Assembly: GCA_018003015.1 (NCBI GenBank) | Contig: JAGNEZ010000004.1 | Span: 53,430-117,429, forward strand | DNA length: 64,000 nt | DNA from: Phycisphaerae bacterium | GTDB taxonomy: Bacteria; Planctomycetota; Phycisphaerae; UBA1845; PWPN01 | Direction: 5' to 3' | Shown: in pieces, positions 1 to 64,000 of the stretch | Layout of the letters: each line of letters opens with the position of its first letter | Position numbering within the stretch: the stretch's first letter is position 1 | Program-made: the position numbers and the translations under genes | Notes under the pieces: model-generated | What the model was told of the DNA's origin: nothing | The model's input: only the letters and a program-made list of their open reading frames with translations | Databases searched by the model: none

Positions 1-3000
1 GTGACCGTGACCATGGCGGTCGCGGTTGCCTGCCCACCCTGGCCATCGCTGACCTGATAGGTGAACGTGTCGGTGCCGCTGAAGTTGGCCTCTGGTGTAT
101 AGGTGAACGAGCCGTCGGCATTCAAGGTTACATGGCCGTGCTCGGCATCCTGGGTGAGGCTGGCCGACAGGGTGTCACCGTCCAGGTCGGTGTCGTTGGC
201 GAGCACGCCCTGGGCGGCATCCACGTGCGAAGCCGTGTCCTCAGTTGTGGCGAATTCATCAGCTTGGGCATTTGGTGCGACATTGGTCGGAGTCACGGTG
301 ATATCGACTGTATCGGTGTGGGTCGTATGGCTGTCGCTCACCTGAAGTTCGAAGGTTAGCACGGTTGAATTGGCCACGTTGGGCGCCTCGAACGTCGGTT
401 GTGATGATGTGCTGTCGCTCAGTTCGACAGCCGGCCCGCTGACCTGGGTCCATTGGTAGTTCAAGGTCGGGCTGTCGGGATCCGTACTGCCTTGTCCGTT
501 CAGGGAGACGATCGCGTGCTCTTCAACGACCTGATCAGGTCCAGCGGATGCGGTAGGGCCGTCATCGACAGCGTTGATGAACACGTTGACCGTATCGACC
601 GAGGTCTTGGCACCGTCGCTGACGTGCAATTCGAATCGGACTGGCTCACTGCTGTCCAACTCTGGTGCCGCGAAGGTCGGGTTGGGGTCATGGGCGTCGC
701 TCAACTCGACTGTCGGGCCGGATACCTGTATCCACTCATAGGTCAGGCCGTTGCCGAGCGGGTCGGTGCCGTTCCCTTCGAGGCTAACGACGTCGCCTTC
801 GGTAACGCCCTGATCAGGGCCGGCATCAGCTTTCGGGGCAAAATCGTCCCGGTTGACGACAATATGCGTGTTGTCGGTCGACACGTGAGTGCCGTCAGAC
901 ACCTCAACCTGGAAGTCCAGGCTCATGTTGACGTAACCGTCGGGCGCGGTGAATGTCGGGCCGACCGCGCTGGCGGAACTCAATTCCACGGACGGACCCG
1001 AAGTCTGGGTCCAGGTGTAATGCAGCAAGTCGCCGTCGGCATCCTGGCTGGCGGAAGCGTCCAGAGTCACGAATGCTCCACCGGCGACGTTCTGATCATC
1101 TCCTGCACTGGCCACGGGCGCCGTGTCGGTGGTAAGGACGGTCCCGTCACCGAACTTCAGTGAGGCGATGTTGCTGTAATCGATCGTGAAGTGCTGTCCG
1201 TCGTCCATGTTCACAATGACGGTATCGGCGGCCTTGTCGATCGAAGCATCAGCCCGTGAGAAGCTGGACAGGTCGATTGTGTTGGTGCCACCACCGCCAT
1301 CCACGATGTAGTGAGCTCCGTCGGTTGGCTGGCTGAACGCGAAGGTGTCGCTGTAATTGCTGCCGACGACGCTCTCGATGCTCACCAAGGTGTCGGTGCC
1401 TGAACCACCCGTACTCTGAGCGACCGCCTTGGTCAGATCCACGCTGACTGCCGAGGAGGCGGTGCTGTAATCCGCCGTGTCGTGCCCGGTACCGCCATCG
1501 AGCGTGTCATTGCCGGCCCCGCCATCGAGCCGGTCATCGCCGGAGCCACCCAAGAGCACATTGGCGTTCACGTCCCCCGCAAGGGTGTCGCCATAGTCGG
1601 ATCCGGTCACATTCTCGACACCAGTCAGTGCGTCGTTCCCCGCGGCCCCCGTTGCCTGTCCAGCAGCCAGGCTCACCGTCACTGCTCCACTGGCCCCGGC
1701 ATACGAGGCGGTGTCGGTTCCCGCGCCGCCGTCCAGGGTGTCGTTGCCCAGGCCACCGTCCAGGGTGTCATTACCCGCGCCGGCGGACAAGGTGTTGGCA
1801 CCATCGTCACCGGTCAGATTGTCGGCGTGATCTGATCCGGCGAGATTCTCGATGTTGACGAGCGTGTCATTGCCGGCCGCGCCGCTGGCAGTCCCCGCAG
1901 CAAGATCGACGGTCACCGCGCCGCTGGCTCCGGCGTACGATGCCGTGTCCACCCCGGCACCGCCGTTCAGTGCGTCATCACCCAGGCCGCCGGTCAGCAC
2001 GTTGGCGTTCGCGTTGCCTACCAGCATGTCGTCATAGGCAGAACCGCTCAGGTTTTCAATCTGAAGAAGGGTATCCTCGCCCGCGGCGCCAGAAGAAGTC
2101 CCGCTGGAGAGATCGGCATTCACCGCGCCAGTGGCACTGGCGTAAGATGCGGTGTCTGTGCCGCCAGCGCCGTCCAAGATGTCATTGCCTGCGCCGCCCT
2201 CCAGTGTGTTCGCGCTACTGTTGCCCGTTATTACATCGCCGTGCCCGGAGCCCTGCACGTTCTCGATGCTGACCAGTGTGTCCGAACCGGCAGCGCCCGT
2301 CACCTTGTTGGTCGAGAGATTGACCGTCACCGATCCGGAAGCGTCGGCGTACGAGGCTACGTCTGTTCCGCTTCCGCCGTCCAGCGTATCATTGCCTAGC
2401 CCGCCATTCAGCACATCGTTGCCGCTGCCACCGGACAGCACGTTGTTGCCGTCATCGCCTGTCAGGATGTCCGCTCCGGACCCGCCGGTGACATTCTCAA
2501 TATTGGCCAGTGTATCGTTGCCTGCGCTGCCGGTTGCCGTGCCCTGGGCGAGGTTGACGTTGACGCCGGCCGAAGTCGATGAATAGTTCGCGGTATCAGT
2601 GCCGCCGCGCCCATCCAGGTTGTCGTTGCCCGAGCCGCCGACCAGTACGTTGTTTCCATTATCACCGAGAAGGGTGTCGCTGTAGTAGGATCCGGTGACG
2701 TTCTCGATACCGCTAAGTGTGTCGTTACCGGCGGCTCCGCTGGCTGTCCCGTTGGCCAGATCCACTGTAACCGCGCCCGATGCCCCGCTGTAGCTCGCCG
2801 TGTCTGTGCCCCCGCCGCCGATCAGCGTATCATTGCCCGTCCCTCCGTCGAGCGTGTCGTTGCCCGCTCGTCCGTCGAGCACGTCGTCTCCGCCCGATCC
2901 GGACAGAGTGTTGGCGCCGGCATCACCCTGGAGTGTGTCAGCGTAGTTGGAGCCGGTGAGGTTCTCGAAACCGCTGATAGAGTCCGATCCGTCCGCTCCG

Positions 3001-5342
3001 CTGGCGGTTCCGGTGGTGAGATCGGCCGTGACCCCGCCCGTGGCTGAACTGTGGCGAAGGGTGTCGGTTCCGGTACCACCGAGAAGGGTATCGTCGCCCA
3101 GGCCGCCTTCGATGGTGTCGTTGCCAGATCCTCCGTCGATGGTGTCGTTGCCGGCTCCGCCGACAAGCACGTTGGAGTTCCCGTCGCCGACGATATTGTC
3201 ATCGTAAGCCGACCCGGTGACGTACTCGATGCTGCTCAGAGTATCGCTTCCAGCCGCGCCGTTGGCGCTGCCGGTTGTCAGGTTAACATCGACGCTTCCA
3301 CTCGCACTCGCGTACGAGACGGTGTCCGATCCGGAGCCGCCACCGATGGTGTCATCGCCCAATCCGCCGTTCAGCGTGTCGTTGCCGCTTCCGCCCTGTA
3401 GGGTGTTGTTCTGATCGTCGCCCGTCAGAACGTCGTAACCGGAACCGCCCACGACGTTCTCTATACCCACCAGGGTATCGGTGCCGGCGGCTCCCGTGGC
3501 CACACCGGCTGCGAGGTTGACGTTGACCGTAGACGCCATGCTCGCGTAGGAGGCGGTGTCAGTGCCGGCTCCGCCGTCGAGGACGTCGTTGCCAAGACCA
3601 CCGTCCAGTGTGTCGTTGCCTAGACCGCCCGACAGCGTATTGGCACCGCCGTCACCGGTCAGCGTGTCGCTGAAATCCGAACCCACCACGTTCTCGAAAC
3701 CAGAGAGGCTGTCGGAACCGTCGCCGCCCGAGGCTGTCCCGGTCGCGAGGTTGACGTTGACCGCCGAGGCCGCATGGTCATAGTGGACCGTGTCCGCACC
3801 TGCTCCGCCGATGAGCGTGTCATCGCCTACGCCGCCTTCCACGTTGTCATCTCCGCCGTCTCCGTCAAGCCGGTTCGCCGTGCCATCGCCGACGAGGAGA
3901 TCATCGTAGCCCGAACCGGTCACGTGCTCGATGCTGGACAAGGCATCGTGCCCTCCGCCGCCATCGGCCGTTCCGGCGGCAAGGTTCACGTCAACGCCGC
4001 TCGTCGCTGATCCGTATGACGCCGTGTCGGATCCGGCGTCGCCGTAAAGCGCATCGTTTCCTGCGCCGCCATCGAGCACGTCATTTCCCTCGCCACCATG
4101 CAAGGTGTTTTCTCGAGCGTCACCAGTGATCTGGTCGTGGCCCGATCCGCCGGTCACGTTCTCGACATTGATGAGCGTATCGTGTCCGGCAGCCCCGGTG
4201 GATTCCCCCAGGGCCAGGTTGACGGTGACGCTGCCTATGGTGTCGGTGTAGTACGCTGTGTCCAGGCCGATCCCACCGTCAAGGACGTCGTCGCCCTGGC
4301 CGCCGACAAGGACGTCATCGCCGTCGCCGCCGGTCAGCACATTGGCGCCGCCGGTGCCGGTCAGCACGTCGTTGTGATTCGATCCGACGACGTTCTCGAT
4401 GTCTGATAGTGTGTCGCTTCCATCACCCCCGCTGGCGATACCCGCTGCCAGATTGACGGCTACGCCTGTGGATGCATTCGAGTAGACCGCGGTATCCACG
4501 CCCTCACCGCCGATCAGCTCATCGTTGCCCGCTCCACCCTCGAGCACATCGTTACCGGTACTCCCGTCGAGCGTGTTGGTGCCTTCGTCGCCTCGAAGCG
4601 TGTCATCGTGGGTGGATCCGGTTACGTTCTCGATTCCGATCAGGGTGTCGTCGCCCGCGCCGCCGGTCGCGGTGCCGCTGGAGAGGTCGGCATTCACGCC
4701 ACTTGTCGCCGAACCGAAATCGGCGGTGTCGCTTCCGCTCCCACCGAGAAGGACGTCATCACCCGACCGGCCGTCAAGGACATCGTCGCCGGCTCCCCCG
4801 TCCAGGGTGTTGTTCTGTTCGTCACCGGCAATCTGATCGTCCCCCGTCCCTCCGGTGACGTTCTCGATGTTGACGAGCATGTCGTTCCCTGCGGCGCCGG
4901 AGGATGTGCCCGCGTTGAGATCGACGGCCACGTCGCGACTGATGCCGGCGTAGGAGGCTGTATCCGTACCATCACCGCCGTCGAGTTGATCGTCACCGAC
5001 GCCGCCGTCGAGCGTGTCGTTGCCTGAGCCTCCCAGCAGGGTGTCGTTCCCGGCGAAGGCCGAGAGCACGTCGTCGCCAGCCAGTCCGTCGGCCACGTTG
5101 TCGGCAGTATCGCCCATGAAGGAGTCAGCCTGGTCCGTAGGACCGGGATTAACGGTACCCGTTGCGACGTCGGTCCAGGTCACTGACCGGAGGATGCGAG
5201 GTTCGAGCCGCACGCCCTTGAGAGGTGCCGGTGTCCGGACCGATGACTCGGTCTCGACACCGGGCGCTGCGGCGGGAGTGCTGGGCTTGGTGGGCTCCTT
5301 GACGGGTTCTGTCGCGGAGGTTGTTTTCACCTGTGTGTCCAC
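1..5342 (-). CDS. Giant LEPR-XLL/RTX-repeat surface or secreted protein (C-terminus outside window)
   Basis: One reading frame stays open on the minus strand for about 1780 codons and runs off the left edge, so the C-terminus is missing. Near the N-terminus (about 5186-5209) is LEPRILRS, close to the LEPR-XLL motif found near the start of giant surface proteins. About 16 RTX-type modules follow (GGxGNDTLxGG, then DTASY, then a conserved IENVxG segment). Next, at about 1290-1160, comes a degenerate RTX-like segment; at about 1150-260, three PKD/K319-like domains (DPDxxxLxYxWTQ); and at 240-1 a tandem-95/cadherin-like domain (ANDTDLDGDTLSA, GSFTYTP, GTDTFTYQVSDG). RTX repeats bind calcium in the nonapeptide turns, so an extracellular location is inferred. 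I chose GTG 5342 because GAGGTG precedes it; ATG 5363 and ATG 5555 are in frame without a clear ribosome site. No signal peptide is evident, so a type I or other unusual export route is possible. Confidence 0.85.
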   Translation of the reverse strand, partial: MDTQVKTTSATEPVKEPTKPSTPAAAPGVETESSVRTPAPLKGVRLEPRILRSVTWTDVATGTVNPGPTDQADSFMGDTADNVADGLAGDDVLSAFAGNDTLLGGSGNDTLDGGVGDDQLDGGDGTDTASYAGISRDVAVDLNAGTSSGAAGNDMLVNIENVTGGTGDDQIAGDEQNNTLDGGAGDDVLDGRSGDDVLLGGSGSDTADFGSATSGVNADLSSGTATGGAGDDTLIGIENVTGSTHDDTLRGDEGTNTLDGSTGNDVLEGGAGNDELIGGEGVDTAVYSNASTGVAVNLAAGIASGGDGSDTLSDIENVVGSNHNDVLTGTGGANVLTGGDGDDVLVGGQGDDVLDGGIGLDTAYYTDTIGSVTVNLALGESTGAAGHDTLINVENVTGGSGHDQITGDARENTLHGGEGNDVLDGGAGNDALYGDAGSDTASYGSATSGVDVNLAAGTADGGGGHDALSSIEHVTGSGYDDLLVGDGTANRLDGDGGDDNVEGGVGDDTLIGGAGADTVHYDHAASAVNVNLATGTASGGDGSDSLSGFENVVGSDFSDTLTGDGGANTLSGGLGNDTLDGGLGNDVLDGGAGTDTASYASMASTVNVNLAAGVATGAAGTDTLVGIENVVGGSGYDVLTGDDQNNTLQGGSGNDTLNGGLGDDTIGGGSGSDTVSYASASGSVDVNLTTGSANGAAGSDTLSSIEYVTGSAYDDNIVGDGNSNVLVGGAGNDTIDGGSGNDTIEGGLGDDTLLGGTGTDTLRHSSATGGVTADLTTGTASGADGSDSISGFENLTGSNYADTLQGDAGANTLSGSGGDDVLDGRAGNDTLDGGTGNDTLIGGGGTDTASYSGASGAVTVDLANGTASGAAGNDTLSGIENVTGSYYSDTLLGDNGNNVLVGGSGNDNLDGRGGTDTANYSSTSAGVNVNLAQGTATGSAGNDTLANIENVTGGSGADILTGDDGNNVLSGGSGNDVLNGGLGNDTLDGGSGTDVASYADASGSVTVNLSTNKVTGAAGSDTLVSIENVQGSGHGDVITGNSSANTLEGGAGNDILDGAGGTDTASYASATGAVNADLSSGTSSGAAGEDTLLQIENLSGSAYDDMLVGNANANVLTGGLGDDALNGGAGVDTASYAGASGAVTVDLAAGTASGAAGNDTLVNIENLAGSDHADNLTGDDGANTLSAGAGNDTLDGGLGNDTLDGGAGTDTASYAGASGAVTVSLAAGQATGAAGNDALTGVENVTGSDYGDTLAGDVNANVLLGGSGDDRLDGGAGNDTLDGGTGHDTADYSTASSAVSVDLTKAVAQSTGGSGTDTLVSIESVVGSNYSDTFAFSQPTDGAHYIVDGGGGTNTIDLSSFSRADASIDKAADTVIVNMDDGQHFTIDYSNIASLKFGDGTVLTTDTAPVASAGDDQNVAGGAFVTLDASASQDADGDLLHYTWTQTSGPSVELSSASAVGPTFTAPDGYVNMSLDFQVEVSDGTHVSTDNTHIVVNRDDFAPKADAGPDQGVTEGDVVSLEGNGTDPLGNGLTYEWIQVSGPTVELSDAHDPNPTFAAPELDSSEPVRFELHVSDGAKTSVDTVNVFINAVDDGPTASAGPDQVVEEHAIVSLNGQGSTDPDSPTLNYQWTQVSGPAVELSDSTSSQPTFEAPNVANSTVLTFELQVSDSHTTHTDTVDITVTPTNVAPNAQADEFATTEDTASHVDAAQGVLANDTDLDGDTLSASLTQDAEHGHVTLNADGSFTYTPEANFSGTDTFTYQVSDGQGGQATATAMVTV
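1290..5075 (-). repeat. Tandem array of about 16 RTX modules of about 230-260 bp
   Basis: The coding sequence repeats a module of roughly 78 residues: two or three GGxGxDxLxG turns, a DTAxYxxA strand, VNLxxGxAxG, DTLxxIENVxGS and DDxLxGDxxxNxL. The IENV-coding signature recurs near 4861, 4631, 4391, 4151, 3925, 3691, 3452, 3223, 2962, 2700, 2492, 2262, 2050, 1849, 1611 and 1370. The copies are diverged at the DNA level, which suggests old duplication under protein-level selection. Confidence 0.8.
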
Positions 5343-5774
5343 ATTGCACCTCGTTGCGGCCATAGTCTGCGCAGTCCGTGTATCCGGGGCGATTGAGCGG
5401 CGAAACTCCCTGGCTGGAGCATACGATACGTGGATGACGGAAGGGGAACTCCCTGGGAGCGATCTGTCGCTGCTCAGTATATGGGACGTGTTTGGAGCAG
5501 CTCTGTCCGGGGCAAGCCGCCGCGAGCAGCCGTTATCGGCCAAGTTCAATTTCATAGCCGCAGCGCTTCGGTGGCCTCGTCAACAGCGACGTGCCAGTCG
5601 CCGAAGGGTATCATCTCCATGACCGCCGAACCGGCATGCGCTTGGCCTGTGATCTCAGACCCAATCGTCGCGGCCATCGCCTGCCCGAGGGCTCAGGTTC
5701 GTGTTGGCGGGCCGTATGCTGCCTGATCTGCGGCCTGGGCGATGTGATCATTGTCGAGCTGTGCGGCGACGACC
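5343..5774. other. Intergenic gap upstream of the RTX gene
   Basis: This stretch separates the RTX gene from the end of the prepilin-like gene, both on the minus strand. The RTX frame stays open up to a stop at 5580-5582, so part of it could be coding if ATG 5555 is the true start. I see no other convincing gene, RNA or terminator. Confidence 0.5.
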
Positions 5775-6707
5775 TCAGTGCAGCCTCCAGAGGTATCCTG
5801 ATTGGCGGTCGGGGCGGGCCTGCTTGGTCAGGTTCGGAAAGTACGTGTCGCGCGCGAGCTGCTCCGGCCAGGCCAGATGGGCTGAACCCAGGTGGACGGG
5901 GACCCAACCTCGCTGTGTGACCCAGTCCACGTGGCCGTCGAGAAAGCCGATGTTTCCGCCCGCCTGCCCGTGATTGTTGGTGGCCTGGTCCGGCCAGTTG
6001 TTGTACACATGCGCGCCCAGGACGACTCCTCCCGCGCCGGAATCATCCGGGTCCTGATCGCTGTCCACGAGGATGAACTGGACGGACGGTCTCTTGGTTG
6101 TCTTGAGCGTGATTCGTCCGGTTTCATCATAGCGCAAACCGTTAGGAAAGATGCCCGCGCTGTGCCAGGCGAAGACCTCGTAACTGTGGCCGCCCCGATT
6201 GGTGAGACGCGTGCCGTTAGTCGGTCCTCTACCGTCGTCGAAGCGGTGCCAGGCGGCGTGCGAGAGGTCTGGGTGGACGGTCAATTCCAGGTAGTACTCG
6301 AGTCGGGTCTGCCACGCTCCGCTGTTGTCCTTGACGAGATCGCCGATGGCCAGCTTCTGCTTGGAGGCCGGTCTGGAGAGGCTGACCACGTTACGCGTGG
6401 AGGGGCAGACGGCGGTGCGGCCTTCCTTCAGGTACTTCGGGTAAAGGTAGTACAGACCGTCGTCTGCACCCTCACTTGTATAGACATAGACGCCTCTCTT
6501 GGCGTCATCCATGGCGTGGAGAATCATGGCCGTCGTGATCTGTTTGACATTGGACCGGCATACCACGCGGTGGCTGCCCTCCCGCGCTCTGTTAAACGAT
6601 GGTACCAGTATCGCGACCAGAAGGGCGATGATCGCCACGACGACCAGGACCTCGATGAGCGTGAACGCGCCGCATCGGATTGTCTTGAGTCCAGCCAATG
6701 CACTCAC
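5775..6707 (-). CDS. Prepilin-type N-terminal methylation protein with H-x(n)-DG tail (pseudopilin-like)
   Basis: A short basic leader ends in CGAFTLIEV and is followed by a single hydrophobic helix, the class III signal of type IV pilins and type II secretion pseudopilins. The leader has Ala where Gly is usual just before the Phe, as is common in planctomycete members. The C-terminal part has NNHG...[11 protein letters not shown], the H-x9-DG-like signature of the large planctomycete/PVC prepilin family, here with 10 residues between His and Asp. It is expected to be processed by a prepilin peptidase and sit in the inner membrane with its globular part outside. GTG 6707 or TTG 6698 are likely starts; the longer frame to 6818 lies inside the preceding coding remnant. 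The start is 2 bp after the stop of the DNRLRE/dockerin remnant, so the two may be co-transcribed. Confidence 0.8.
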
Positions 6708-6709
6708 CT

Positions 6710-7456
6710 TCAGAGGCAGCCCGGCTCTGCCAGTTCTGTGCCGCTGTAGCAGGCCTGAAGAATGCCGAAGTCGACCTGGTCGACATCCTGATCGCTGTCC
6801 AAATCGGCCATCGCGCACTCGCCGCTATAGGGAATCGCCGGGCCCGAGGCGCAGTTGACGAAGAGGGTGACGTCCGCTTGGTCCACGTAGCTGTCACCAT
6901 TCAGGTCCGGGACTCGGCTGGGAACCAACACCACCAGTTGAGGTGGGAAGGCACCTTCCTTGAGCCAGTGGATCTTCCATCCGTCGTCCGATGCGGACTC
7001 GATGATGAGTCCCTTGTCGACTTCGCCGGCCTGCCAGCCCTTGACCGTGTCCGTGATTTCGAACCAGGCTTGGCTGTCCCAGATCAGGCTTTCGGCGCTG
7101 GCAATCATCGGTCCGATTGTGCCGCCTTCCTCAGTGGGGCCATTCTCGCCGAAGTCGCTCCAGAACCGCAGCCCGGGTGCGCCATCGGTCAGTGTCCAGT
7201 TGAAGTCCACCAGCAGCTGCCGGACATTGAATGGGCCGCCGGTCCGGGTCTGGTAGCTCTCTGAGCGAGGAGCGGTTGTGACGACCAGGTAAGCCTTGAG
7301 GATCTGGGCGAGGGGGGGGACCTTGCCGGTACCGTTGCCGAACAAATCGTCGAACTTGACCAGCGCGTGGACCGTGTTTGTTGTGTCGGGCGCCGCGCCG
7401 CGTTTGTCAAGATACTCGGTGACGTACTCCTCGCCGAGAGCCGTGAGACCGTCCAT
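6710..7456 (-). pseudogene. DNRLRE-domain/dockerin-like protein lacking its N-terminus
   Basis: The segment encodes the later part of a DNRLRE-type beta-sandwich (ALVKFDDLFG, then PPLAQILKAYL, then WFEITDTVKGW, then GLII) and a C-terminal pair of dockerin-like calcium loops (DLNGDSYVDQADV and [13 protein letters not shown]). Such proteins are normally secreted and begin with a signal peptide and further domains. Here the recognisable sequence begins abruptly at about 7465, where it meets a truncated oxidoreductase in another frame. The only local start, ATG 7456, has no signal peptide or ribosome site. I therefore call it a 3-prime gene remnant, though read-through from upstream could still express it. 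Confidence 0.65.
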
Positions 7457-7838
7457 CCGCAGCAACGAACACGGCCTCAACCGCCTTGTCTTTGACCAGC
7501 TCTTCAAGCGAAGGGTACGTCTTCTCGCAGCGGCACGCTTTGGCCAGCTGGGCACACCGCTCGGGCATGAGATCGCTTACGGCTACGACTCTGACATTAG
7601 GATGGTCCTGGAAGCTGAACGCTGCTCCAAATTTGCAGACTCCGTATCCGACAATGCCGACGCGGATCTTGCGGTCGGAGAAGGGCTTCCAGCCCTGAGT
7701 GCTGTCCGCGTCGGCAGGCGCTGCCGCAAAACCCGGGATTGGCTTTTCCTCGGACCGGGCAGAGCCCTGAAGTCCCAGCGAGGCGGCGCCGACACCCATT
7801 GCCTGCAGGAACGAACGGCGCGTCGAAGAGTCATACAT
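7407..7838 (-). pseudogene. Truncated Tat-exported Gfo/Idh/MocA family oxidoreductase
   Basis: ATG 7838 is preceded by AGGAGG at ideal spacing. The product begins with a twin-arginine leader (STRRSFLQAMG) followed by the NAD(P)-binding Rossmann start (RVGIVGYG) and the conserved VVAVSDLMPERC and YPSLEELV segments. After VEAVFVAA, at about 7470, the family similarity stops and about 15 unrelated residues lead to a stop, giving 143 residues instead of the usual 400-450. The dinucleotide-fold Gly motif is present but the catalytic C-terminal domain is absent, so no activity is expected. The sequence after the break is the DNRLRE/dockerin gene in a different frame. Confidence 0.7.
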
Positions 7839-8511
7839 CGCATGTCCTCCTGGAATGTGTCCCCGATGACGATGACTACCCAGCTTTGCCTCGGGAGTCA
7901 ACAGGAGGAGGTGGTGCTGGGTCCCCGGGGCAGGGCAATCGCATCTGAATCCCCTGGCCCAGGATCCTGATGAGGTAGTCTTCCCGTAAGCCAGCTCGTA
8001 GTCGTTTGCTTTTGAGGCTGGCTTTGCAGGCATGCAGCAGGGAGGGGCCTTGAATCTGACCAGAGGAACGGGACGGGGGAACGCCACCATTTGTGGAGCG
8101 CGGGGTGAGCAGGGCAGCCCGAGGTCGACGACGGTTCGGCAATCTGGCCGCGGTAGCCCGAGGAACGGGCAACCAGACCGGCACAATGGATCGCCCGAAC
8201 CGGCCGGTGCCTGGCCACCCAGCGAACCGGCCGAACCCTCCCAATCAGAGCCGCTGGACGGCTGGGAATCCAGGAACGCCCACTGGGGAGACCGACAGTC
8301 GACCCGGATCGGATCGGTTTGCCTCAATTCTCGACTCGCTCGGCTACGATAATAAGGACATGGCGGTACGGACCGCCCACTAAGCTAGACGCCCGGGGCA
8401 GGATGCGACTGGCGAAGATCTGATCCGATCCGGCGGCACAGAGAATGCTGTCCCGTGAGGCACCTGCGCCCCGTTGACACCAGCGGCTGGAGATGCAGAA
8501 GGGAGAACGAG
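7839..8511. other. Intergenic gap of about 670 bp
   Basis: Apart from the possible promoter near 7873-7901, I see nothing that can be named. A minus-strand open frame at 7876-8244 (segment LREDYLIRILGQGIQMRLPC) has a slightly protein-like composition at about 7930-8050 and could be a coding relic. It has no start signal and I do not recognise a family. Confidence 0.3.
7873..7901 (-). promoter_or_regulatory. Possible sigma-70-type promoter of the truncated oxidoreductase
   Basis: On the minus strand TTGACT (7901-7896) is followed after 17 bp by TAGTCA (7878-7873), about 35 bp before the ATG at 7838. The -35 matches well and the -10 is weak. Confidence 0.3.
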
Positions 8512-8688
8512 ATGTCCAAGTTGAAGCAATGGATGCTGATCGCGGCGGTCATCCTGGGTGGGGTCGTCTCCATGGGTGCCGATTGCGACTTCACACTCCG
8601 CGGAAGCGAGGACGGCCTTCGGCTCGACGTCGGCAACGACGACGACGACAACAATCTCCTTGAAGATCTCGAGGACCTCTTCGATTGA
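8512..8688 (+). CDS. Small exported acidic protein, unknown function
   Basis: A 58-residue product starts at ATG 8512 after GGGAGAACGAG. It has a basic start (MSKLKQW), a hydrophobic segment (about residues 8-21) ending near SMGA, then a short mature part that becomes strongly acidic (GNDDDDNN, LEDLEDLFD). A Cys follows the hydrophobic stretch (GADC), but this is a poor lipobox, so secretion or a degenerate lipoprotein signal are both possible. It stands alone and I know no family for it. Confidence 0.5.
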   Translation: MSKLKQWMLIAAVILGGVVSMGADCDFTLRGSEDGLRLDVGNDDDDNNLLEDLEDLFD

Positions 8689-9043
8689 GTTCTCCAGCAT
8701 CCTCAGGTCCGGCATCTGCGGCAACCGGCTGCCGCTCCTCCATTTCCCCTCGTTTTCCGCTTGGCCACCCAACGCGGCGGGGTGACCCCGGCGTGAGGCG
8801 GCTTCGGTCTCCAAGCGGCCTGGAGCCTCGGCCAAGAACGGATGGTTGATTCAGCTCGCAATTCGCGTTCCAGGTTCGGCACCCACGACGATTCGGGGGC
8901 CCTTCACGGTAAGCCGGGTTGTCGATGGCACGGATCAAGCGCTGTCTCTCGGAGCGGTGGAGGATCTTTGACGGCAGGAAGGGCGAGCCAAGCCGGCGGC
9001 TCAGCTCGCGACAACCGTCGTCTGTTGCCGGCAGAGTCCCCCT
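8689..9043. other. Intergenic gap between convergent genes
   Basis: About 350 bp between the small acidic protein and the end of the DUF5107-TPR gene. No gene or clear terminator hairpin was recognised. Confidence 0.4.
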
Positions 9044-12040
9044 TCATTCCGATTTCAGCCCCGCCTTGTCCAGAAGGGTCTCGGCTTCCTGCGTCCGGCC
9101 GAGTTCCTTGATGGCCCCCGCTCTGGAGCGGATCTCATCTGCACCTGACGCTCTCGATTCGGCGGCAGCCTTGTGAAAGTACTCGTCGGCCTGTTGCTTC
9201 CTCGCGAGGGCTTTGTAGCAGCAGCCCAGCTTATAGTGCTCGACGACGTAGACTGGATTGTCGGGTTTGCCCGTTCCGAGGTTCTCCGGATACTCCATCG
9301 CAGCCAGAAGGTCCTGGATCGCTTGCTCGTGTCGCCCCTCGCGCATGAGAGCGTCGGCACGTGTACGGTGAGCGCGCAGATAGACCTCCCGCGCCCCCGT
9401 CCATCCTTCCCACGGATGGAAGGTGGCGTTTCGCAGGATCTCGAGAGCCTCAGCCTGGCGGTGGTCATCGATCAGAAAGGCTGCTCTCCTGAGCAACAGA
9501 TTGCAGTTGCGGCCGACGTCGGCAGGAAGCTGGGTGAACAGCTCGGCTCGCCTGTCCTTTCGCCCGGATAGCTCATAGAGGCGATCCAGCGAAACATACA
9601 GGTTGGGGTCCTCAGGATCGCACGCGATCGCTCTCTCGTACTCGGCCGCCGCCTTGTCATGTTCCTTCAGTTTGGTCCAGTAGATCTCTCCGAGGTTCCG
9701 ATACAGGGTCGCGTATTTCGGCGCCCCGGCCCGCGATTGCTGGAGATGGACCAGACCTTCCTGCCATCTCATCCGGGCGCTCAGGAGCGTGCCCAGGTAG
9801 TAGTGCAGCTTCCAGTCGTCCGGGAACCACGACAGACCCATCCGAAGAACAGTCTCGCTTTCCGTCCGGAACGGGAAGACATAGTCAGGAGACAATTGCG
9901 AGCCCTTGGAGAAGTAATCGCGAGCGGCTGCATCCTCTCCGCGCTTCTGGCAGTAGTACCCGAGATGATAGTATACGAACGGATGCCGGGCCGCGTTTCT
10001 TCGCTCCTCGTACAGTTTGAGGGCGGCGATCGCATCATCGATCAGGTTCATCTCTCCGTAATCACACGCCGTCTCGATGTAGTACTGCGGATCATCGCGG
10101 AGCAGCCCGAGCTCGTCGGCGCCGCCCTGCAGGTGGCTTTCCACCGCGGCCAACGCGTTCAGCGGATCGTCCTCGAGGACTCCCCGAACGATGGCGGCCG
10201 CCTCGTCAGCTGAAACCCGCCGTCTCAACGCCGCGGCGAGAAGGACACGGGCCTTAGGATCGTCCGGGTTGTGCCGAACCGCCTGGCGAAGGTACCGCTC
10301 GGCCGCGACCAGATCGTTGCGGCCGACCGCCATCGAGGCCAGGACCAGCGGCGCGACGTGCCGGTGGGCCGCCCGCCGCCCAACCATGTGAAGGTCCTCC
10401 TCGGTTCTCTCGCCAACGCCGAGTCCGATCTTGCACAGCGCCCGGTAGTAGCGTGCGGCATGCTGGTCCTCATTTCGTTCCAGGGCACGCTGGAACAGGT
10501 CGAGTGCCTCCTTGAGGCGGCTCGTCTTGTAGTAAACGAGTCCGAGCGACTCCGAGGCCGTCGCGAGCCCGGGGTCTTTTCGCAGAGCCTCCTGGAAGCA
10601 CATCACCGCCTTCTCGATGTCCCATTGTTTCAGGGCGTAGTGGCCCGCCAGCTGCGCCTGCTCTGCGGTGAGCTCGCCGCGGTCAGGCATGACGGGCTGA
10701 AGCTCGGGGCGGGAAATCGGCGGCTTCTGGGTCGAGTAGAAGATGATCTCGCGGTCGCCAGCATCGAGGACCAGCAGACGGTACACCGTACCGGTGCCGT
10801 GCAACGGGATCTGCCTGACCAGCGGTGTCGAAGGGCTGATATCGACTCGCTCGCTGTGTATCTCCGTCTCGCCACGGAATACCTTGACGCAGCTGTTCGG
10901 AAAAGGCCGGGTCACGTTGACCGCCGCGATGACGTCGCCACCCTCAACACGGAAGTTGACCGCGGCATCAGAATTCGCTTTGACCAAGCCCTTCATTTTC
11001 TTGAGGGCATACCAGTACTCGTCCCAGCTCTCCTGCATATGAGGCTCGAAGATCCATGTATCGCCCTGAGTGGGGCATCGGCCGGACTGGACTTCGATAT
11101 ACTGTCCATCGTTGTCGGTCAGCATGTCCTCCCATATCGCTCCGCTTCGAGCGGTTCCCCAGGTCCAGAACTTCTTGCCGGGCGATTCCAGGGAAGAAGC
11201 GCAATGGGCCATCCCGCAATCGCGGTCCATGTTGTAGACGCCGTTGAAGTCGCCGGGGACACCGCAGAAGTAATCAGCAGGGTAGGGGATGTTCTTGTAC
11301 CAGGATTTGTCGATCCCTCCGTGGAGAGGCCACGGTTCGGGATTGGCCCGCCGGCTCGCGTAAGTGTAGTCCGTGGGTGGGAAGATGACCTGGGTGTCCG
11401 CCCAGGCGTGGCTCGCGGCGTTGGCCCAGAAGTAGCCGTTGTTGTGCGTCAGCGTCGGATTGAACAGGGTGATCCGGGTCCTGAACCAGGACCGCTCCGG
11501 ACAGACAGTCGTGGCCACGGTCCAACGCATGCGGCGAACCCACTCCGTGGCCCCCACGACGCAGGTCACGCTGCCGTCCTTGCCGCGCATGATCTTGTAC
11601 TGCACCGGCGAGACCGTGTTCACCGTGTGCCCGAGCGTCGGGAAGTTCCATTCGATGCCGCCGGACAGCCACGCGCCGCGCAACGCCACCAGCCCCGGCT
11701 TGATGACGTGGTTGTGGTAAATGAAGTCGAAGTCGCCGTGGGTCTTGTCGTGAGCCGCATAGAGCCGCCCTCCAAGATCCGGCAGAATAAGCACGCGCGT
11801 GAAATCGTTTTCCAGAATGACGACTCGATGAGAGACCATTCGCTTGTCTCGCGTGATGTCCGTCTGAGATGGATAGGGGTAGACGTTCTGGTTCCACAAG
11901 GGCGGGCTCTTGTCCTCCGGCCCCAGAACGTAGGTGGGTATGTCAAGCCTCGTCTCCTCGATCGAAACGCCGCCCGCCCCAAAGAGCAGGGGGCCGATCG
12001 CCAGCATTATCCCTGCTGCCAGGGCAATCGTGTTCGTCAT
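9044..12040 (-). CDS. Exported DUF5107-TPR protein
   Basis: The 998-residue product starts at ATG 12040, preceded by GGAGGAGG. It opens with a signal peptide (about residues 1-23). Residues about 25-350 match DUF5107, a beta-sandwich domain related to galactose-mutarotase-like folds; landmarks are LILPDLGGRLYAAHDK, GGIEWNFP and WGTARSG. The remainder, about residues 450-990, is a series of TPR helices (AGHYALKQWDIEKAVMCF, GLVYYKTSRLKEALDLF, YHLGYYCQKRGEDAAARDYF, YLGTLLSARMRWQEGL). Proteins of this architecture commonly occur in polysaccharide-utilisation regions, and a carbohydrate-binding or scaffolding role is inferred from the sulfatases upstream on the same strand. The active residues of a glycosidase cannot be assigned. 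Confidence 0.8.
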   Translation of the reverse strand: MTNTIALAAGIMLAIGPLLFGAGGVSIEETRLDIPTYVLGPEDKSPPLWNQNVYPYPSQTDITRDKRMVSHRVVILENDFTRVLILPDLGGRLYAAHDKTHGDFDFIYHNHVIKPGLVALRGAWLSGGIEWNFPTLGHTVNTVSPVQYKIMRGKDGSVTCVVGATEWVRRMRWTVATTVCPERSWFRTRITLFNPTLTHNNGYFWANAASHAWADTQVIFPPTDYTYASRRANPEPWPLHGGIDKSWYKNIPYPADYFCGVPGDFNGVYNMDRDCGMAHCASSLESPGKKFWTWGTARSGAIWEDMLTDNDGQYIEVQSGRCPTQGDTWIFEPHMQESWDEYWYALKKMKGLVKANSDAAVNFRVEGGDVIAAVNVTRPFPNSCVKVFRGETEIHSERVDISPSTPLVRQIPLHGTGTVYRLLVLDAGDREIIFYSTQKPPISRPELQPVMPDRGELTAEQAQLAGHYALKQWDIEKAVMCFQEALRKDPGLATASESLGLVYYKTSRLKEALDLFQRALERNEDQHAARYYRALCKIGLGVGERTEEDLHMVGRRAAHRHVAPLVLASMAVGRNDLVAAERYLRQAVRHNPDDPKARVLLAAALRRRVSADEAAAIVRGVLEDDPLNALAAVESHLQGGADELGLLRDDPQYYIETACDYGEMNLIDDAIAALKLYEERRNAARHPFVYYHLGYYCQKRGEDAAARDYFSKGSQLSPDYVFPFRTESETVLRMGLSWFPDDWKLHYYLGTLLSARMRWQEGLVHLQQSRAGAPKYATLYRNLGEIYWTKLKEHDKAAAEYERAIACDPEDPNLYVSLDRLYELSGRKDRRAELFTQLPADVGRNCNLLLRRAAFLIDDHRQAEALEILRNATFHPWEGWTGAREVYLRAHRTRADALMREGRHEQAIQDLLAAMEYPENLGTGKPDNPVYVVEHYKLGCCYKALARKQQADEYFHKAAAESRASGADEIRSRAGAIKELGRTQEAETLLDKAGLKSE

Positions 12041-12344
12041 CGCATCCTCCTCCCATCTGGATTACCACGGCTCTCTCACCTCGAGACATCTCAGGCATCT
12101 ATGACTCGAACGTCGAGCGGCGTCCGTCATTCTACAGCGATTCGTCCCCGTCGCGCTACTCGTCTACAGGAGACACCCTCGTCAGCCGGTATCACCAGCC
12201 TCTCGGTCGGCTCCTGGAGGCCGCGGACGCTCCGGCTTTCCCGACCCCCGGCCGATCTCATCTGTCCGCCGAACAACCTCTGGCGACACGGGAGGTGAGC
12301 CACGCCGCCGTTCTCATGCCCTGAAAGCAGGGACCGGGCCCTCA
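12041..12344. other. Intergenic gap
   Basis: About 300 bp between the sulfatase and the DUF5107 gene, both on the minus strand. It holds the ribosome site of the downstream gene; no promoter or terminator could be picked out with confidence. Confidence 0.35.
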
Positions 12345-13781
12345 TCAAGGTTGACGGGTGGTGCCGGATCGCGGCGCAAGCGCCGGCACGGTCTTTCTGC
12401 CGGGCCAGGGGTAGTTGTCTCGTCCCGCACTCGCCTCGATCGGACCCTCGGGCAGACTTCTGTGCCAAGCCAGGACCTTGGCCGCCAGCTGTTCCACCAG
12501 GTCCTGACGGCGTTCGGCGAGGTTGTTGAGTTGTGTCGGATCGCTGGGAATGTCGTACAGCTCCGTTCGGCTGCGGTCCGGGTTTGTGAGCAGCTTCCAG
12601 TCACTTTCGCGGATGGCCAGCATGGGGCTGCGGTGGAACGGTTCGCCGGGTATGTTGAATCGCCATTCCCACATCAGCGGTGTTCGCCGTGGCCGCGCTG
12701 ATCCCAACAACACATCGCTCATGTCCTCGCCATCCAGGGGGTGTGATGCCGGCGGCTGAATTCCCGCCAGCGAACACATCGTCGGCAGAAAATCGACACC
12801 GGCGACGACGGACCGGTCCTCGACTCGTCCGGCGGGAACGTGTGACGGCCAGCGCACGATGAAGGGCACGCGAATGCCGCCTTCGTACAGGCTTCGCTTG
12901 CGGCCTCGAAAAGGCCCGGCCGAGCCGACACCGCTGTGCCCCGCGTTCACGATATGGATGTCCTCTGGTCCGTTGTCGCTGGAGAAGATCACCAGCGTCT
13001 CATCCGCCAGGCCGAGCTCCTCCAACCCCTCCAGAAGTCGCCCGATCTGCTCGTCAAGGTCGCCAACGGAGGCATAGTAGATGGCCTCTGCGCCCTTGTG
13101 CCGGATGCCCGAACCCGGATTGAGGTGGTTGTAGGGCCGCATCTGCTCTTCCGTCGGATTCAGCGTTGCGTGCGGCAGCAGCGTCCAGAGGTTGACGTAG
13201 AAAGGTCGATCCTTGTTGGCTCTGATGAAACGCAGGGTCTCATCCACGAGCAGGCGGGTGGATTTCGGCCAGAACTGATCCGGCGGCTCGGACCAGCCGG
13301 GATTCACCGAGACCATCGTCCGGGCCTGGTCAAAGCCGTAGGCGGTTGGGTCCGGGGCGCCCAGCCCGGCTCCCAGGTGCCATTTGCCGAAGTGCGCAGT
13401 GGCGTAGCCCGCCGTCTTGAACAGAGCGGCCACGTTCGGAACCTCTGGGTCCAGCCAGTTGGACATCCCGCGACGGGCGTTCAACTCATGGCTGGCGAAG
13501 TGGCCGTGGATGCGGTGCCGGGCGGGATACTGGCCGGTCATGAACGCGCAGCGGCTCGGGGAGCAGACCGAGCCATTGACATAGAACTGGGTGAACAGCA
13601 TGCCCTGGGTGGCAAGCCGATCAAGCCACGGTGTCTTCAGCTGCCGGTGGCCGTAGCAGCTCAGATCCCCCCAACCCAAGTCGTCAGCCAGGATGAACAA
13701 CACGTTGGGGCGCTCGACGGGTTGCCTGGCCCAGGCGAGCTCGGAACCGAAAACAAGAAGCAGCAAAACGAGGGTCCTCAT
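12345..13781 (-). CDS. Sulfatase (S1 family, arylsulfatase-like), exported
   Basis: The product is 478 residues with a signal peptide (about 1-19). The formylglycine signature is CSPSR with Cys73, which must be oxidised by a formylglycine-generating enzyme. Metal-binding Asp33-Asp34 lie in the N-terminal ILADDLGWGD strand, and the second metal site is in FSSDNGPED. GKWHLG, typical of the active-site Lys/His segment, is also present. The C-terminal region has the usual ESDWKLL and ELYDIPSDPTQLNNLA motifs. It would hydrolyse sulfate esters from a sulfated glycan in the periplasm or outside. Its start lies 39 bp after the stop of the tandem sulfatase, so the two are probably one transcript. The substrate cannot be told from sequence. 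Confidence 0.9.
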   Translation of the reverse strand: MRTLVLLLLVFGSELAWARQPVERPNVLFILADDLGWGDLSCYGHRQLKTPWLDRLATQGMLFTQFYVNGSVCSPSRCAFMTGQYPARHRIHGHFASHELNARRGMSNWLDPEVPNVAALFKTAGYATAHFGKWHLGAGLGAPDPTAYGFDQARTMVSVNPGWSEPPDQFWPKSTRLLVDETLRFIRANKDRPFYVNLWTLLPHATLNPTEEQMRPYNHLNPGSGIRHKGAEAIYYASVGDLDEQIGRLLEGLEELGLADETLVIFSSDNGPEDIHIVNAGHSGVGSAGPFRGRKRSLYEGGIRVPFIVRWPSHVPAGRVEDRSVVAGVDFLPTMCSLAGIQPPASHPLDGEDMSDVLLGSARPRRTPLMWEWRFNIPGEPFHRSPMLAIRESDWKLLTNPDRSRTELYDIPSDPTQLNNLAERRQDLVEQLAAKVLAWHRSLPEGPIEASAGRDNYPWPGRKTVPALAPRSGTTRQP

Positions 13782-13820
13782 AGACGGTCCTCATGGTCGC
13801 CGGCGGAACCACGATCTACG

Positions 13821-16559
13821 CTACTGCGGCAGTGCCTTTCCGCCCTCTGCGGCTCTGTCGTCGCTGATCGACTTCAGCCAGGCGGCGTGTTCTCTCAGTA
13901 GTGCATCGACCACCTCGGGATGCCTGAAGCGCAGGTTAACCTGCTCGCCCGGGTCGCTGTCCATGTCGGATAGAAAGATGCCATCCACTCCTTGAGCGCG
14001 CCTGGCCTTGGCGCCTGGATTGTCCTTTGAATGGACCAGATCGACGTAGCCATTGCGAACCAGCTTCCACTTGCCCTGGCGCACCGCCGACTGATTGTCC
14101 CACTCAAAGCACAGCGTCTTGTGGCCGGGGGCGTCGGGGTTGAGGAGGAACGGCACCCAGCTTCGGCCTTCGATGGCGCGGTGGACGGGTGCTTCGCCAC
14201 CAAGGACTTCGGCTACGGTGGGGAAAAGATCCATAGCGATGGCCAGTTGGGAGCGAGTCTGGTTGCCCGTCACGGCGGCCGGCCAGCGCAGAACGCAGGG
14301 CATGTGGATGCCGCCATCGAAAAGGCTGCGTTTGTACTCACGGTACGGGTGATTGCTGCCGCCACCCTCGCCGCGCAGAGAAGGAGGCGCGCAGCCGTTG
14401 TCGCTGGTCAGGATGACCAGGGTATTCTCGGAAAGCCCGCGTTTGTCCAGATGCTCCAGGATCACGCCCACGGCTTCATCCAGACCAGCGACCAGGGCTG
14501 CGTACTCGGCTCTAGCCTTGGGCACTCCGGGGTAGGTCTGGCGGTGCCTTGCCTGCGGGACCATGGGGTAATGCGGGGCGTTGAACGCGACGTAGAGCAG
14601 GAACGGGTCCTTCTGATGCTTGTCGATGAACTGGATAGCTTCCCCGGTGAACAGGTCGGTGGTGTGTTGACCCTCCAGGTGGACTTCTTCGCGGTTGCGA
14701 TAGAGGTCATGAAAGTACGAGTCGGTCCAGTAGTTCATGTGTGAGTAGTAATCCACCAGCGAGGAATAAAAACCGAAGAAGAAATCGAAACCCTGATTAT
14801 GGGGTGAGGATTCCGGCGTGAAGCCAAGGTGCCATTTGCCGATCGCCCCGGTGGCGTAGCCGGCGGCTCTGGCGAGTTCGCCGAGGGTGGTCTCTTCGGC
14901 CGGCAGGCCCGGCTCACCCGACCGGCCGGCCATGTTCTTCTCGAGCGAAAGACCAATGCGGGCGGGGCTTCTGCCGGTGAGCAGGGCGGCGCGCGAGGGG
15001 GCACACAGCGGGGCGGCGCTGTAGTAGTGGGTCAAGCGGATTCCGTCGCGGGCGAGCAGGTCGATGTGGGGCGTCCTGATATCCTTGCAGCCGTAGCATC
15101 CGATGTCCCCAATGCCCAGATCATCGGCCAGGAAGATGAGGATGTTGGGCTTCTTCCCCGAAACATCCGACGGGCTGAACGCAAGATTGCGTCTGGCCCT
15201 GGAATCGATGCCACTCTCTTCCTTTCCCCTCTCCGGATGCTGAGGAAAGGGCAACGATTGACCGCTCGGGAGCGAGTCAAGGGCCGCCATGAGCCTGGTC
15301 TGGGCGGCCTTCGCTTCCGAGTCAAGGCTACTGGCGAGGTCCCGCTTTTCCTCCGGGTCGGCGTACAGGTCGTACAATCTGCCGTCGGAGGTCAGCTTGA
15401 ATCTCCGGTTGCGAATGACCCGTTTCCGGCCGTACTGCGAGTAGATCCAGCCGCGGCGAGGTCGGGGCTCCGGCTCGCCCAGCAGGGTGGCCGCAAAGGA
15501 CTGGCCGTCGATGGCGATCTCCTTGAGCGGCCTCACGCCGGCGAGTTCGAGAAGCGTGGGTAGAAAATCGGAGAAGTCAATCAGTTCATCGCTCACCCTG
15601 CCTGCGGGCGTCTTGCCGGGGTAGCTGATGATCAGCGGGACACAGATGCCGGTCTCCAGGAGCGTGGCTTTGCCGCCGTCGACCAGCCGGCCATTCATCC
15701 GGCAGGGCACGCCCTTGACGGTGCCGTTATCCCCGACGAGGATGACCATCGTCTTGTCGCGGATCTTGAGATCGTCGAGGACTTCGAGCAGCTGGCCCAC
15801 CTGGTGGTCCAGGTAGTCCACCATGCCGGCGAAGAGAGCAGTGCCCTTCAGATTCCGGTCGCGGTTGAGCGGGGTCGTGGTCAGCGGCGTGTGGGTGAGT
15901 ACCATGGAGTGAAAGGCCAAGAACGGACCGTTGCGGCGGCGCCTCATGAAGTCAATGAGGTAATCGTTGAACACATCAGGGCCAAACTTGCCCGTGCAAT
16001 CAGGCCGCCGGCCGTCGGTCTGCACGAAGGGGTCGAAGTACCGTTCGGTGACGCGGTTCTGGCCGGCCTCGGCCCCCGGCCAGACGCAGTGTTCGTCAAA
16101 TCCGTGGTGCCAGAGGGCGTCCGGCTGACGGCGGAGGTCGTTGAGCTGCCACTTGCCGCCGATAGCCGTCGCATAGCCGGCATCACGCAGGTAACGGAAG
16201 AACGTGACCTCCTTGGTCCAGTCGAAGTACGGCTCTCCCCAACGCGGCACGTCGTGGTGAATGACCCAGCCGGTGCGGAATGGGTAGCGACCGGTGTAAA
16301 GCACGTGGCGACTCGGCGTGCACAACGGCGTGGCATAGCAGTGGGTGAAACGCACACCCGACTTGGCCAGACGGTCAATACTGGGCGTGGCGTGCTCACT
16401 GCCGAAGCAGCTCAGCCACTCCGGGCCGAGGTCATCGACGAGAATGAAGAGGATGTTCGGTCGCTCGGCACCCCGGGCGGCGGGGGCAACCAGAGCCAGC
16501 AACAGCCAGGCGAAAAGCGAACAAAACCGAACCAGTGCATGGATTCCGGGTCCGAGCAT
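13821..16559 (-). CDS. Tandem double-domain sulfatase, exported
   Basis: The 912-residue product contains two complete S1-type sulfatase domains in one chain. ATG 16559 follows GGAG; the signal peptide covers about residues 1-31. Domain 1 (about 33-430) has the metal strand ILVDDLG with Asp42-Asp43 and the formylglycine motif CTPSR at Cys80. A linker rich in Gly, Arg and Ser follows (about 440-475). Domain 2 (about 476-900) restarts with PNILIFLADDLG, has CAPSR near residue 519, GKWHLG and LTSDNGCAPP. Both domains therefore keep the catalytic Cys and metal ligands. Two sulfatases are usually neighbouring genes, so this is a fusion. The domains differ enough to suggest two specificities acting on one sulfated glycan. 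Confidence 0.88.
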   Translation of the reverse strand: MLGPGIHALVRFCSLFAWLLLALVAPAARGAERPNILFILVDDLGPEWLSCFGSEHATPSIDRLAKSGVRFTHCYATPLCTPSRHVLYTGRYPFRTGWVIHHDVPRWGEPYFDWTKEVTFFRYLRDAGYATAIGGKWQLNDLRRQPDALWHHGFDEHCVWPGAEAGQNRVTERYFDPFVQTDGRRPDCTGKFGPDVFNDYLIDFMRRRRNGPFLAFHSMVLTHTPLTTTPLNRDRNLKGTALFAGMVDYLDHQVGQLLEVLDDLKIRDKTMVILVGDNGTVKGVPCRMNGRLVDGGKATLLETGICVPLIISYPGKTPAGRVSDELIDFSDFLPTLLELAGVRPLKEIAIDGQSFAATLLGEPEPRPRRGWIYSQYGRKRVIRNRRFKLTSDGRLYDLYADPEEKRDLASSLDSEAKAAQTRLMAALDSLPSGQSLPFPQHPERGKEESGIDSRARRNLAFSPSDVSGKKPNILIFLADDLGIGDIGCYGCKDIRTPHIDLLARDGIRLTHYYSAAPLCAPSRAALLTGRSPARIGLSLEKNMAGRSGEPGLPAEETTLGELARAAGYATGAIGKWHLGFTPESSPHNQGFDFFFGFYSSLVDYYSHMNYWTDSYFHDLYRNREEVHLEGQHTTDLFTGEAIQFIDKHQKDPFLLYVAFNAPHYPMVPQARHRQTYPGVPKARAEYAALVAGLDEAVGVILEHLDKRGLSENTLVILTSDNGCAPPSLRGEGGGSNHPYREYKRSLFDGGIHMPCVLRWPAAVTGNQTRSQLAIAMDLFPTVAEVLGGEAPVHRAIEGRSWVPFLLNPDAPGHKTLCFEWDNQSAVRQGKWKLVRNGYVDLVHSKDNPGAKARRAQGVDGIFLSDMDSDPGEQVNLRFRHPEVVDALLREHAAWLKSISDDRAAEGGKALPQ

Positions 16560-17482
16560 GTGAGGCTCCAGCCTGTACGGTTTACCTGTGCGGGCCGCTT
16601 CGGTCAACAAGTGTGACGAACGACAGGGGCCCACCGCGAGCCGGAGGCGATGGGGGCTTGGTCATTACCCCGGATACCGGCGGTATCCGTCGAAACAGGC
16701 GGTATCGTGGTGCCATGCCTCGGCGTGTCGGGCTTCAGCTGGCTCAGGTCGGTCGGGTAGCAGTCAACGCAGTGGAGGATTATTCCCGAGGGTCTTCGCT
16801 GATGCAACTCCATCGACTCACGCAGTTGTCCGTCACAAGCTTCCCCAAATCTCCGAACGCGTCGAGGCGCCACGCGTTGTTCGCCGGGCCATCACTGCGG
16901 ACGGCGGGGTGAGGGAGGGGGGCCCATCACGATCGTTTCGCTGTCGGCCATCGGGCACTCCGTTTTCGTTGATTCCGCCATGCAACGTGCGTATGCTCGC
17001 CAAGTGATTGGCCCGCGGATGCCGGTCGGTGTGACCGACGGCGGGGGGCAAACACCGGGGTATGGGCCTGTCTGTGGAGGCCGTGACTCCCGGTGTAAGA
17101 AGAAGGTGACGCCTGGGATGCGATGGACATGCGCCTGGTCGACAACGCCGAGGTTTCGGTAGATCTGCCATCCTGGCTGGGACTCCGTCACGCGTTTACG
17201 ATTGATGCCGCCGAGCTGCAGAGCATCTCGCTCAAGCCAGGGGATAGCCAGTCTCGATGTCACGTGGAACACTTGCCCTCATTCGGTTGGTGGCTATCCC
17301 GGCCGCCCCGTCGCTACAGAGTGAACTGTAGAGTTTCAACACGGGCAGGTTCGCCCCTGCGTGTGGGAGCTCTTCAACCCGGCGGCGGGTCCGGCTGGTT
17401 GAATGGGATGTGCGGACCCGATACGGGTAATCGTGAGCCAGAGCCTCGTAGGCAACGGCCCGAGTGATCGCAGGAGGACATC
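16560..17482. other. Intergenic gap of about 920 bp between divergent genes
   Basis: It separates the minus-strand sulfatase group from the plus-strand sialidase-like gene and should hold both promoters. Several short overlapping frames exist, but none has a start signal, a family signature or protein-like composition. I could not identify a gene or RNA. Confidence 0.35.
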
Positions 17483-18907
17483 ATGCAACGCTCACGCTTC
17501 CTTGGCTCCGGACACGGCCGGAAACGCCAATGGTCGGCATTTTTCATCTCACTGGCCGTTACTTTGGCCGGTGTAGGGCCACATGCACGGGCAGACGACC
17601 AGCCTTCGCCCGCCGAAGTTCAGACAATCCTACAACGCGAGGCCCGGCGCAGCAGACCGGACTACATCATCTACATCCCGCGCCACTGGGACGGCTCGGC
17701 CCAGGACTCGCACAACGAGCACCTGCTGGTCTTCGAAGGCCCCCGCGGCTGGCTGATGGCGGTCTGGACTCAGTCCCTCAAGAAGCCAGGTCCCGCCAAT
17801 CGGATCGTCTTCGCACGCTCGAAGGACGGCGGCGCAACCTGGTCGCCACCCGTGCACGTCGCCGGCCCACGCTCAGCCGAAAGCCCATCCCATATGGCCA
17901 GTTGGGGTTTTCCCATGGTCTCCCGATCCGGCCGGATCTACGTGATCTACAACCAGCATCAGGGCCTCAGCGGCTGGATTCCCATGCACACCGGCACGAT
18001 GGACGGCACCTATAGCGACGATGACGGCCAGACGTGGTCCCGGCCCCAGACCATCCCCATGCCCCACAGTCCCTATGATGATCCGGAAGGAAAGACGCCC
18101 GCTGAGTGGATCGTCTGGCAGATCCCGAGCCGCGATCTGGACGGCAAGTACTTCGTGGGCTACTCGCACTGGATCAACCGCGAACGGGCATGGCTCAAGG
18201 AACCCGAGAACTGGACGCAGATCGAGTCTGTGTGCGAGTTCATGCGCTTCGAGAATGTGGACAACGACCCGGAGGTGAGGGATCTCAAGGTGAGCTACTC
18301 GGGATGGGGTGACCATGCGTTGCGCGTGCCGCACTACCTCTATCCCCAGATGAGTATCGCGCAAGAGCCCAGTACGGTCCGCCTGCCCGACCAGCGGCTG
18401 TTCTGCGTGATGCGCACAAACACCGGCTACATCTGGTATAGCCTCTCGGCGGACGACGGCAGGAATTGGGGTAACCCCCGCCCGCTGCTTCGTAAGGATC
18501 ACGGCCGGCCGATCCTGCAGCCGGTCGGCTGCTGCCCGATCTACCGCTTGGCTGACGGCCGGTACGTGCTCCTGCATCACAACAACCGGGGCGACATCAC
18601 GACAAAGCCCGACCGAACCTCCGAGCCGCGCCGGCCAGCCTTCATCGCTCTGGGTGCGTTCCGCCCGGCCGCCGACCAGCCCCTCTGGTTCAGCGAGTCC
18701 AAGCAGCTCATGGACAATGACGGCGTTGGACCGGATGGAGCGAAGGCCAGTCCCGGCCGTCGGGTCAACACGAACATCGGCGTCTACAGCAGCTTCACGA
18801 CATACGGTGGCAATGACGTGCTTTGGCATCCCGATCGCAAGTGCTTCCTGCTCGGCAAGAAGATCACCGCCGAGTTCCTGGCCGATCTGGTTGTGCCGGG
18901 AGGATAG
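17483..18907 (+). CDS. Sialidase-like exo-glycosidase/BNR-repeat protein, exported
   Basis: A 474-residue product begins at ATG 17483 after AGGAGG. A signal peptide ends near residue 37 (ARA-DD). Three Asp-box motifs mark a beta-propeller: SKDGGATWSPP, SDDDGQTWSRP and SADDGRNWGNP. These repeats occur in sialidases and several related exo-acting enzymes and binding proteins. I did not establish the full sialidase arginine triad, so the exact activity is uncertain. Its location next to three sulfatase domains suggests removal of terminal sugars from a sulfated or host-like glycan. Confidence 0.72.
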   Translation: MQRSRFLGSGHGRKRQWSAFFISLAVTLAGVGPHARADDQPSPAEVQTILQREARRSRPDYIIYIPRHWDGSAQDSHNEHLLVFEGPRGWLMAVWTQSLKKPGPANRIVFARSKDGGATWSPPVHVAGPRSAESPSHMASWGFPMVSRSGRIYVIYNQHQGLSGWIPMHTGTMDGTYSDDDGQTWSRPQTIPMPHSPYDDPEGKTPAEWIVWQIPSRDLDGKYFVGYSHWINRERAWLKEPENWTQIESVCEFMRFENVDNDPEVRDLKVSYSGWGDHALRVPHYLYPQMSIAQEPSTVRLPDQRLFCVMRTNTGYIWYSLSADDGRNWGNPRPLLRKDHGRPILQPVGCCPIYRLADGRYVLLHHNNRGDITTKPDRTSEPRRPAFIALGAFRPAADQPLWFSESKQLMDNDGVGPDGAKASPGRRVNTNIGVYSSFTTYGGNDVLWHPDRKCFLLGKKITAEFLADLVVPGG

Positions 18908-18945
18908 GGGTACGGCTCGGATGCTGCCGCGCCGGTATCCGTCGA

Positions 18946-19188
18946 TCACTGCGTCGGGATATTAGCGCAGTCCACCGGCTGGCCGTTCTCGTAGCAGAAC
19001 CGCTCAATGGTGCTGGTGGTGCTGAAACCCCCGAGACCACCGGTCAGCAGGTTGGCCAGAAACGTGCCCACAAACGTGGATGTGCCCCAGGCAAGGAACT
19101 TCTCGCCCTTGCAGCCGGCGCCCATCAGGCTGACCGTCACCAGAACCAGCAACAACCGAGCAAGCCGTCGTTTCCTAACTACACGCAT
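18946..19188 (-). CDS. Small probable lipoprotein, unknown function
   Basis: ATG 19188 follows GAGGAG at good spacing. The 80-residue product has a basic start (MRVVRKRRLARL), a hydrophobic segment and GAGC at about residues 23-26, a degenerate lipobox. The mature part is short with Gly-rich LLTGGLGGF and ends with CYENGQPVDC, where two Cys could form a disulfide. It is convergent with the sialidase-like gene with 38 bp between stops. No family recognised. Confidence 0.55.
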   Translation of the reverse strand: MRVVRKRRLARLLLVLVTVSLMGAGCKGEKFLAWGTSTFVGTFLANLLTGGLGGFSTTSTIERFCYENGQPVDCANIPTQ

Positions 19189-20095
19189 TGGATACTCCTC
19201 TCGCTGAGCCCTTGCGGTGCGTCGACCATGACGTACCCATTGCCTCGCGCCGTGAATCAGGACCGCTACCCGGCGGCCGATCGGCCAGAAGCCGCATCCA
19301 GATCCGGCAATTCCACCCTCCGGAAGGATCATCCGTCCGCGCCTGACGGTGAGCCACGCCACTCACCGCCGGGCCTCCTCGGAAGAGACCGCCGGGCGTC
19401 CGCGGGCAGTCCCTGCCCCACGATCGGAGGACGATTCCATCTTACCCGGAATCACGCTTGAGTTCCCTCTGCCCGCCGGAGCTTTTCGCAGAACCAGCCG
19501 GACCGGCGTCCACTTGGCCTGAAGTGGCCTTGCTGACCTCCAGGTCAGGGGCGTCCTTCCGGTACAGATTCCCGACACCCCGGATCAGGTTCAACAGACA
19601 GGTGGGGCCGTACTACAGGGTGATCACTGTGTCCTCCGCAAAGGCGGGAAAGTACTCCCGTCTGGCGGTCTTGTCCTTGGCGAAGAACGAACCAGTGAAG
19701 GCCCTGATCATCCGGTCGGTAGCCTTGCCGGTTTGCCAACAGCCCGTTTCAAGAGGCTCCACGCCCCAGTCGTGCTTGGCCCGATCGCACATCACACCCG
19801 TCCGTCGAAAACTGGACGCTGTCGGTGGCCTTTTCCCCCTTCTTCAGGGAAAGACCCCATAGGAACAGCTTACGCCGACAGTAGTTCTGAGACACTCGCC
19901 CCGAGGCCCCAAGGGGCAAGGAGGGCAAGGGCAGCACGCCTTATCGCGGCGCCCTCCCGTGTTTCAGAATCGAACAGGAAAGCGGGAATCCTGGTCGGGA
20001 ACCGACAGCCATATAGGGAGAAGGAGAAACTGACTCACCTCGGCGGCCAGACAAACGGAGATCGTCGCCGAGCCTTGATAGAAGGAGATCCGCAC
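19189..20095. other. Intergenic gap of about 900 bp
   Basis: Only short frames without start signals are seen. A 60-codon minus-strand frame (19613-19795, segment MIRAFTGSFFAKDKTARR) looks somewhat protein-like but has no ribosome site and no family I recognise; it may be a relic. Confidence 0.3.
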
Positions 20096-20542
20096 ATGGT
20101 AGCTCCCGCCTCTGCAGAAGTCGTCTTGAGCACCTTGGCCATGAAGCCGTCACGGGCCTCCGCCGCGGCCATCGGGCATCACTATGTCCTCGACGGTGCC
20201 CCGTCCGCGATCCGCCTGCGGGCCGTGGATTTGCTCTGCGGCATGGTATGCGATTGGAGCGTGGCCCTGCTCGATGAGTTGATCAACTCACCGCACGCCG
20301 ACTACGTCCTCCGACAATACGCTCTGCACCGGGTTCACGAACTGCTTAAGGTGGCGATGAGCCGCGGATACGCACACCTGGGCCCGCCCGAGTGCCGTCG
20401 CTTGATGACCCGAGCCCGGTGCGAGCTGCAGCACCGCTGCATGCGGGATGGGCAGCCGGGCATGCCGGCGGTGGACGCACTCTGCAGCCACCTGGGGCAA
20501 GCGGTGGCCGACGGTCTGTTCGGGGCTCTGCCGGACTTCTGA
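20096..20542 (+). CDS. Hypothetical helical protein
   Basis: ATG 20096 is preceded by AAGGAGATCCGCAC, which decides the start against longer frames. The 148-residue product is predicted mostly helical (LRAVDLLCGMVCDW, VLRQYALHRVHELL), with five Cys and no signal peptide or membrane helix, so it is probably cytosolic. It lies 103 bp upstream of the ECF sigma factor on the same strand, but a promoter-like sequence between them suggests separate expression. No family recognised. Confidence 0.5.
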   Translation: MVAPASAEVVLSTLAMKPSRASAAAIGHHYVLDGAPSAIRLRAVDLLCGMVCDWSVALLDELINSPHADYVLRQYALHRVHELLKVAMSRGYAHLGPPECRRLMTRARCELQHRCMRDGQPGMPAVDALCSHLGQAVADGLFGALPDF

Positions 20543-20549
20543 GATGACG

Positions 20550-20579
20550 TTGTGCCAGGCCACGTGAGACGGGTACAAT
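20550..20579 (+). promoter_or_regulatory. Possible sigma-70-type promoter of the ECF sigma factor
   Basis: TTGTGC (20550-20555) and TACAAT (20574-20579) are separated by 18 bp and lie about 70 bp before GTG 20646. Agreement with the consensus is good at the -10 and moderate at the -35. Confidence 0.4.
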
Positions 20580-20645
20580 GTCCGTCGCCATTTCCTGGCC
20601 GATGACCGGGGCGTGGAGAGACGTCGACAGGGACGGAGCCCTCAC

Positions 20646-21236
20646 GTGGCCACGACGACAAGCACCGTCTTGCTGAGCCAGCTGAAGGATGCCCGCAACG
20701 ACCGGGCGTGGTCGGATTTCGTGCAACGCTACTGGAGATTACTGAACGCCTTCGGCCTGAAACTCGGCCTCGGCCGGGAGGATGCTGCGGATGCCGCACA
20801 GGAGGCCTTGGTCGCTTTTGTCGAAGCCTACCGGCAAGGGCGGTATGAACGTGACCGAGGCCGCCTGCGACATTGGCTGTTTGGCATCGCCCGGAACAAG
20901 GTCCTGCACATGCTCCGCAGCCGCGCCGCCCAGCACGTCGTGAGCCCCGAGGGAGGCAAGTCTGATCTGCTGTTCAACGTGCCTGACGACCAGAGCATTA
21001 GCGAAGTGTGGGAACTCCAGTGGCGTCAGGCCGTCTTGCGGGCATGCCTGGACCAGGTCAAGTCAGAGATGAGCCCCGAGACCATCCGAGCCTTCGAGCT
21101 GATGGTGTCGGGAGAGGTGTCTTCGGGGGTCGCTGCAGCCCAACTGGGCATGACGGTCAACGCAGTCATGAAGGCCAAGCGACGCGTGCTCGTCCGCATG
21201 CGCGAGGTGTACCGTCAGATGGAAACCGATTGGTGA
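20646..21236 (+). CDS. ECF-type RNA polymerase sigma factor
   Basis: From GTG 20646 (GGAG upstream) the product is 196 residues. Region 2 is recognisable as RAWSDFVQRYWRLL, then REDAADAAQEAL (2.2) and RGRLRHWLFGIARNKVL (2.3-2.4). Region 4 is the C-terminal helix-turn-helix with GVAAAQLGMTVNAVMKAKRRVLVRMRE. The STVLLSQLKDARNDRAW opening is typical of the planctomycete ECF groups. No anti-sigma factor or sensor is adjacent, so its signal is unknown. A longer frame from 20613 is possible but has no better start. Confidence 0.85.
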   Translation: MATTTSTVLLSQLKDARNDRAWSDFVQRYWRLLNAFGLKLGLGREDAADAAQEALVAFVEAYRQGRYERDRGRLRHWLFGIARNKVLHMLRSRAAQHVVSPEGGKSDLLFNVPDDQSISEVWELQWRQAVLRACLDQVKSEMSPETIRAFELMVSGEVSSGVAAAQLGMTVNAVMKAKRRVLVRMREVYRQMETDW

Positions 21237-22215
21237 GCGACAGCCCTCCGTCCAGGACTTTCGGGTGCAGCCGGGAGTGGCCGCCGCCCCTGTTCCTTTG
21301 GGGCGTAGCCGGAAGGTGCGGAAACTGACCTGATCGATGTTCCCGTCCTGGGCCAGGTCAAATGAACCGGCTGAACCGGCTGGCTGCGGGAACACATCAA
21401 TTGAGCCGACGGCTCTCGGCAACCGGCCCCTCGCCCCAGGGCGATGGCGCCGCGTTTCTGCAGAACCGGCCCACGGCCCGTTCAGCCAGGTTTATGACCG
21501 TCGAGGCGGTCGTTCGAATGACCAATCTGACAGGCAACAGATACATTGTGTACAAACGGGCTCCCAGCTCGAGTGGGAGCATCAGACCCGGCTTCTGGTT
21601 CCGGACGATTGCAAAGACCGTCAACGGCGTCAGCATCCAGGGGATCGAAGGTATCATTATCGGCACCGGCGGCAACGACCGGATCAGCGGGACCATCAAT
21701 GTGGCTGATGGTCTCTGGCATCATACGGCGATGCCTGATGACCATGATGATTGGCTATGCGGCCAGTTTGGCGTGGCAGCGCGACCCTGCCGAAAGCGAC
21801 GGTTGGTCCGGTCCCCCGAACGCGATAACCGTCCAGTCACCGCCGTGAGTGTCCTCCGCAGCCGGCTTGACTCGCGCCGCGCCCTCCCGGCTCGACTAGA
21901 ACCAGCCATCTCCGACTGGAGGCGATCACACGTCGTGATCATGGGCGGGCTACGCAGGCCCACAGCTTCTTCATGCCACGGGGTGGCACGGCACGTCCGC
22001 ATCCTCGGCGATCCGCCAGGAGGGCCAACCTCCGACCGCCAGAGGCAGATCGCACCTCGCCGTTCGGTCTCGCGAGACCCTCGAGCCGGCCTCCCGCAAT
22101 CCTCGGGAAAGCCGAGCCAGGTCGCACTACATACGGCCTGCGGATCACAAGCCTTGTGCAAGCGTCTGGCAGGAGCTACGATGAACCCCCTGTGCCTTTC
22201 GGCAAGGAGAAAGCC
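21237..22215. other. Long gap holding a LamG remnant
   Basis: Nearly 1 kb after the sigma factor. The only recognisable content is a fragment of a LamG-like domain at about 21482-21735, described separately. The rest shows no gene with a start signal. Confidence 0.4.
21482..21735 (+). pseudogene. Remnant of a LamG/concanavalin-like domain
   Basis: In one plus frame the residues FMTVEAVVRMTNLTGNRYIV, then GFWFR, then GTINVADGLWHHTA follow the order of a LamG-type beta-sandwich (strand 1 FTVEAWV, later the DGQWHHVA strand). The similarity starts without a signal peptide and breaks off after HHTA, where the sequence becomes low-quality coding. It looks like a decayed piece of a larger secreted protein. 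Confidence 0.5.
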
Positions 22216-22494
22216 ATGCCCCGCAAGAAAAGCGGCTTCAAGTGCGCCAAGTGCGGTCAGTCGTTCAAGATGGCCATGCACCTCGGTCGGCACATGAAGA
22301 CCACCCACGGCCAAGTGTCCGCCAAGCCTCTCAAGACAAGCCGCAAATCCACTGCCCGCAAGCGGCGGCCCAGGGGCACCGCTGCCATTGCCGGCCTGCA
22401 GACCCTGTCGCTCGACCAACTGGTGGAGCTGATCGCCGCCGCCAGGGCAGAGGCAAACCGCCGCATGGCTGAGCTTCAGAAGGCCATCAAGTAG
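22216..22494 (+). CDS. Small C2H2 zinc-finger protein
   Basis: ATG 22216 follows AAGGAGAAAGCC. The 92-residue product opens with basic MPRKKSG and one canonical C2H2 finger, C-x2-C-x12-H-x4-H (CAKC...GRHMKTTH, residues 10-31). A very basic linker follows (KTSRKSTARKRRPRG) and a C-terminal amphipathic helix (about 62-92) with LVELIAAARAEANRRM, suitable for self-association. A DNA- or RNA-binding role is inferred. Single C2H2 fingers of this type are uncommon in bacteria outside Ros/MucR proteins; it is not Ros-like in length or spacing. Confidence 0.75.
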   Translation: MPRKKSGFKCAKCGQSFKMAMHLGRHMKTTHGQVSAKPLKTSRKSTARKRRPRGTAAIAGLQTLSLDQLVELIAAARAEANRRMAELQKAIK

Positions 22495-22887
22495 ACGCCG
22501 ACGGCCCGCCATCGCTGCGGAGAGGCGATTACGGGGGACAGAACGGTCGTGCAGCTGATCGCACGCACCGCGAAGCTGTAGACCAGGCGCAAAACCGTGA
22601 TCCACCCAGGTCCACCCGCGAAAACGGCGGCATCGACCCCGACCTGGGCCGCTGATCCGCCCGAACGGGCGGTCCGTCCGTAGCGCTCGAGGTTAAAGCA
22701 ATGCACGACAAGAGGATGCGGAGCTTCTTCGCAGCGATCGCCCATGTCCAATCCACGCCCTTCGGAGCGGCGCAAAACGCACCGGCCTCGCATCCCCAGA
22801 CTGAAACCTTTGTGCCCCTTGGCCGTCCATCTCTACGTAGTCGTCGAAACCACGACAGCGGTTGGAGCACGCAGAAAGGAGACTCTG
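22495..22887. other. Intergenic gap
   Basis: About 390 bp. Apart from the ribosome site of the next gene I see no feature. Confidence 0.35.
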
Positions 22888-24756
22888 ATGTCACCGTATC
22901 GCCGGTTTCTCGTCACCTTGACCCTTGCCGCCCTGACGCCCGTGGTGATGGCCGAGAACAAGCCGTCGTTCACGCTCGGAGGGGGCGTTCCGTCGGACGT
23001 GTACATCTACATCCACGGGGCATACAACCCGGAGAAAGAGTATCTTGACAAGTACTGGAAGGACGTATGGACGTCGTTCAAGAAGACCGGGATCATCGAA
23101 GACGTCCACACGCTGATCAGCTCCACGGCACCTCCGGCGGATCGCGAGAAGTTCGACAGTTTTTGGAGGCGCGCGGGCGAGTTGATCAACGGCGTGGACT
23201 GGGATGCGCGGATCGATGAACTCGTGTACACCAGCCGGATGGGCATACCCATGCCGGAGTACCTGCTTCTACTGCGTTACGAGAGCGATGCCAAGGCTGC
23301 CAAGAACGGCGAGGCGTTTGCCGCCGTTTTGAAGGAGATCGAGTCAGTCGCCGGCACAGCGGACGGCCGCTTCACCTGCGATGAGCAGCAGGTCCACGGG
23401 GCGACCGTCAAGTCGCTGAAAGCCAGGGATGTGCCGTTCGCCAGTCTGCGGGTCGCGGTGCGCGGGCCGGTGGTGGCGGTGGCCATCGACCGAACACTGC
23501 TCGACGAATCGCTCGGCCTGCTGGCCGGCCAGGCCGACAAGAAAGGTCTGACGCAGACGGAACGCTACACCCAGGCAATGGCAAAACTGCCGCCTGCAGA
23601 GGACACGGTGGTCTTCTTCGACGTCAAGACGATGATCGAGGGCGTACGCGGCATCATGAAGTTCGGCGGCGAGCAGGCTCCGCAGGACGAGAAGGCCAAG
23701 GAAGTCCTCGGTGTGGTGAACAAGGTATTGGACGAGGTCGGCGTGCTTGACTACTTGGCCAGCACCGAACACACCGAAGGCTACCAGCAGCACGATGAGA
23801 CCATCGTCATGCTGGCCCCGGACGCTCCAAAGAGCCGTCTGTACAAGGTATTCTGCAAACCGGAGCCGATCGAGCGGTTCGACCGTTTTATACCTAAGGA
23901 AGCGACCGCCTACAGCGTGACATCTGGCATCGACCTAGCCGCCCTCTACGGCGTGGTGATCGATTTCATCGGAAAGGAAGTGCCCGAGGGCGACAGCGTG
24001 CTCGCGAAGTGGGAGCAGGCCCAAAACGAGATCGGTTTCCGGCCCGAGCGGGACGTCTTCTCCTGGCTGGGACACCAGATGGTCTCAGTGACCCTGCCGG
24101 CAGCAGCACCCTCGCCGTTCAGTTCCGAGGACTCGGTTCTGTTCATCAAGGTCCGGAACGAGAAACAGGCGAGCGAGAAGATTAAGGCTGGCCTCGACAA
24201 GCTCAACCAGCTGCTCACCAGGGCCAACCAGCCGCTGACCAGCCAACCGGCGGAGGTCGTGGGAGCTCAGGGCTTCCGCATGGTCACGCATCCCATGGTC
24301 GCGATGTTCCTGCACCCCGTGTACGGCACGGCGGAAGAACACCTGGTCATCGGTAGTTCGTCTGAGGCTATTCAGACCTGCCTGGCCACGGCTCGCGGCG
24401 AACATCCGAGCGTGATCAAGAACGAACGAGTCACACGCGAGGGCCTGGTTCCCAAGGGCGCGGTGACGTCCGCGGATTTCGCCGATATGACCAACATGGG
24501 TAGGGATGTCGCTCAGGTGCTCGGGGTCATGGGAATGGTCTCGGCGATGATCCCGGACCGGCCGGATACCAAACCCATCCGCGGCATCTTCGGCATGGTC
24601 AGCAAACTCGGCCCGGTGGCGATGAAGCTCAACTTCTTCGTGTCGCAGTCGTCGGCGACGACGTTCGAGAAGAACGCATGGCACATCAGGAAGGTGATCA
24701 ACTACCGCGAGCCGAAACCAACGACGGCGGAGTCAGCCGCCTTGAGTGAGCGGTAG
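22888..24756 (+). CDS. Large exported protein, DUF3352-like
   Basis: ATG 22888 follows AAAGGAGACTCTG. The 622-residue product has a signal peptide (MSPYRRFLV..., cleavage near VVMA-EN) and no later membrane helix. It reads as repeated alpha/beta modules with DTVVFFDVKTMIEG, RFIPKEATAYSV, FSSEDSVLFIKVRNE and EEHLVIGSSSEAIQTCL. This pattern of self-scoring beta hairpins is seen in planctomycete DUF3352-type proteins. Location is probably periplasmic; function unknown. Confidence 0.6.
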   Translation: MSPYRRFLVTLTLAALTPVVMAENKPSFTLGGGVPSDVYIYIHGAYNPEKEYLDKYWKDVWTSFKKTGIIEDVHTLISSTAPPADREKFDSFWRRAGELINGVDWDARIDELVYTSRMGIPMPEYLLLLRYESDAKAAKNGEAFAAVLKEIESVAGTADGRFTCDEQQVHGATVKSLKARDVPFASLRVAVRGPVVAVAIDRTLLDESLGLLAGQADKKGLTQTERYTQAMAKLPPAEDTVVFFDVKTMIEGVRGIMKFGGEQAPQDEKAKEVLGVVNKVLDEVGVLDYLASTEHTEGYQQHDETIVMLAPDAPKSRLYKVFCKPEPIERFDRFIPKEATAYSVTSGIDLAALYGVVIDFIGKEVPEGDSVLAKWEQAQNEIGFRPERDVFSWLGHQMVSVTLPAAAPSPFSSEDSVLFIKVRNEKQASEKIKAGLDKLNQLLTRANQPLTSQPAEVVGAQGFRMVTHPMVAMFLHPVYGTAEEHLVIGSSSEAIQTCLATARGEHPSVIKNERVTREGLVPKGAVTSADFADMTNMGRDVAQVLGVMGMVSAMIPDRPDTKPIRGIFGMVSKLGPVAMKLNFFVSQSSATTFEKNAWHIRKVINYREPKPTTAESAALSER

Positions 24757-24934
24757 CCGGCATAACGGGGTGCGGCCTCAACCGCCGGCGGTCTCGGGCC
24801 GAGCCGCCCGACGACAAAACCAGGAGCCCGTGACCCTCAGAAGCACGAGCTCCTTCTCGTGGGCGTGACTCTCCCAGACGGGGCGCCGGTGCGCACAGAA
24901 TCATGCGTCCGCGCCGGCAAAGACCCACAAAGAC

Positions 24935-26335
24935 TCACCCGGTCGCCTCGCCCGATGCACGGAGCCGACGGTTGCTGAGTCCGTAGAGAGGTATCCCGGC
25001 GAGCAGTATCCCCAGCGCGGCCAGTGCAATCCACGGCTTGTACCTGACGGCGCTGTACGCCAGGAACGCGCAGGTCAGACAGAAGATAAAAGTGGTAAAC
25101 GGATAACCCCACACCCGATAGGGGCGCTCCACGCACGGCTCCTTGCGGCGGAGGATGATCACTGCCAGGCTCGTCGCCAGATAGAAGAGGTACACGGGAG
25201 CGGCCGTGTAGAGGATCGCGTTCAGAAAGGAACCCAACGCCACGATCAGGATGATCGCGATCACCGCCTGCAACAGCAGAGCTCGAACGGGTGTACCCGT
25301 GTTGGCGTCCCAGCGACCGAGCGGACGGAAAACCCGGTGGTCAGCCCCAACGGCAAACGAGATACGCGCACCGGTGAAGATTAGTCCGTTGACCGCACCC
25401 AGCGCCGATATGCAGACAAGGGCGCTGATGACGGCCGGTGCCTTTGCCGGAAACACCGTCGAAACCGTCTCGGTGGCTACCGCCTGGGAGGTCGCTAATC
25501 CTTGGTACCCCAGCGTGTACAGAAACGCACCATTGACCAGCAGGTAGAGTACTGTGACCGACGCGGTGCCCAGCATCAGTGCCCGAACGATGTTGCGACT
25601 CGGATTGATGACCTCCGCGGCAACGTAGGCCATCTCGTTCCACCCGCCAAAGGTGAACAGGACCAGGATGAGGGCCAGACTTGCGGGCAGCGGTTCGACA
25701 GCTCGAGCGGCCACCACTCCCTGCGGGGCACAGACGGCCACGCCCACGATGGCCGCCAGACCCAGGACTTTCACGCCGGTCAGGACATTCTGCGTCCACT
25801 TGCCCTGCCGCACACCAGCGACATTGACCACCGTCAGAACGACCACCGCAAGACAGGCGTAGAGCTGTTGGCTGCAGGCAAGCGGCTCGTCCTTCATCGG
25901 ATCGTAAATGGCGCAGGCATACGTTGCGAACGCAAAGGCCATCACCGCGATGTCGCCCGGCCTCACAATGGCCAGCTGGATCCAGCCAAACAGGAAACCG
26001 GCCCAGCGGCCGTACGCCCTGGTCAGATAGGCATAGTCGCCACCCTCCTGCGGATACGCCGTCGCAAGCTCCGCATAGCTCATCGCCCCGCATAGCGAGA
26101 GCAATCCGCCGACCAGCCACAGGGCTAGCAACCCGCCCCCGCCTGACGCCCCTCGGGCAATGTCCGGGGCCATCTGGTAGATGCCCGCCCCCACGATGAT
26201 GCCCACGATGAGACAAACCGAGTCCAGAAGGGTCAGTTCTCTTCGAGGTACAGCATCCATGACCTGTTCGCTTGGCTTGGATGGCGACTGCGGTGCAGCG
26301 GAAACGACCCGCCCGCAACCGGATCGCTCGTTCAC
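24935..26335 (-). CDS. APC-superfamily amino-acid permease
   Basis: The 466-residue protein has about 12 membrane helices. The first contains the APC signature LIVGIIVGAGIYQM, where the backbone of GAG binds the substrate amino group, and a later helix has LFTFGGWNEMAYVAAEV with the following NPSRNIVRAL loop. It should exchange or import amino acids or amines across the inner membrane. Its GTG start (26335) overlaps the TGA of the methyltransferase gene by 4 bp, implying translational coupling; ATG 26260 is an alternative start nearer the first helix. Substrate cannot be inferred. Confidence 0.85.
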   Translation of the reverse strand: MNERSGCGRVVSAAPQSPSKPSEQVMDAVPRRELTLLDSVCLIVGIIVGAGIYQMAPDIARGASGGGGLLALWLVGGLLSLCGAMSYAELATAYPQEGGDYAYLTRAYGRWAGFLFGWIQLAIVRPGDIAVMAFAFATYACAIYDPMKDEPLACSQQLYACLAVVVLTVVNVAGVRQGKWTQNVLTGVKVLGLAAIVGVAVCAPQGVVAARAVEPLPASLALILVLFTFGGWNEMAYVAAEVINPSRNIVRALMLGTASVTVLYLLVNGAFLYTLGYQGLATSQAVATETVSTVFPAKAPAVISALVCISALGAVNGLIFTGARISFAVGADHRVFRPLGRWDANTGTPVRALLLQAVIAIILIVALGSFLNAILYTAAPVYLFYLATSLAVIILRRKEPCVERPYRVWGYPFTTFIFCLTCAFLAYSAVRYKPWIALAALGILLAGIPLYGLSNRRLRASGEATG

Positions 26336-27093
26336 CGCTTCTTCAGCGTCATTCCGATGCCTGAACCGCCCAGGTTGACGAACAGCGTCTCGAGCTTGGG
26401 ATTCGTCGTGATCGCCTTGACGTACGCGGGATCGGCCTGACGGGCACTCATGTTGTGGGCCAGGATGAGGCCGCCTGGGCGAACCAGGGGAAGAAGCTTC
26501 TCAAGGTAGTCCAGATAGCCTTCTTTGTCGGCGTCGAGGAACAGGAGGTCGATGGGTTCCTTCAGCTTGGTCACCTCCTTGTGGGCATCACCCTCAACCA
26601 GAGTCACGATGGATTCGACCCCGGCGCGTGCGAAGTTCTTGCGGGCCAGGGCCGCACGCCCGGCGTCGACCTCGTACGTGGTCAGCTTGCCACCCGTGGA
26701 ACGTAACGCCAGACACAGCCAGATCGCCGAGTAGCCGTGGGACGTGCCGATCTCCACCACCTGCTTCGGCGCGATGCTCTCGGTCAGCAGCCGCAAGTAA
26801 CGACCATCATTGAGCGGGACGCTCATCATCCCTCCTCGTTCGTTCCTGTTCATGTCGTCGAGCACGGCGAGGATCTTCTTCTCAGCGTCATCCTTGGGCA
26901 GAGGCGACGAGCTGAAGTCAGGTTGCCCCGCCCACGCTCTGTTGCCCGGCGGGCCTTCCACGCCGCCCGGTCGCCGACCTTCACGTTGCCGTGGACGCTC
27001 GCCTCGATCAGGCGGACCGCCCTGGTCCTGCGCGCTGACCACCCATGACAGCAGACCGAGAGTCAGTACGAGAGCCACTGCCGTCCTCTTCAT
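26332..27093 (-). CDS. Exported class I SAM O-methyltransferase-like protein (family 3)
   Basis: Residues about 75-253 match the caffeoyl-CoA/catechol O-methyltransferase family: VVEIGTSHGYSA (SAM-binding loop), LTTYEVDAGRAALARKNF, and LLFLDADKEGYLDYLEKLL with the metal-binding Asp. The family motif that normally reads DN is AHN here. Unusually, the protein begins with a signal peptide (to about residue 21, VSA-QD) and a Gly/Pro/Arg-rich linker (about 24-58). ATG 27093 has AAGGAAC upstream. An exported SAM-dependent enzyme is puzzling because SAM is cytosolic. It is translationally coupled to the permease downstream. Confidence 0.78.
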   Translation of the reverse strand: MKRTAVALVLTLGLLSWVVSAQDQGGPPDRGERPRQREGRRPGGVEGPPGNRAWAGQPDFSSSPLPKDDAEKKILAVLDDMNRNERGGMMSVPLNDGRYLRLLTESIAPKQVVEIGTSHGYSAIWLCLALRSTGGKLTTYEVDAGRAALARKNFARAGVESIVTLVEGDAHKEVTKLKEPIDLLFLDADKEGYLDYLEKLLPLVRPGGLILAHNMSARQADPAYVKAITTNPKLETLFVNLGGSGIGMTLKKR

Positions 27094-27377
27094 GTCTCTG
27101 TTCCTTTCGTTTGTCGGTTGACCAGTCTTCCGAGCTGCCGCACCGGCGCAGACTCAACCGGCAGAACGGTCTGTGGAAAGGACTATTGCCAAAGCCAGTC
27201 GCACCCGATGGACTTCGACCGCAGCTTCCGGCCAGATCCTGTCTTAGGACGCCGGCGAGAGCGGTCCTCAGACAGACTATGCCACCCGGCTTCCCTCAAC
27301 GCCTGTCGCCGGCAGCACAACAGTCACCGCATAGCCGGGGTGAGGACTCACGGTACCCGGCCACCCGTCACCCAGGA

Positions 27378-27656
27378 TTAGGCCGCATGGTATCGTCCTG
27401 AAACGCGGTCCTTGGCCTCCCGCTCAACGCCGTCATGCCCGCTCTTACAGCGGTCAGCAGCCTCATCTTCCTCGTTCTCCCCTTGGCCGAGCCAGCGAAG
27501 GATGTCATCCTCGGTGGCAACCGGCGTCGTCGTCCCCACAATGCGAAAGATCGTGCCGCACTTGCGGCACCGAGCATGACGGCCGTTGGCCTTGGCCGGC
27601 ACGCGGTAGGTCGTGCGACACTCGGGGCAGACACATTGGATTTGTTCAAGCATCAT
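27378..27656 (-). CDS. MJ0042-type zinc-ribbon protein
   Basis: The 92-residue product begins at ATG 27656 (GGTGG upstream). Residues about 8-37 form a zinc ribbon with two knuckles, CPEC (CVCPECRTTYRVP) and CRKC (RCRKCGTIF), matching the MJ0042-type finger common in planctomycete and myxobacterial proteins. The rest is hydrophilic and acidic (ENEEDEAAD) with no membrane helix. Probably a cytosolic nucleic-acid- or protein-binding module; no partner is evident. Confidence 0.7.
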   Translation of the reverse strand: MMLEQIQCVCPECRTTYRVPAKANGRHARCRKCGTIFRIVGTTTPVATEDDILRWLGQGENEEDEAADRCKSGHDGVEREAKDRVSGRYHAA

Positions 27657-28130
27657 TGTCCACCACCTTCCTGCCCAGGCAAGGGCGTCGAAACTGACGG
27701 CGACCTCGCCCGACTGGTGTGCAACCGTAGGTACTGTGCCTCGGCGCGATATTAGACACATGTGAACTGTTGACGTTTGGAAAACATCCCCCGAGGAACG
27801 GCGCAGGCATCCACAGATCCTGGCCGCAGGCGTGCCCGCAGGCTACTCCTACAACCTGTATGCTGCAAGCGTGGCGACCGAACGAACCGCCGGGGGCCTG
27901 TCCCAAGGCCTCACCTGTTGTCGCCCGACGGATCCCAGCCAGAACCGGACGCTTCCATGCGGGCCGCCCAACGAGCCTGCTCCTTCCGCTCTGCCCCGTT
28001 GAGCCCACCCGTGCGACCTGCCGCACCTGCCGACCGCGGATCGTTGAGCTGGCAGGGACAGCGGGCAACGGGTCGTCGCAAGCTGTGCGAACACGTGCAT
28101 TCTCGAGAGGTCGGAGGTAGTCTCTCTTTC
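27657..28130. other. Intergenic gap between divergent genes
   Basis: About 470 bp. The plus frame of the downstream gene is open back to 27777 but its composition there is not protein-like, and GGAGG lies only near 28110. No other feature identified. Confidence 0.4.
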
Positions 28131-29744
28131 ATGAGCAGCGACCGTCTGGCCAAAGCGTTCATCTGTTGGCTGGCAGTCCTGGCCCCTGTTCGGGCAACTG
28201 CGGCCACACCTGAGGCTCACTCCGCGACCTCCGCGACCAAGCCCGCAGTGCCCCACTATCGTGTCTATCCCCTCCGCAACGGCACCTGCAAGATCGCCGG
28301 CAACCACGCGTTTGCCGGTGGGAACAACGCGGAGACGTATGACTACACGCTGTACGTCTGGCTGGTCCTGGGCGGGGACAAACCTATCCTGGTCGACGCG
28401 GGGCTCAACAATGTGGCTGAAATGAACCGCGGAGCAGCGCACGTGCTTCGCGAACCAATCAAACAGTGCCCAGATGAATCCGCCCGCGCCCAGCTCCGCA
28501 GGTTCGGTCTCAAGCCTGAGGACATCGGCCATGTCCTCGTCACCCACATGCACTTCGACCACGTCGACGGGCTGGACGACTTTCCCAATGCAAAGGTGTA
28601 CATCGGCAGGAAAGAATGGGGACCCTGGTGCGACGGGCGGATTATGACCCAGTTTGACAGCAACCCTCAGTGGAAAGCCCGGCTTGTCCGCGTCGGTGAT
28701 GAAGAGATCCTGCCCGGTATCGAGTCCTTCTGGGTCGGTGGTCACACCCCCGGCTCGACGGCGTACCGCATCCAGACCGCCCACGGCCACGCTGTCCTGA
28801 CCGGCGACACGGTGTCCCTCCTGGCCAACATCGAGAAGGACATCCCGGTTGGCGTCCATGACAACCGCGACGAATGCCTGGCGGCCATGAGGACAATTCG
28901 TGAGAAGGCGGACGTGATTCTCCCCAGCCACGATCCCGACACGCCGAACCGCTGGCCGCCGCTCCCCGCTGGTACCCCCAGGTACACTATTCGGGCCATC
29001 CGAGTCGGCGAGTGCGAAGTTCGTGACTACATCACATACCAGGATCTGGAGGAGGCCGCTGGCCGGGAAACGAAGACCTACGCTCTCTATGTCTGGCTGA
29101 TCGAGGGCGGCCCCCGGCCCGTGCTCGTCGAAACCGGCCCCAATCCCAGGTACGTGCAGGCATTCAACCGCGCCACGGCCGCGTACATCCCGGGTGGCGT
29201 CAAGCAGAAACCCGAGGAAGATACGCTCCAGGCGCTCAAGCGCGTTGGCGTCGACCCGCTCGCCATCAGTCACGTGATCATCACCCACGCGCATGGTGAT
29301 CACTACGATTACTACCCCGCCTTTGCCAATGCCCGATTCGTGATCAGCCGGAGGGAGTACGAAGACTGTAAGGATCACCTGGCTGGCGAGGTAGGCAAAG
29401 TCCTTGCCGCTCGCCCTGAGCTTCTTCAGCTCGTCGGCGACGAGGAGGTCCTGCCCGGTATTCGTACTGTGCCGCTGGGCTGCCACACGCCCGGCAGCCA
29501 AGGCGTGCTGGTTCAGACCCGCCTGGGGCCCGCGATGCTGACCGGCGACGTGGTCTATCGGTACGAGAATATTGAGAAAGACCGCCCTTCGCGCAGCCCC
29601 GATCCCAAAGTCTGCCGGGAATCCATGCGTCGAATCCGGTCCCTGGCGGATATCGTCTTGCCTGCCCACGATCCGGAGACCCTGGTGCGCTGGCCGGGCG
29701 GTGTGATCGGCCACCCTCTTCCCCCCTGCGCAGACCCGAAATAG
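28131..29744 (+). CDS. Double metallo-beta-lactamase-fold hydrolase (lactonase-like), exported
   Basis: The 537-residue product starts at ATG 28131 with a signal peptide (about 1-23). It carries two complete MBL domains. Domain 1 (about 45-285) has H139-M-H141-F-D143-H144, GGHTPGST, LTGDTV and a final LPSHD. Domain 2 (about 295-530) has H386-A-H388-G-D390-H391, GCHTPGSQ, LTGDVV and LPAHDPE. Each set is sufficient to hold two zinc ions, so both halves look active. The order of motifs (YVWLVLGG, VLVTHMHFDHVDGL) is that of N-acyl-homoserine-lactonase-like enzymes, but a lactone substrate is only suggested. Most relatives have one such domain. Confidence 0.82.
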   Translation: MSSDRLAKAFICWLAVLAPVRATAATPEAHSATSATKPAVPHYRVYPLRNGTCKIAGNHAFAGGNNAETYDYTLYVWLVLGGDKPILVDAGLNNVAEMNRGAAHVLREPIKQCPDESARAQLRRFGLKPEDIGHVLVTHMHFDHVDGLDDFPNAKVYIGRKEWGPWCDGRIMTQFDSNPQWKARLVRVGDEEILPGIESFWVGGHTPGSTAYRIQTAHGHAVLTGDTVSLLANIEKDIPVGVHDNRDECLAAMRTIREKADVILPSHDPDTPNRWPPLPAGTPRYTIRAIRVGECEVRDYITYQDLEEAAGRETKTYALYVWLIEGGPRPVLVETGPNPRYVQAFNRATAAYIPGGVKQKPEEDTLQALKRVGVDPLAISHVIITHAHGDHYDYYPAFANARFVISRREYEDCKDHLAGEVGKVLAARPELLQLVGDEEVLPGIRTVPLGCHTPGSQGVLVQTRLGPAMLTGDVVYRYENIEKDRPSRSPDPKVCRESMRRIRSLADIVLPAHDPETLVRWPGGVIGHPLPPCADPK

Positions 29745-29941
29745 CCCAACGCCGGGGACAGTACAATAGGGTCGCTTCGCGGGCGTGCGCCGCGGGAGGC
29801 ACCCTTCCGACCGGATGATCGGACGGCAGGCGCCAGACCATACAACATGCCGTCTTCGTTCGATGAGCTCAGGCCCACCTCTCGGACGCCGCGCCGGTCA
29901 TGGGACATCCTCGTGAGTCCGTGAGGCCCCCGCCATCTTCC

Positions 29942-32900
29942 TCAGACAGCCGTCTCCGCCCGTTGGGCGGTCCAACGCTTGCCTCGTCTGCCGAAGATCT
30001 TCTCGATCAGCACGTAGAACAGCGGCGCGAATAGCGTCACCAGAAACGTCGAAGTCACCACGCCACCCAGCACCGCCGTGCCGATGGCCTTCTGGGCTCC
30101 CGCGCCCGCCCCGCTCGCAAGCGTTAAGGGCAGAACACCGAATCCGAAGGCCAGCGAGGTCATGACGATCGGACGCAGCCTCAGTTTCGCCGCTTCCAGC
30201 GTCGCCTCGATCAGGCCCATTCCTTCGTCCACCCGGGCTTTGGCAAACTGGACGATCAAGATGGCGTTCTTGGTAGTCAGGCCAAGGGTGGTCAACAGTC
30301 CGATCTGGAAGTAGACGTCGTTGGGTAACTCCCGGAGGGTCGAGCCGATCACGCCACCAATGACCCCTAAAGGCAAGGCCAGGAGGATCGAGACGGGGAT
30401 GGGCCAACTCTCGTACAGGGCCGCCAGACACAGGAAGATCACCAGGATGGAGAAGGCATACAGGGGAACCGTCTGGGCACCCGCCTGCCGTTCCTGGTAG
30501 GACAGACCGGTCCAGTCATAGCCGAACCCCTGGGGCAGCTGGCGAACGAACTCCTCCATCGCTTTCATGGCCTCCCCGGAGCTACGCCCCGCTGCCGACT
30601 CGCCCAGAATGTTGATCGACGGGAAGCCGTTGAACCGCTCCAGCTTCGGGGAGCCGCTGGTCCAATGTCCGGAGGCGAACGAAGAGAAAGGCACCATGCC
30701 ACCTGTGCTGTTGCGCACGTAAAGCCTCTCGAGATCCCTGGTCAGCATCCGATAGGGAGCATCGGCCTGGGCGTATACTCGCTTCACGCGGCCGCCCTGG
30801 ATGAAATCGTTGACGTAGGCGCTGCCGAAGGCCGCTGAGATCGTGGCGTGAATGTCGCTGATGGGTACACCCATCGCTCCGGCCTTCTCCCAATCCACGT
30901 CAATCCGGTATTCGGGGACGTCCTCCAGCCCGTTGGGTCGGACCTTGGTCAACGCCGAATGCTGGGAGGCCATGCCCAGCAGCTGGTTGCGGGCCGCCAT
31001 CAGACCGGCGTGGCCCACCCCACCCTGGTCCAGCAGCTGAAAGTCAAACCCCTTGGCTTGGCCCAACTCGACAACCGCCGGCGGCGCAAAGGCAAACACC
31101 ATGGCGTTACGCATCTGCGAAAACCTGCCCATGGCTCGGGCCGCGACGGCGGTGACCTTGAGCTCCGGGCGGTCGCGGAGCTCCCAGTCCCTGAGCCGCA
31201 CGAAAGAGAGCCCCACATTCTGCCCCCGGCCGGACATGCTGACGCCGGAAACCGTCATGATCGCCTGGACCGCATCCTTCTCTTGGGTCAGAAAGTAGTC
31301 CTTGACCTGTTCCATGATCTCCTTGGTCTGCTCCAGCGTCGAGTTGGCCGGAAGCATGGCCATGACCATCATCATTCCCTGGTCTTCGTCCGGCAGATAG
31401 GCGGTGGGCATCTTCTGGAACAGGTATCCCATGGCACCCACGATGAGAAGAAACACCACCACGTAACGCACCTTCTTGACCAGGGAGTGGCTAACCAGCC
31501 TCAGGTACCAGTTTCTGGCTCCGAAGAACATGCGATCGAACCAGCGGAAGAACGGCCGCAGCAACCAGATTCCCCCTTCCGCCGCCTCGTGTCCCTTGGG
31601 CACCGGCTTCAAGAACGAAGCGCACAACACTGGCGTCAGTACCAGGGCCACTACGACCGAAAGCAGCATCGAGGCGATGATGGTGACGGAGAACTGGCGG
31701 TAAATCACCCCCGTGGAGCCGGCAAAGAACGCCATCGGACCGAATACCGCCGAGAGCACCAGGCCAATGCCGATCAGCGCGGAGGTGATCTGGTCCATGG
31801 ATTTGCGTGTGGCTTCAAAGGGCGAAATCCCTTCCTCGCTCATGATTCGTTCCACGTTCTCCACCACCACAATCGCGTCGTCCACGAGGAGGCCGATGGC
31901 CAGCACCATGGCGAACATGGTCAGCATGTTGATGGAAAAGCCGAAGAGACCCAGAACGGCGAAGGTGCCGAGGATCACCACCGGCACCGCGATGGTCGGG
32001 ATCAGCGTGGCCCGCATGTTGCCCATGAACAGATACATCACCAGAAACACCAGCACGATTGCTTCGACCAGCGTTTTGACCACCTCGATGATGGCCACCT
32101 TGACGAACGGGGTGGTGTCGTAGGGATAGACAACCCTCATGCCGGGCGGGAAGAAGTGGCTCAGTTCCTCCAGCTTGGCCCTGACTTTGTTGGCCGTTTC
32201 CAGGGCGTTGGCTCCGGCGGCCTGCCGGATCGCCATGGCGGAGGAGGGCTTGCCGTTGTAGAAAGCCTCGATGTCGTAGGTCTCGGTCCCCAGTTCCGCC
32301 CGTCCGACGTCCTTGACGCGAACGATCGATCCGTCGGCGTTGGTGCGCAGGGGGATGGCCGCGAACTCGTCAGGGGTCTTGAGCAGACTCTGTACGATGA
32401 TGGCGGCATTCAGACGCTGGCCTTTCACCGCCGGTGCCCCGCCGAACTGACCAGCGGATACCTCCACATTGTAGGCGCGGAGCGCGAGGACGACATCCTG
32501 TATCGTCATCTGGTATTCGGTCAGTCTGTCGGGGTTGAGCCAGATGCGCATCGCATATTGGCTGCCGAATACCTCCACTTCACCCACGCCCGGTACGCGA
32601 GACAAGACCTTCTCCAGGTTCGACTGGGCATAGTCACGGAGATCGTTGCCATCCATGCTGCCATCTTCCGAAATCAGACCCACGATCAACAGCCAGTTCC
32701 GTGTGCTCTTGCTGACCTTCACGCCCGCCCGCTGAACCACCTCCGGGAGATTGGCCATGGCGAGCTGGAGTTTGTTCTGCACCTGGGCCCACGCCAGGTC
32801 CGGATCAGTCCCCGGGGCAAAGGTCAACTCGACACGGGAAGAACCCGATGAATCGCTGGTCGCGGACAAATACAGCATCTTGTCGAAGCCGGTCATCTTC

Positions 32901-33103
32901 TGCTCGATGATCTGCGTCACGCTGTTCTCGACGGTCTCCGCCGATGCTCCCGGATAGAAGGCACCGATGGCGATGGACGGCGGAGCAATCGGAGGATACT
33001 GCGAAATCGGCAGGTTGTAGATCGCCAGACAACCCGCTACCATCATGATGATGGCGATGACCCAGGCGAAGACCGGGCGCTTCAGAAAGAATCTCGATAG
33101 CAT
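29942..33103 (-). CDS. RND efflux transporter, HAE1 family (AcrB/MexB-like)
   Basis: The 1053-residue protein has the full length and architecture of AcrB: MLSRFFLKRPVFAWVIAI at the N-terminus, two periplasmic porter loops and 12 membrane helices. The proton-relay pair is in GLLVDDAIVVVENV of helix 4. The porter loop has the usual FYPGASAETVENSV and PGTDPDLAWAQVQNKL. GGAG precedes ATG 33103. Together with the adaptor 12 bp upstream it should form a proton-driven tripartite pump exporting hydrophobic compounds. No outer-membrane channel gene is in the window. Confidence 0.95.
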   Translation of the reverse strand: MLSRFFLKRPVFAWVIAIIMMVAGCLAIYNLPISQYPPIAPPSIAIGAFYPGASAETVENSVTQIIEQKMTGFDKMLYLSATSDSSGSSRVELTFAPGTDPDLAWAQVQNKLQLAMANLPEVVQRAGVKVSKSTRNWLLIVGLISEDGSMDGNDLRDYAQSNLEKVLSRVPGVGEVEVFGSQYAMRIWLNPDRLTEYQMTIQDVVLALRAYNVEVSAGQFGGAPAVKGQRLNAAIIVQSLLKTPDEFAAIPLRTNADGSIVRVKDVGRAELGTETYDIEAFYNGKPSSAMAIRQAAGANALETANKVRAKLEELSHFFPPGMRVVYPYDTTPFVKVAIIEVVKTLVEAIVLVFLVMYLFMGNMRATLIPTIAVPVVILGTFAVLGLFGFSINMLTMFAMVLAIGLLVDDAIVVVENVERIMSEEGISPFEATRKSMDQITSALIGIGLVLSAVFGPMAFFAGSTGVIYRQFSVTIIASMLLSVVVALVLTPVLCASFLKPVPKGHEAAEGGIWLLRPFFRWFDRMFFGARNWYLRLVSHSLVKKVRYVVVFLLIVGAMGYLFQKMPTAYLPDEDQGMMMVMAMLPANSTLEQTKEIMEQVKDYFLTQEKDAVQAIMTVSGVSMSGRGQNVGLSFVRLRDWELRDRPELKVTAVAARAMGRFSQMRNAMVFAFAPPAVVELGQAKGFDFQLLDQGGVGHAGLMAARNQLLGMASQHSALTKVRPNGLEDVPEYRIDVDWEKAGAMGVPISDIHATISAAFGSAYVNDFIQGGRVKRVYAQADAPYRMLTRDLERLYVRNSTGGMVPFSSFASGHWTSGSPKLERFNGFPSINILGESAAGRSSGEAMKAMEEFVRQLPQGFGYDWTGLSYQERQAGAQTVPLYAFSILVIFLCLAALYESWPIPVSILLALPLGVIGGVIGSTLRELPNDVYFQIGLLTTLGLTTKNAILIVQFAKARVDEGMGLIEATLEAAKLRLRPIVMTSLAFGFGVLPLTLASGAGAGAQKAIGTAVLGGVVTSTFLVTLFAPLFYVLIEKIFGRRGKRWTAQRAETAV

Positions 33104-33115
33104 CGTGCGTCTCCG

Positions 33116-34321
33116 TCAGTTCGACTGGCCGGCCGGCTGGGAGGGAGTCCCTGGCTGTGTCCCCTGTTTCCGACCGTTCTCAAAGGGGACCTTCTTCACC
33201 AAGGCGCCCGGCCGTACTTTCTGAATGCCCTCGACGATCAGCTCATCGCCCGGTGCAAGACCGGAAGAAACAAGACATGTGTCGCCGATCTCGCGGTCAA
33301 CCGTGATCATCCGCTGCTCGACTTTGTTGTCGCTGCCCACGATCAGGGCGACGGCTTCCCCCTTCGGATTGCGGCTCACGCCTTGCTGCGGGACAAGGAT
33401 GGCGCGCTCGGCAACCCCCGTCTGGATGATCGCCCTCACGTACATGCCCGGCAACAGCAGCCGATCCGGATTCGGGAACACGATACGCCATGTGAACGAC
33501 GCCGTACTCGGGTCGACCTTGACATCGCGGAATTGCAGCAAACCTTCCTGGGGATACAGCGATCCGTCATCCAGGAGCAGACGCGCTTGACGCTGGCTGT
33601 CGCCGCCGGCGCTGAGCTTGCCGGCCTCCACGCTGCGCTTCAGACGAAGCAACTCGGGAAAGGACTGCTTGACATCCACGTAAATGGGATCGAGCTGGTG
33701 AATCGTCGCCAGCGGCGCGGGCTGGTGGGCCGTCACCAGCGCCCCCACCGTGATATTGGACTTCCCGATACGGCCGGAAATGGGAGCCGAGACCGGAGTA
33801 TAGGACAGATCGATGCGCGCGCTTTCGACCTCCGCCTTGCGCAGAGCCACCGTCGCTTTCGCTTGTTCCAGGGCGGCAGCCGCTTCGTCACAGTCCTGCT
33901 GGCTGACCGCTCGACTGGCCAGGGCACTCTGGTAACGCTCTGCCCGCGCCCGAACCGCCGGGACATTCGCTTCCGCAACCGCGAGCGCGGCTTTGGCCCG
34001 GTCGTAGGCCGCCTGATACGGAGCTGGATCAATCTGGTAGAGCACATCCCCGGCCCGGACGTCCGCACCTTCATCGAATCGCCGCGATTGAATGATCCCG
34101 CTGACCTGAGGACGCACCTCCGCTTCCAGGTAGGGCGATGTCCGCCCGGGCAACTCCGTGGATAGCGGAACCGGCTCCGATGACACCTTGAAAACCGCAA
34201 CCTCAGGCAACACCATCGGTCCGGCGGGGGGAGGCTGCTGAGAATTGCAGCCCAGGCGGGGTAGTCCCCCGGCCAGAAAACCCAATAGGGCAATTCGTAC
34301 GTACAATTCAGCCGTTAACAT
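33116..34321 (-). CDS. Periplasmic adaptor of RND efflux pump (AcrA/MexA-like)
   Basis: The 401-residue protein has a signal peptide with LGC at about residues 23-25, fitting lipidation. The order is lipoyl half (GRTSPYLEAEVRPQVSG), coiled-coil hairpin (about 110-175, rich in Ala, Glu and Arg), second lipoyl half (SARIDLSYTPVSAPISGRIG), beta-barrel (LDPIYVDVKQS) and membrane-proximal domain. It bridges the RND pump and the outer membrane. It is the first gene of the pump operon and is transcribed divergently from the TetR regulator. Confidence 0.93.
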   Translation of the reverse strand: MLTAELYVRIALLGFLAGGLPRLGCNSQQPPPAGPMVLPEVAVFKVSSEPVPLSTELPGRTSPYLEAEVRPQVSGIIQSRRFDEGADVRAGDVLYQIDPAPYQAAYDRAKAALAVAEANVPAVRARAERYQSALASRAVSQQDCDEAAAALEQAKATVALRKAEVESARIDLSYTPVSAPISGRIGKSNITVGALVTAHQPAPLATIHQLDPIYVDVKQSFPELLRLKRSVEAGKLSAGGDSQRQARLLLDDGSLYPQEGLLQFRDVKVDPSTASFTWRIVFPNPDRLLLPGMYVRAIIQTGVAERAILVPQQGVSRNPKGEAVALIVGSDNKVEQRMITVDREIGDTCLVSSGLAPGDELIVEGIQKVRPGALVKKVPFENGRKQGTQPGTPSQPAGQSN

Positions 34322-34753
34322 CGCCTACCTCACGTCCTCACGCGACCCAACCAGTAACCACCTTAAGAAGCGGCCGCGTTCGCCGCCATGTTACTCCATG
34401 TCCATCGCCGTCGCACTCCACCCACCATCCTCAGGAGGAGCTGCACGCCCGCGTCAATCGCCACCATCCAAACGCCGTCTGCCACCACTCTCCTCCCAGA
34501 CAAGAACTCAAGAACGCGATGAGACGCGACCGCTTCATCAGACCAGCAGAAAGCCCGCGCCCGGACACAACCACCCTGAGCCTGCCGTTGTACCCAAAGA
34601 CCAAACCCTGCCCACCCGCCGCCAAACCAGTCAACCTCCGTATTGTTCATACCTGAAAATAAACTACGCGTTAGAGAAACACAAGCAATAACCATAACTG
34701 GATTTGAAATACCGGAAAGCGCATGTATACTCAAGCGTCAAGAGAGGTGGAGA
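34322..34753. other. Divergent regulatory gap between the efflux operon and tetR-like gene
   Basis: About 430 bp. The 3-prime part is AT-rich and contains the regulator promoter given separately. A minus-strand promoter for the pump could not be chosen. This is where the TetR-type operator should lie, but I see no strong palindrome. Confidence 0.45.
34704..34731 (+). promoter_or_regulatory. Sigma-70-type promoter of the TetR-family regulator
   Basis: TTGAAA (34704-34709), a 16-bp spacer and TATACT (34726-34731) lie about 23 bp before ATG 34754, in a locally AT-rich stretch. Both hexamers match the consensus well. Confidence 0.55.
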
Positions 34754-35443
34754 ATGGCCAACGTCAAGAACAACGCCAGCTCCCAGGAAACTCGGCGCAA
34801 GCTCATCGACGCAGCAGGTAAAGTGTTCTCCGAGCGTGGATTACATGCTGCAACACTCAGGGAGATCACCCATCTGGCCGGGGTCAATGCCGCCGCCGTA
34901 AACTATCACTTCAGCGATAAGTACGAACTCTACGGCGCAGTCGTTCGCCACGCTGTCGGCCTGACACTCCGCAACCTGCCCGCAGACCAGCTCACGGGTT
35001 CTCCCGAAGACCGACTGCGGGCCTTCGTCGCCCACGTGATCAGAGATTCTCACGATCCCGCCCGTCCTGGGTGGCGAACGACGCTCCTCTCCCATGAGCT
35101 CAACCAACCAACGACCGCCATGGAGGCCGTCATGGACGAGCTGATCTGGCCTCGTGTCCACTTCGTGAACGGCCTCATTCGCGACATCCTCGGCCCGCAG
35201 GCATCAAAGGAGGAGGTCGCGAGGGGGGCGTTCAGCGTGATCGCCCAGATAGTCCACTGCCTCTACAACGCCGGCCTGCTCCGCCGCATCGAGCCGAAAC
35301 TCGTCGAACCGGAGAACGCCGAGACGCTCGCTGCCCACATCACGGAGTTCTCCCTCGTCGGTCTTCACTCCATGCGCGATCAAAGCCAGAGAAACGCTCC
35401 GCAACGCGCGGATCAGGCCGAAGAACGTCTGCCGGGCGAGTGA
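34754..35443 (+). CDS. TetR-family regulator, CecR (YbiH)-like
   Basis: The 229-residue product begins at ATG 34754 with GAGGTGG upstream. Residues about 10-58 form the TetR helix-turn-helix (LIDAAGKVFSERGL, TLREITHLAGVNAAAVNYHF, DKYELYGAVV). The C-terminal domain (about 80-210) contains DPARPGWRTTLLSHELNQPT and fits the DUF1956 ligand domain of CecR-like regulators. It lies divergently from the AcrAB-like pump and most likely represses it and itself until a toxic ligand binds. Confidence 0.85.
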   Translation: MANVKNNASSQETRRKLIDAAGKVFSERGLHAATLREITHLAGVNAAAVNYHFSDKYELYGAVVRHAVGLTLRNLPADQLTGSPEDRLRAFVAHVIRDSHDPARPGWRTTLLSHELNQPTTAMEAVMDELIWPRVHFVNGLIRDILGPQASKEEVARGAFSVIAQIVHCLYNAGLLRRIEPKLVEPENAETLAAHITEFSLVGLHSMRDQSQRNAPQRADQAEERLPGE

Positions 35444-35754
35444 GCCGCCGGCTCCGTCCACCTTAGCGCAATCTTAACACGATATGAACACGGCCGTAAC
35501 CGAGCCAAAACATGATGGGGGTGTCGGTCTCGGGTCATCGGCGGTGCTTGGCTTGGACTGGGCCTAAGGGCAACAGGCGGGCGGCCCTCAGAGAAGCCCC
35601 CGGCCAGGACTGGGCAAGCACGGCGAACGGGGATTGCGCCCAAGTGTGGGGACGACCCCGCTGCCCTGGCGTGGGGGGCTTGATTGGGTAGTATCCACCT
35701 CGCCCGTGTCCTTCGGCACCACGGGGCGATCGTGGGCTCCGGAGAGCTCCGTTC
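35444..35754. other. Intergenic gap upstream of pstS
   Basis: About 310 bp between the TetR gene and pstS. It begins with the Pho-box-like repeats listed separately. The remainder is GC-rich; no clear -10 was chosen and no other gene is seen. Confidence 0.45.
35463..35501 (+). promoter_or_regulatory. Pho-box-like direct repeats upstream of pstS
   Basis: Four hexamers recur with exact 11-bp spacing: TTAGCG (35463), TTAACA (35474), TGAACA (35485) and GTAACC (35496). This is the spacing and core (TTxACA-N5) of PhoP/PhoB binding sites. It sits about 250-290 bp upstream of pstS, inside an AT-richer patch, and would place the Pst operon under phosphate-starvation control. Confidence 0.55.
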
Positions 35755-36564
35755 ATGACCAAGACACAATGGGCTATCCTGGTCCTGGGGACAGCGGTAC
35801 TCTGCGGGCAGCCGTGCGCCGGTTGCCGTCGTGACGACGGTCGGACGGTCAATGTGGTCGGATCGACCTCGATTCAGCCCTTCGCGGAGCTGCTGGGCCA
35901 GGAATACGGGAAGAAGCATCCCGATCAGATGGTCGACGTCCAGGGCGGAGGCTCGACCGCGGGTGTCCAAGCGGTGGCCAACGGCCTGGCCCACATCGGG
36001 ATGTGCTCGCGATCCCTCAAAGACGAGGAACGTGACCAGTTCACGCCGATCATCGTCGCCCGCGACGGACTGGCCATCATCGTCCATCCCAGCAACCCCG
36101 TCAGCGGCCTCAGTCGCGAGCAGCTTCGAGAGCTGTTCAGTGGGAGCATCAAGAACTGGAAGGAGGTTGGTGGCAAGGACGGACCGGTTCGTCCCATCAC
36201 CCGCGAAGAAGGCTCGGGCACCCGTGAGAGTTTCGTCAGCCTGGTGATGGGTAAGACGCGGATCTCCCGCGCTGCCCTGACCCAGGAATCTAACGGGGCG
36301 GTCAAGGAACTGGTGCGCGGCGATCCGGCGGCCATCGGGTACATGTCCTTGGGGCTGGTGGGGGGCGAAATCAAGGCCCTCTCGGTCGACGGCGAGAAGC
36401 CCCACGCGGCAAACGTCCTGACCGGAGGGTACAAGCTCGTTCGGCCGTTCCTGTTCGTAACCAGAGGTGCACCTACTCCCGAGGCCCAGCAGTTCATCGC
36501 GTTCGTGCTTTCATCCGAAGGACAGAAGGTCCTGGAGAGCGAAGGGTTGATCAGAGCCCAATGA
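35755..36564 (+). CDS. pstS: Phosphate-binding protein of the Pst transporter
   Basis: The 269-residue product starts at ATG 35755 with GGAGAG upstream and has a signal peptide ending at AGC (about residues 22-24), so it is probably a lipoprotein. Phosphate-contacting segments are VVGSTSIQPF, DVQGGGSTAG, IGMCSRSL and EEGSGTRESF. It captures periplasmic phosphate and delivers it to PstC-PstA. It is shorter than the E. coli protein but normal for this subfamily. Its TGA overlaps the pstC ATG by 4 bp. Confidence 0.94.
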   Translation: MTKTQWAILVLGTAVLCGQPCAGCRRDDGRTVNVVGSTSIQPFAELLGQEYGKKHPDQMVDVQGGGSTAGVQAVANGLAHIGMCSRSLKDEERDQFTPIIVARDGLAIIVHPSNPVSGLSREQLRELFSGSIKNWKEVGGKDGPVRPITREEGSGTRESFVSLVMGKTRISRAALTQESNGAVKELVRGDPAAIGYMSLGLVGGEIKALSVDGEKPHAANVLTGGYKLVRPFLFVTRGAPTPEAQQFIAFVLSSEGQKVLESEGLIRAQ

Positions 36565-37421
36565 AACAGGACAGGGTCATCAGTGCCATTCTGACGTTGA
36601 TTGCGTTCTCGGCCATCCTTGGCCTGGCGGTCATCACGTTCTTCATTTTCAGGGAGGGTCTGCCGATCCTCCTGCGGATCGGCGGGCGGGAGTTCTTCCT
36701 CTCATCTGACTGGGAGCCGAAGGAGGAGCATTTTGGCGTCTTCTCCATGATCGTCGGCTCGCTCCTCGTCACCTTTGGCGCTATGGTGGTCGGGGTCGTC
36801 TTCAGTGTCGGCCTGGCCATCATGCTGACTCAGTTCTCCCCGCCAAAGCTGACCGCCGTCCTGAAACCAGTCATCGAACTCCTGGCCGGGATCCCCTCGG
36901 TGGTTTACGGATTCGTGGGCGTGGTCACACTGGTGCCGCTTGTTCGCGACTACCTCGGCGGACCCGGACTCTCCGTGCTGACCGCTTCGATCGTCCTCGG
37001 TATCATGGTCTTGCCCACCGTCACCAGTATCTCGATCGACGCCCTGCGGGCCGTCCCGCGCCCCTACTATGAAGGCTCTATCGCCCTCGGTGCCACCCGG
37101 TGGCAGACCACTCACATGGTCATGCTCAAGGCCGCCCGGTCCGGGATTGTGGCGGCGATCATCCTGGGCATGGGGCGGGCGGTCGGGGAGACCATGGCGG
37201 TGATCATGATCGCCGGCAACGCTCTGGAGATCCCACACGGCGTCCTTGATCCCGTACGCACGCTGACCAGCAACATCGCCCTGGAAATGGGCTATGCGTC
37301 CGGCCATCATCGTCAGGCGCTCTTCGCGACTGGAGTCACCCTGTTCGTGATCATCATGATACTCAACACGATCGCGCTCGCCGTCTCCCGTCGACGCGTC
37401 GGGGGAAGGAACTCGAAATGA
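36561..37421 (+). CDS. pstC: Phosphate ABC transporter permease PstC
   Basis: The 286-residue protein has six membrane helices. The conserved cytoplasmic coupling region reads EGSIALGATRWQTTHMVMLK, with GMGRAVGETMAV in the following helix. The periplasmic loop after helix 1 contains FFLSSDWEPKEEHFGV, typical of PstC. It pairs with PstA to form the channel. It overlaps pstS and pstA by 4 bp each (ATGA), so translation is coupled. Confidence 0.94.
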   Translation: MKQDRVISAILTLIAFSAILGLAVITFFIFREGLPILLRIGGREFFLSSDWEPKEEHFGVFSMIVGSLLVTFGAMVVGVVFSVGLAIMLTQFSPPKLTAVLKPVIELLAGIPSVVYGFVGVVTLVPLVRDYLGGPGLSVLTASIVLGIMVLPTVTSISIDALRAVPRPYYEGSIALGATRWQTTHMVMLKAARSGIVAAIILGMGRAVGETMAVIMIAGNALEIPHGVLDPVRTLTSNIALEMGYASGHHRQALFATGVTLFVIIMILNTIALAVSRRRVGGRNSK

Positions 37422-38263
37422 GGCTCTCGCCGGTCATTGCCGAGCGGATGACAGTCACGTTCATGTGGATCATGGCCGCCGTCACCATTGGCGTGCTGCT
37501 GTTCATCATCGCCTTCATCCTGGTCCACGGGCTGCCGCACCTGACCTGGGAGTTCCTCACGCACTCGCCCGAGAGCATGGGTCGCAAGGGCGGCATCTTC
37601 CCCATGATCGTCGGCACCTTGATCGTGGCCGGCCTCGCCGTGCTCATCGCCGCCCCGATCGGCGTGGCCACCGCGATCTACCTCACGGAATACACGCGCG
37701 AGGGGCGGCTCACGGCCGTGATCCGCTTCGGGGCTGACTGCTTGGCGGGTATTCCCTCCATCATCTTCGGCCTGTTCGGATTCGTCTTCTTCGCGATCAC
37801 TTTGAAGCTCGGCCTGTCGGTGATCTCCGGGGCCCTGACGCTCGCCCTGATGGTGTTGCCGACCATCATTCGGACCAGCGAGGAAGCGATCCGTGCCGTG
37901 CCCTACGCTTACCGGGAGGTCAGTTACGGTCTGGGCAGTACCCGCTGGCAGATGGTGTGGCATGTGGTGCTCCAGTCCGCACTGCCAGGAATCGGAACGG
38001 GAATCGTGCTCTCCCTCGGGCGGAGTATCAGCGAGACAGCGGCAGTCATGCTCACCGCCGGCTCCGCCCTCGGTTTGCCGCATTCCCTCTTCGACTCCTC
38101 GCGGACGCTGGCCCTGCACTTCTACATCCTCTCACGCGAGGGAATCTCCATGTCCAACGCATACGCCACCGCATCCGTGCTGGTGATCTCGATCCTGGTA
38201 ATCAACCTCTGCGCCTACTGGCTCATGCACAGGTTCGTTGCCAAGGGAGGCCGCCATGGGTGA
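37418..38263 (+). CDS. pstA: Phosphate ABC transporter permease PstA
   Basis: The 281-residue protein has six predicted membrane helices. Family landmarks are GGIFPMIVGT, PIGVATAIYLTEY, GIPSIIFGLFGF and the coupling loop VSYGLGSTRWQMVWHVVLQ followed by LSLGRSISETAAV. It forms the membrane channel with PstC. It overlaps pstC by 4 bp and pstB1 by 8 bp. Confidence 0.94.
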   Translation: MRLSPVIAERMTVTFMWIMAAVTIGVLLFIIAFILVHGLPHLTWEFLTHSPESMGRKGGIFPMIVGTLIVAGLAVLIAAPIGVATAIYLTEYTREGRLTAVIRFGADCLAGIPSIIFGLFGFVFFAITLKLGLSVISGALTLALMVLPTIIRTSEEAIRAVPYAYREVSYGLGSTRWQMVWHVVLQSALPGIGTGIVLSLGRSISETAAVMLTAGSALGLPHSLFDSSRTLALHFYILSREGISMSNAYATASVLVISILVINLCAYWLMHRFVAKGGRHG

Positions 38264-39026
38264 CACTGGCCGCCAGGCCAAGATGCGGGTTCGGGACTTC
38301 ACCGCGGGCTTCGGGGGCGAACCGGTGCTCAGGAGTCTCAGCCTCGACATTCTGCCCAACGAGCGACTCGCCATCATCGGACCGGCCGCCAGCGGCAAAA
38401 CCACTTTCCTGCGATGCCTGAACCGACTCAATGACCTTGATCGCGGGTTCACTCGCACCGGCCAGATTCTCCTCGACGATCAAGATATCTACGAACCCGC
38501 GATGGACGTGGCCCAGCTCCGCCGCCGGATCGGCATGGTCTACGCGGTCCCCGTCCCGCTACCGTGGTCAATCCATGAGAACCTGGTCTACGGACTCAAG
38601 CTGTTGGGTATACGAGACCGTACCGAACACGACCGGCGGATCGAGGCGGCTCTCAAGGGCGCAGTCCTTTGGGACGAGGTCAAAGACCGCCTCCAGGAAC
38701 CGGCCCGCAACCTCTCCGGTGGCCAGCAGCAGCGTCTGTGCCTGGCCCGGGTGTTGGCCCTCGAACCAGAAGTGCTCATCCTGGACGAGCCGTGCTCCGG
38801 GCTGGATCCCATTTCAACGGCCAAGATCGAAGACGCTCTCCTCGACCTCAAGGCCAGGCACTCCATCGTGCTGGTGACCAACAATACCAAACAGGCCGCC
38901 CGGGCGTCGGATCGGACGGCGTTCCTCCTGATGGGAGAGTTGATCGAAATCGGTCCGACAGGACAGCTGTTCAGTCGCCCGACGCATCAGCGAACCAACG
39001 ACTACCTGGTCGGGCAGTTCGGATAG
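38256..39026 (+). CDS. PstB-type ATPase 1, Q-loop and H-loop residues lost
   Basis: ATG 38256 follows GGGAGG and overlaps pstA. The 256-residue protein is an ABC ATPase with Walker A GPAASGKTT (42-50, the usual inner Gly replaced by Ala), an intact signature LSGGQ (153-157) and Walker B with catalytic Glu (LILDEP). Two hydrolysis residues are missing: the Q-loop Gln, where MVFQ is normal, is Ala97 (MVYAVP), and the switch His is Asn209 (VTNN instead of VTHN). By itself it should hydrolyse ATP poorly. Paired with the second PstB, its LSGGQ would complete that protein's intact nucleotide site. Confidence 0.88.
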   Translation: MGDTGRQAKMRVRDFTAGFGGEPVLRSLSLDILPNERLAIIGPAASGKTTFLRCLNRLNDLDRGFTRTGQILLDDQDIYEPAMDVAQLRRRIGMVYAVPVPLPWSIHENLVYGLKLLGIRDRTEHDRRIEAALKGAVLWDEVKDRLQEPARNLSGGQQQRLCLARVLALEPEVLILDEPCSGLDPISTAKIEDALLDLKARHSIVLVTNNTKQAARASDRTAFLLMGELIEIGPTGQLFSRPTHQRTNDYLVGQFG

Positions 39027-39035
39027 GCACGGAGT

Positions 39036-39791
39036 ATGGACTACAAGATACAGGTATCGGAACTCAACCTTCACTACGGGGAGTTCCACGCCCTGATTGA
39101 CGTCAACCTCGCGATTCGGCCCCGGGCGATCACGGCGATCATCGGGCCGTCCGGATGCGGAAAGTCGACCCTGCTGCGCTGCTTCGACCGAATGAACGAG
39201 CTCATCGGGGGCGTGCGTGTGACCGGCCGGATCCTCCTCGATGGCTCAGACATCTACGATCCTTCCACCAGCCTCACTCAGCTCCGGCGGAAGGTCGGCC
39301 TGGTCTTCCAGCGCCCCAACCCCTTCCCACTGTCCGTCTTCGAGAACGTGGCCTACGGGCTCCGCGTGCACGAGGCACCCGACAAGGCTCGGTTGGAGGC
39401 GGTGGTCGAGGCCAGCCTCAGAGCCACTTGGCTGTGGGACGAGGTCAAGGACCGGCTCGACATGTCCGCACTCGGACTCTCTTCCGAGCAGCAGCAGCGC
39501 CTGTGCATCTCCCGGCTGCTGGCGGTCGAACCGGAAGTGCTGCTCATGGACGAGCCCTGCTCCGCTCTCGACCCCATCGCAACCGAGCACGTCGAGGAGC
39601 TGATGCGGAACCTCGCCGAGAAGTACACGATTGTCATCGTCACCCACAATATGCAGCAGGCCGCGCGGGTGTCGAACGAAACAGCCTTCATGCTGCTGGG
39701 CGAGTTGGTGGAATACGGTCCCACCGCGCGCATCTTCGAGAAACCAAGCGATAAGCGGACCGAGGAATACGTGTCCGGCCGCTACGGATGA
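39036..39791 (+). CDS. pstB: PstB-type ATPase 2, degenerate ABC signature
   Basis: The 251-residue ABC ATPase starts 9 bp after pstB1. It has a canonical Walker A (GPSGCGKST, 37-45), Q-loop Gln92 (VFQRPNPFP), Walker B with catalytic Glu (LLMDEP), D-loop SALD and switch His204 (VTHN). The signature is LSSEQ (148-152) where PstB proteins have LSGGQ, so a homodimer would have two faulty sites. Combined with PstB1 one composite site is intact and the other degenerate. It energises PstCA. Confidence 0.9.
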
Positions 39792-39821
39792 TGAGGGTGA
39801 GAAACCGCCTGGAGAACAATC

Positions 39822-40487
39822 ATGGCCACACACCTGCAACGCGAGGTCGAGCGACTGAAGAACAAGATCATTGCCCTCGCAGCTACGGTCGAGAAAACCG
39901 TCCAGGAAGCGGTCGCAGCCGTCAACACGCGCGACCGCGACCTCGCCCGGAAGATCATCGAAGGCGACGCCGCGATCGACCAGACCGAGGTCGATATCGA
40001 GGAGGAATGCCTGAAGCTCCTCGCCCTCTACCAGCCGGTGGCAACCGATCTGCGTTTCATCGTCGCCGCGATGAAGATCAACAACGACATCGAGCGGGTG
40101 GGCGACCTGGCGGTCAACATCGCCGAGCGAGCCCTTTGCCTCTGCGATCAACCACCCGTCAGGGAGTTGTTCGACTTCGCCCAGATGAACAAGAAGGTGC
40201 TGGCCATGTTCCGCGGAAGCCTGGACGCCCTGATGCACCAGGACGCGCAGCGAGCACGTCAGGTGCGAGCCCTGGACGATGAAGTCGATGCTCTCAACCG
40301 CGAGATGTATGACAAGATCAGGGCCGCACTCCACAAGAGCCCCGATCAGATGGACTCACTGCTCAACTACTCGTCGGTCAGCCGTCTCCTCGAACGCATC
40401 GCCGACGGAGCGACCAACATCGCCGAAGATGTCATCTACCTCGTGGAAGGGGAGATCGTGCGGCACAAACCGGTTGCCCCCGCCTAG
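39822..40487 (+). CDS. phoU: Phosphate-signalling regulator PhoU
   Basis: ATG 39822 follows GGAGAACAATC. The 221-residue protein is all-helical with the duplicated PhoU three-helix bundle and its metal-binding motifs: LRFIVAAMKINNDIERVGDLAVNIAE in the first repeat and SVSRLLERIADGATNIAEDVIYLVEGE in the second. It links Pst occupancy to the PhoR kinase and limits phosphate uptake. It is the last gene of the pst operon, 30 bp from the convergent kinase gene. Confidence 0.93.
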   Translation: MATHLQREVERLKNKIIALAATVEKTVQEAVAAVNTRDRDLARKIIEGDAAIDQTEVDIEEECLKLLALYQPVATDLRFIVAAMKINNDIERVGDLAVNIAERALCLCDQPPVRELFDFAQMNKKVLAMFRGSLDALMHQDAQRARQVRALDDEVDALNREMYDKIRAALHKSPDQMDSLLNYSSVSRLLERIADGATNIAEDVIYLVEGEIVRHKPVAPA

Positions 40488-40518
40488 CCCACCTCCAACC
40501 CCAGCGCGGCGAACACCG

Positions 40519-42411
40519 TCACGAACCCTGGGGAATGATCACCGTAATGCAGGTGCCCTCGCCTAGCTTGCTCCGAAGGGTGACACTCCCGTTCATTGCC
40601 GCTACCGCGTGGCGGACAATGGAAAGGCCGAGCCCCGTCCCGCGGTCCGGACCGGTGCGGGCTCGCTCGACTTGGTAGAAACGCTCGAAAACCCGGTCTT
40701 GCTCATCCTCGGCGATGCCGCAGCCGGTGTCCTCAACCTCGATGGAGACGGCCGTCGCCTTGCCGCTCTCCGCCGCCAGGCACCGACACGTCACCGAGAT
40801 CCGCCCCCCCGGGTCGGTGAACTTGACGGCATTGTCGACCAGGTTGTCGATGATGCAGCGGAGCAGGTGCGGGCTGGCGTTCACCGACCTGAGTCCGGGC
40901 GCCAGATCTACAACCCAGTGAAGATCCTTCTCCACCAGCCGTTCCTCGAACCGCGAACGCAACTCAGCCAGAACGGCGGGCAGGTTCAGCTCCTGCGGCT
41001 TGTACTGGCCCGGCGAAGACTCAATCCGCGACAGATCGAGCAGATCCGAGACCATCAGCAGCATCCGGTTGCTCTGGCGGTCAATCATGCCCAGAAACTG
41101 GCGGGCGGCCTCCGGATCCTTCGCCCAGTCCAGGCCCGTCAGCGTCTCAACGGCGCCTCGGATCGCCGAAAGCGGCGTCCGCAGTTCGTGAGAGGCGTTG
41201 GCGGCGAAATCCGTCCTCACTCGGACCATCCGGTTGAGCTCGGTGATGTCGGCGAGAAGGACAATTCGACCAAGCGTCTGGCCCTCGCTCGAACCACCCG
41301 GCGCCTGGCCCGGATCGGGCAGAACGATATCCGAGGCGGTTGCCAGCAGCACCAGCGCCCCGTCCTCCTCGCCACGGTGGACGCTGATCTTTCTCGTCGT
41401 CGTGCTGGCGTGGCCTTCGGCAGTCCCACCAGCTTCGAGCTGCCCGTGAAGACTCTGTAACAACATCTGCTGCAGATCGTGGTGCAGGATGCACTGTTCA
41501 ACCGGCCGCCCGACAAGCGACTCCGGCCACGCGGCCGCACGGGCGGCGAGGCCCAGCATCCGCATCGCGGCGGGATTCATCAGCAGAATCCGACCGTCCG
41601 CGCCCGCCACAATGACACCCTCCCGCAACTGAGTCAGCAGCGATTCCAGCGTACGTCGCTGCCGATCGATCATCGAGAGCTGCTCGGCCAGGTTGTTGCC
41701 CATCTCGTTCATCGATCGCGCAAGCATGCCCATCTCATCGTGGCTCTCCACAGGAACCCGGGTAGACAGATCGCCGCGCGCCAGACTCCGAGCCATCGCC
41801 GTGATCCGACTGATCGGGCGGCTCCACAACCGGGCCAGCCCCATCGCAAAGGCGGCGGCGGCCACAAGACCAAGAAGAACAATGGTCCAGATCAGCCGGT
41901 GAATCGTCCCCTCTCGCTGGCCGATCGTCTGGATGGCCATCGACACCCGGACCACCCCGAGCGGAGCATCGGCCGGTCCTACCCGCGACGCGGTGTATCT
42001 CATCGGTCGGTCAATGGTTCGAGAGCGATGCGTGTCCTCTCCCAAGCCGGTGGCCAGGGCCTGAACGACTTCCTTGCGATGGGCGTGTGAGTCCATGGTC
42101 GACGGATCCGCCATGGAGTCGGCCAGCACACGGCCATCCCGGAGAATCAAGGTCACCCGCAGCTCATTCTGGGCACCGCGACCCAGTTCCTTGGTCAGGC
42201 GGTTCAATTCCTCAGCGTGAGCCGGGTCAAACCGGTCGCAAACGGCGGATCCGATGGTCATCGCCTGCAGTCGGAGATGCTCCGCCATCTGGTCCCCGAG
42301 CAGGCGGTCTACCTGGCCCACAATCTGCCATGTGCAAATGACGAGAACGGCCACAATCAGAAACGTCGTCCCCAGGAACAGCTTCCAGAAAAGCGTGCTC
42401 GGCCTCCCCAT
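40519..42411 (-). CDS. PhoR-like membrane histidine kinase
   Basis: ATG 42411 is chosen because GGGAGG lies 6 bp upstream and the first membrane helix follows at once. The 630-residue product has helix 1 (about 9-33), a periplasmic sensor of about 140 residues, helix 2 (about 175-197), a HAMP segment (RPISRITAMARSLARGD), a PAS domain (about 255-400), the HisKA H-box (NASHELRTPLS) and HATPase_c with NLVDNAVKF, DTGCGIAEDEQ and GTGLGLSI. The layout is PhoR-like and it lies next to phoU, so phosphate sensing is inferred. No response regulator is present in the window. Confidence 0.85.
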   Translation of the reverse strand: MGRPSTLFWKLFLGTTFLIVAVLVICTWQIVGQVDRLLGDQMAEHLRLQAMTIGSAVCDRFDPAHAEELNRLTKELGRGAQNELRVTLILRDGRVLADSMADPSTMDSHAHRKEVVQALATGLGEDTHRSRTIDRPMRYTASRVGPADAPLGVVRVSMAIQTIGQREGTIHRLIWTIVLLGLVAAAAFAMGLARLWSRPISRITAMARSLARGDLSTRVPVESHDEMGMLARSMNEMGNNLAEQLSMIDRQRRTLESLLTQLREGVIVAGADGRILLMNPAAMRMLGLAARAAAWPESLVGRPVEQCILHHDLQQMLLQSLHGQLEAGGTAEGHASTTTRKISVHRGEEDGALVLLATASDIVLPDPGQAPGGSSEGQTLGRIVLLADITELNRMVRVRTDFAANASHELRTPLSAIRGAVETLTGLDWAKDPEAARQFLGMIDRQSNRMLLMVSDLLDLSRIESSPGQYKPQELNLPAVLAELRSRFEERLVEKDLHWVVDLAPGLRSVNASPHLLRCIIDNLVDNAVKFTDPGGRISVTCRCLAAESGKATAVSIEVEDTGCGIAEDEQDRVFERFYQVERARTGPDRGTGLGLSIVRHAVAAMNGSVTLRSKLGEGTCITVIIPQGS

Positions 42412-43015
42412 GGGCAACCTCCCAGTCCTTGGGCGACCCGCAGAATGCGCGGCCGATTCCGCGGACGGCATGGATCCGACGGGCAGTTCCACCGGGTACC
42501 TTCTGAGGAAAGTGACGCGTGCCTCATGAACTCAACTCGCGAGCCCAGCACTATGCCCCTCACGGTCGGCCCCCGTCAACTCCAGGAACACCCCCGGCCC
42601 ATGACGGCCTTGAGGAGTCACTCCGAGCCCCGTCTCATGACGCTCGTGTCAGCCAGACCGCCGTTTGCGCCGGTCTTGATCCGCCCCAGACAGAGGCATC
42701 ATCGTAAGCCCAAGGACTCATGTCAATGCTCGTGGAAGGCACGCAAGGCATGCCCCTGGTGGCGGCGCGCCGCACCCTCATCAGGCATCTCCCTTCGCCA
42801 GTTCTCGAAAGTCCTGGTCGCAGGTATGGGCGGCTTGGTCAGCAGCGGCCAGACCGAGGACTCAGAGGTCCGGCATCACTTCCCCGAGCGGCGACTCGAC
42901 GCGCGGTCTGGTCTCCGCAAGCCCCACCACCGCCAAGAAGCGCAAGACGGACACTCGATCCCCGGCCGAAGCAACCCACTCCTTAATGAGCTACCCCGTG
43001 CTGATCGTCTGGTCG
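42412..43015. other. Intergenic gap of about 600 bp
   Basis: No gene with a start signal or recognisable family; short frames here have no conserved motifs. Nothing else identified. Confidence 0.35.
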
Positions 43016-43399
43016 TCACCGGACGGCGCGAGACGACCGCTCAGCCTTCGACGAGATGCGCTTCGGCACACGGGACGCCTGAACCTGTTTACGGGTGACC
43101 GCTTTTGAAGCGGCGGCGTGCTTGGATCGGACGGGCTTGGATTGGACCGAAGGTATCTGCGTCTTCTTCGCCTTCCCGTGAGACGGGGTGATGTTTTTGG
43201 TCTTCGCGGTGGCAACACCCATGATGCGACACGTGGCCACGGCAGGGGCCGACTTCACGAGCACGCACTTGCCGTCACTGCACTTGTACTTCGGAGCCTT
43301 GGACGCCGCCCCGGCCGTCGTCGCGAAAACCAAGGCCGCCGAGCAGGCCATGACCACAACCATCAGGACAGAATGCCTTCTGACCACGTCTGCGTACAT
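43016..43399 (-). CDS. Small exported basic protein, unknown function
   Basis: ATG 43399 follows AGGAG. The 127-residue product has a signal peptide (about 1-31, ending TTAGA-AS). The mature part has two close Cys pairs (KCSDGKCV and a later C) and then a long Lys/Arg/Ser/Ala tail (about 70-127; KPVRSKHAAASKAVTRK) of low complexity. The tail resembles nucleic-acid- or polyanion-binding tails. No family recognised. Confidence 0.55.
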   Translation of the reverse strand: MYADVVRRHSVLMVVVMACSAALVFATTAGAASKAPKYKCSDGKCVLVKSAPAVATCRIMGVATAKTKNITPSHGKAKKTQIPSVQSKPVRSKHAAASKAVTRKQVQASRVPKRISSKAERSSRAVR

Positions 43400-43929
43400 C
43401 TCACAATTCTCCTGGCGTAATGTCGCCATCCAGGCCAGGTCGAGAGGCGCCAACAAGGCGCCGCGGACGAACTCTCAGGAAGATCTCCTGCAGCGCGTTC
43501 GGAGCCGGCATTGCACCGGACATCGACACCGGAACCCCTGCCCGTGATGGTCGCGTTGCCCAGGCATACCTTATCACCCGATCGACGACGCGCAAGATCT
43601 GCGCCTCGTTCGAACCGTCACCCGATCCGCAGGGCCGATGCCTGACTCCAGCCGGAAGCCTAGCTGGCGTGGGGGATATATCGGCACGTGGCCGTCTTTG
43701 TCCGCAGGGGTACTTCAGAATCAAGCGGGGCCAGGGAGTCGCTCCAGATGCATCATTCCTGCCACACCTCACTGCACGTGCCGCCGGGCTACCGACCGGC
43801 AGGAGACACCAGCCCGTGAATAGGCGAACAGTGCCCGGCCCCTAACCGACTGCCTGCCAGACTGCCTCCAAAACCGCGGGACGGGCAAAGAACGGTGCGG
43901 CCCCGGCGGCAACACGGCCAAACACGAGC

Positions 43930-43980
43930 TGTCTCAGATGATACAGCCGCGAGACACCCCTGAGACGTCGCGTGTCTCAG
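43930..43980 (+). promoter_or_regulatory. GTCTCA/TGAGAC half-site array A (putative activator site)
   Basis: Four half-sites: TGTCTCA (43930), GAGACA (43951), TGAGAC (43961) and TGTCTCA (43973). The first pair is a 6-bp inverted repeat with half-sites 19 bp apart. The outer half-sites are 43 bp apart, nearly the same as in the array before the third DUF11 gene. It lies 407 bp before ATG 44338. Confidence 0.6.
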
Positions 43981-44073
43981 ATGCCTCGACGCGGGTCACC
44001 AGTCTCGCACCAGCCCGACGCGGCGAAGCCCCCAGACAACACAGAAGCGCTGTTTTCCGGCAATGGGCCCGAA

Positions 44074-44090
44074 CGGCACCCGCATTGTTT
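44074..44090 (+). promoter_or_regulatory. Sigma-54-like promoter of the first DUF11 gene
   Basis: CGGCACCCGCATTGTTT has GG (44075-44076), a 10-bp spacer and GT (44087-44088), matching the GG-N10-GC frame with TTG before the -12 position. It is about 110-140 bp downstream of the half-site array and 250 bp before the start codon. Confidence 0.4.
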
Positions 44091-44337
44091 GTCGGCGGGC
44101 AGCGGATATGCTAAATGCGCAGATTGCCATAGACGCGGTCGGTGGCCGATACCGGCGCTGGCGTGCCCTTTCGAGGCCGAGTGCTCTCAACGGAAGAAGG
44201 GCTTTGACCTGGGCAGAGAAGCAACCCCCGACAGCCTCACTCGGCCAGCCGGTGGGTGGGCAATGGCTCGGCATCGCTTCCAGGGAGCTTCACGGCATTC
44301 AGTAGGGAGTCTTCATCGCGAAAGGATGGTCTTTCAG

Positions 44338-45879
44338 ATGGCTTCAGGATCCAGATTCACCGTCATCGTGCAATCCATGATTCTCGCGCTCACGATGTCC
44401 CCCCATCTCGCCAGCGCCCAGGGTACGCCTCGAAGTACCAGATCCCCCGGGACCCCACAACCAGCGGCATCGCCGACGACAGATGATCCGGTCATCACCC
44501 GGACCGAGAAGCTGTTTCCGACCGGAGATCGCGCCACCAGCGTCATTCTGCTCGAGAGGACCGCCCCGGTGGAGGTACGCCGCGGCCAGAGCTTCAACTA
44601 CGAGATCACGCTCACCAATCTGACCCGTGGTGACCTCGGCGAGGTGACCCTGACCGAACTGCTCCCCAAGAGCTTTAAGGCCGAGACGGTCAATCCGGAG
44701 CCCACGCGCAGGGAGGGCGAGGCGGCCATCTGGCGGTATGAGGGCTTTCCGGGTGGGGGAAGAACCGTGATCCGGGTGCTCGGATCGACCGACCATCCAG
44801 ACGAACTGACCTGGTGCGCAACGGTGACCTTCGGCACCAAGCTGTGTGCGACCACCAAAACCGTCGAACCGAAGCTGGTACTGACCAAGACCGCACCCGC
44901 CGAAGTCCTCATCTGCGACACGATTCCCATCAAGCTGGTGGTCACTAACACCGGTACCGGCACGGTGCAAGGCGTGAGGGTGACAGATAACCTTCCGCGG
45001 GACTGGCAGGGGAGCGATGGCAAGAATACGGTCGCCTTCGAGGCGGGGTCCCTGAGACCAGGCGAATCTCGAGAATTCTCCTTCCAGGCCAGGTCGGCAG
45101 GCACCGGTAACTTCGTCAACGAGGCCACGGCCTCGGCCCTCGGCGGCTTCACGGCTAAGGCCAGCACCGAGACCGTCGTACGCCAGCCTGTGCTGGCTGT
45201 CAGCAAGACCGGCCCCGAAGTGCGGTTCATCGGCCGTCCCGCCGAATACAAGCTCACAGTGAGCAACACGGGTGACACCGCGGCTAGGGACATCATGCTC
45301 GTCGACACCGTATCGGGGGTCGGAGAGTTCCTCAGAGCTAGCGATAACGGGCAATACGCAAACGGCAAGGTCACTTGGGCTCTGGGCACCCTCGCCCCAG
45401 GTGCGTCCAGAAGCGTTGACGTAGCCTTCGTCGGTCGCAAGGCGGGCATCATCAGAGATGACGCCGTGGCAACCGCCTACTGCGCAAGTGCCCGAGCCTC
45501 CGCGAGTACCCAGGTGCAGGGCGTGGCCGCCATCCTTCTCGAGGTCGTCGACGTCGCCGACCCGATTGAGGTCGGAGCCGCCGAAACCTACATCATCACG
45601 GTCGTCAATCAGGGAACGGCCGACGATCGCAACATTCGAGTCACCTGTACGCTGCCGCCCGAGGAGGAGTACATCTCCGCCGAGGGACCGACCACATTCA
45701 AGGCCGATGGCAAGACCGTGACGTTCGATCCCTTGCCCTCACTGGCTCCAAAGGCCAAGGCGGTCTATCGCGTGGTTGTGAAGGGCACCAAAGTCGAGGA
45801 CGCACGGTTCAAGACCCAGCTGACCAGCGATATGTTGAACACCCCCGTGGAGGAAACGGAAAGCACGCACATCTACTGA
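44338..45879 (+). CDS. DUF11-repeat surface protein 1
   Basis: The 513-residue product starts at ATG 44338 (AAAGGA upstream; ATG 44326 is possible) with a signal peptide ending near ASA-QG and a Pro/Thr/Ser-rich linker. Four DUF11-type beta-sandwich repeats follow, each with a strand like LVVTNTGTG and a TxxLP turn: about 55-170, 175-285, 290-400 and 405-505. Cys pairs in repeat 1 to 2 (WCATVTF...LCATT) may form disulfides. The C-terminus is EETESTHIY, shared with the two other DUF11 proteins here. DUF11 proteins are cell-surface or outer-layer components. It is preceded by the half-site array and a sigma-54-like promoter. Confidence 0.82.
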   Translation: MASGSRFTVIVQSMILALTMSPHLASAQGTPRSTRSPGTPQPAASPTTDDPVITRTEKLFPTGDRATSVILLERTAPVEVRRGQSFNYEITLTNLTRGDLGEVTLTELLPKSFKAETVNPEPTRREGEAAIWRYEGFPGGGRTVIRVLGSTDHPDELTWCATVTFGTKLCATTKTVEPKLVLTKTAPAEVLICDTIPIKLVVTNTGTGTVQGVRVTDNLPRDWQGSDGKNTVAFEAGSLRPGESREFSFQARSAGTGNFVNEATASALGGFTAKASTETVVRQPVLAVSKTGPEVRFIGRPAEYKLTVSNTGDTAARDIMLVDTVSGVGEFLRASDNGQYANGKVTWALGTLAPGASRSVDVAFVGRKAGIIRDDAVATAYCASARASASTQVQGVAAILLEVVDVADPIEVGAAETYIITVVNQGTADDRNIRVTCTLPPEEEYISAEGPTTFKADGKTVTFDPLPSLAPKAKAVYRVVVKGTKVEDARFKTQLTSDMLNTPVEETESTHIY

Positions 45880-46686
45880 TGACGCTAGGGCACCACGCGA
45901 TGCTCAGTGTGCCGAGCTTGCGTCCGCTCTCCGGGCCACACACTAAGACAAGATCAGCCCAATTCCCTGCAGGCACCGGCTGGCGGACCCCGAACCCCTC
46001 CCCGACCGCCTGCAAGGGATTCTTGTGAACCGCGCTCGGGGACGGTCAAGCCCATGGCCGCAACCCGACCCGACTCGCCGGCCAAGCACTTGCCACCTCT
46101 GTTATTCAGATGTGACGGAATACCGTCACGATGGGTGCTTGGAGCCTGCCCGAGGAGGCAGCTCCGCCCCCTCTGATTGCTGTAGCCTTACGGGTCAGAG
46201 CCCGTGCCTTCAACTTCGAGGCGGAGCCTCTGCCTGCAATTCCGCTGACATTCCCGCACCGCCAGCTAGCGGACAGTCTCAATTGTGCTAGAATGAGACA
46301 GTGTTAGGGCGCTTGTTGTTCGCGTCTCCCCCGCAGCAGCAAGCGGTCAGGCCGATTTACCTTGGCTTCACTTTTCGCTCTTTTCGTGAATGCCGGGCGC
46401 GCGGGGCGTGGTCGCCGGGTGGGTGCTACGACGATCGACGCTCCTGCCGTGTCCGGCCGAAACACGACGTACGACCGCAGGAGTCAAAACGCGAGGAGAT
46501 CAGCGCTGGCTTCCATGTTCGTGAAAGCCCAAGACCAAGCCGTTCCCGCCGATCCGAGTTCCCTGCGCGTGGGCCCAGGAATTCGCGATGGCGGGACACA
46601 GGTCAGATCTGGATCAGGTCGTGTTCGGGCTCGGCCTGCGGCTCTAGCTGTCGTCTCGGACGCGTTTGACTGGGGAGAAATGCCGT
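45880..46686. other. Gap between DUF11 protein 1 and the sigma-54 activator
   Basis: About 800 bp. The half-site pair at 46275-46300 is listed separately. No gene recognised. TTGGCTTCACTTTTCGC near 46362 resembles a sigma-54 element but has 11 rather than 10 bp between GG and GC. Confidence 0.4.
46275..46300 (+). promoter_or_regulatory. GTCTCA/TGAGAC inverted pair B
   Basis: GTCTCA (46276-46281) and TGAGAC (46294-46299) form a perfect inverted repeat with a 12-bp spacer, half-sites 18 bp apart, 411 bp before ATG 46687 of the sigma-54 activator. It suggests autoregulation. Confidence 0.6.
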
Positions 46687-49600
46687 ATGCAGGAGTCTGA
46701 CGCCACCGAAGCGGAGTTGCGCGGAATGCCTGCTGAAGCGGGGGCTCCGTTCCTGGAGGCTCAGGAGACCCTGCAGGCCATCCGCAGCGGCGAAGTCAAC
46801 GCCGTCGTGGTCGATAGACCGGCGGGCGGGCGGATCCTTACCCCCCAAAGCGCCCAGCTGCCGTACCGCATCCTCGTCGAGCAGATGCAGGAGGGAGCAG
46901 CCACCTGCACCGCGGACGGCATCGTCCTCTACGCCAATCGTCGCTTTGCCGAAATGCTCCGAATGCCGTCGGAGCGGGTCGTCGGCGCTTCCCTGCACTC
47001 CCTTGTTGTGGACCGTGACCGGCGTGCCCTGGAAGCGCTGCTCCTCTCTGCCCGCGGGGCGAACCGGAACACCGGCCAGGAGGAGCTCTCGCTCCAGACT
47101 TCGGATCGGATCGCCATACCGGTCCGTCTGTCGGCCAGCACCTTGACGGTCGGCGACCAACGGGTCATCTGCCTGGTCGCGAGCGATCTCACCGACCGCA
47201 AGCTGGCGGAGGAGACCGTCCGAAAGCTCCATGAAGAACTCGCTTGCGGCGTCGATGAACGGATCAGCCGTCTTCAGGCCACACTCCGCGACTTGGGTAA
47301 CGAGTTGAGGACGCACCAGCAGATCGAGCAGAACCTCCGCACAAGCGAGCAGCAGTATCGCGCGATCGCCGACTCCACATACGACTGGGCGAGCTGGATC
47401 GGCACGGACGGACGGCCGAGATGGATCAGTCCCAGCGTGGAACGGATAACCGGCTGCTCGGCCTTGGAATGCCTGGCCATGCCCGACTATCCCTTGCCGC
47501 TGGTCCATGAGGAAGACGGCGAGCAAGTGGCCCTCTACCACCGAAAGGTTCTGGAAGGCCAGACCCTGAATGACCAGCCGTTCCGCGTCCGCACCAAGGC
47601 CGGCTTGGTTCGCTGGGCGGCCATCTCCGCCCAGCCGGTCCGTGACCATCAGGGCACTTGTATGGGATGCCGATCCAGCATTCGGGACATCACCGAGCGC
47701 AAGCGGACGGAAGACGCATTGAAGCGGATGAGGGACGATCTGCGGAACATCCTCGACAGCTCACCGGATATGATCATCTCCGTTAACCTTGACCGCCGGA
47801 TCATGAACCTTAACCCGGCCGCCCAGGCCGCCTTCGGCTACTCGCCCGACGAATTGATCGGCCAGCCCGTGCAGATCCTCTACGCCGAACCCGAGGAGGC
47901 ACGCAGGGTCCAGGAGTGCATGGAGAAGACCGGCAGGTTCTGCGGCGAGATCGTCAATCGCACCAAGAACGGAAGGTGCTTCTTCGCTCATCTCGAGAGC
48001 TCGCCACTCTATGACGAACGGGGGAATGTGTGCGGGGCCATGGGTGTGTCGAGGGACATCACCGAGCACAAACGGGTCCAGGAGGCCCTTCGTGAGAGCG
48101 AGGAACGCTTGACCCTGGCCCTTCGTGGAACCCACGAAGGTGTGTGGGACTGGAATCTGGAGACCGACGCAGTCTGGTATTCCCCCCGGTACAAGGAAAT
48201 GCTGGGCTACGCCGAAGACGAGATCGAGCCGAACGTTAGGGCCTGGGAACGCCTGCTCCATCCGGACGACCGAGCCCGGGCCTTGGCGATGGTGGACGGA
48301 GTCCTGCACCATGCCCAGGAATACACCATGGAGTTCCGCCTCCGGCACAAGGACGGCCATTACATGGATATTCTCTCGCGGGGCTTCCCCGTCCGGCGAG
48401 AACCAGACGGGCCGATCATCCGCATCGTGGGGACCCATCTCGACCTCACCGAGCGCAAGCAGACCGAAGAAAGACTCCGCGCCAGCGAGCAGCGGTTTCG
48501 GCTGGTGCAGGAGATGTCCCTCGACGGCTTCACCATCCTCGATGCCGTACGGGATGAACACGGCGCGATCGTCGATTTCAGGTGGGTGTACGTGAACCCG
48601 GCGGCCGGACGCCTGCTGGGGCACACGCCCGAGGAGCTGGTCGGCCGGCGATTGCTCGACGTGCTGCCCGGTAACCGAACCAATAGCGACCTGTTTGATC
48701 GTTACGTGCGTGTGGTCGAGACCGGCCAGCCCCACGATTGCGAGCTGCAGTATGAATCAGAGAAGATCCGAGGCTGGTTCCGCAACATGGCGTTCAAGCT
48801 CAACGGCGGAATCGCCGTCCATTTCTTCGATATCACCGCTCGCAAGCGGGCCGAAAACGAGCGCGAGACCCTCTTCGCGGAGATGCGGAAAAGCCATGAG
48901 AACCTGCTTTCGATCCTCGATCAGTTGCGGCAGGGCATCTTCATGACCGATCGTGAGGGCCGCATCACCTTCGCCAACCAGGGTTGCCGGGTCTTCCTCG
49001 GCGACAGGGTGGACAACGCATACGGTCACCGGTGGTCGGAATGGTGCCCCTTCACTCCGGAGGATAAGGCGGCTCTGCAGGAAATGATCCAACGCCCTCC
49101 CGGCCAGAGAACCAAGATCGGCATCGGCGTCCGCAGAGAACCGGGCCATCGCCACTTCATGGAAGTCGACATCCTCGATGATCCCCGCGATCCCGACAGG
49201 AGACTGTTCTTCGTCTACGACCTGACCGAGGTCCGCGATCTGCGCCGTATGCTGGATGCCAAAGGCACCGTCCACGGTATGGTCGGCCAGAGCCAAGTCA
49301 TGCAGGCCGTCTACCGGCAGATCGAAGATCTCGCCGCCGTGGACTCCACCGTCCTGATCGAGGGAGAAACAGGAACGGGCAAGGAATTGGTCGCCCAAGC
49401 CATCCATGCGACAGGAATACGGTCCGACAAGGTCTTCCTGCCGGTCAACTGCGCAGGACTGACCGACTCGCTGATCGGAAGCCAGCTCTTTGGTCACAAG
49501 CGCGGGGCGTTCACCGGGGCGTTCACCGATCACCGCGGAGTGTTCGAGACCGCACACGGCGGTACGGTCTTCCTGGACGAGATCGGCGATATCCCCTTGA

Positions 49601-50202
49601 GCATGCAGACCAACCTCCTCCGGGTGCTTCAGGAGAAGGAGATCACCCGGCTGGGCGAATCCACGCCCCGCCGCGTCGATATCCGGATCATCGCCGCCAC
49701 CAACCAGGATCTGGACCAGCTCGTCCGCGAGGGGCGATTCCGCCAGGACCTCCTCTACCGCGTCCGCGTGGCCCGGGTCGTCACCCCGCCTCTCCGTCAA
49801 CGTCGCGAGGATATCCCCCTGCTCACCGAGCACTTCGTGTCCGAAACACGAAAGCGAATCAACAAGGCGGTAACCGCCATCAGCGACCAGGCCATGGACA
49901 GGTTGCTCGCCTACCATTGGCCGGGCAACGTACGTGAATTGCAGAGCGCCATCGAGTTCGCTTGCATCGCCTGCCGGGGGGTGGTCATCGGCGTCAGAGA
50001 CTTGCCCCCGGAACTCTCCACCCCCTGCGCCCCCCTGGGTCCCGCCCCCAACGCGGAGGAAAACGCCAGGGATCGCCTGCTGCGGGCGATCCAGGCCTCG
50101 AAAGGCAGTCGCACCGCTGCCGCACGCCTCCTCGGCATCAGTCGGGCTACCCTGTACCGCCGCCTGCGGGAGCTGCATCTGGATGCCGGAAGCCTCCCCT
50201 GA
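46687..50202 (+). CDS. Multi-PAS sigma-54-dependent transcriptional activator
   Basis: ATG 46687 follows GGGGAG. The 1171-residue protein has about six PAS/PAC modules (about 50-170, 215-345, 350-465, 470-590, 595-710 and 725-850; PAC ends such as SSIRDITERKRTE and THLDLTERKQTEE). The sigma-54 AAA+ domain follows: Walker A GETGTGKE (893-900), the sigma-54-contacting GAFTGA loop (940-945), Walker B VFLDEIGD, sensor I AATN, arginine-finger region FRQDLLYRV and sensor II GNVREL. The C-terminal Fis-type helix-turn-helix contains AAARLLGISRATLYRRL (about 1144-1160). There is no receiver domain, so small-molecule, redox or light sensing by PAS is inferred. It is cytosolic and would activate sigma-54 promoters from a distance. 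Confidence 0.9.
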   Translation: MQESDATEAELRGMPAEAGAPFLEAQETLQAIRSGEVNAVVVDRPAGGRILTPQSAQLPYRILVEQMQEGAATCTADGIVLYANRRFAEMLRMPSERVVGASLHSLVVDRDRRALEALLLSARGANRNTGQEELSLQTSDRIAIPVRLSASTLTVGDQRVICLVASDLTDRKLAEETVRKLHEELACGVDERISRLQATLRDLGNELRTHQQIEQNLRTSEQQYRAIADSTYDWASWIGTDGRPRWISPSVERITGCSALECLAMPDYPLPLVHEEDGEQVALYHRKVLEGQTLNDQPFRVRTKAGLVRWAAISAQPVRDHQGTCMGCRSSIRDITERKRTEDALKRMRDDLRNILDSSPDMIISVNLDRRIMNLNPAAQAAFGYSPDELIGQPVQILYAEPEEARRVQECMEKTGRFCGEIVNRTKNGRCFFAHLESSPLYDERGNVCGAMGVSRDITEHKRVQEALRESEERLTLALRGTHEGVWDWNLETDAVWYSPRYKEMLGYAEDEIEPNVRAWERLLHPDDRARALAMVDGVLHHAQEYTMEFRLRHKDGHYMDILSRGFPVRREPDGPIIRIVGTHLDLTERKQTEERLRASEQRFRLVQEMSLDGFTILDAVRDEHGAIVDFRWVYVNPAAGRLLGHTPEELVGRRLLDVLPGNRTNSDLFDRYVRVVETGQPHDCELQYESEKIRGWFRNMAFKLNGGIAVHFFDITARKRAENERETLFAEMRKSHENLLSILDQLRQGIFMTDREGRITFANQGCRVFLGDRVDNAYGHRWSEWCPFTPEDKAALQEMIQRPPGQRTKIGIGVRREPGHRHFMEVDILDDPRDPDRRLFFVYDLTEVRDLRRMLDAKGTVHGMVGQSQVMQAVYRQIEDLAAVDSTVLIEGETGTGKELVAQAIHATGIRSDKVFLPVNCAGLTDSLIGSQLFGHKRGAFTGAFTDHRGVFETAHGGTVFLDEIGDIPLSMQTNLLRVLQEKEITRLGESTPRRVDIRIIAATNQDLDQLVREGRFRQDLLYRVRVARVVTPPLRQRREDIPLLTEHFVSETRKRINKAVTAISDQAMDRLLAYHWPGNVRELQSAIEFACIACRGVVIGVRDLPPELSTPCAPLGPAPNAEENARDRLLRAIQASKGSRTAAARLLGISRATLYRRLRELHLDAGSLP

Positions 50203-50724
50203 GCCAGCGTCTTCTTCACCGCCCCTGGACAATGGCGTAGGCAATCGTTCAATTCAACCGTCTCGCGTGATACACTTGTGAGACACTTCCGAGGCGCCTT
50301 CTGTGTCAAGAAGGCCGCCATTCGACTGCGTCGCGTCTTTGCCCACCCCAACCCAAGGCGAGAAAACCGACACGAATCCTGTGCTAGGTCGCGGCTGGCA
50401 TGGAAGATGACACTGGTTTCACGCGACGGCAGAGGCCGGCGCGGCAACGCCTAGCTTGTCAGGCGACAGACCGGCGTCCTCGCCAAGACCCTGAGTGGTT
50501 CGCAGGCTCCCAGATCATCGCCACCATGGGTAGCCCGCTCCGCATCCTGCACGAGTCCGTCGGCCGGAGGGGCGGCAACCCTGACCGTAGAACCGGCAAG
50601 CCCGTCGCGCCCCTCGCCCCCCATAGCCAGACGCCGCGTGCGTCGCGGGGGGATGAGGGCACAGGCAACCGGGCCTGCGTTCGCCCTGGTTCTTCTGTCG
50701 AGCACAAAGCCGGACAGAAATCGC
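50203..50724. other. Gap between the two activator genes
   Basis: About 520 bp holding the half-site pair listed separately. A weak GG-N10-GA element (TGGCATGGAAGATGA near 50396) is possible. No gene seen. Confidence 0.4.
50260..50284 (+). promoter_or_regulatory. GTCTCA/TGAGAC inverted pair C
   Basis: GTCTCG (50260-50265) and TGAGAC (50279-50284), half-sites 19 bp apart, one mismatch. It lies 465 bp before ATG 50725 of the inactive activator paralogue. Confidence 0.55.
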
Positions 50725-51774
50725 ATGGTCACACTGGAAGAAAACGCCGTTCGCCCCCTCGGCGGCTCGAATCCTGGCTTTGCAGGTGTGCCCGAGACAG
50801 GTGAACTCGATGACGTGCTCCGTGGCCTGCCCGGCTTGCAGACAGTGCTCAAGACGATCCGGGATTTGGCCGGGCTCGAGGTGCCGGTTCTCATCCAGGG
50901 AGAGCCCGGAGTGGGGGTCGATTTCGTTGCCCGCGAGATACACAACCTCAGCCAACGGCGCCTTCGCCCATTCATCGTTGTCTCATGTGCAGGCGTCTCG
51001 GAATCCAACTTGGCAAATCAGCTCTGGGGGTACGACAAAGGGGCCTTCCCCGGGGCGACCGCGGACCATCCGGGTCTTTTCGAGTTGGCTGACGGGGGCA
51101 CCGTCTCCTTCGAAGAAGTCCGCGATATCCCCTTCGGCCTGCAGATTCAGTTGGCCCGCATGATGAGAACGTGTGAGACTGCCCGGATCGCCCAGTCCCA
51201 GTCTCGCCGAGTGAACGTCCGGCTCGTTTTTGGCACGAAGTTCAACCTGGTCGAGGAGACCGCCAGCGGGCGGGTCGACGCAGACTTGCTCTATCGGATA
51301 CGGGTCGCCCAGATTCAGTTGCCTCCGCTACGCGAGCGGCTCGGCGACGTCGCTTCGCTCGCGGCGTTCTGCCTCCATCAGAGCCGCCTCTTGCCCGAAA
51401 AGCCCCTGCCCAACTTGAGCGACGAAGCCATGGGCGTCCTTTTACGCTACTCCTGGCCCGGCAACATGACGGAACTGCAGAGCGCCATCCAGTTCGCGGC
51501 CCTCCGGTGCAAGGGATCCACGATCACGGCCGCAGACCTCCCCCCGGAGATGCGCGTTACCCGCGGTACGCCGCGTCACCTCAGCCCCGCAAAGCAGGAG
51601 AAAGAACGCTTCCGAGCGGCCATGGGGGCGGCCAAGGGTAACCGAACACTGGCGGCCAGACTGCTCGGAATCAGCCGGGCGACGCTTTACCGTCGCCTGA
51701 AGGAACTCGGGCTCGCGACGCGCGGGCAGGCAGCCAGGGGCGTCTCATGCCGTACACATATGAGACCTCCGTAA
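50725..51774 (+). CDS. Sigma-54-activator-like protein with inactive AAA+ domain
   Basis: From ATG 50725 the product is 349 residues: a degenerate AAA+ domain then a Fis-type helix-turn-helix (LAARLLGISRATLYRRLKEL), nearly identical to that of the upstream activator. There is no sensory domain. Against the upstream paralogue the key residues are changed: Walker A GEPGVGVD (59-66) has Val65 where the Lys should be; GAFTGA is GAFPGA (106-111); Walker B is VSFEEV; sensor I AATN is FGTK; the arginine-finger segment is GRVDADLLYRI; sensor II GNVREL is GNMTEL. The reading frame is intact and domain boundaries are preserved, so the protein looks maintained, not decaying. A DNA-binding antagonist or co-regulator at the same sites is inferred. 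The start is uncertain because upstream ribosome sites are weak. Confidence 0.8.
   Translation: MVTLEENAVRPLGGSNPGFAGVPETGELDDVLRGLPGLQTVLKTIRDLAGLEVPVLIQGEPGVGVDFVAREIHNLSQRRLRPFIVVSCAGVSESNLANQLWGYDKGAFPGATADHPGLFELADGGTVSFEEVRDIPFGLQIQLARMMRTCETARIAQSQSRRVNVRLVFGTKFNLVEETASGRVDADLLYRIRVAQIQLPPLRERLGDVASLAAFCLHQSRLLPEKPLPNLSDEAMGVLLRYSWPGNMTELQSAIQFAALRCKGSTITAADLPPEMRVTRGTPRHLSPAKQEKERFRAAMGAAKGNRTLAARLLGISRATLYRRLKELGLATRGQAARGVSCRTHMRPP
51742..51766 (+). promoter_or_regulatory. GTCTCA/TGAGAC inverted pair D
   Basis: GTCTCA (51742-51747) and TGAGAC (51761-51766), a perfect inverted repeat with half-sites 19 bp apart. It lies inside the last codons of the inactive activator gene and 463 bp before ATG 52205 of the second DUF11 gene. 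Confidence 0.6.
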
Positions 51775-52204
51775 GGTCTCTCGGGCTTTGCGCCGGCGGA
51801 TGGGCCGCATTCTCGGTTGCTGCAGGTCCCGGTGTCCGTGATGAACGCCAAAAAACCTGGGTTGAAGGACTTATGTGTCCGATAGTAGAATTGGCACGGT
51901 ATTTGATATGAGGGAGAGTCATGAAGCGACAGCAAACAGGATGTGTTTGAAAATGAGCCAAATGCGCTTGACTCTTGCCCGCATGTCGCTTAGGTTGATC
52001 GCCGTTCAGCGATGACGCCCGGCGGGCGGCCGGCGCCGTCTGCTGTGGCACTTCGCACATGATGGCTGTTGCGCGTGGAAGATGTCAGGACAGGAAAACC
52101 TCAGAAACCTCGGCTCGCTGTTCTGGACGAGAATCGAGGATGCGCCTAACGTAGAGAGACAGGGACTCTTTCTAGTGGTTTAGTTGGTCATAGGAGTATA
52201 CCTC
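51775..52204. other. Regulatory gap upstream of the second DUF11 gene
   Basis: About 430 bp, relatively AT-rich in the middle. It contains the sigma-54-like promoter listed separately and no gene. Confidence 0.5.
51892..51908 (+). promoter_or_regulatory. Sigma-54-like promoter of the second DUF11 gene
   Basis: TTGGCACGGTATTTGATA has an ideal -24 element TTGGCACG with GG at 51893-51894, a 10-bp spacer and GA at 51905-51906, where GC is the consensus. It is the best such match in the window, 130 bp downstream of inverted pair D. Confidence 0.55.
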
Positions 52205-54487
52205 ATGAAGGTCAGACACGCATGGAAAGTGGTGTTCGGAATAGGCCTATCTGTTGCCGTAGGGATCGGCCTGGGGTGTCGGGAGTCGATGCCCCATTCG
52301 CTCACCTGGCCGGTCACGGGAGATACCGTGCCGACGCATCCCAAACCGCCGGAAGGTGGGTATCACAAGGACTGGGATCCGTATGCGGCCACCATTGAGC
52401 TCACGCCGGCTACCGACGTGAACCCGGTCAGAACCCAGCACGTTCTTGTCGCGACGGTGAAGGACAAGGAAGGCAAACCGCTCCCGAATCGGCGCGTCGA
52501 GTGGATCATCTCCAACGGCAGCGTCGGCGACATCGTCGAAGTCGACGAGAGCGGGTTCCGCGCCAGCCGCGGCTACAAGGTCGACAACCACTTCGCCGTC
52601 TCGCATACCAACAACTTCGCCCATGTCCTGGATCGCGGCAATAACGACGCGTCCGATGACATCCACCTGACGCCCGGTCAGACGTGGTGCGTGGTCACCT
52701 CGCCCGTGGAGGGCGACACCCACGTCGTGGCCTATGCGCCGGGAATCTATGCCTGGGACAAGCACAAAGTCTTCGCCGTCAAGCATTGGTACGACGTCAA
52801 GTGGGAGTGGCCACCGGCGGCAACCAACCCAACCGGTACCACCCATCAGTTCGTGACCAAGGTCATGAAGTACTCAGATGATTCGCCGCTGCCTGGCTAC
52901 GTGGTCAACTACAAGATCACCGGCGGGCCGGCAGGTACGTTTGATCCGGGTGGCGGCACCACGGCGTCGGTCAGGACCGACGAGCAGGGCATCGCCGCCG
53001 TCACCCTCAAGCAGGTCAAGCCTGAGGCGGGAACCAACGACGTCGCAATCGAGATCATCCGGCCAGATAACCTCCAGTGCTGCAAGCCGGCTGTCCTGAT
53101 CGCCACCGGGGCTACCCAGAAGATCTGGGTGGCGCCGCAGATCGGCATCAAGAAGTCCGCGCCGGCAACCGCAATGGTCAACGATCAGTTCAGGTATGAC
53201 ATCGTCGTGTCCAGCCTGTCCCAGGTGCCCGCGAACGAGGTCGTCGTGACCGACACCATTCCGGACGGCATCGACTACGTCTCCAGTCAGCCGGAAGCCC
53301 GCGTCAGCGGTAAGACGCTGACTTGGTCTCTCGGCACGATGGCCGCCGGCGCACAGGCCACCATCGCTGTCGAAGTCAAGGCCACCAGAACCGGTAAGTT
53401 CACCAACTGTGCCGAAGTGACCGCCGCTCAGGGACTGTCAGCCCGCGACTGCGCGGACACCGTCGTGACCGCCCCGGCGCTCGCTCTTGAGAAGCAGTGC
53501 CCAGGAGAAGTGGTGCTCTGCGAGATCATCCCCTACACCTTCGTCGTGACCAACAAGGGTGATGGCCCGGCCACGAACGTGAAGGTCAGCGATACCCTTC
53601 CCGATGGGCTGACCACCGAGGATGGCAAGACCTCCATTGTGATGGACGTTGGCGATCTGCCTGCCGGACAGGCCAAGAAGTTCACCGTCAACGTCAAGGC
53701 CAATAAGCCTGGCCAGTACAACAACAAGGCTACGGCGACCGCCGACAAGGGACTGTCCGCCGAGGCCGGCTGCTCGACCGTGGTCCGCCAGCCAACCCTG
53801 GTCGTGACCAAGACCGGTCCGGGCGAACGGTACGTCGGACGTCCGGTGCCCTTCGAGATCACCGTGACCAACAACGGCGATGCAGTCGCTCGCGACACCG
53901 TCCTGACCGACCCGCTGCCCGCTGGCACCGAGTTCATCGAAGCCAGCGACGGCGGCCAGTTCTCCGGCGGAAAGGTAACCTGGAACCTCGGTACCCTCGA
54001 GCCCAACGCCTCGAAGAAGGTCACCGTCACCCTCAGGGCAACCACACGCGGCGAGATCAAGAACACCGCGACCGCCCAGGCCTTCTGTGCCCAGGCCGGG
54101 GCTGATGCGGCGCTTCCTATCAAGGGCGTCCCGGCGATCCTCCTCGAGGTAGTCGATGACCCAGACCCAATCGAGGTGGGCGGCAACACAACCTACACCA
54201 TCGAGGTCACCAACCAAGGCTCCGCCGATGACACCAACATCGTCGTCAAGTGCACCTTGCCCGACGAAGAGGAGTTCGTATCCGGCGATGGGGCCACCAA
54301 GGGAACCGCTGAGGGTAAGGTCGTGACCTTCGCTCCAGTGTCTTTGCTGGCCCCCAAGGCCAAGGTCACCTTCCGCGTCGTCGTCAAGGGCGTAAAGGAA
54401 GGCGACGTGCGGTTCAAGACGACCATGACCAGCGATAACCTGAAGATCGCCCCGGTTGAGGAAACCGAGAGCACGCATATCTACTGA
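52205..54487 (+). CDS. DUF11-repeat surface protein 2 with N-terminal Ig-like domains
   Basis: ATG 52205 follows AGGAG. The 760-residue product has a signal peptide with GLGC near residue 25, fitting lipidation. Residues about 45-310 form Ig-like modules of invasin/Big type (VLVATVKDKEGKPLPNRRVEW, then VTLKQVKPEAGTNDVAIEI). Four DUF11 repeats follow (from about 318, 430, 535 and 645), with AEVT..GLSARDC and VLCEIIPYTFVVTN marks. The C-terminus is EETESTHIY, as in the other two DUF11 proteins. It is the largest of the set and is followed by a strong terminator. A surface-anchored role is inferred. Confidence 0.83.
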   Translation: MKVRHAWKVVFGIGLSVAVGIGLGCRESMPHSLTWPVTGDTVPTHPKPPEGGYHKDWDPYAATIELTPATDVNPVRTQHVLVATVKDKEGKPLPNRRVEWIISNGSVGDIVEVDESGFRASRGYKVDNHFAVSHTNNFAHVLDRGNNDASDDIHLTPGQTWCVVTSPVEGDTHVVAYAPGIYAWDKHKVFAVKHWYDVKWEWPPAATNPTGTTHQFVTKVMKYSDDSPLPGYVVNYKITGGPAGTFDPGGGTTASVRTDEQGIAAVTLKQVKPEAGTNDVAIEIIRPDNLQCCKPAVLIATGATQKIWVAPQIGIKKSAPATAMVNDQFRYDIVVSSLSQVPANEVVVTDTIPDGIDYVSSQPEARVSGKTLTWSLGTMAAGAQATIAVEVKATRTGKFTNCAEVTAAQGLSARDCADTVVTAPALALEKQCPGEVVLCEIIPYTFVVTNKGDGPATNVKVSDTLPDGLTTEDGKTSIVMDVGDLPAGQAKKFTVNVKANKPGQYNNKATATADKGLSAEAGCSTVVRQPTLVVTKTGPGERYVGRPVPFEITVTNNGDAVARDTVLTDPLPAGTEFIEASDGGQFSGGKVTWNLGTLEPNASKKVTVTLRATTRGEIKNTATAQAFCAQAGADAALPIKGVPAILLEVVDDPDPIEVGGNTTYTIEVTNQGSADDTNIVVKCTLPDEEEFVSGDGATKGTAEGKVVTFAPVSLLAPKAKVTFRVVVKGVKEGDVRFKTTMTSDNLKIAPVEETESTHIY

Positions 54488-54511
54488 TCATGAAGTCTGA
54501 TGGCTGAACAG

Positions 54512-54547
54512 ACGGGGTGCCGGAAACAGGTTCCGGCACCCCGTTTT
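54512..54547 (+). terminator. Rho-independent terminator after DUF11 protein 2
   Basis: A perfect 14-bp stem (ACGGGGTGCCGGAA at 54512-54525 and its complement at 54531-54544) with a 5-base loop is followed by TTTT. It lies 25 bp after the DUF11 stop codon. Confidence 0.85.
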
Positions 54548-54571
54548 CCTTAGGGGGGTGAACGGGTACAT

Positions 54572-55456
54572 ATGGCTTCTTCACAACGAAGGACGCTTCT
54601 GCCAATCCTGCTTGCGGTGATCTGTCTCAGCGGCTGCGCTTCACCGCAGGTCAGATTCCTGTCATCGCGTTGCGAGGCCTCCAGAGAAAAAACACGCCTC
54701 AAAGCTCTCGGTTTCGTGTCCTCGCTCGAGACGACAGGCCTCCAAGGCGAACAACTCATCTATCAGGTACGACTGTTCGATCGCAGCCGGGCGCCCCTGC
54801 GGTCGCGGGACGGACGTTTCCAGGCAGCGGACGGCACCGTCGCCGCGACGACCACGATGATGGTTCTGCAGTCGCCCGAGACGGTCAAGGACGTGCGAGT
54901 CTCGATCCCCGCGGGAGAACTCGGCGTGCCGCCCAACCACCTGCCGGTTCTGGCGGAAGTCGCAGTCTTCAAAGCCACGGGCGAACGCGTCGCACGCGTC
55001 TGGTGCGCCGTCCCGCCCCTCAAGGTGGCGGAGATCATGCCGCCAATGGAAACCCGGCCGACCCCCTATTGGTTCGTCAAGGTTGCAGACCCCAATCGCC
55101 TGCCCGTCCTCTCAGGCCCCTTCGCAACGCTGGCCGAAGCGCAGGCCGCCGCGACCGGGGGAGCGGAAGCGCCGCGGCAGGTGAACTCGGATGAGTCCCT
55201 TTGGTTTGTGCCTTTCTACGATCCGGGCAAAGACGGGAAGGCAATCCTCGTTGGACCCTGCTTAACGGAGAAAGACGCTCGGGACATCGCGGCCCTCGCC
55301 GCCCAAATGCCGGATCTGGTCGCGAGGGGCCTCGTCGCCGGCGCTCCGGTCGAGGTCCAGCTCACCCAGTGGCTGAAGGAGCGGGAAGTCAAAGGTATTC
55401 TATCCTCGCACGGCGCAGAGGCTGCAGAAAGTCCACCCGGAGAACGACCACAGTAA
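54572..55456 (+). CDS. Lipoprotein, unknown function
   Basis: ATG 54572 begins a 294-residue protein with a clear lipobox, LSGC (about residues 19-22). The mature part has a beta-rich module (about 45-155) with VYQVRLFDRSRAPL-like strands and a second module (about 165-280) with YWFVKVADPNRLPVLSGPF and PCLTEKDARDIAALAAQMP, which recalls SPOR-type alternating repeats but is not certain. It starts 25 bp after the terminator and shares direction with the LEA14-like gene. Envelope location inferred. Confidence 0.6.
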   Translation: MASSQRRTLLPILLAVICLSGCASPQVRFLSSRCEASREKTRLKALGFVSSLETTGLQGEQLIYQVRLFDRSRAPLRSRDGRFQAADGTVAATTTMMVLQSPETVKDVRVSIPAGELGVPPNHLPVLAEVAVFKATGERVARVWCAVPPLKVAEIMPPMETRPTPYWFVKVADPNRLPVLSGPFATLAEAQAAATGGAEAPRQVNSDESLWFVPFYDPGKDGKAILVGPCLTEKDARDIAALAAQMPDLVARGLVAGAPVEVQLTQWLKEREVKGILSSHGAEAAESPPGERPQ

Positions 55457-55570
55457 GAAAGACCAGCCACTGGCCCGCCATAGCGATCGACGCCTTGGCC
55501 GGCGGGAGAACCAGGCCGCCCTTGGCATGGTTCATCACCCGCAGAGCAAGAGCAGGAGCGAGGTGTTGTC

Positions 55571-64000: not shown

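Follow-up and report, generated by a model that had tools for sequence, protein, structure and literature searches.

The window, 64,000 nucleotides at positions 53,430-117,429 of a contig (JAGNEZ010000004.1) from a Planctomycetota (Phycisphaerae) MAG, contains a cluster in which two tandem sigma-54 activator (bEBP) genes lie among three genes for DUF11 repeat proteins:

44326..45879, + strand: DUF11 repeat protein gene 1 (likely start)
46666..50202, + strand: active tandem paralogue with several PAS domains, an intact AAA+ domain with GAFTGA and a Fis-type HTH (alternative start ATG 46687)
50725..51774, + strand: dead sigma-54 activator paralogue of 349 aa, with losses in the AAA+ ATPase site and in GAFTGA and with the Fis HTH kept
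52205..54487, + strand: DUF11 repeat protein gene 2, conserved 3' of the dead gene in loci L053 and L054
57865..59361, + strand: DUF11 repeat protein gene 3 (likely start)

The active paralogue (1178 aa) ends about 520 bp 5' of the dead gene, and the two proteins are 45% identical over 295 aa; the genome has a single sigma-54 gene. The three DUF11 proteins are themselves paralogous and end in the same C-terminal VEETESTHIY, which is also found in L054 as THVY, and ESTHVYK or ESTRFYE variants occur in L090 and L089, adjoining active orthologues.

The dead gene runs from ATG 50725 to TAA 51774 with no internal stop, and here the coordinates and the intact frame of the initial annotation are right. 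Its product matches Pfam Sigma54_activat (144.7 bits, cut-off 20.2), AAA_lid_14 and HTH_8 (46.6 bits, cut-off 22, indicating that a Fis-type DNA-binding domain is present) and is without a sensor domain. When the protein and its orthologues were aligned with 41 active relatives, 65 columns were at least 90% conserved, and among these the dead copies carry K65V, T109P (Ala in the more distant orthologue, from genome G002), D130E, F184V, R185 replaced by Asp, Tyr or Ala, and R249T. Further, at the switch Asn of the 'NCA' motif (PspF N64) each of the three dead orthologues has Ser87, and the sensor I Asn has become Lys, Glu or Gln across them. The counterpart of GAFTGA is GAFPGA within the genus and GAFADT in G002, so that the sigma-54-engaging loop of a working bEBP is lost; the bEBP ATPase site is equally lost, lacking the Walker A Lys, the Walker B Asp, the arginine finger and the sensor II Arg. 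The main positions are:

50917..50919, + strand: V65 codon at the Walker A Lys position, Val in three of three orthologues
51049..51051, + strand: P109 codon at the GAFTGA Thr position, Pro in the genus and Ala in G002
51277..51279, + strand: D185 codon at the arginine-finger position, Asp, Tyr and Ala in the three orthologues (the arginine finger is R162 in PspF; PMC3419264)
51469..51471, + strand: T249 codon at the sensor II Arg position, Thr in three of three orthologues

Because they are common to the orthologues, these losses go far beyond chance. They do not extend to every key AAA+ residue, as had been claimed at first: most of the ATPase site and the GAFTGA Thr are altered, but the protein retains the P-loop glycines, the catalytic Walker B Glu131, R145, D187 and R191 (Lys in G002). 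By AlphaFold2 the AAA+ core is predicted to be intact (mean pLDDT 82.4, mostly >90 in the core), the nearest structure being NtrC1 (Z 30.2, 253 aligned residues, rmsd 1.9). In PspF, the Walker A substitution K42A impairs ATP binding, and changes at the arginine finger R162, at D164 or at R168 cut ATPase activity while rendering hexamers constitutive (PMC3419264). The K42 and R162/R168 variants are laboratory equivalents of the losses seen here, with the difference that they are engineered single changes and not a natural paralogue (PMC3419264). As judged from its residues, the dead protein has very probably lost both ATP binding and hydrolysis.

The gene is nevertheless maintained, not decaying. 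Intact orthologues that lack the Walker Lys and keep the Fis helix, the kind of relative that the initial annotation had proposed to look for, exist in a MAG of the same genus (G001, RA.bin145; 90% identity) and in one of another genus of the family (G002, PDA_C_MAG.97; 58% identity), both with the same losses. In these genomes and in that of the window (G000), the dead gene has the active tandem paralogue on one side and a DUF11 repeat-protein gene on the other, all three genomes being MAGs and the active gene of G002 being cut by a contig end. The proposed dN/dS check gave purifying selection: for the G000/G001 pair, codon maximum likelihood yields an omega of 0.189 and rejects omega = 1 (LRT p=1.7e-13), the value for the AAA+/HTH part of the active twin in the same pair being 0.032. 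Dead copies form a monophyletic clade (100/100) with a stem of 0.88 and later branches of 0.34-0.43, a long stem followed by shorter branches that suggests a burst of change and then constraint; the tree does not place this clade relative to the active clade, so that it may or may not be sister to the family's own active genes. Slow decay of a pseudogene might be read from the many conserved residues that are gone and from an omega of 0.19 that exceeds the 0.03 of the twin; against this stand the intact frame in three genomes and two genera, an omega far below one at the p-value just given, and a promoter and array before the dead gene (below) that are shared and conserved, so that we reject it as barely credible. 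Beyond G000-G002, searches of 114 genomes from the order and 392 from the phylum, and a GTDB contig scan, gave no further dead orthologue; the other strong matches whose motifs were inspected, including three from outside the order, keep the Walker Lys and GAFTGA. Reduced silent change in the HTH codons had hinted at a hidden site there, an idea that was dropped (longest-run test p=0.44). Two other degenerate bEBPs occur in the same genome. One (L016, G000:C35:16754-17254, minus strand) keeps the Walker A Lys, has ELFGEGHAPPGTIG in place of the GAFTGA region, a Walker B of VEGV, a sensor II of GNAQEL and a Fis HTH; the other (L017/L018, G000:C53:37034-37471) has no GAFTGA loop and a Walker B of LQNV and retains the R-hand and sensor II.

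The part of the protein that would contact DNA is the following:

51589..51714, + strand: Fis-type HTH, residues 289-330, with the recognition segment SRATLYRRL the same as in the active paralogue

The initial annotation had noted that the LLGISRATLYRRL helix is identical to that of the active paralogue, and this is borne out; among the bEBPs of this genome whose sequences were compared, only these two carry the SRATLYRRL/LLGISRATLYRRL helix. Few parts of the dead clade are as well conserved as the HTH, and in each genome its recognition helix equals that of the active twin. Identity of the helix alone is no proof of equal specificity, since SRATLYRRL-type helices were inherited from a common ancestor. 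Candidate shared sites are found in the cluster itself: phased arrays of GTCTC/GAGAC half-sites, set at intervals of about one turn of the helix or a multiple thereof, lie 5' of each of its two regulator genes and three DUF11 genes:

43931..43978, + strand: putative operator array A, GTCTC-N15-GAGAC-N6-GAGAC-N7-GTCTC, 5' of DUF11 gene 1; conserved in L053 at 3237
46276..46328, + strand: putative operator array C, GTCTC-N14-GAGAC...GTCTC, 5' of the active bEBP; conserved in L053 at 5557
50260..50307, + strand: putative operator array B, of the same form as array A, 5' of the dead bEBP; L053 at 9538, L054 at 965
51742..51780, + strand: putative operator array E, at the dead gene's 3' end and 5' of DUF11 gene 2; L054 array at 2407
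57450..57498, + strand: putative operator array D, GTCTCATGTGAGAC-N17-GAGAC-N8-GTCTC, 5' of DUF11 gene 3; L053 at 16745, L054 at 7204

Searched as GTCTC-N14/15-GAGAC-N6-GAGRC-N6/8-GTSTC and GTCTCRYRYGAGAC-N16/18-GAGAC, both forms are confined to this cluster within G000, G001 and G002, with zero matches for the reversed-pattern controls and none in ten other relatives. Allowing up to three mismatches in six genomes adds one more array inside the cluster and two isolated three-mismatch matches in other genomes, and no array appears elsewhere in G000-G002. Most likely the arrays are binding sites of the active twin. At two loci of another family that have no dead gene, GACA-type repeats are seen: in G067 four sites precede one promoter, a number that 1.7% of windows reach, and in G031 the repeats are weaker; as counterparts of the arrays they are suggestive only. 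With both regulators in one cluster, and the same predicted operator arrays before the regulator and DUF11 genes, part of the interpretation given in the initial annotation gains support.

The dead protein could instead bind the active protein and no longer DNA, or other DNA, and so titrate its twin. The nearest known parallel is in Desulfovibrio vulgaris Hildenborough, where DVU2960, a GAFPGA bEBP, is encoded in a sigma-54 operon driven by the active bEBP DVU2956, with co-localisation conserved in relatives, and gave no shift on the operator of its neighbour in EMSA; the Thr to Pro change in GAFTGA also inactivates NifA (PMC4641369). The likeness, a GAFPGA bEBP beside an active one, makes that result a warning for the DNA-binding step proposed here. 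The two cases differ in that a GAFTGA change alone is reported for DVU2960 in the text considered, whereas the present protein has lost most of its ATPase site and has a helix identical to that of the twin. The conservation of the HTH, and a recognition helix that follows the twin's in each genome, argue against pure titration, which we regard as very unlikely.

Downstream of three of the arrays, sigma-54-like promoter motifs can be recognised:

50396..50410, + strand: sigma-54-like promoter of the dead bEBP gene, TGGCATG-N5-TGA; L053 at 9674, L054 at 1098
51892..51906, + strand: sigma-54-like promoter of DUF11 gene 2, TGGCACG-N5-TGA; L053 at 11168, L054 at 2547
57566..57580, + strand: sigma-54-like promoter of DUF11 gene 3, TGGCACG-N5-TGA; L053 at 16861

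All three lie on the coding strand, 68-112 bp past the last half-site of an array. TGGCAYG-N5-TGA occurs three times in the window against 0.39 expected, a count that none of 100 shuffles reaches and that is partly circular given that the motif was defined from the sites at 51892 and 57566. Better checks are the site of the dead gene at 50396 and two sites in G002, a genome that was not used for the definition: seven matches occur in G002 and two of these fall on the 7.4-kb contig of the cluster (0.011 expected, P 6e-5), one of the two having been visible in the alignment before the motif was set. At one mismatch the motif is not enriched in the window (13 vs 10.3), nor is the canonical TGGCACG-N4-TTGCW at two mismatches (9 vs 10.3 by chance), and no promoter motif was recognised downstream of arrays A (DUF11 gene 1) and C (active bEBP). 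The motif pairs a -24 element of the sigma-54 kind with a weak -12; since the latter reads TGA and not TTGC, dependence on sigma-54 is less than certain. Across the whole genomes of G000, G001 and G002 it outnumbers its reversed control about twofold (28/13, 37/15 and 7/4), so that these genera may make wider use of a GG/GA sigma-54 promoter. Separately, the leader (51860-52205) that separates DUF11 gene 2 from the dead gene is conserved between G000 and G001 above the other intergenic stretches seen and may hold further regulatory elements. With arrays 5' of sigma-54-like promoters, the active paralogue probably switches on the dead gene together with the DUF11 genes.

These same promoters bear on whether the dead protein serves sigma-54 at all. 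In its defective GAFTGA it resembles the sigma-54-uncoupled bEBPs of the TyrR/VpsR type: about 110 GAFTGA-defective homologues are known, in which Thr/Ser to Pro is preferred (PMC3162934), and the NtrC proteins of Caulobacter and Rhodobacter as well as VpsR are degenerate bEBPs (PMC10274813). It could, like them, be a DNA-binding regulator that represses or activates sigma-70 promoters, at the same or other sites and without interaction with its twin. TyrR, DhaR and HupR (PMC3162934) and Caulobacter NtrC (PMC10274813) regulate sigma-70 promoters without GAFTGA, these proteins and VpsR keep DNA binding (PMC3162934, PMC10274813), and VpsR is reportedly independent of ATP (PMC10274813); arrays A and C, lacking a recognisable sigma-54 promoter downstream, would fit such a role. 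However, the arrays of the dead gene and of DUF11 genes 2 and 3 stand at a bEBP-like distance from sigma-54-like motifs, and no sensor domain is left in the protein. TyrR, DhaR, HupR, VpsR and Caulobacter NtrC also differ in acting alone as sigma-70 regulators, with no tandem active twin and shared operators reported, and in Caulobacter NtrC the Walker A and B residues are still required (PMC10274813). We consider this role rather improbable.

A partner that helps is also conceivable: by anchoring the active bEBP on the arrays, by seeding it there, or as a structural subunit of a hetero-hexamer in which only some of the sites have to be active, the dead protein would promote activation. Synteny, recognition helix and arrays fit this as well as they fit a brake, and the four phased half-sites of an array could seat several dimers. 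Moreover, there are precedents for bEBP paralogues that interact and activate together. VnfA1 and VnfA3 of Azotobacter vinelandii have similar recognition helices, bind the same promoters, interact, and one activates the operon of the other; they differ from the present pair in being two co-activating activators, ATPase loss not being described in the portion of the study considered (PMC9542535). In Pseudomonas syringae the bEBP paralogues HrpR and HrpS associate with one another, both being activators, with no dead subunit (PMC4145663). Evidence against a helper comes from active-orthologue loci in another family (G067, G031), where DUF11 genes and near-canonical sigma-54-like sites, for example TGGCATGTGTCTTGCT, are found alongside and the dead copy is absent: the activator in general does not need the dead protein. 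To our knowledge, the known interacting partners retain their ATPase motifs, which also counts against a helper, and we hold this reading to be unlikely.

A copy that is kept, whose DNA-binding part is intact and which apparently shares control sites with its neighbour genes is unlikely to be junk; it probably acts as a built-in regulator of the active protein. In the sequence of events that we favour, the dead gene would have arisen when a locus-specific activator with PAS sensing was duplicated in its AAA+ and Fis parts; it would then have lost sensor domains, ATPase site and sigma-54 contact and would since have been held by purifying selection. The active twin would bind the GTCTC/GAGAC arrays and, with sigma-54, turn on the DUF11 genes and the dead gene, whose product, with the same recognition helix, would feed back on the same sites, either by occupying the arrays or by joining the hexamer of its twin. 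A dead subunit in that hexamer would neither hydrolyse ATP nor offer an arginine finger to its neighbour, and the expected net effect is a brake. By analogy with the constitutive hexamers of the PspF R162, D164 and R168 variants, nucleotide-independent assembly of the dead protein would be plausible. We infer that the arrays are the sites of these proteins, that the dead protein binds them, that mixed rings form and that the sign is negative. As a whole, this account of a retained pseudo-ATPase feedback regulator with shared enhancers, possibly shared hexamers and most likely a braking action seems to us evenly balanced between right and wrong: the brake is rated at about one half because a helper or a sigma-70 role would leave similar traces in the sequence. 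More tentatively, at somewhat below even chances, the dead protein may be a dedicated pseudo-ATPase bEBP that is switched on by its twin to cap the same sigma-54 enhancers, through competition for the arrays or poisoning of the hexamer, a natural negative feedback that uses an inactivated copy of the activator.

Enzymatically dead relatives of sigma-54 activators acting as antagonists were initially called a little-described mode, which overstates the case given TyrR, VpsR, Caulobacter NtrC and the interacting pairs HrpR/HrpS and VnfA1/VnfA3. Degenerate bEBPs being known, what is new here is a conserved loss of the ATPase site inside a predicted shared regulon, together with the half-site arrays; a partial survey of the literature found no described case that combines an ATPase site mostly lost, tandem position, identical helix and an array shared 5' of both genes. 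Dead subunits are familiar from other AAA+ rings, but natural degenerate sigma-54 activators are usually discussed as stand-alone sigma-70 regulators. If our reading is true, a conserved dead paralogue within the regulon of its own twin would reveal a means of tuning an ATP-driven promoter switch, and the locus would offer a small, mapped setting for the question of mixed activator rings.
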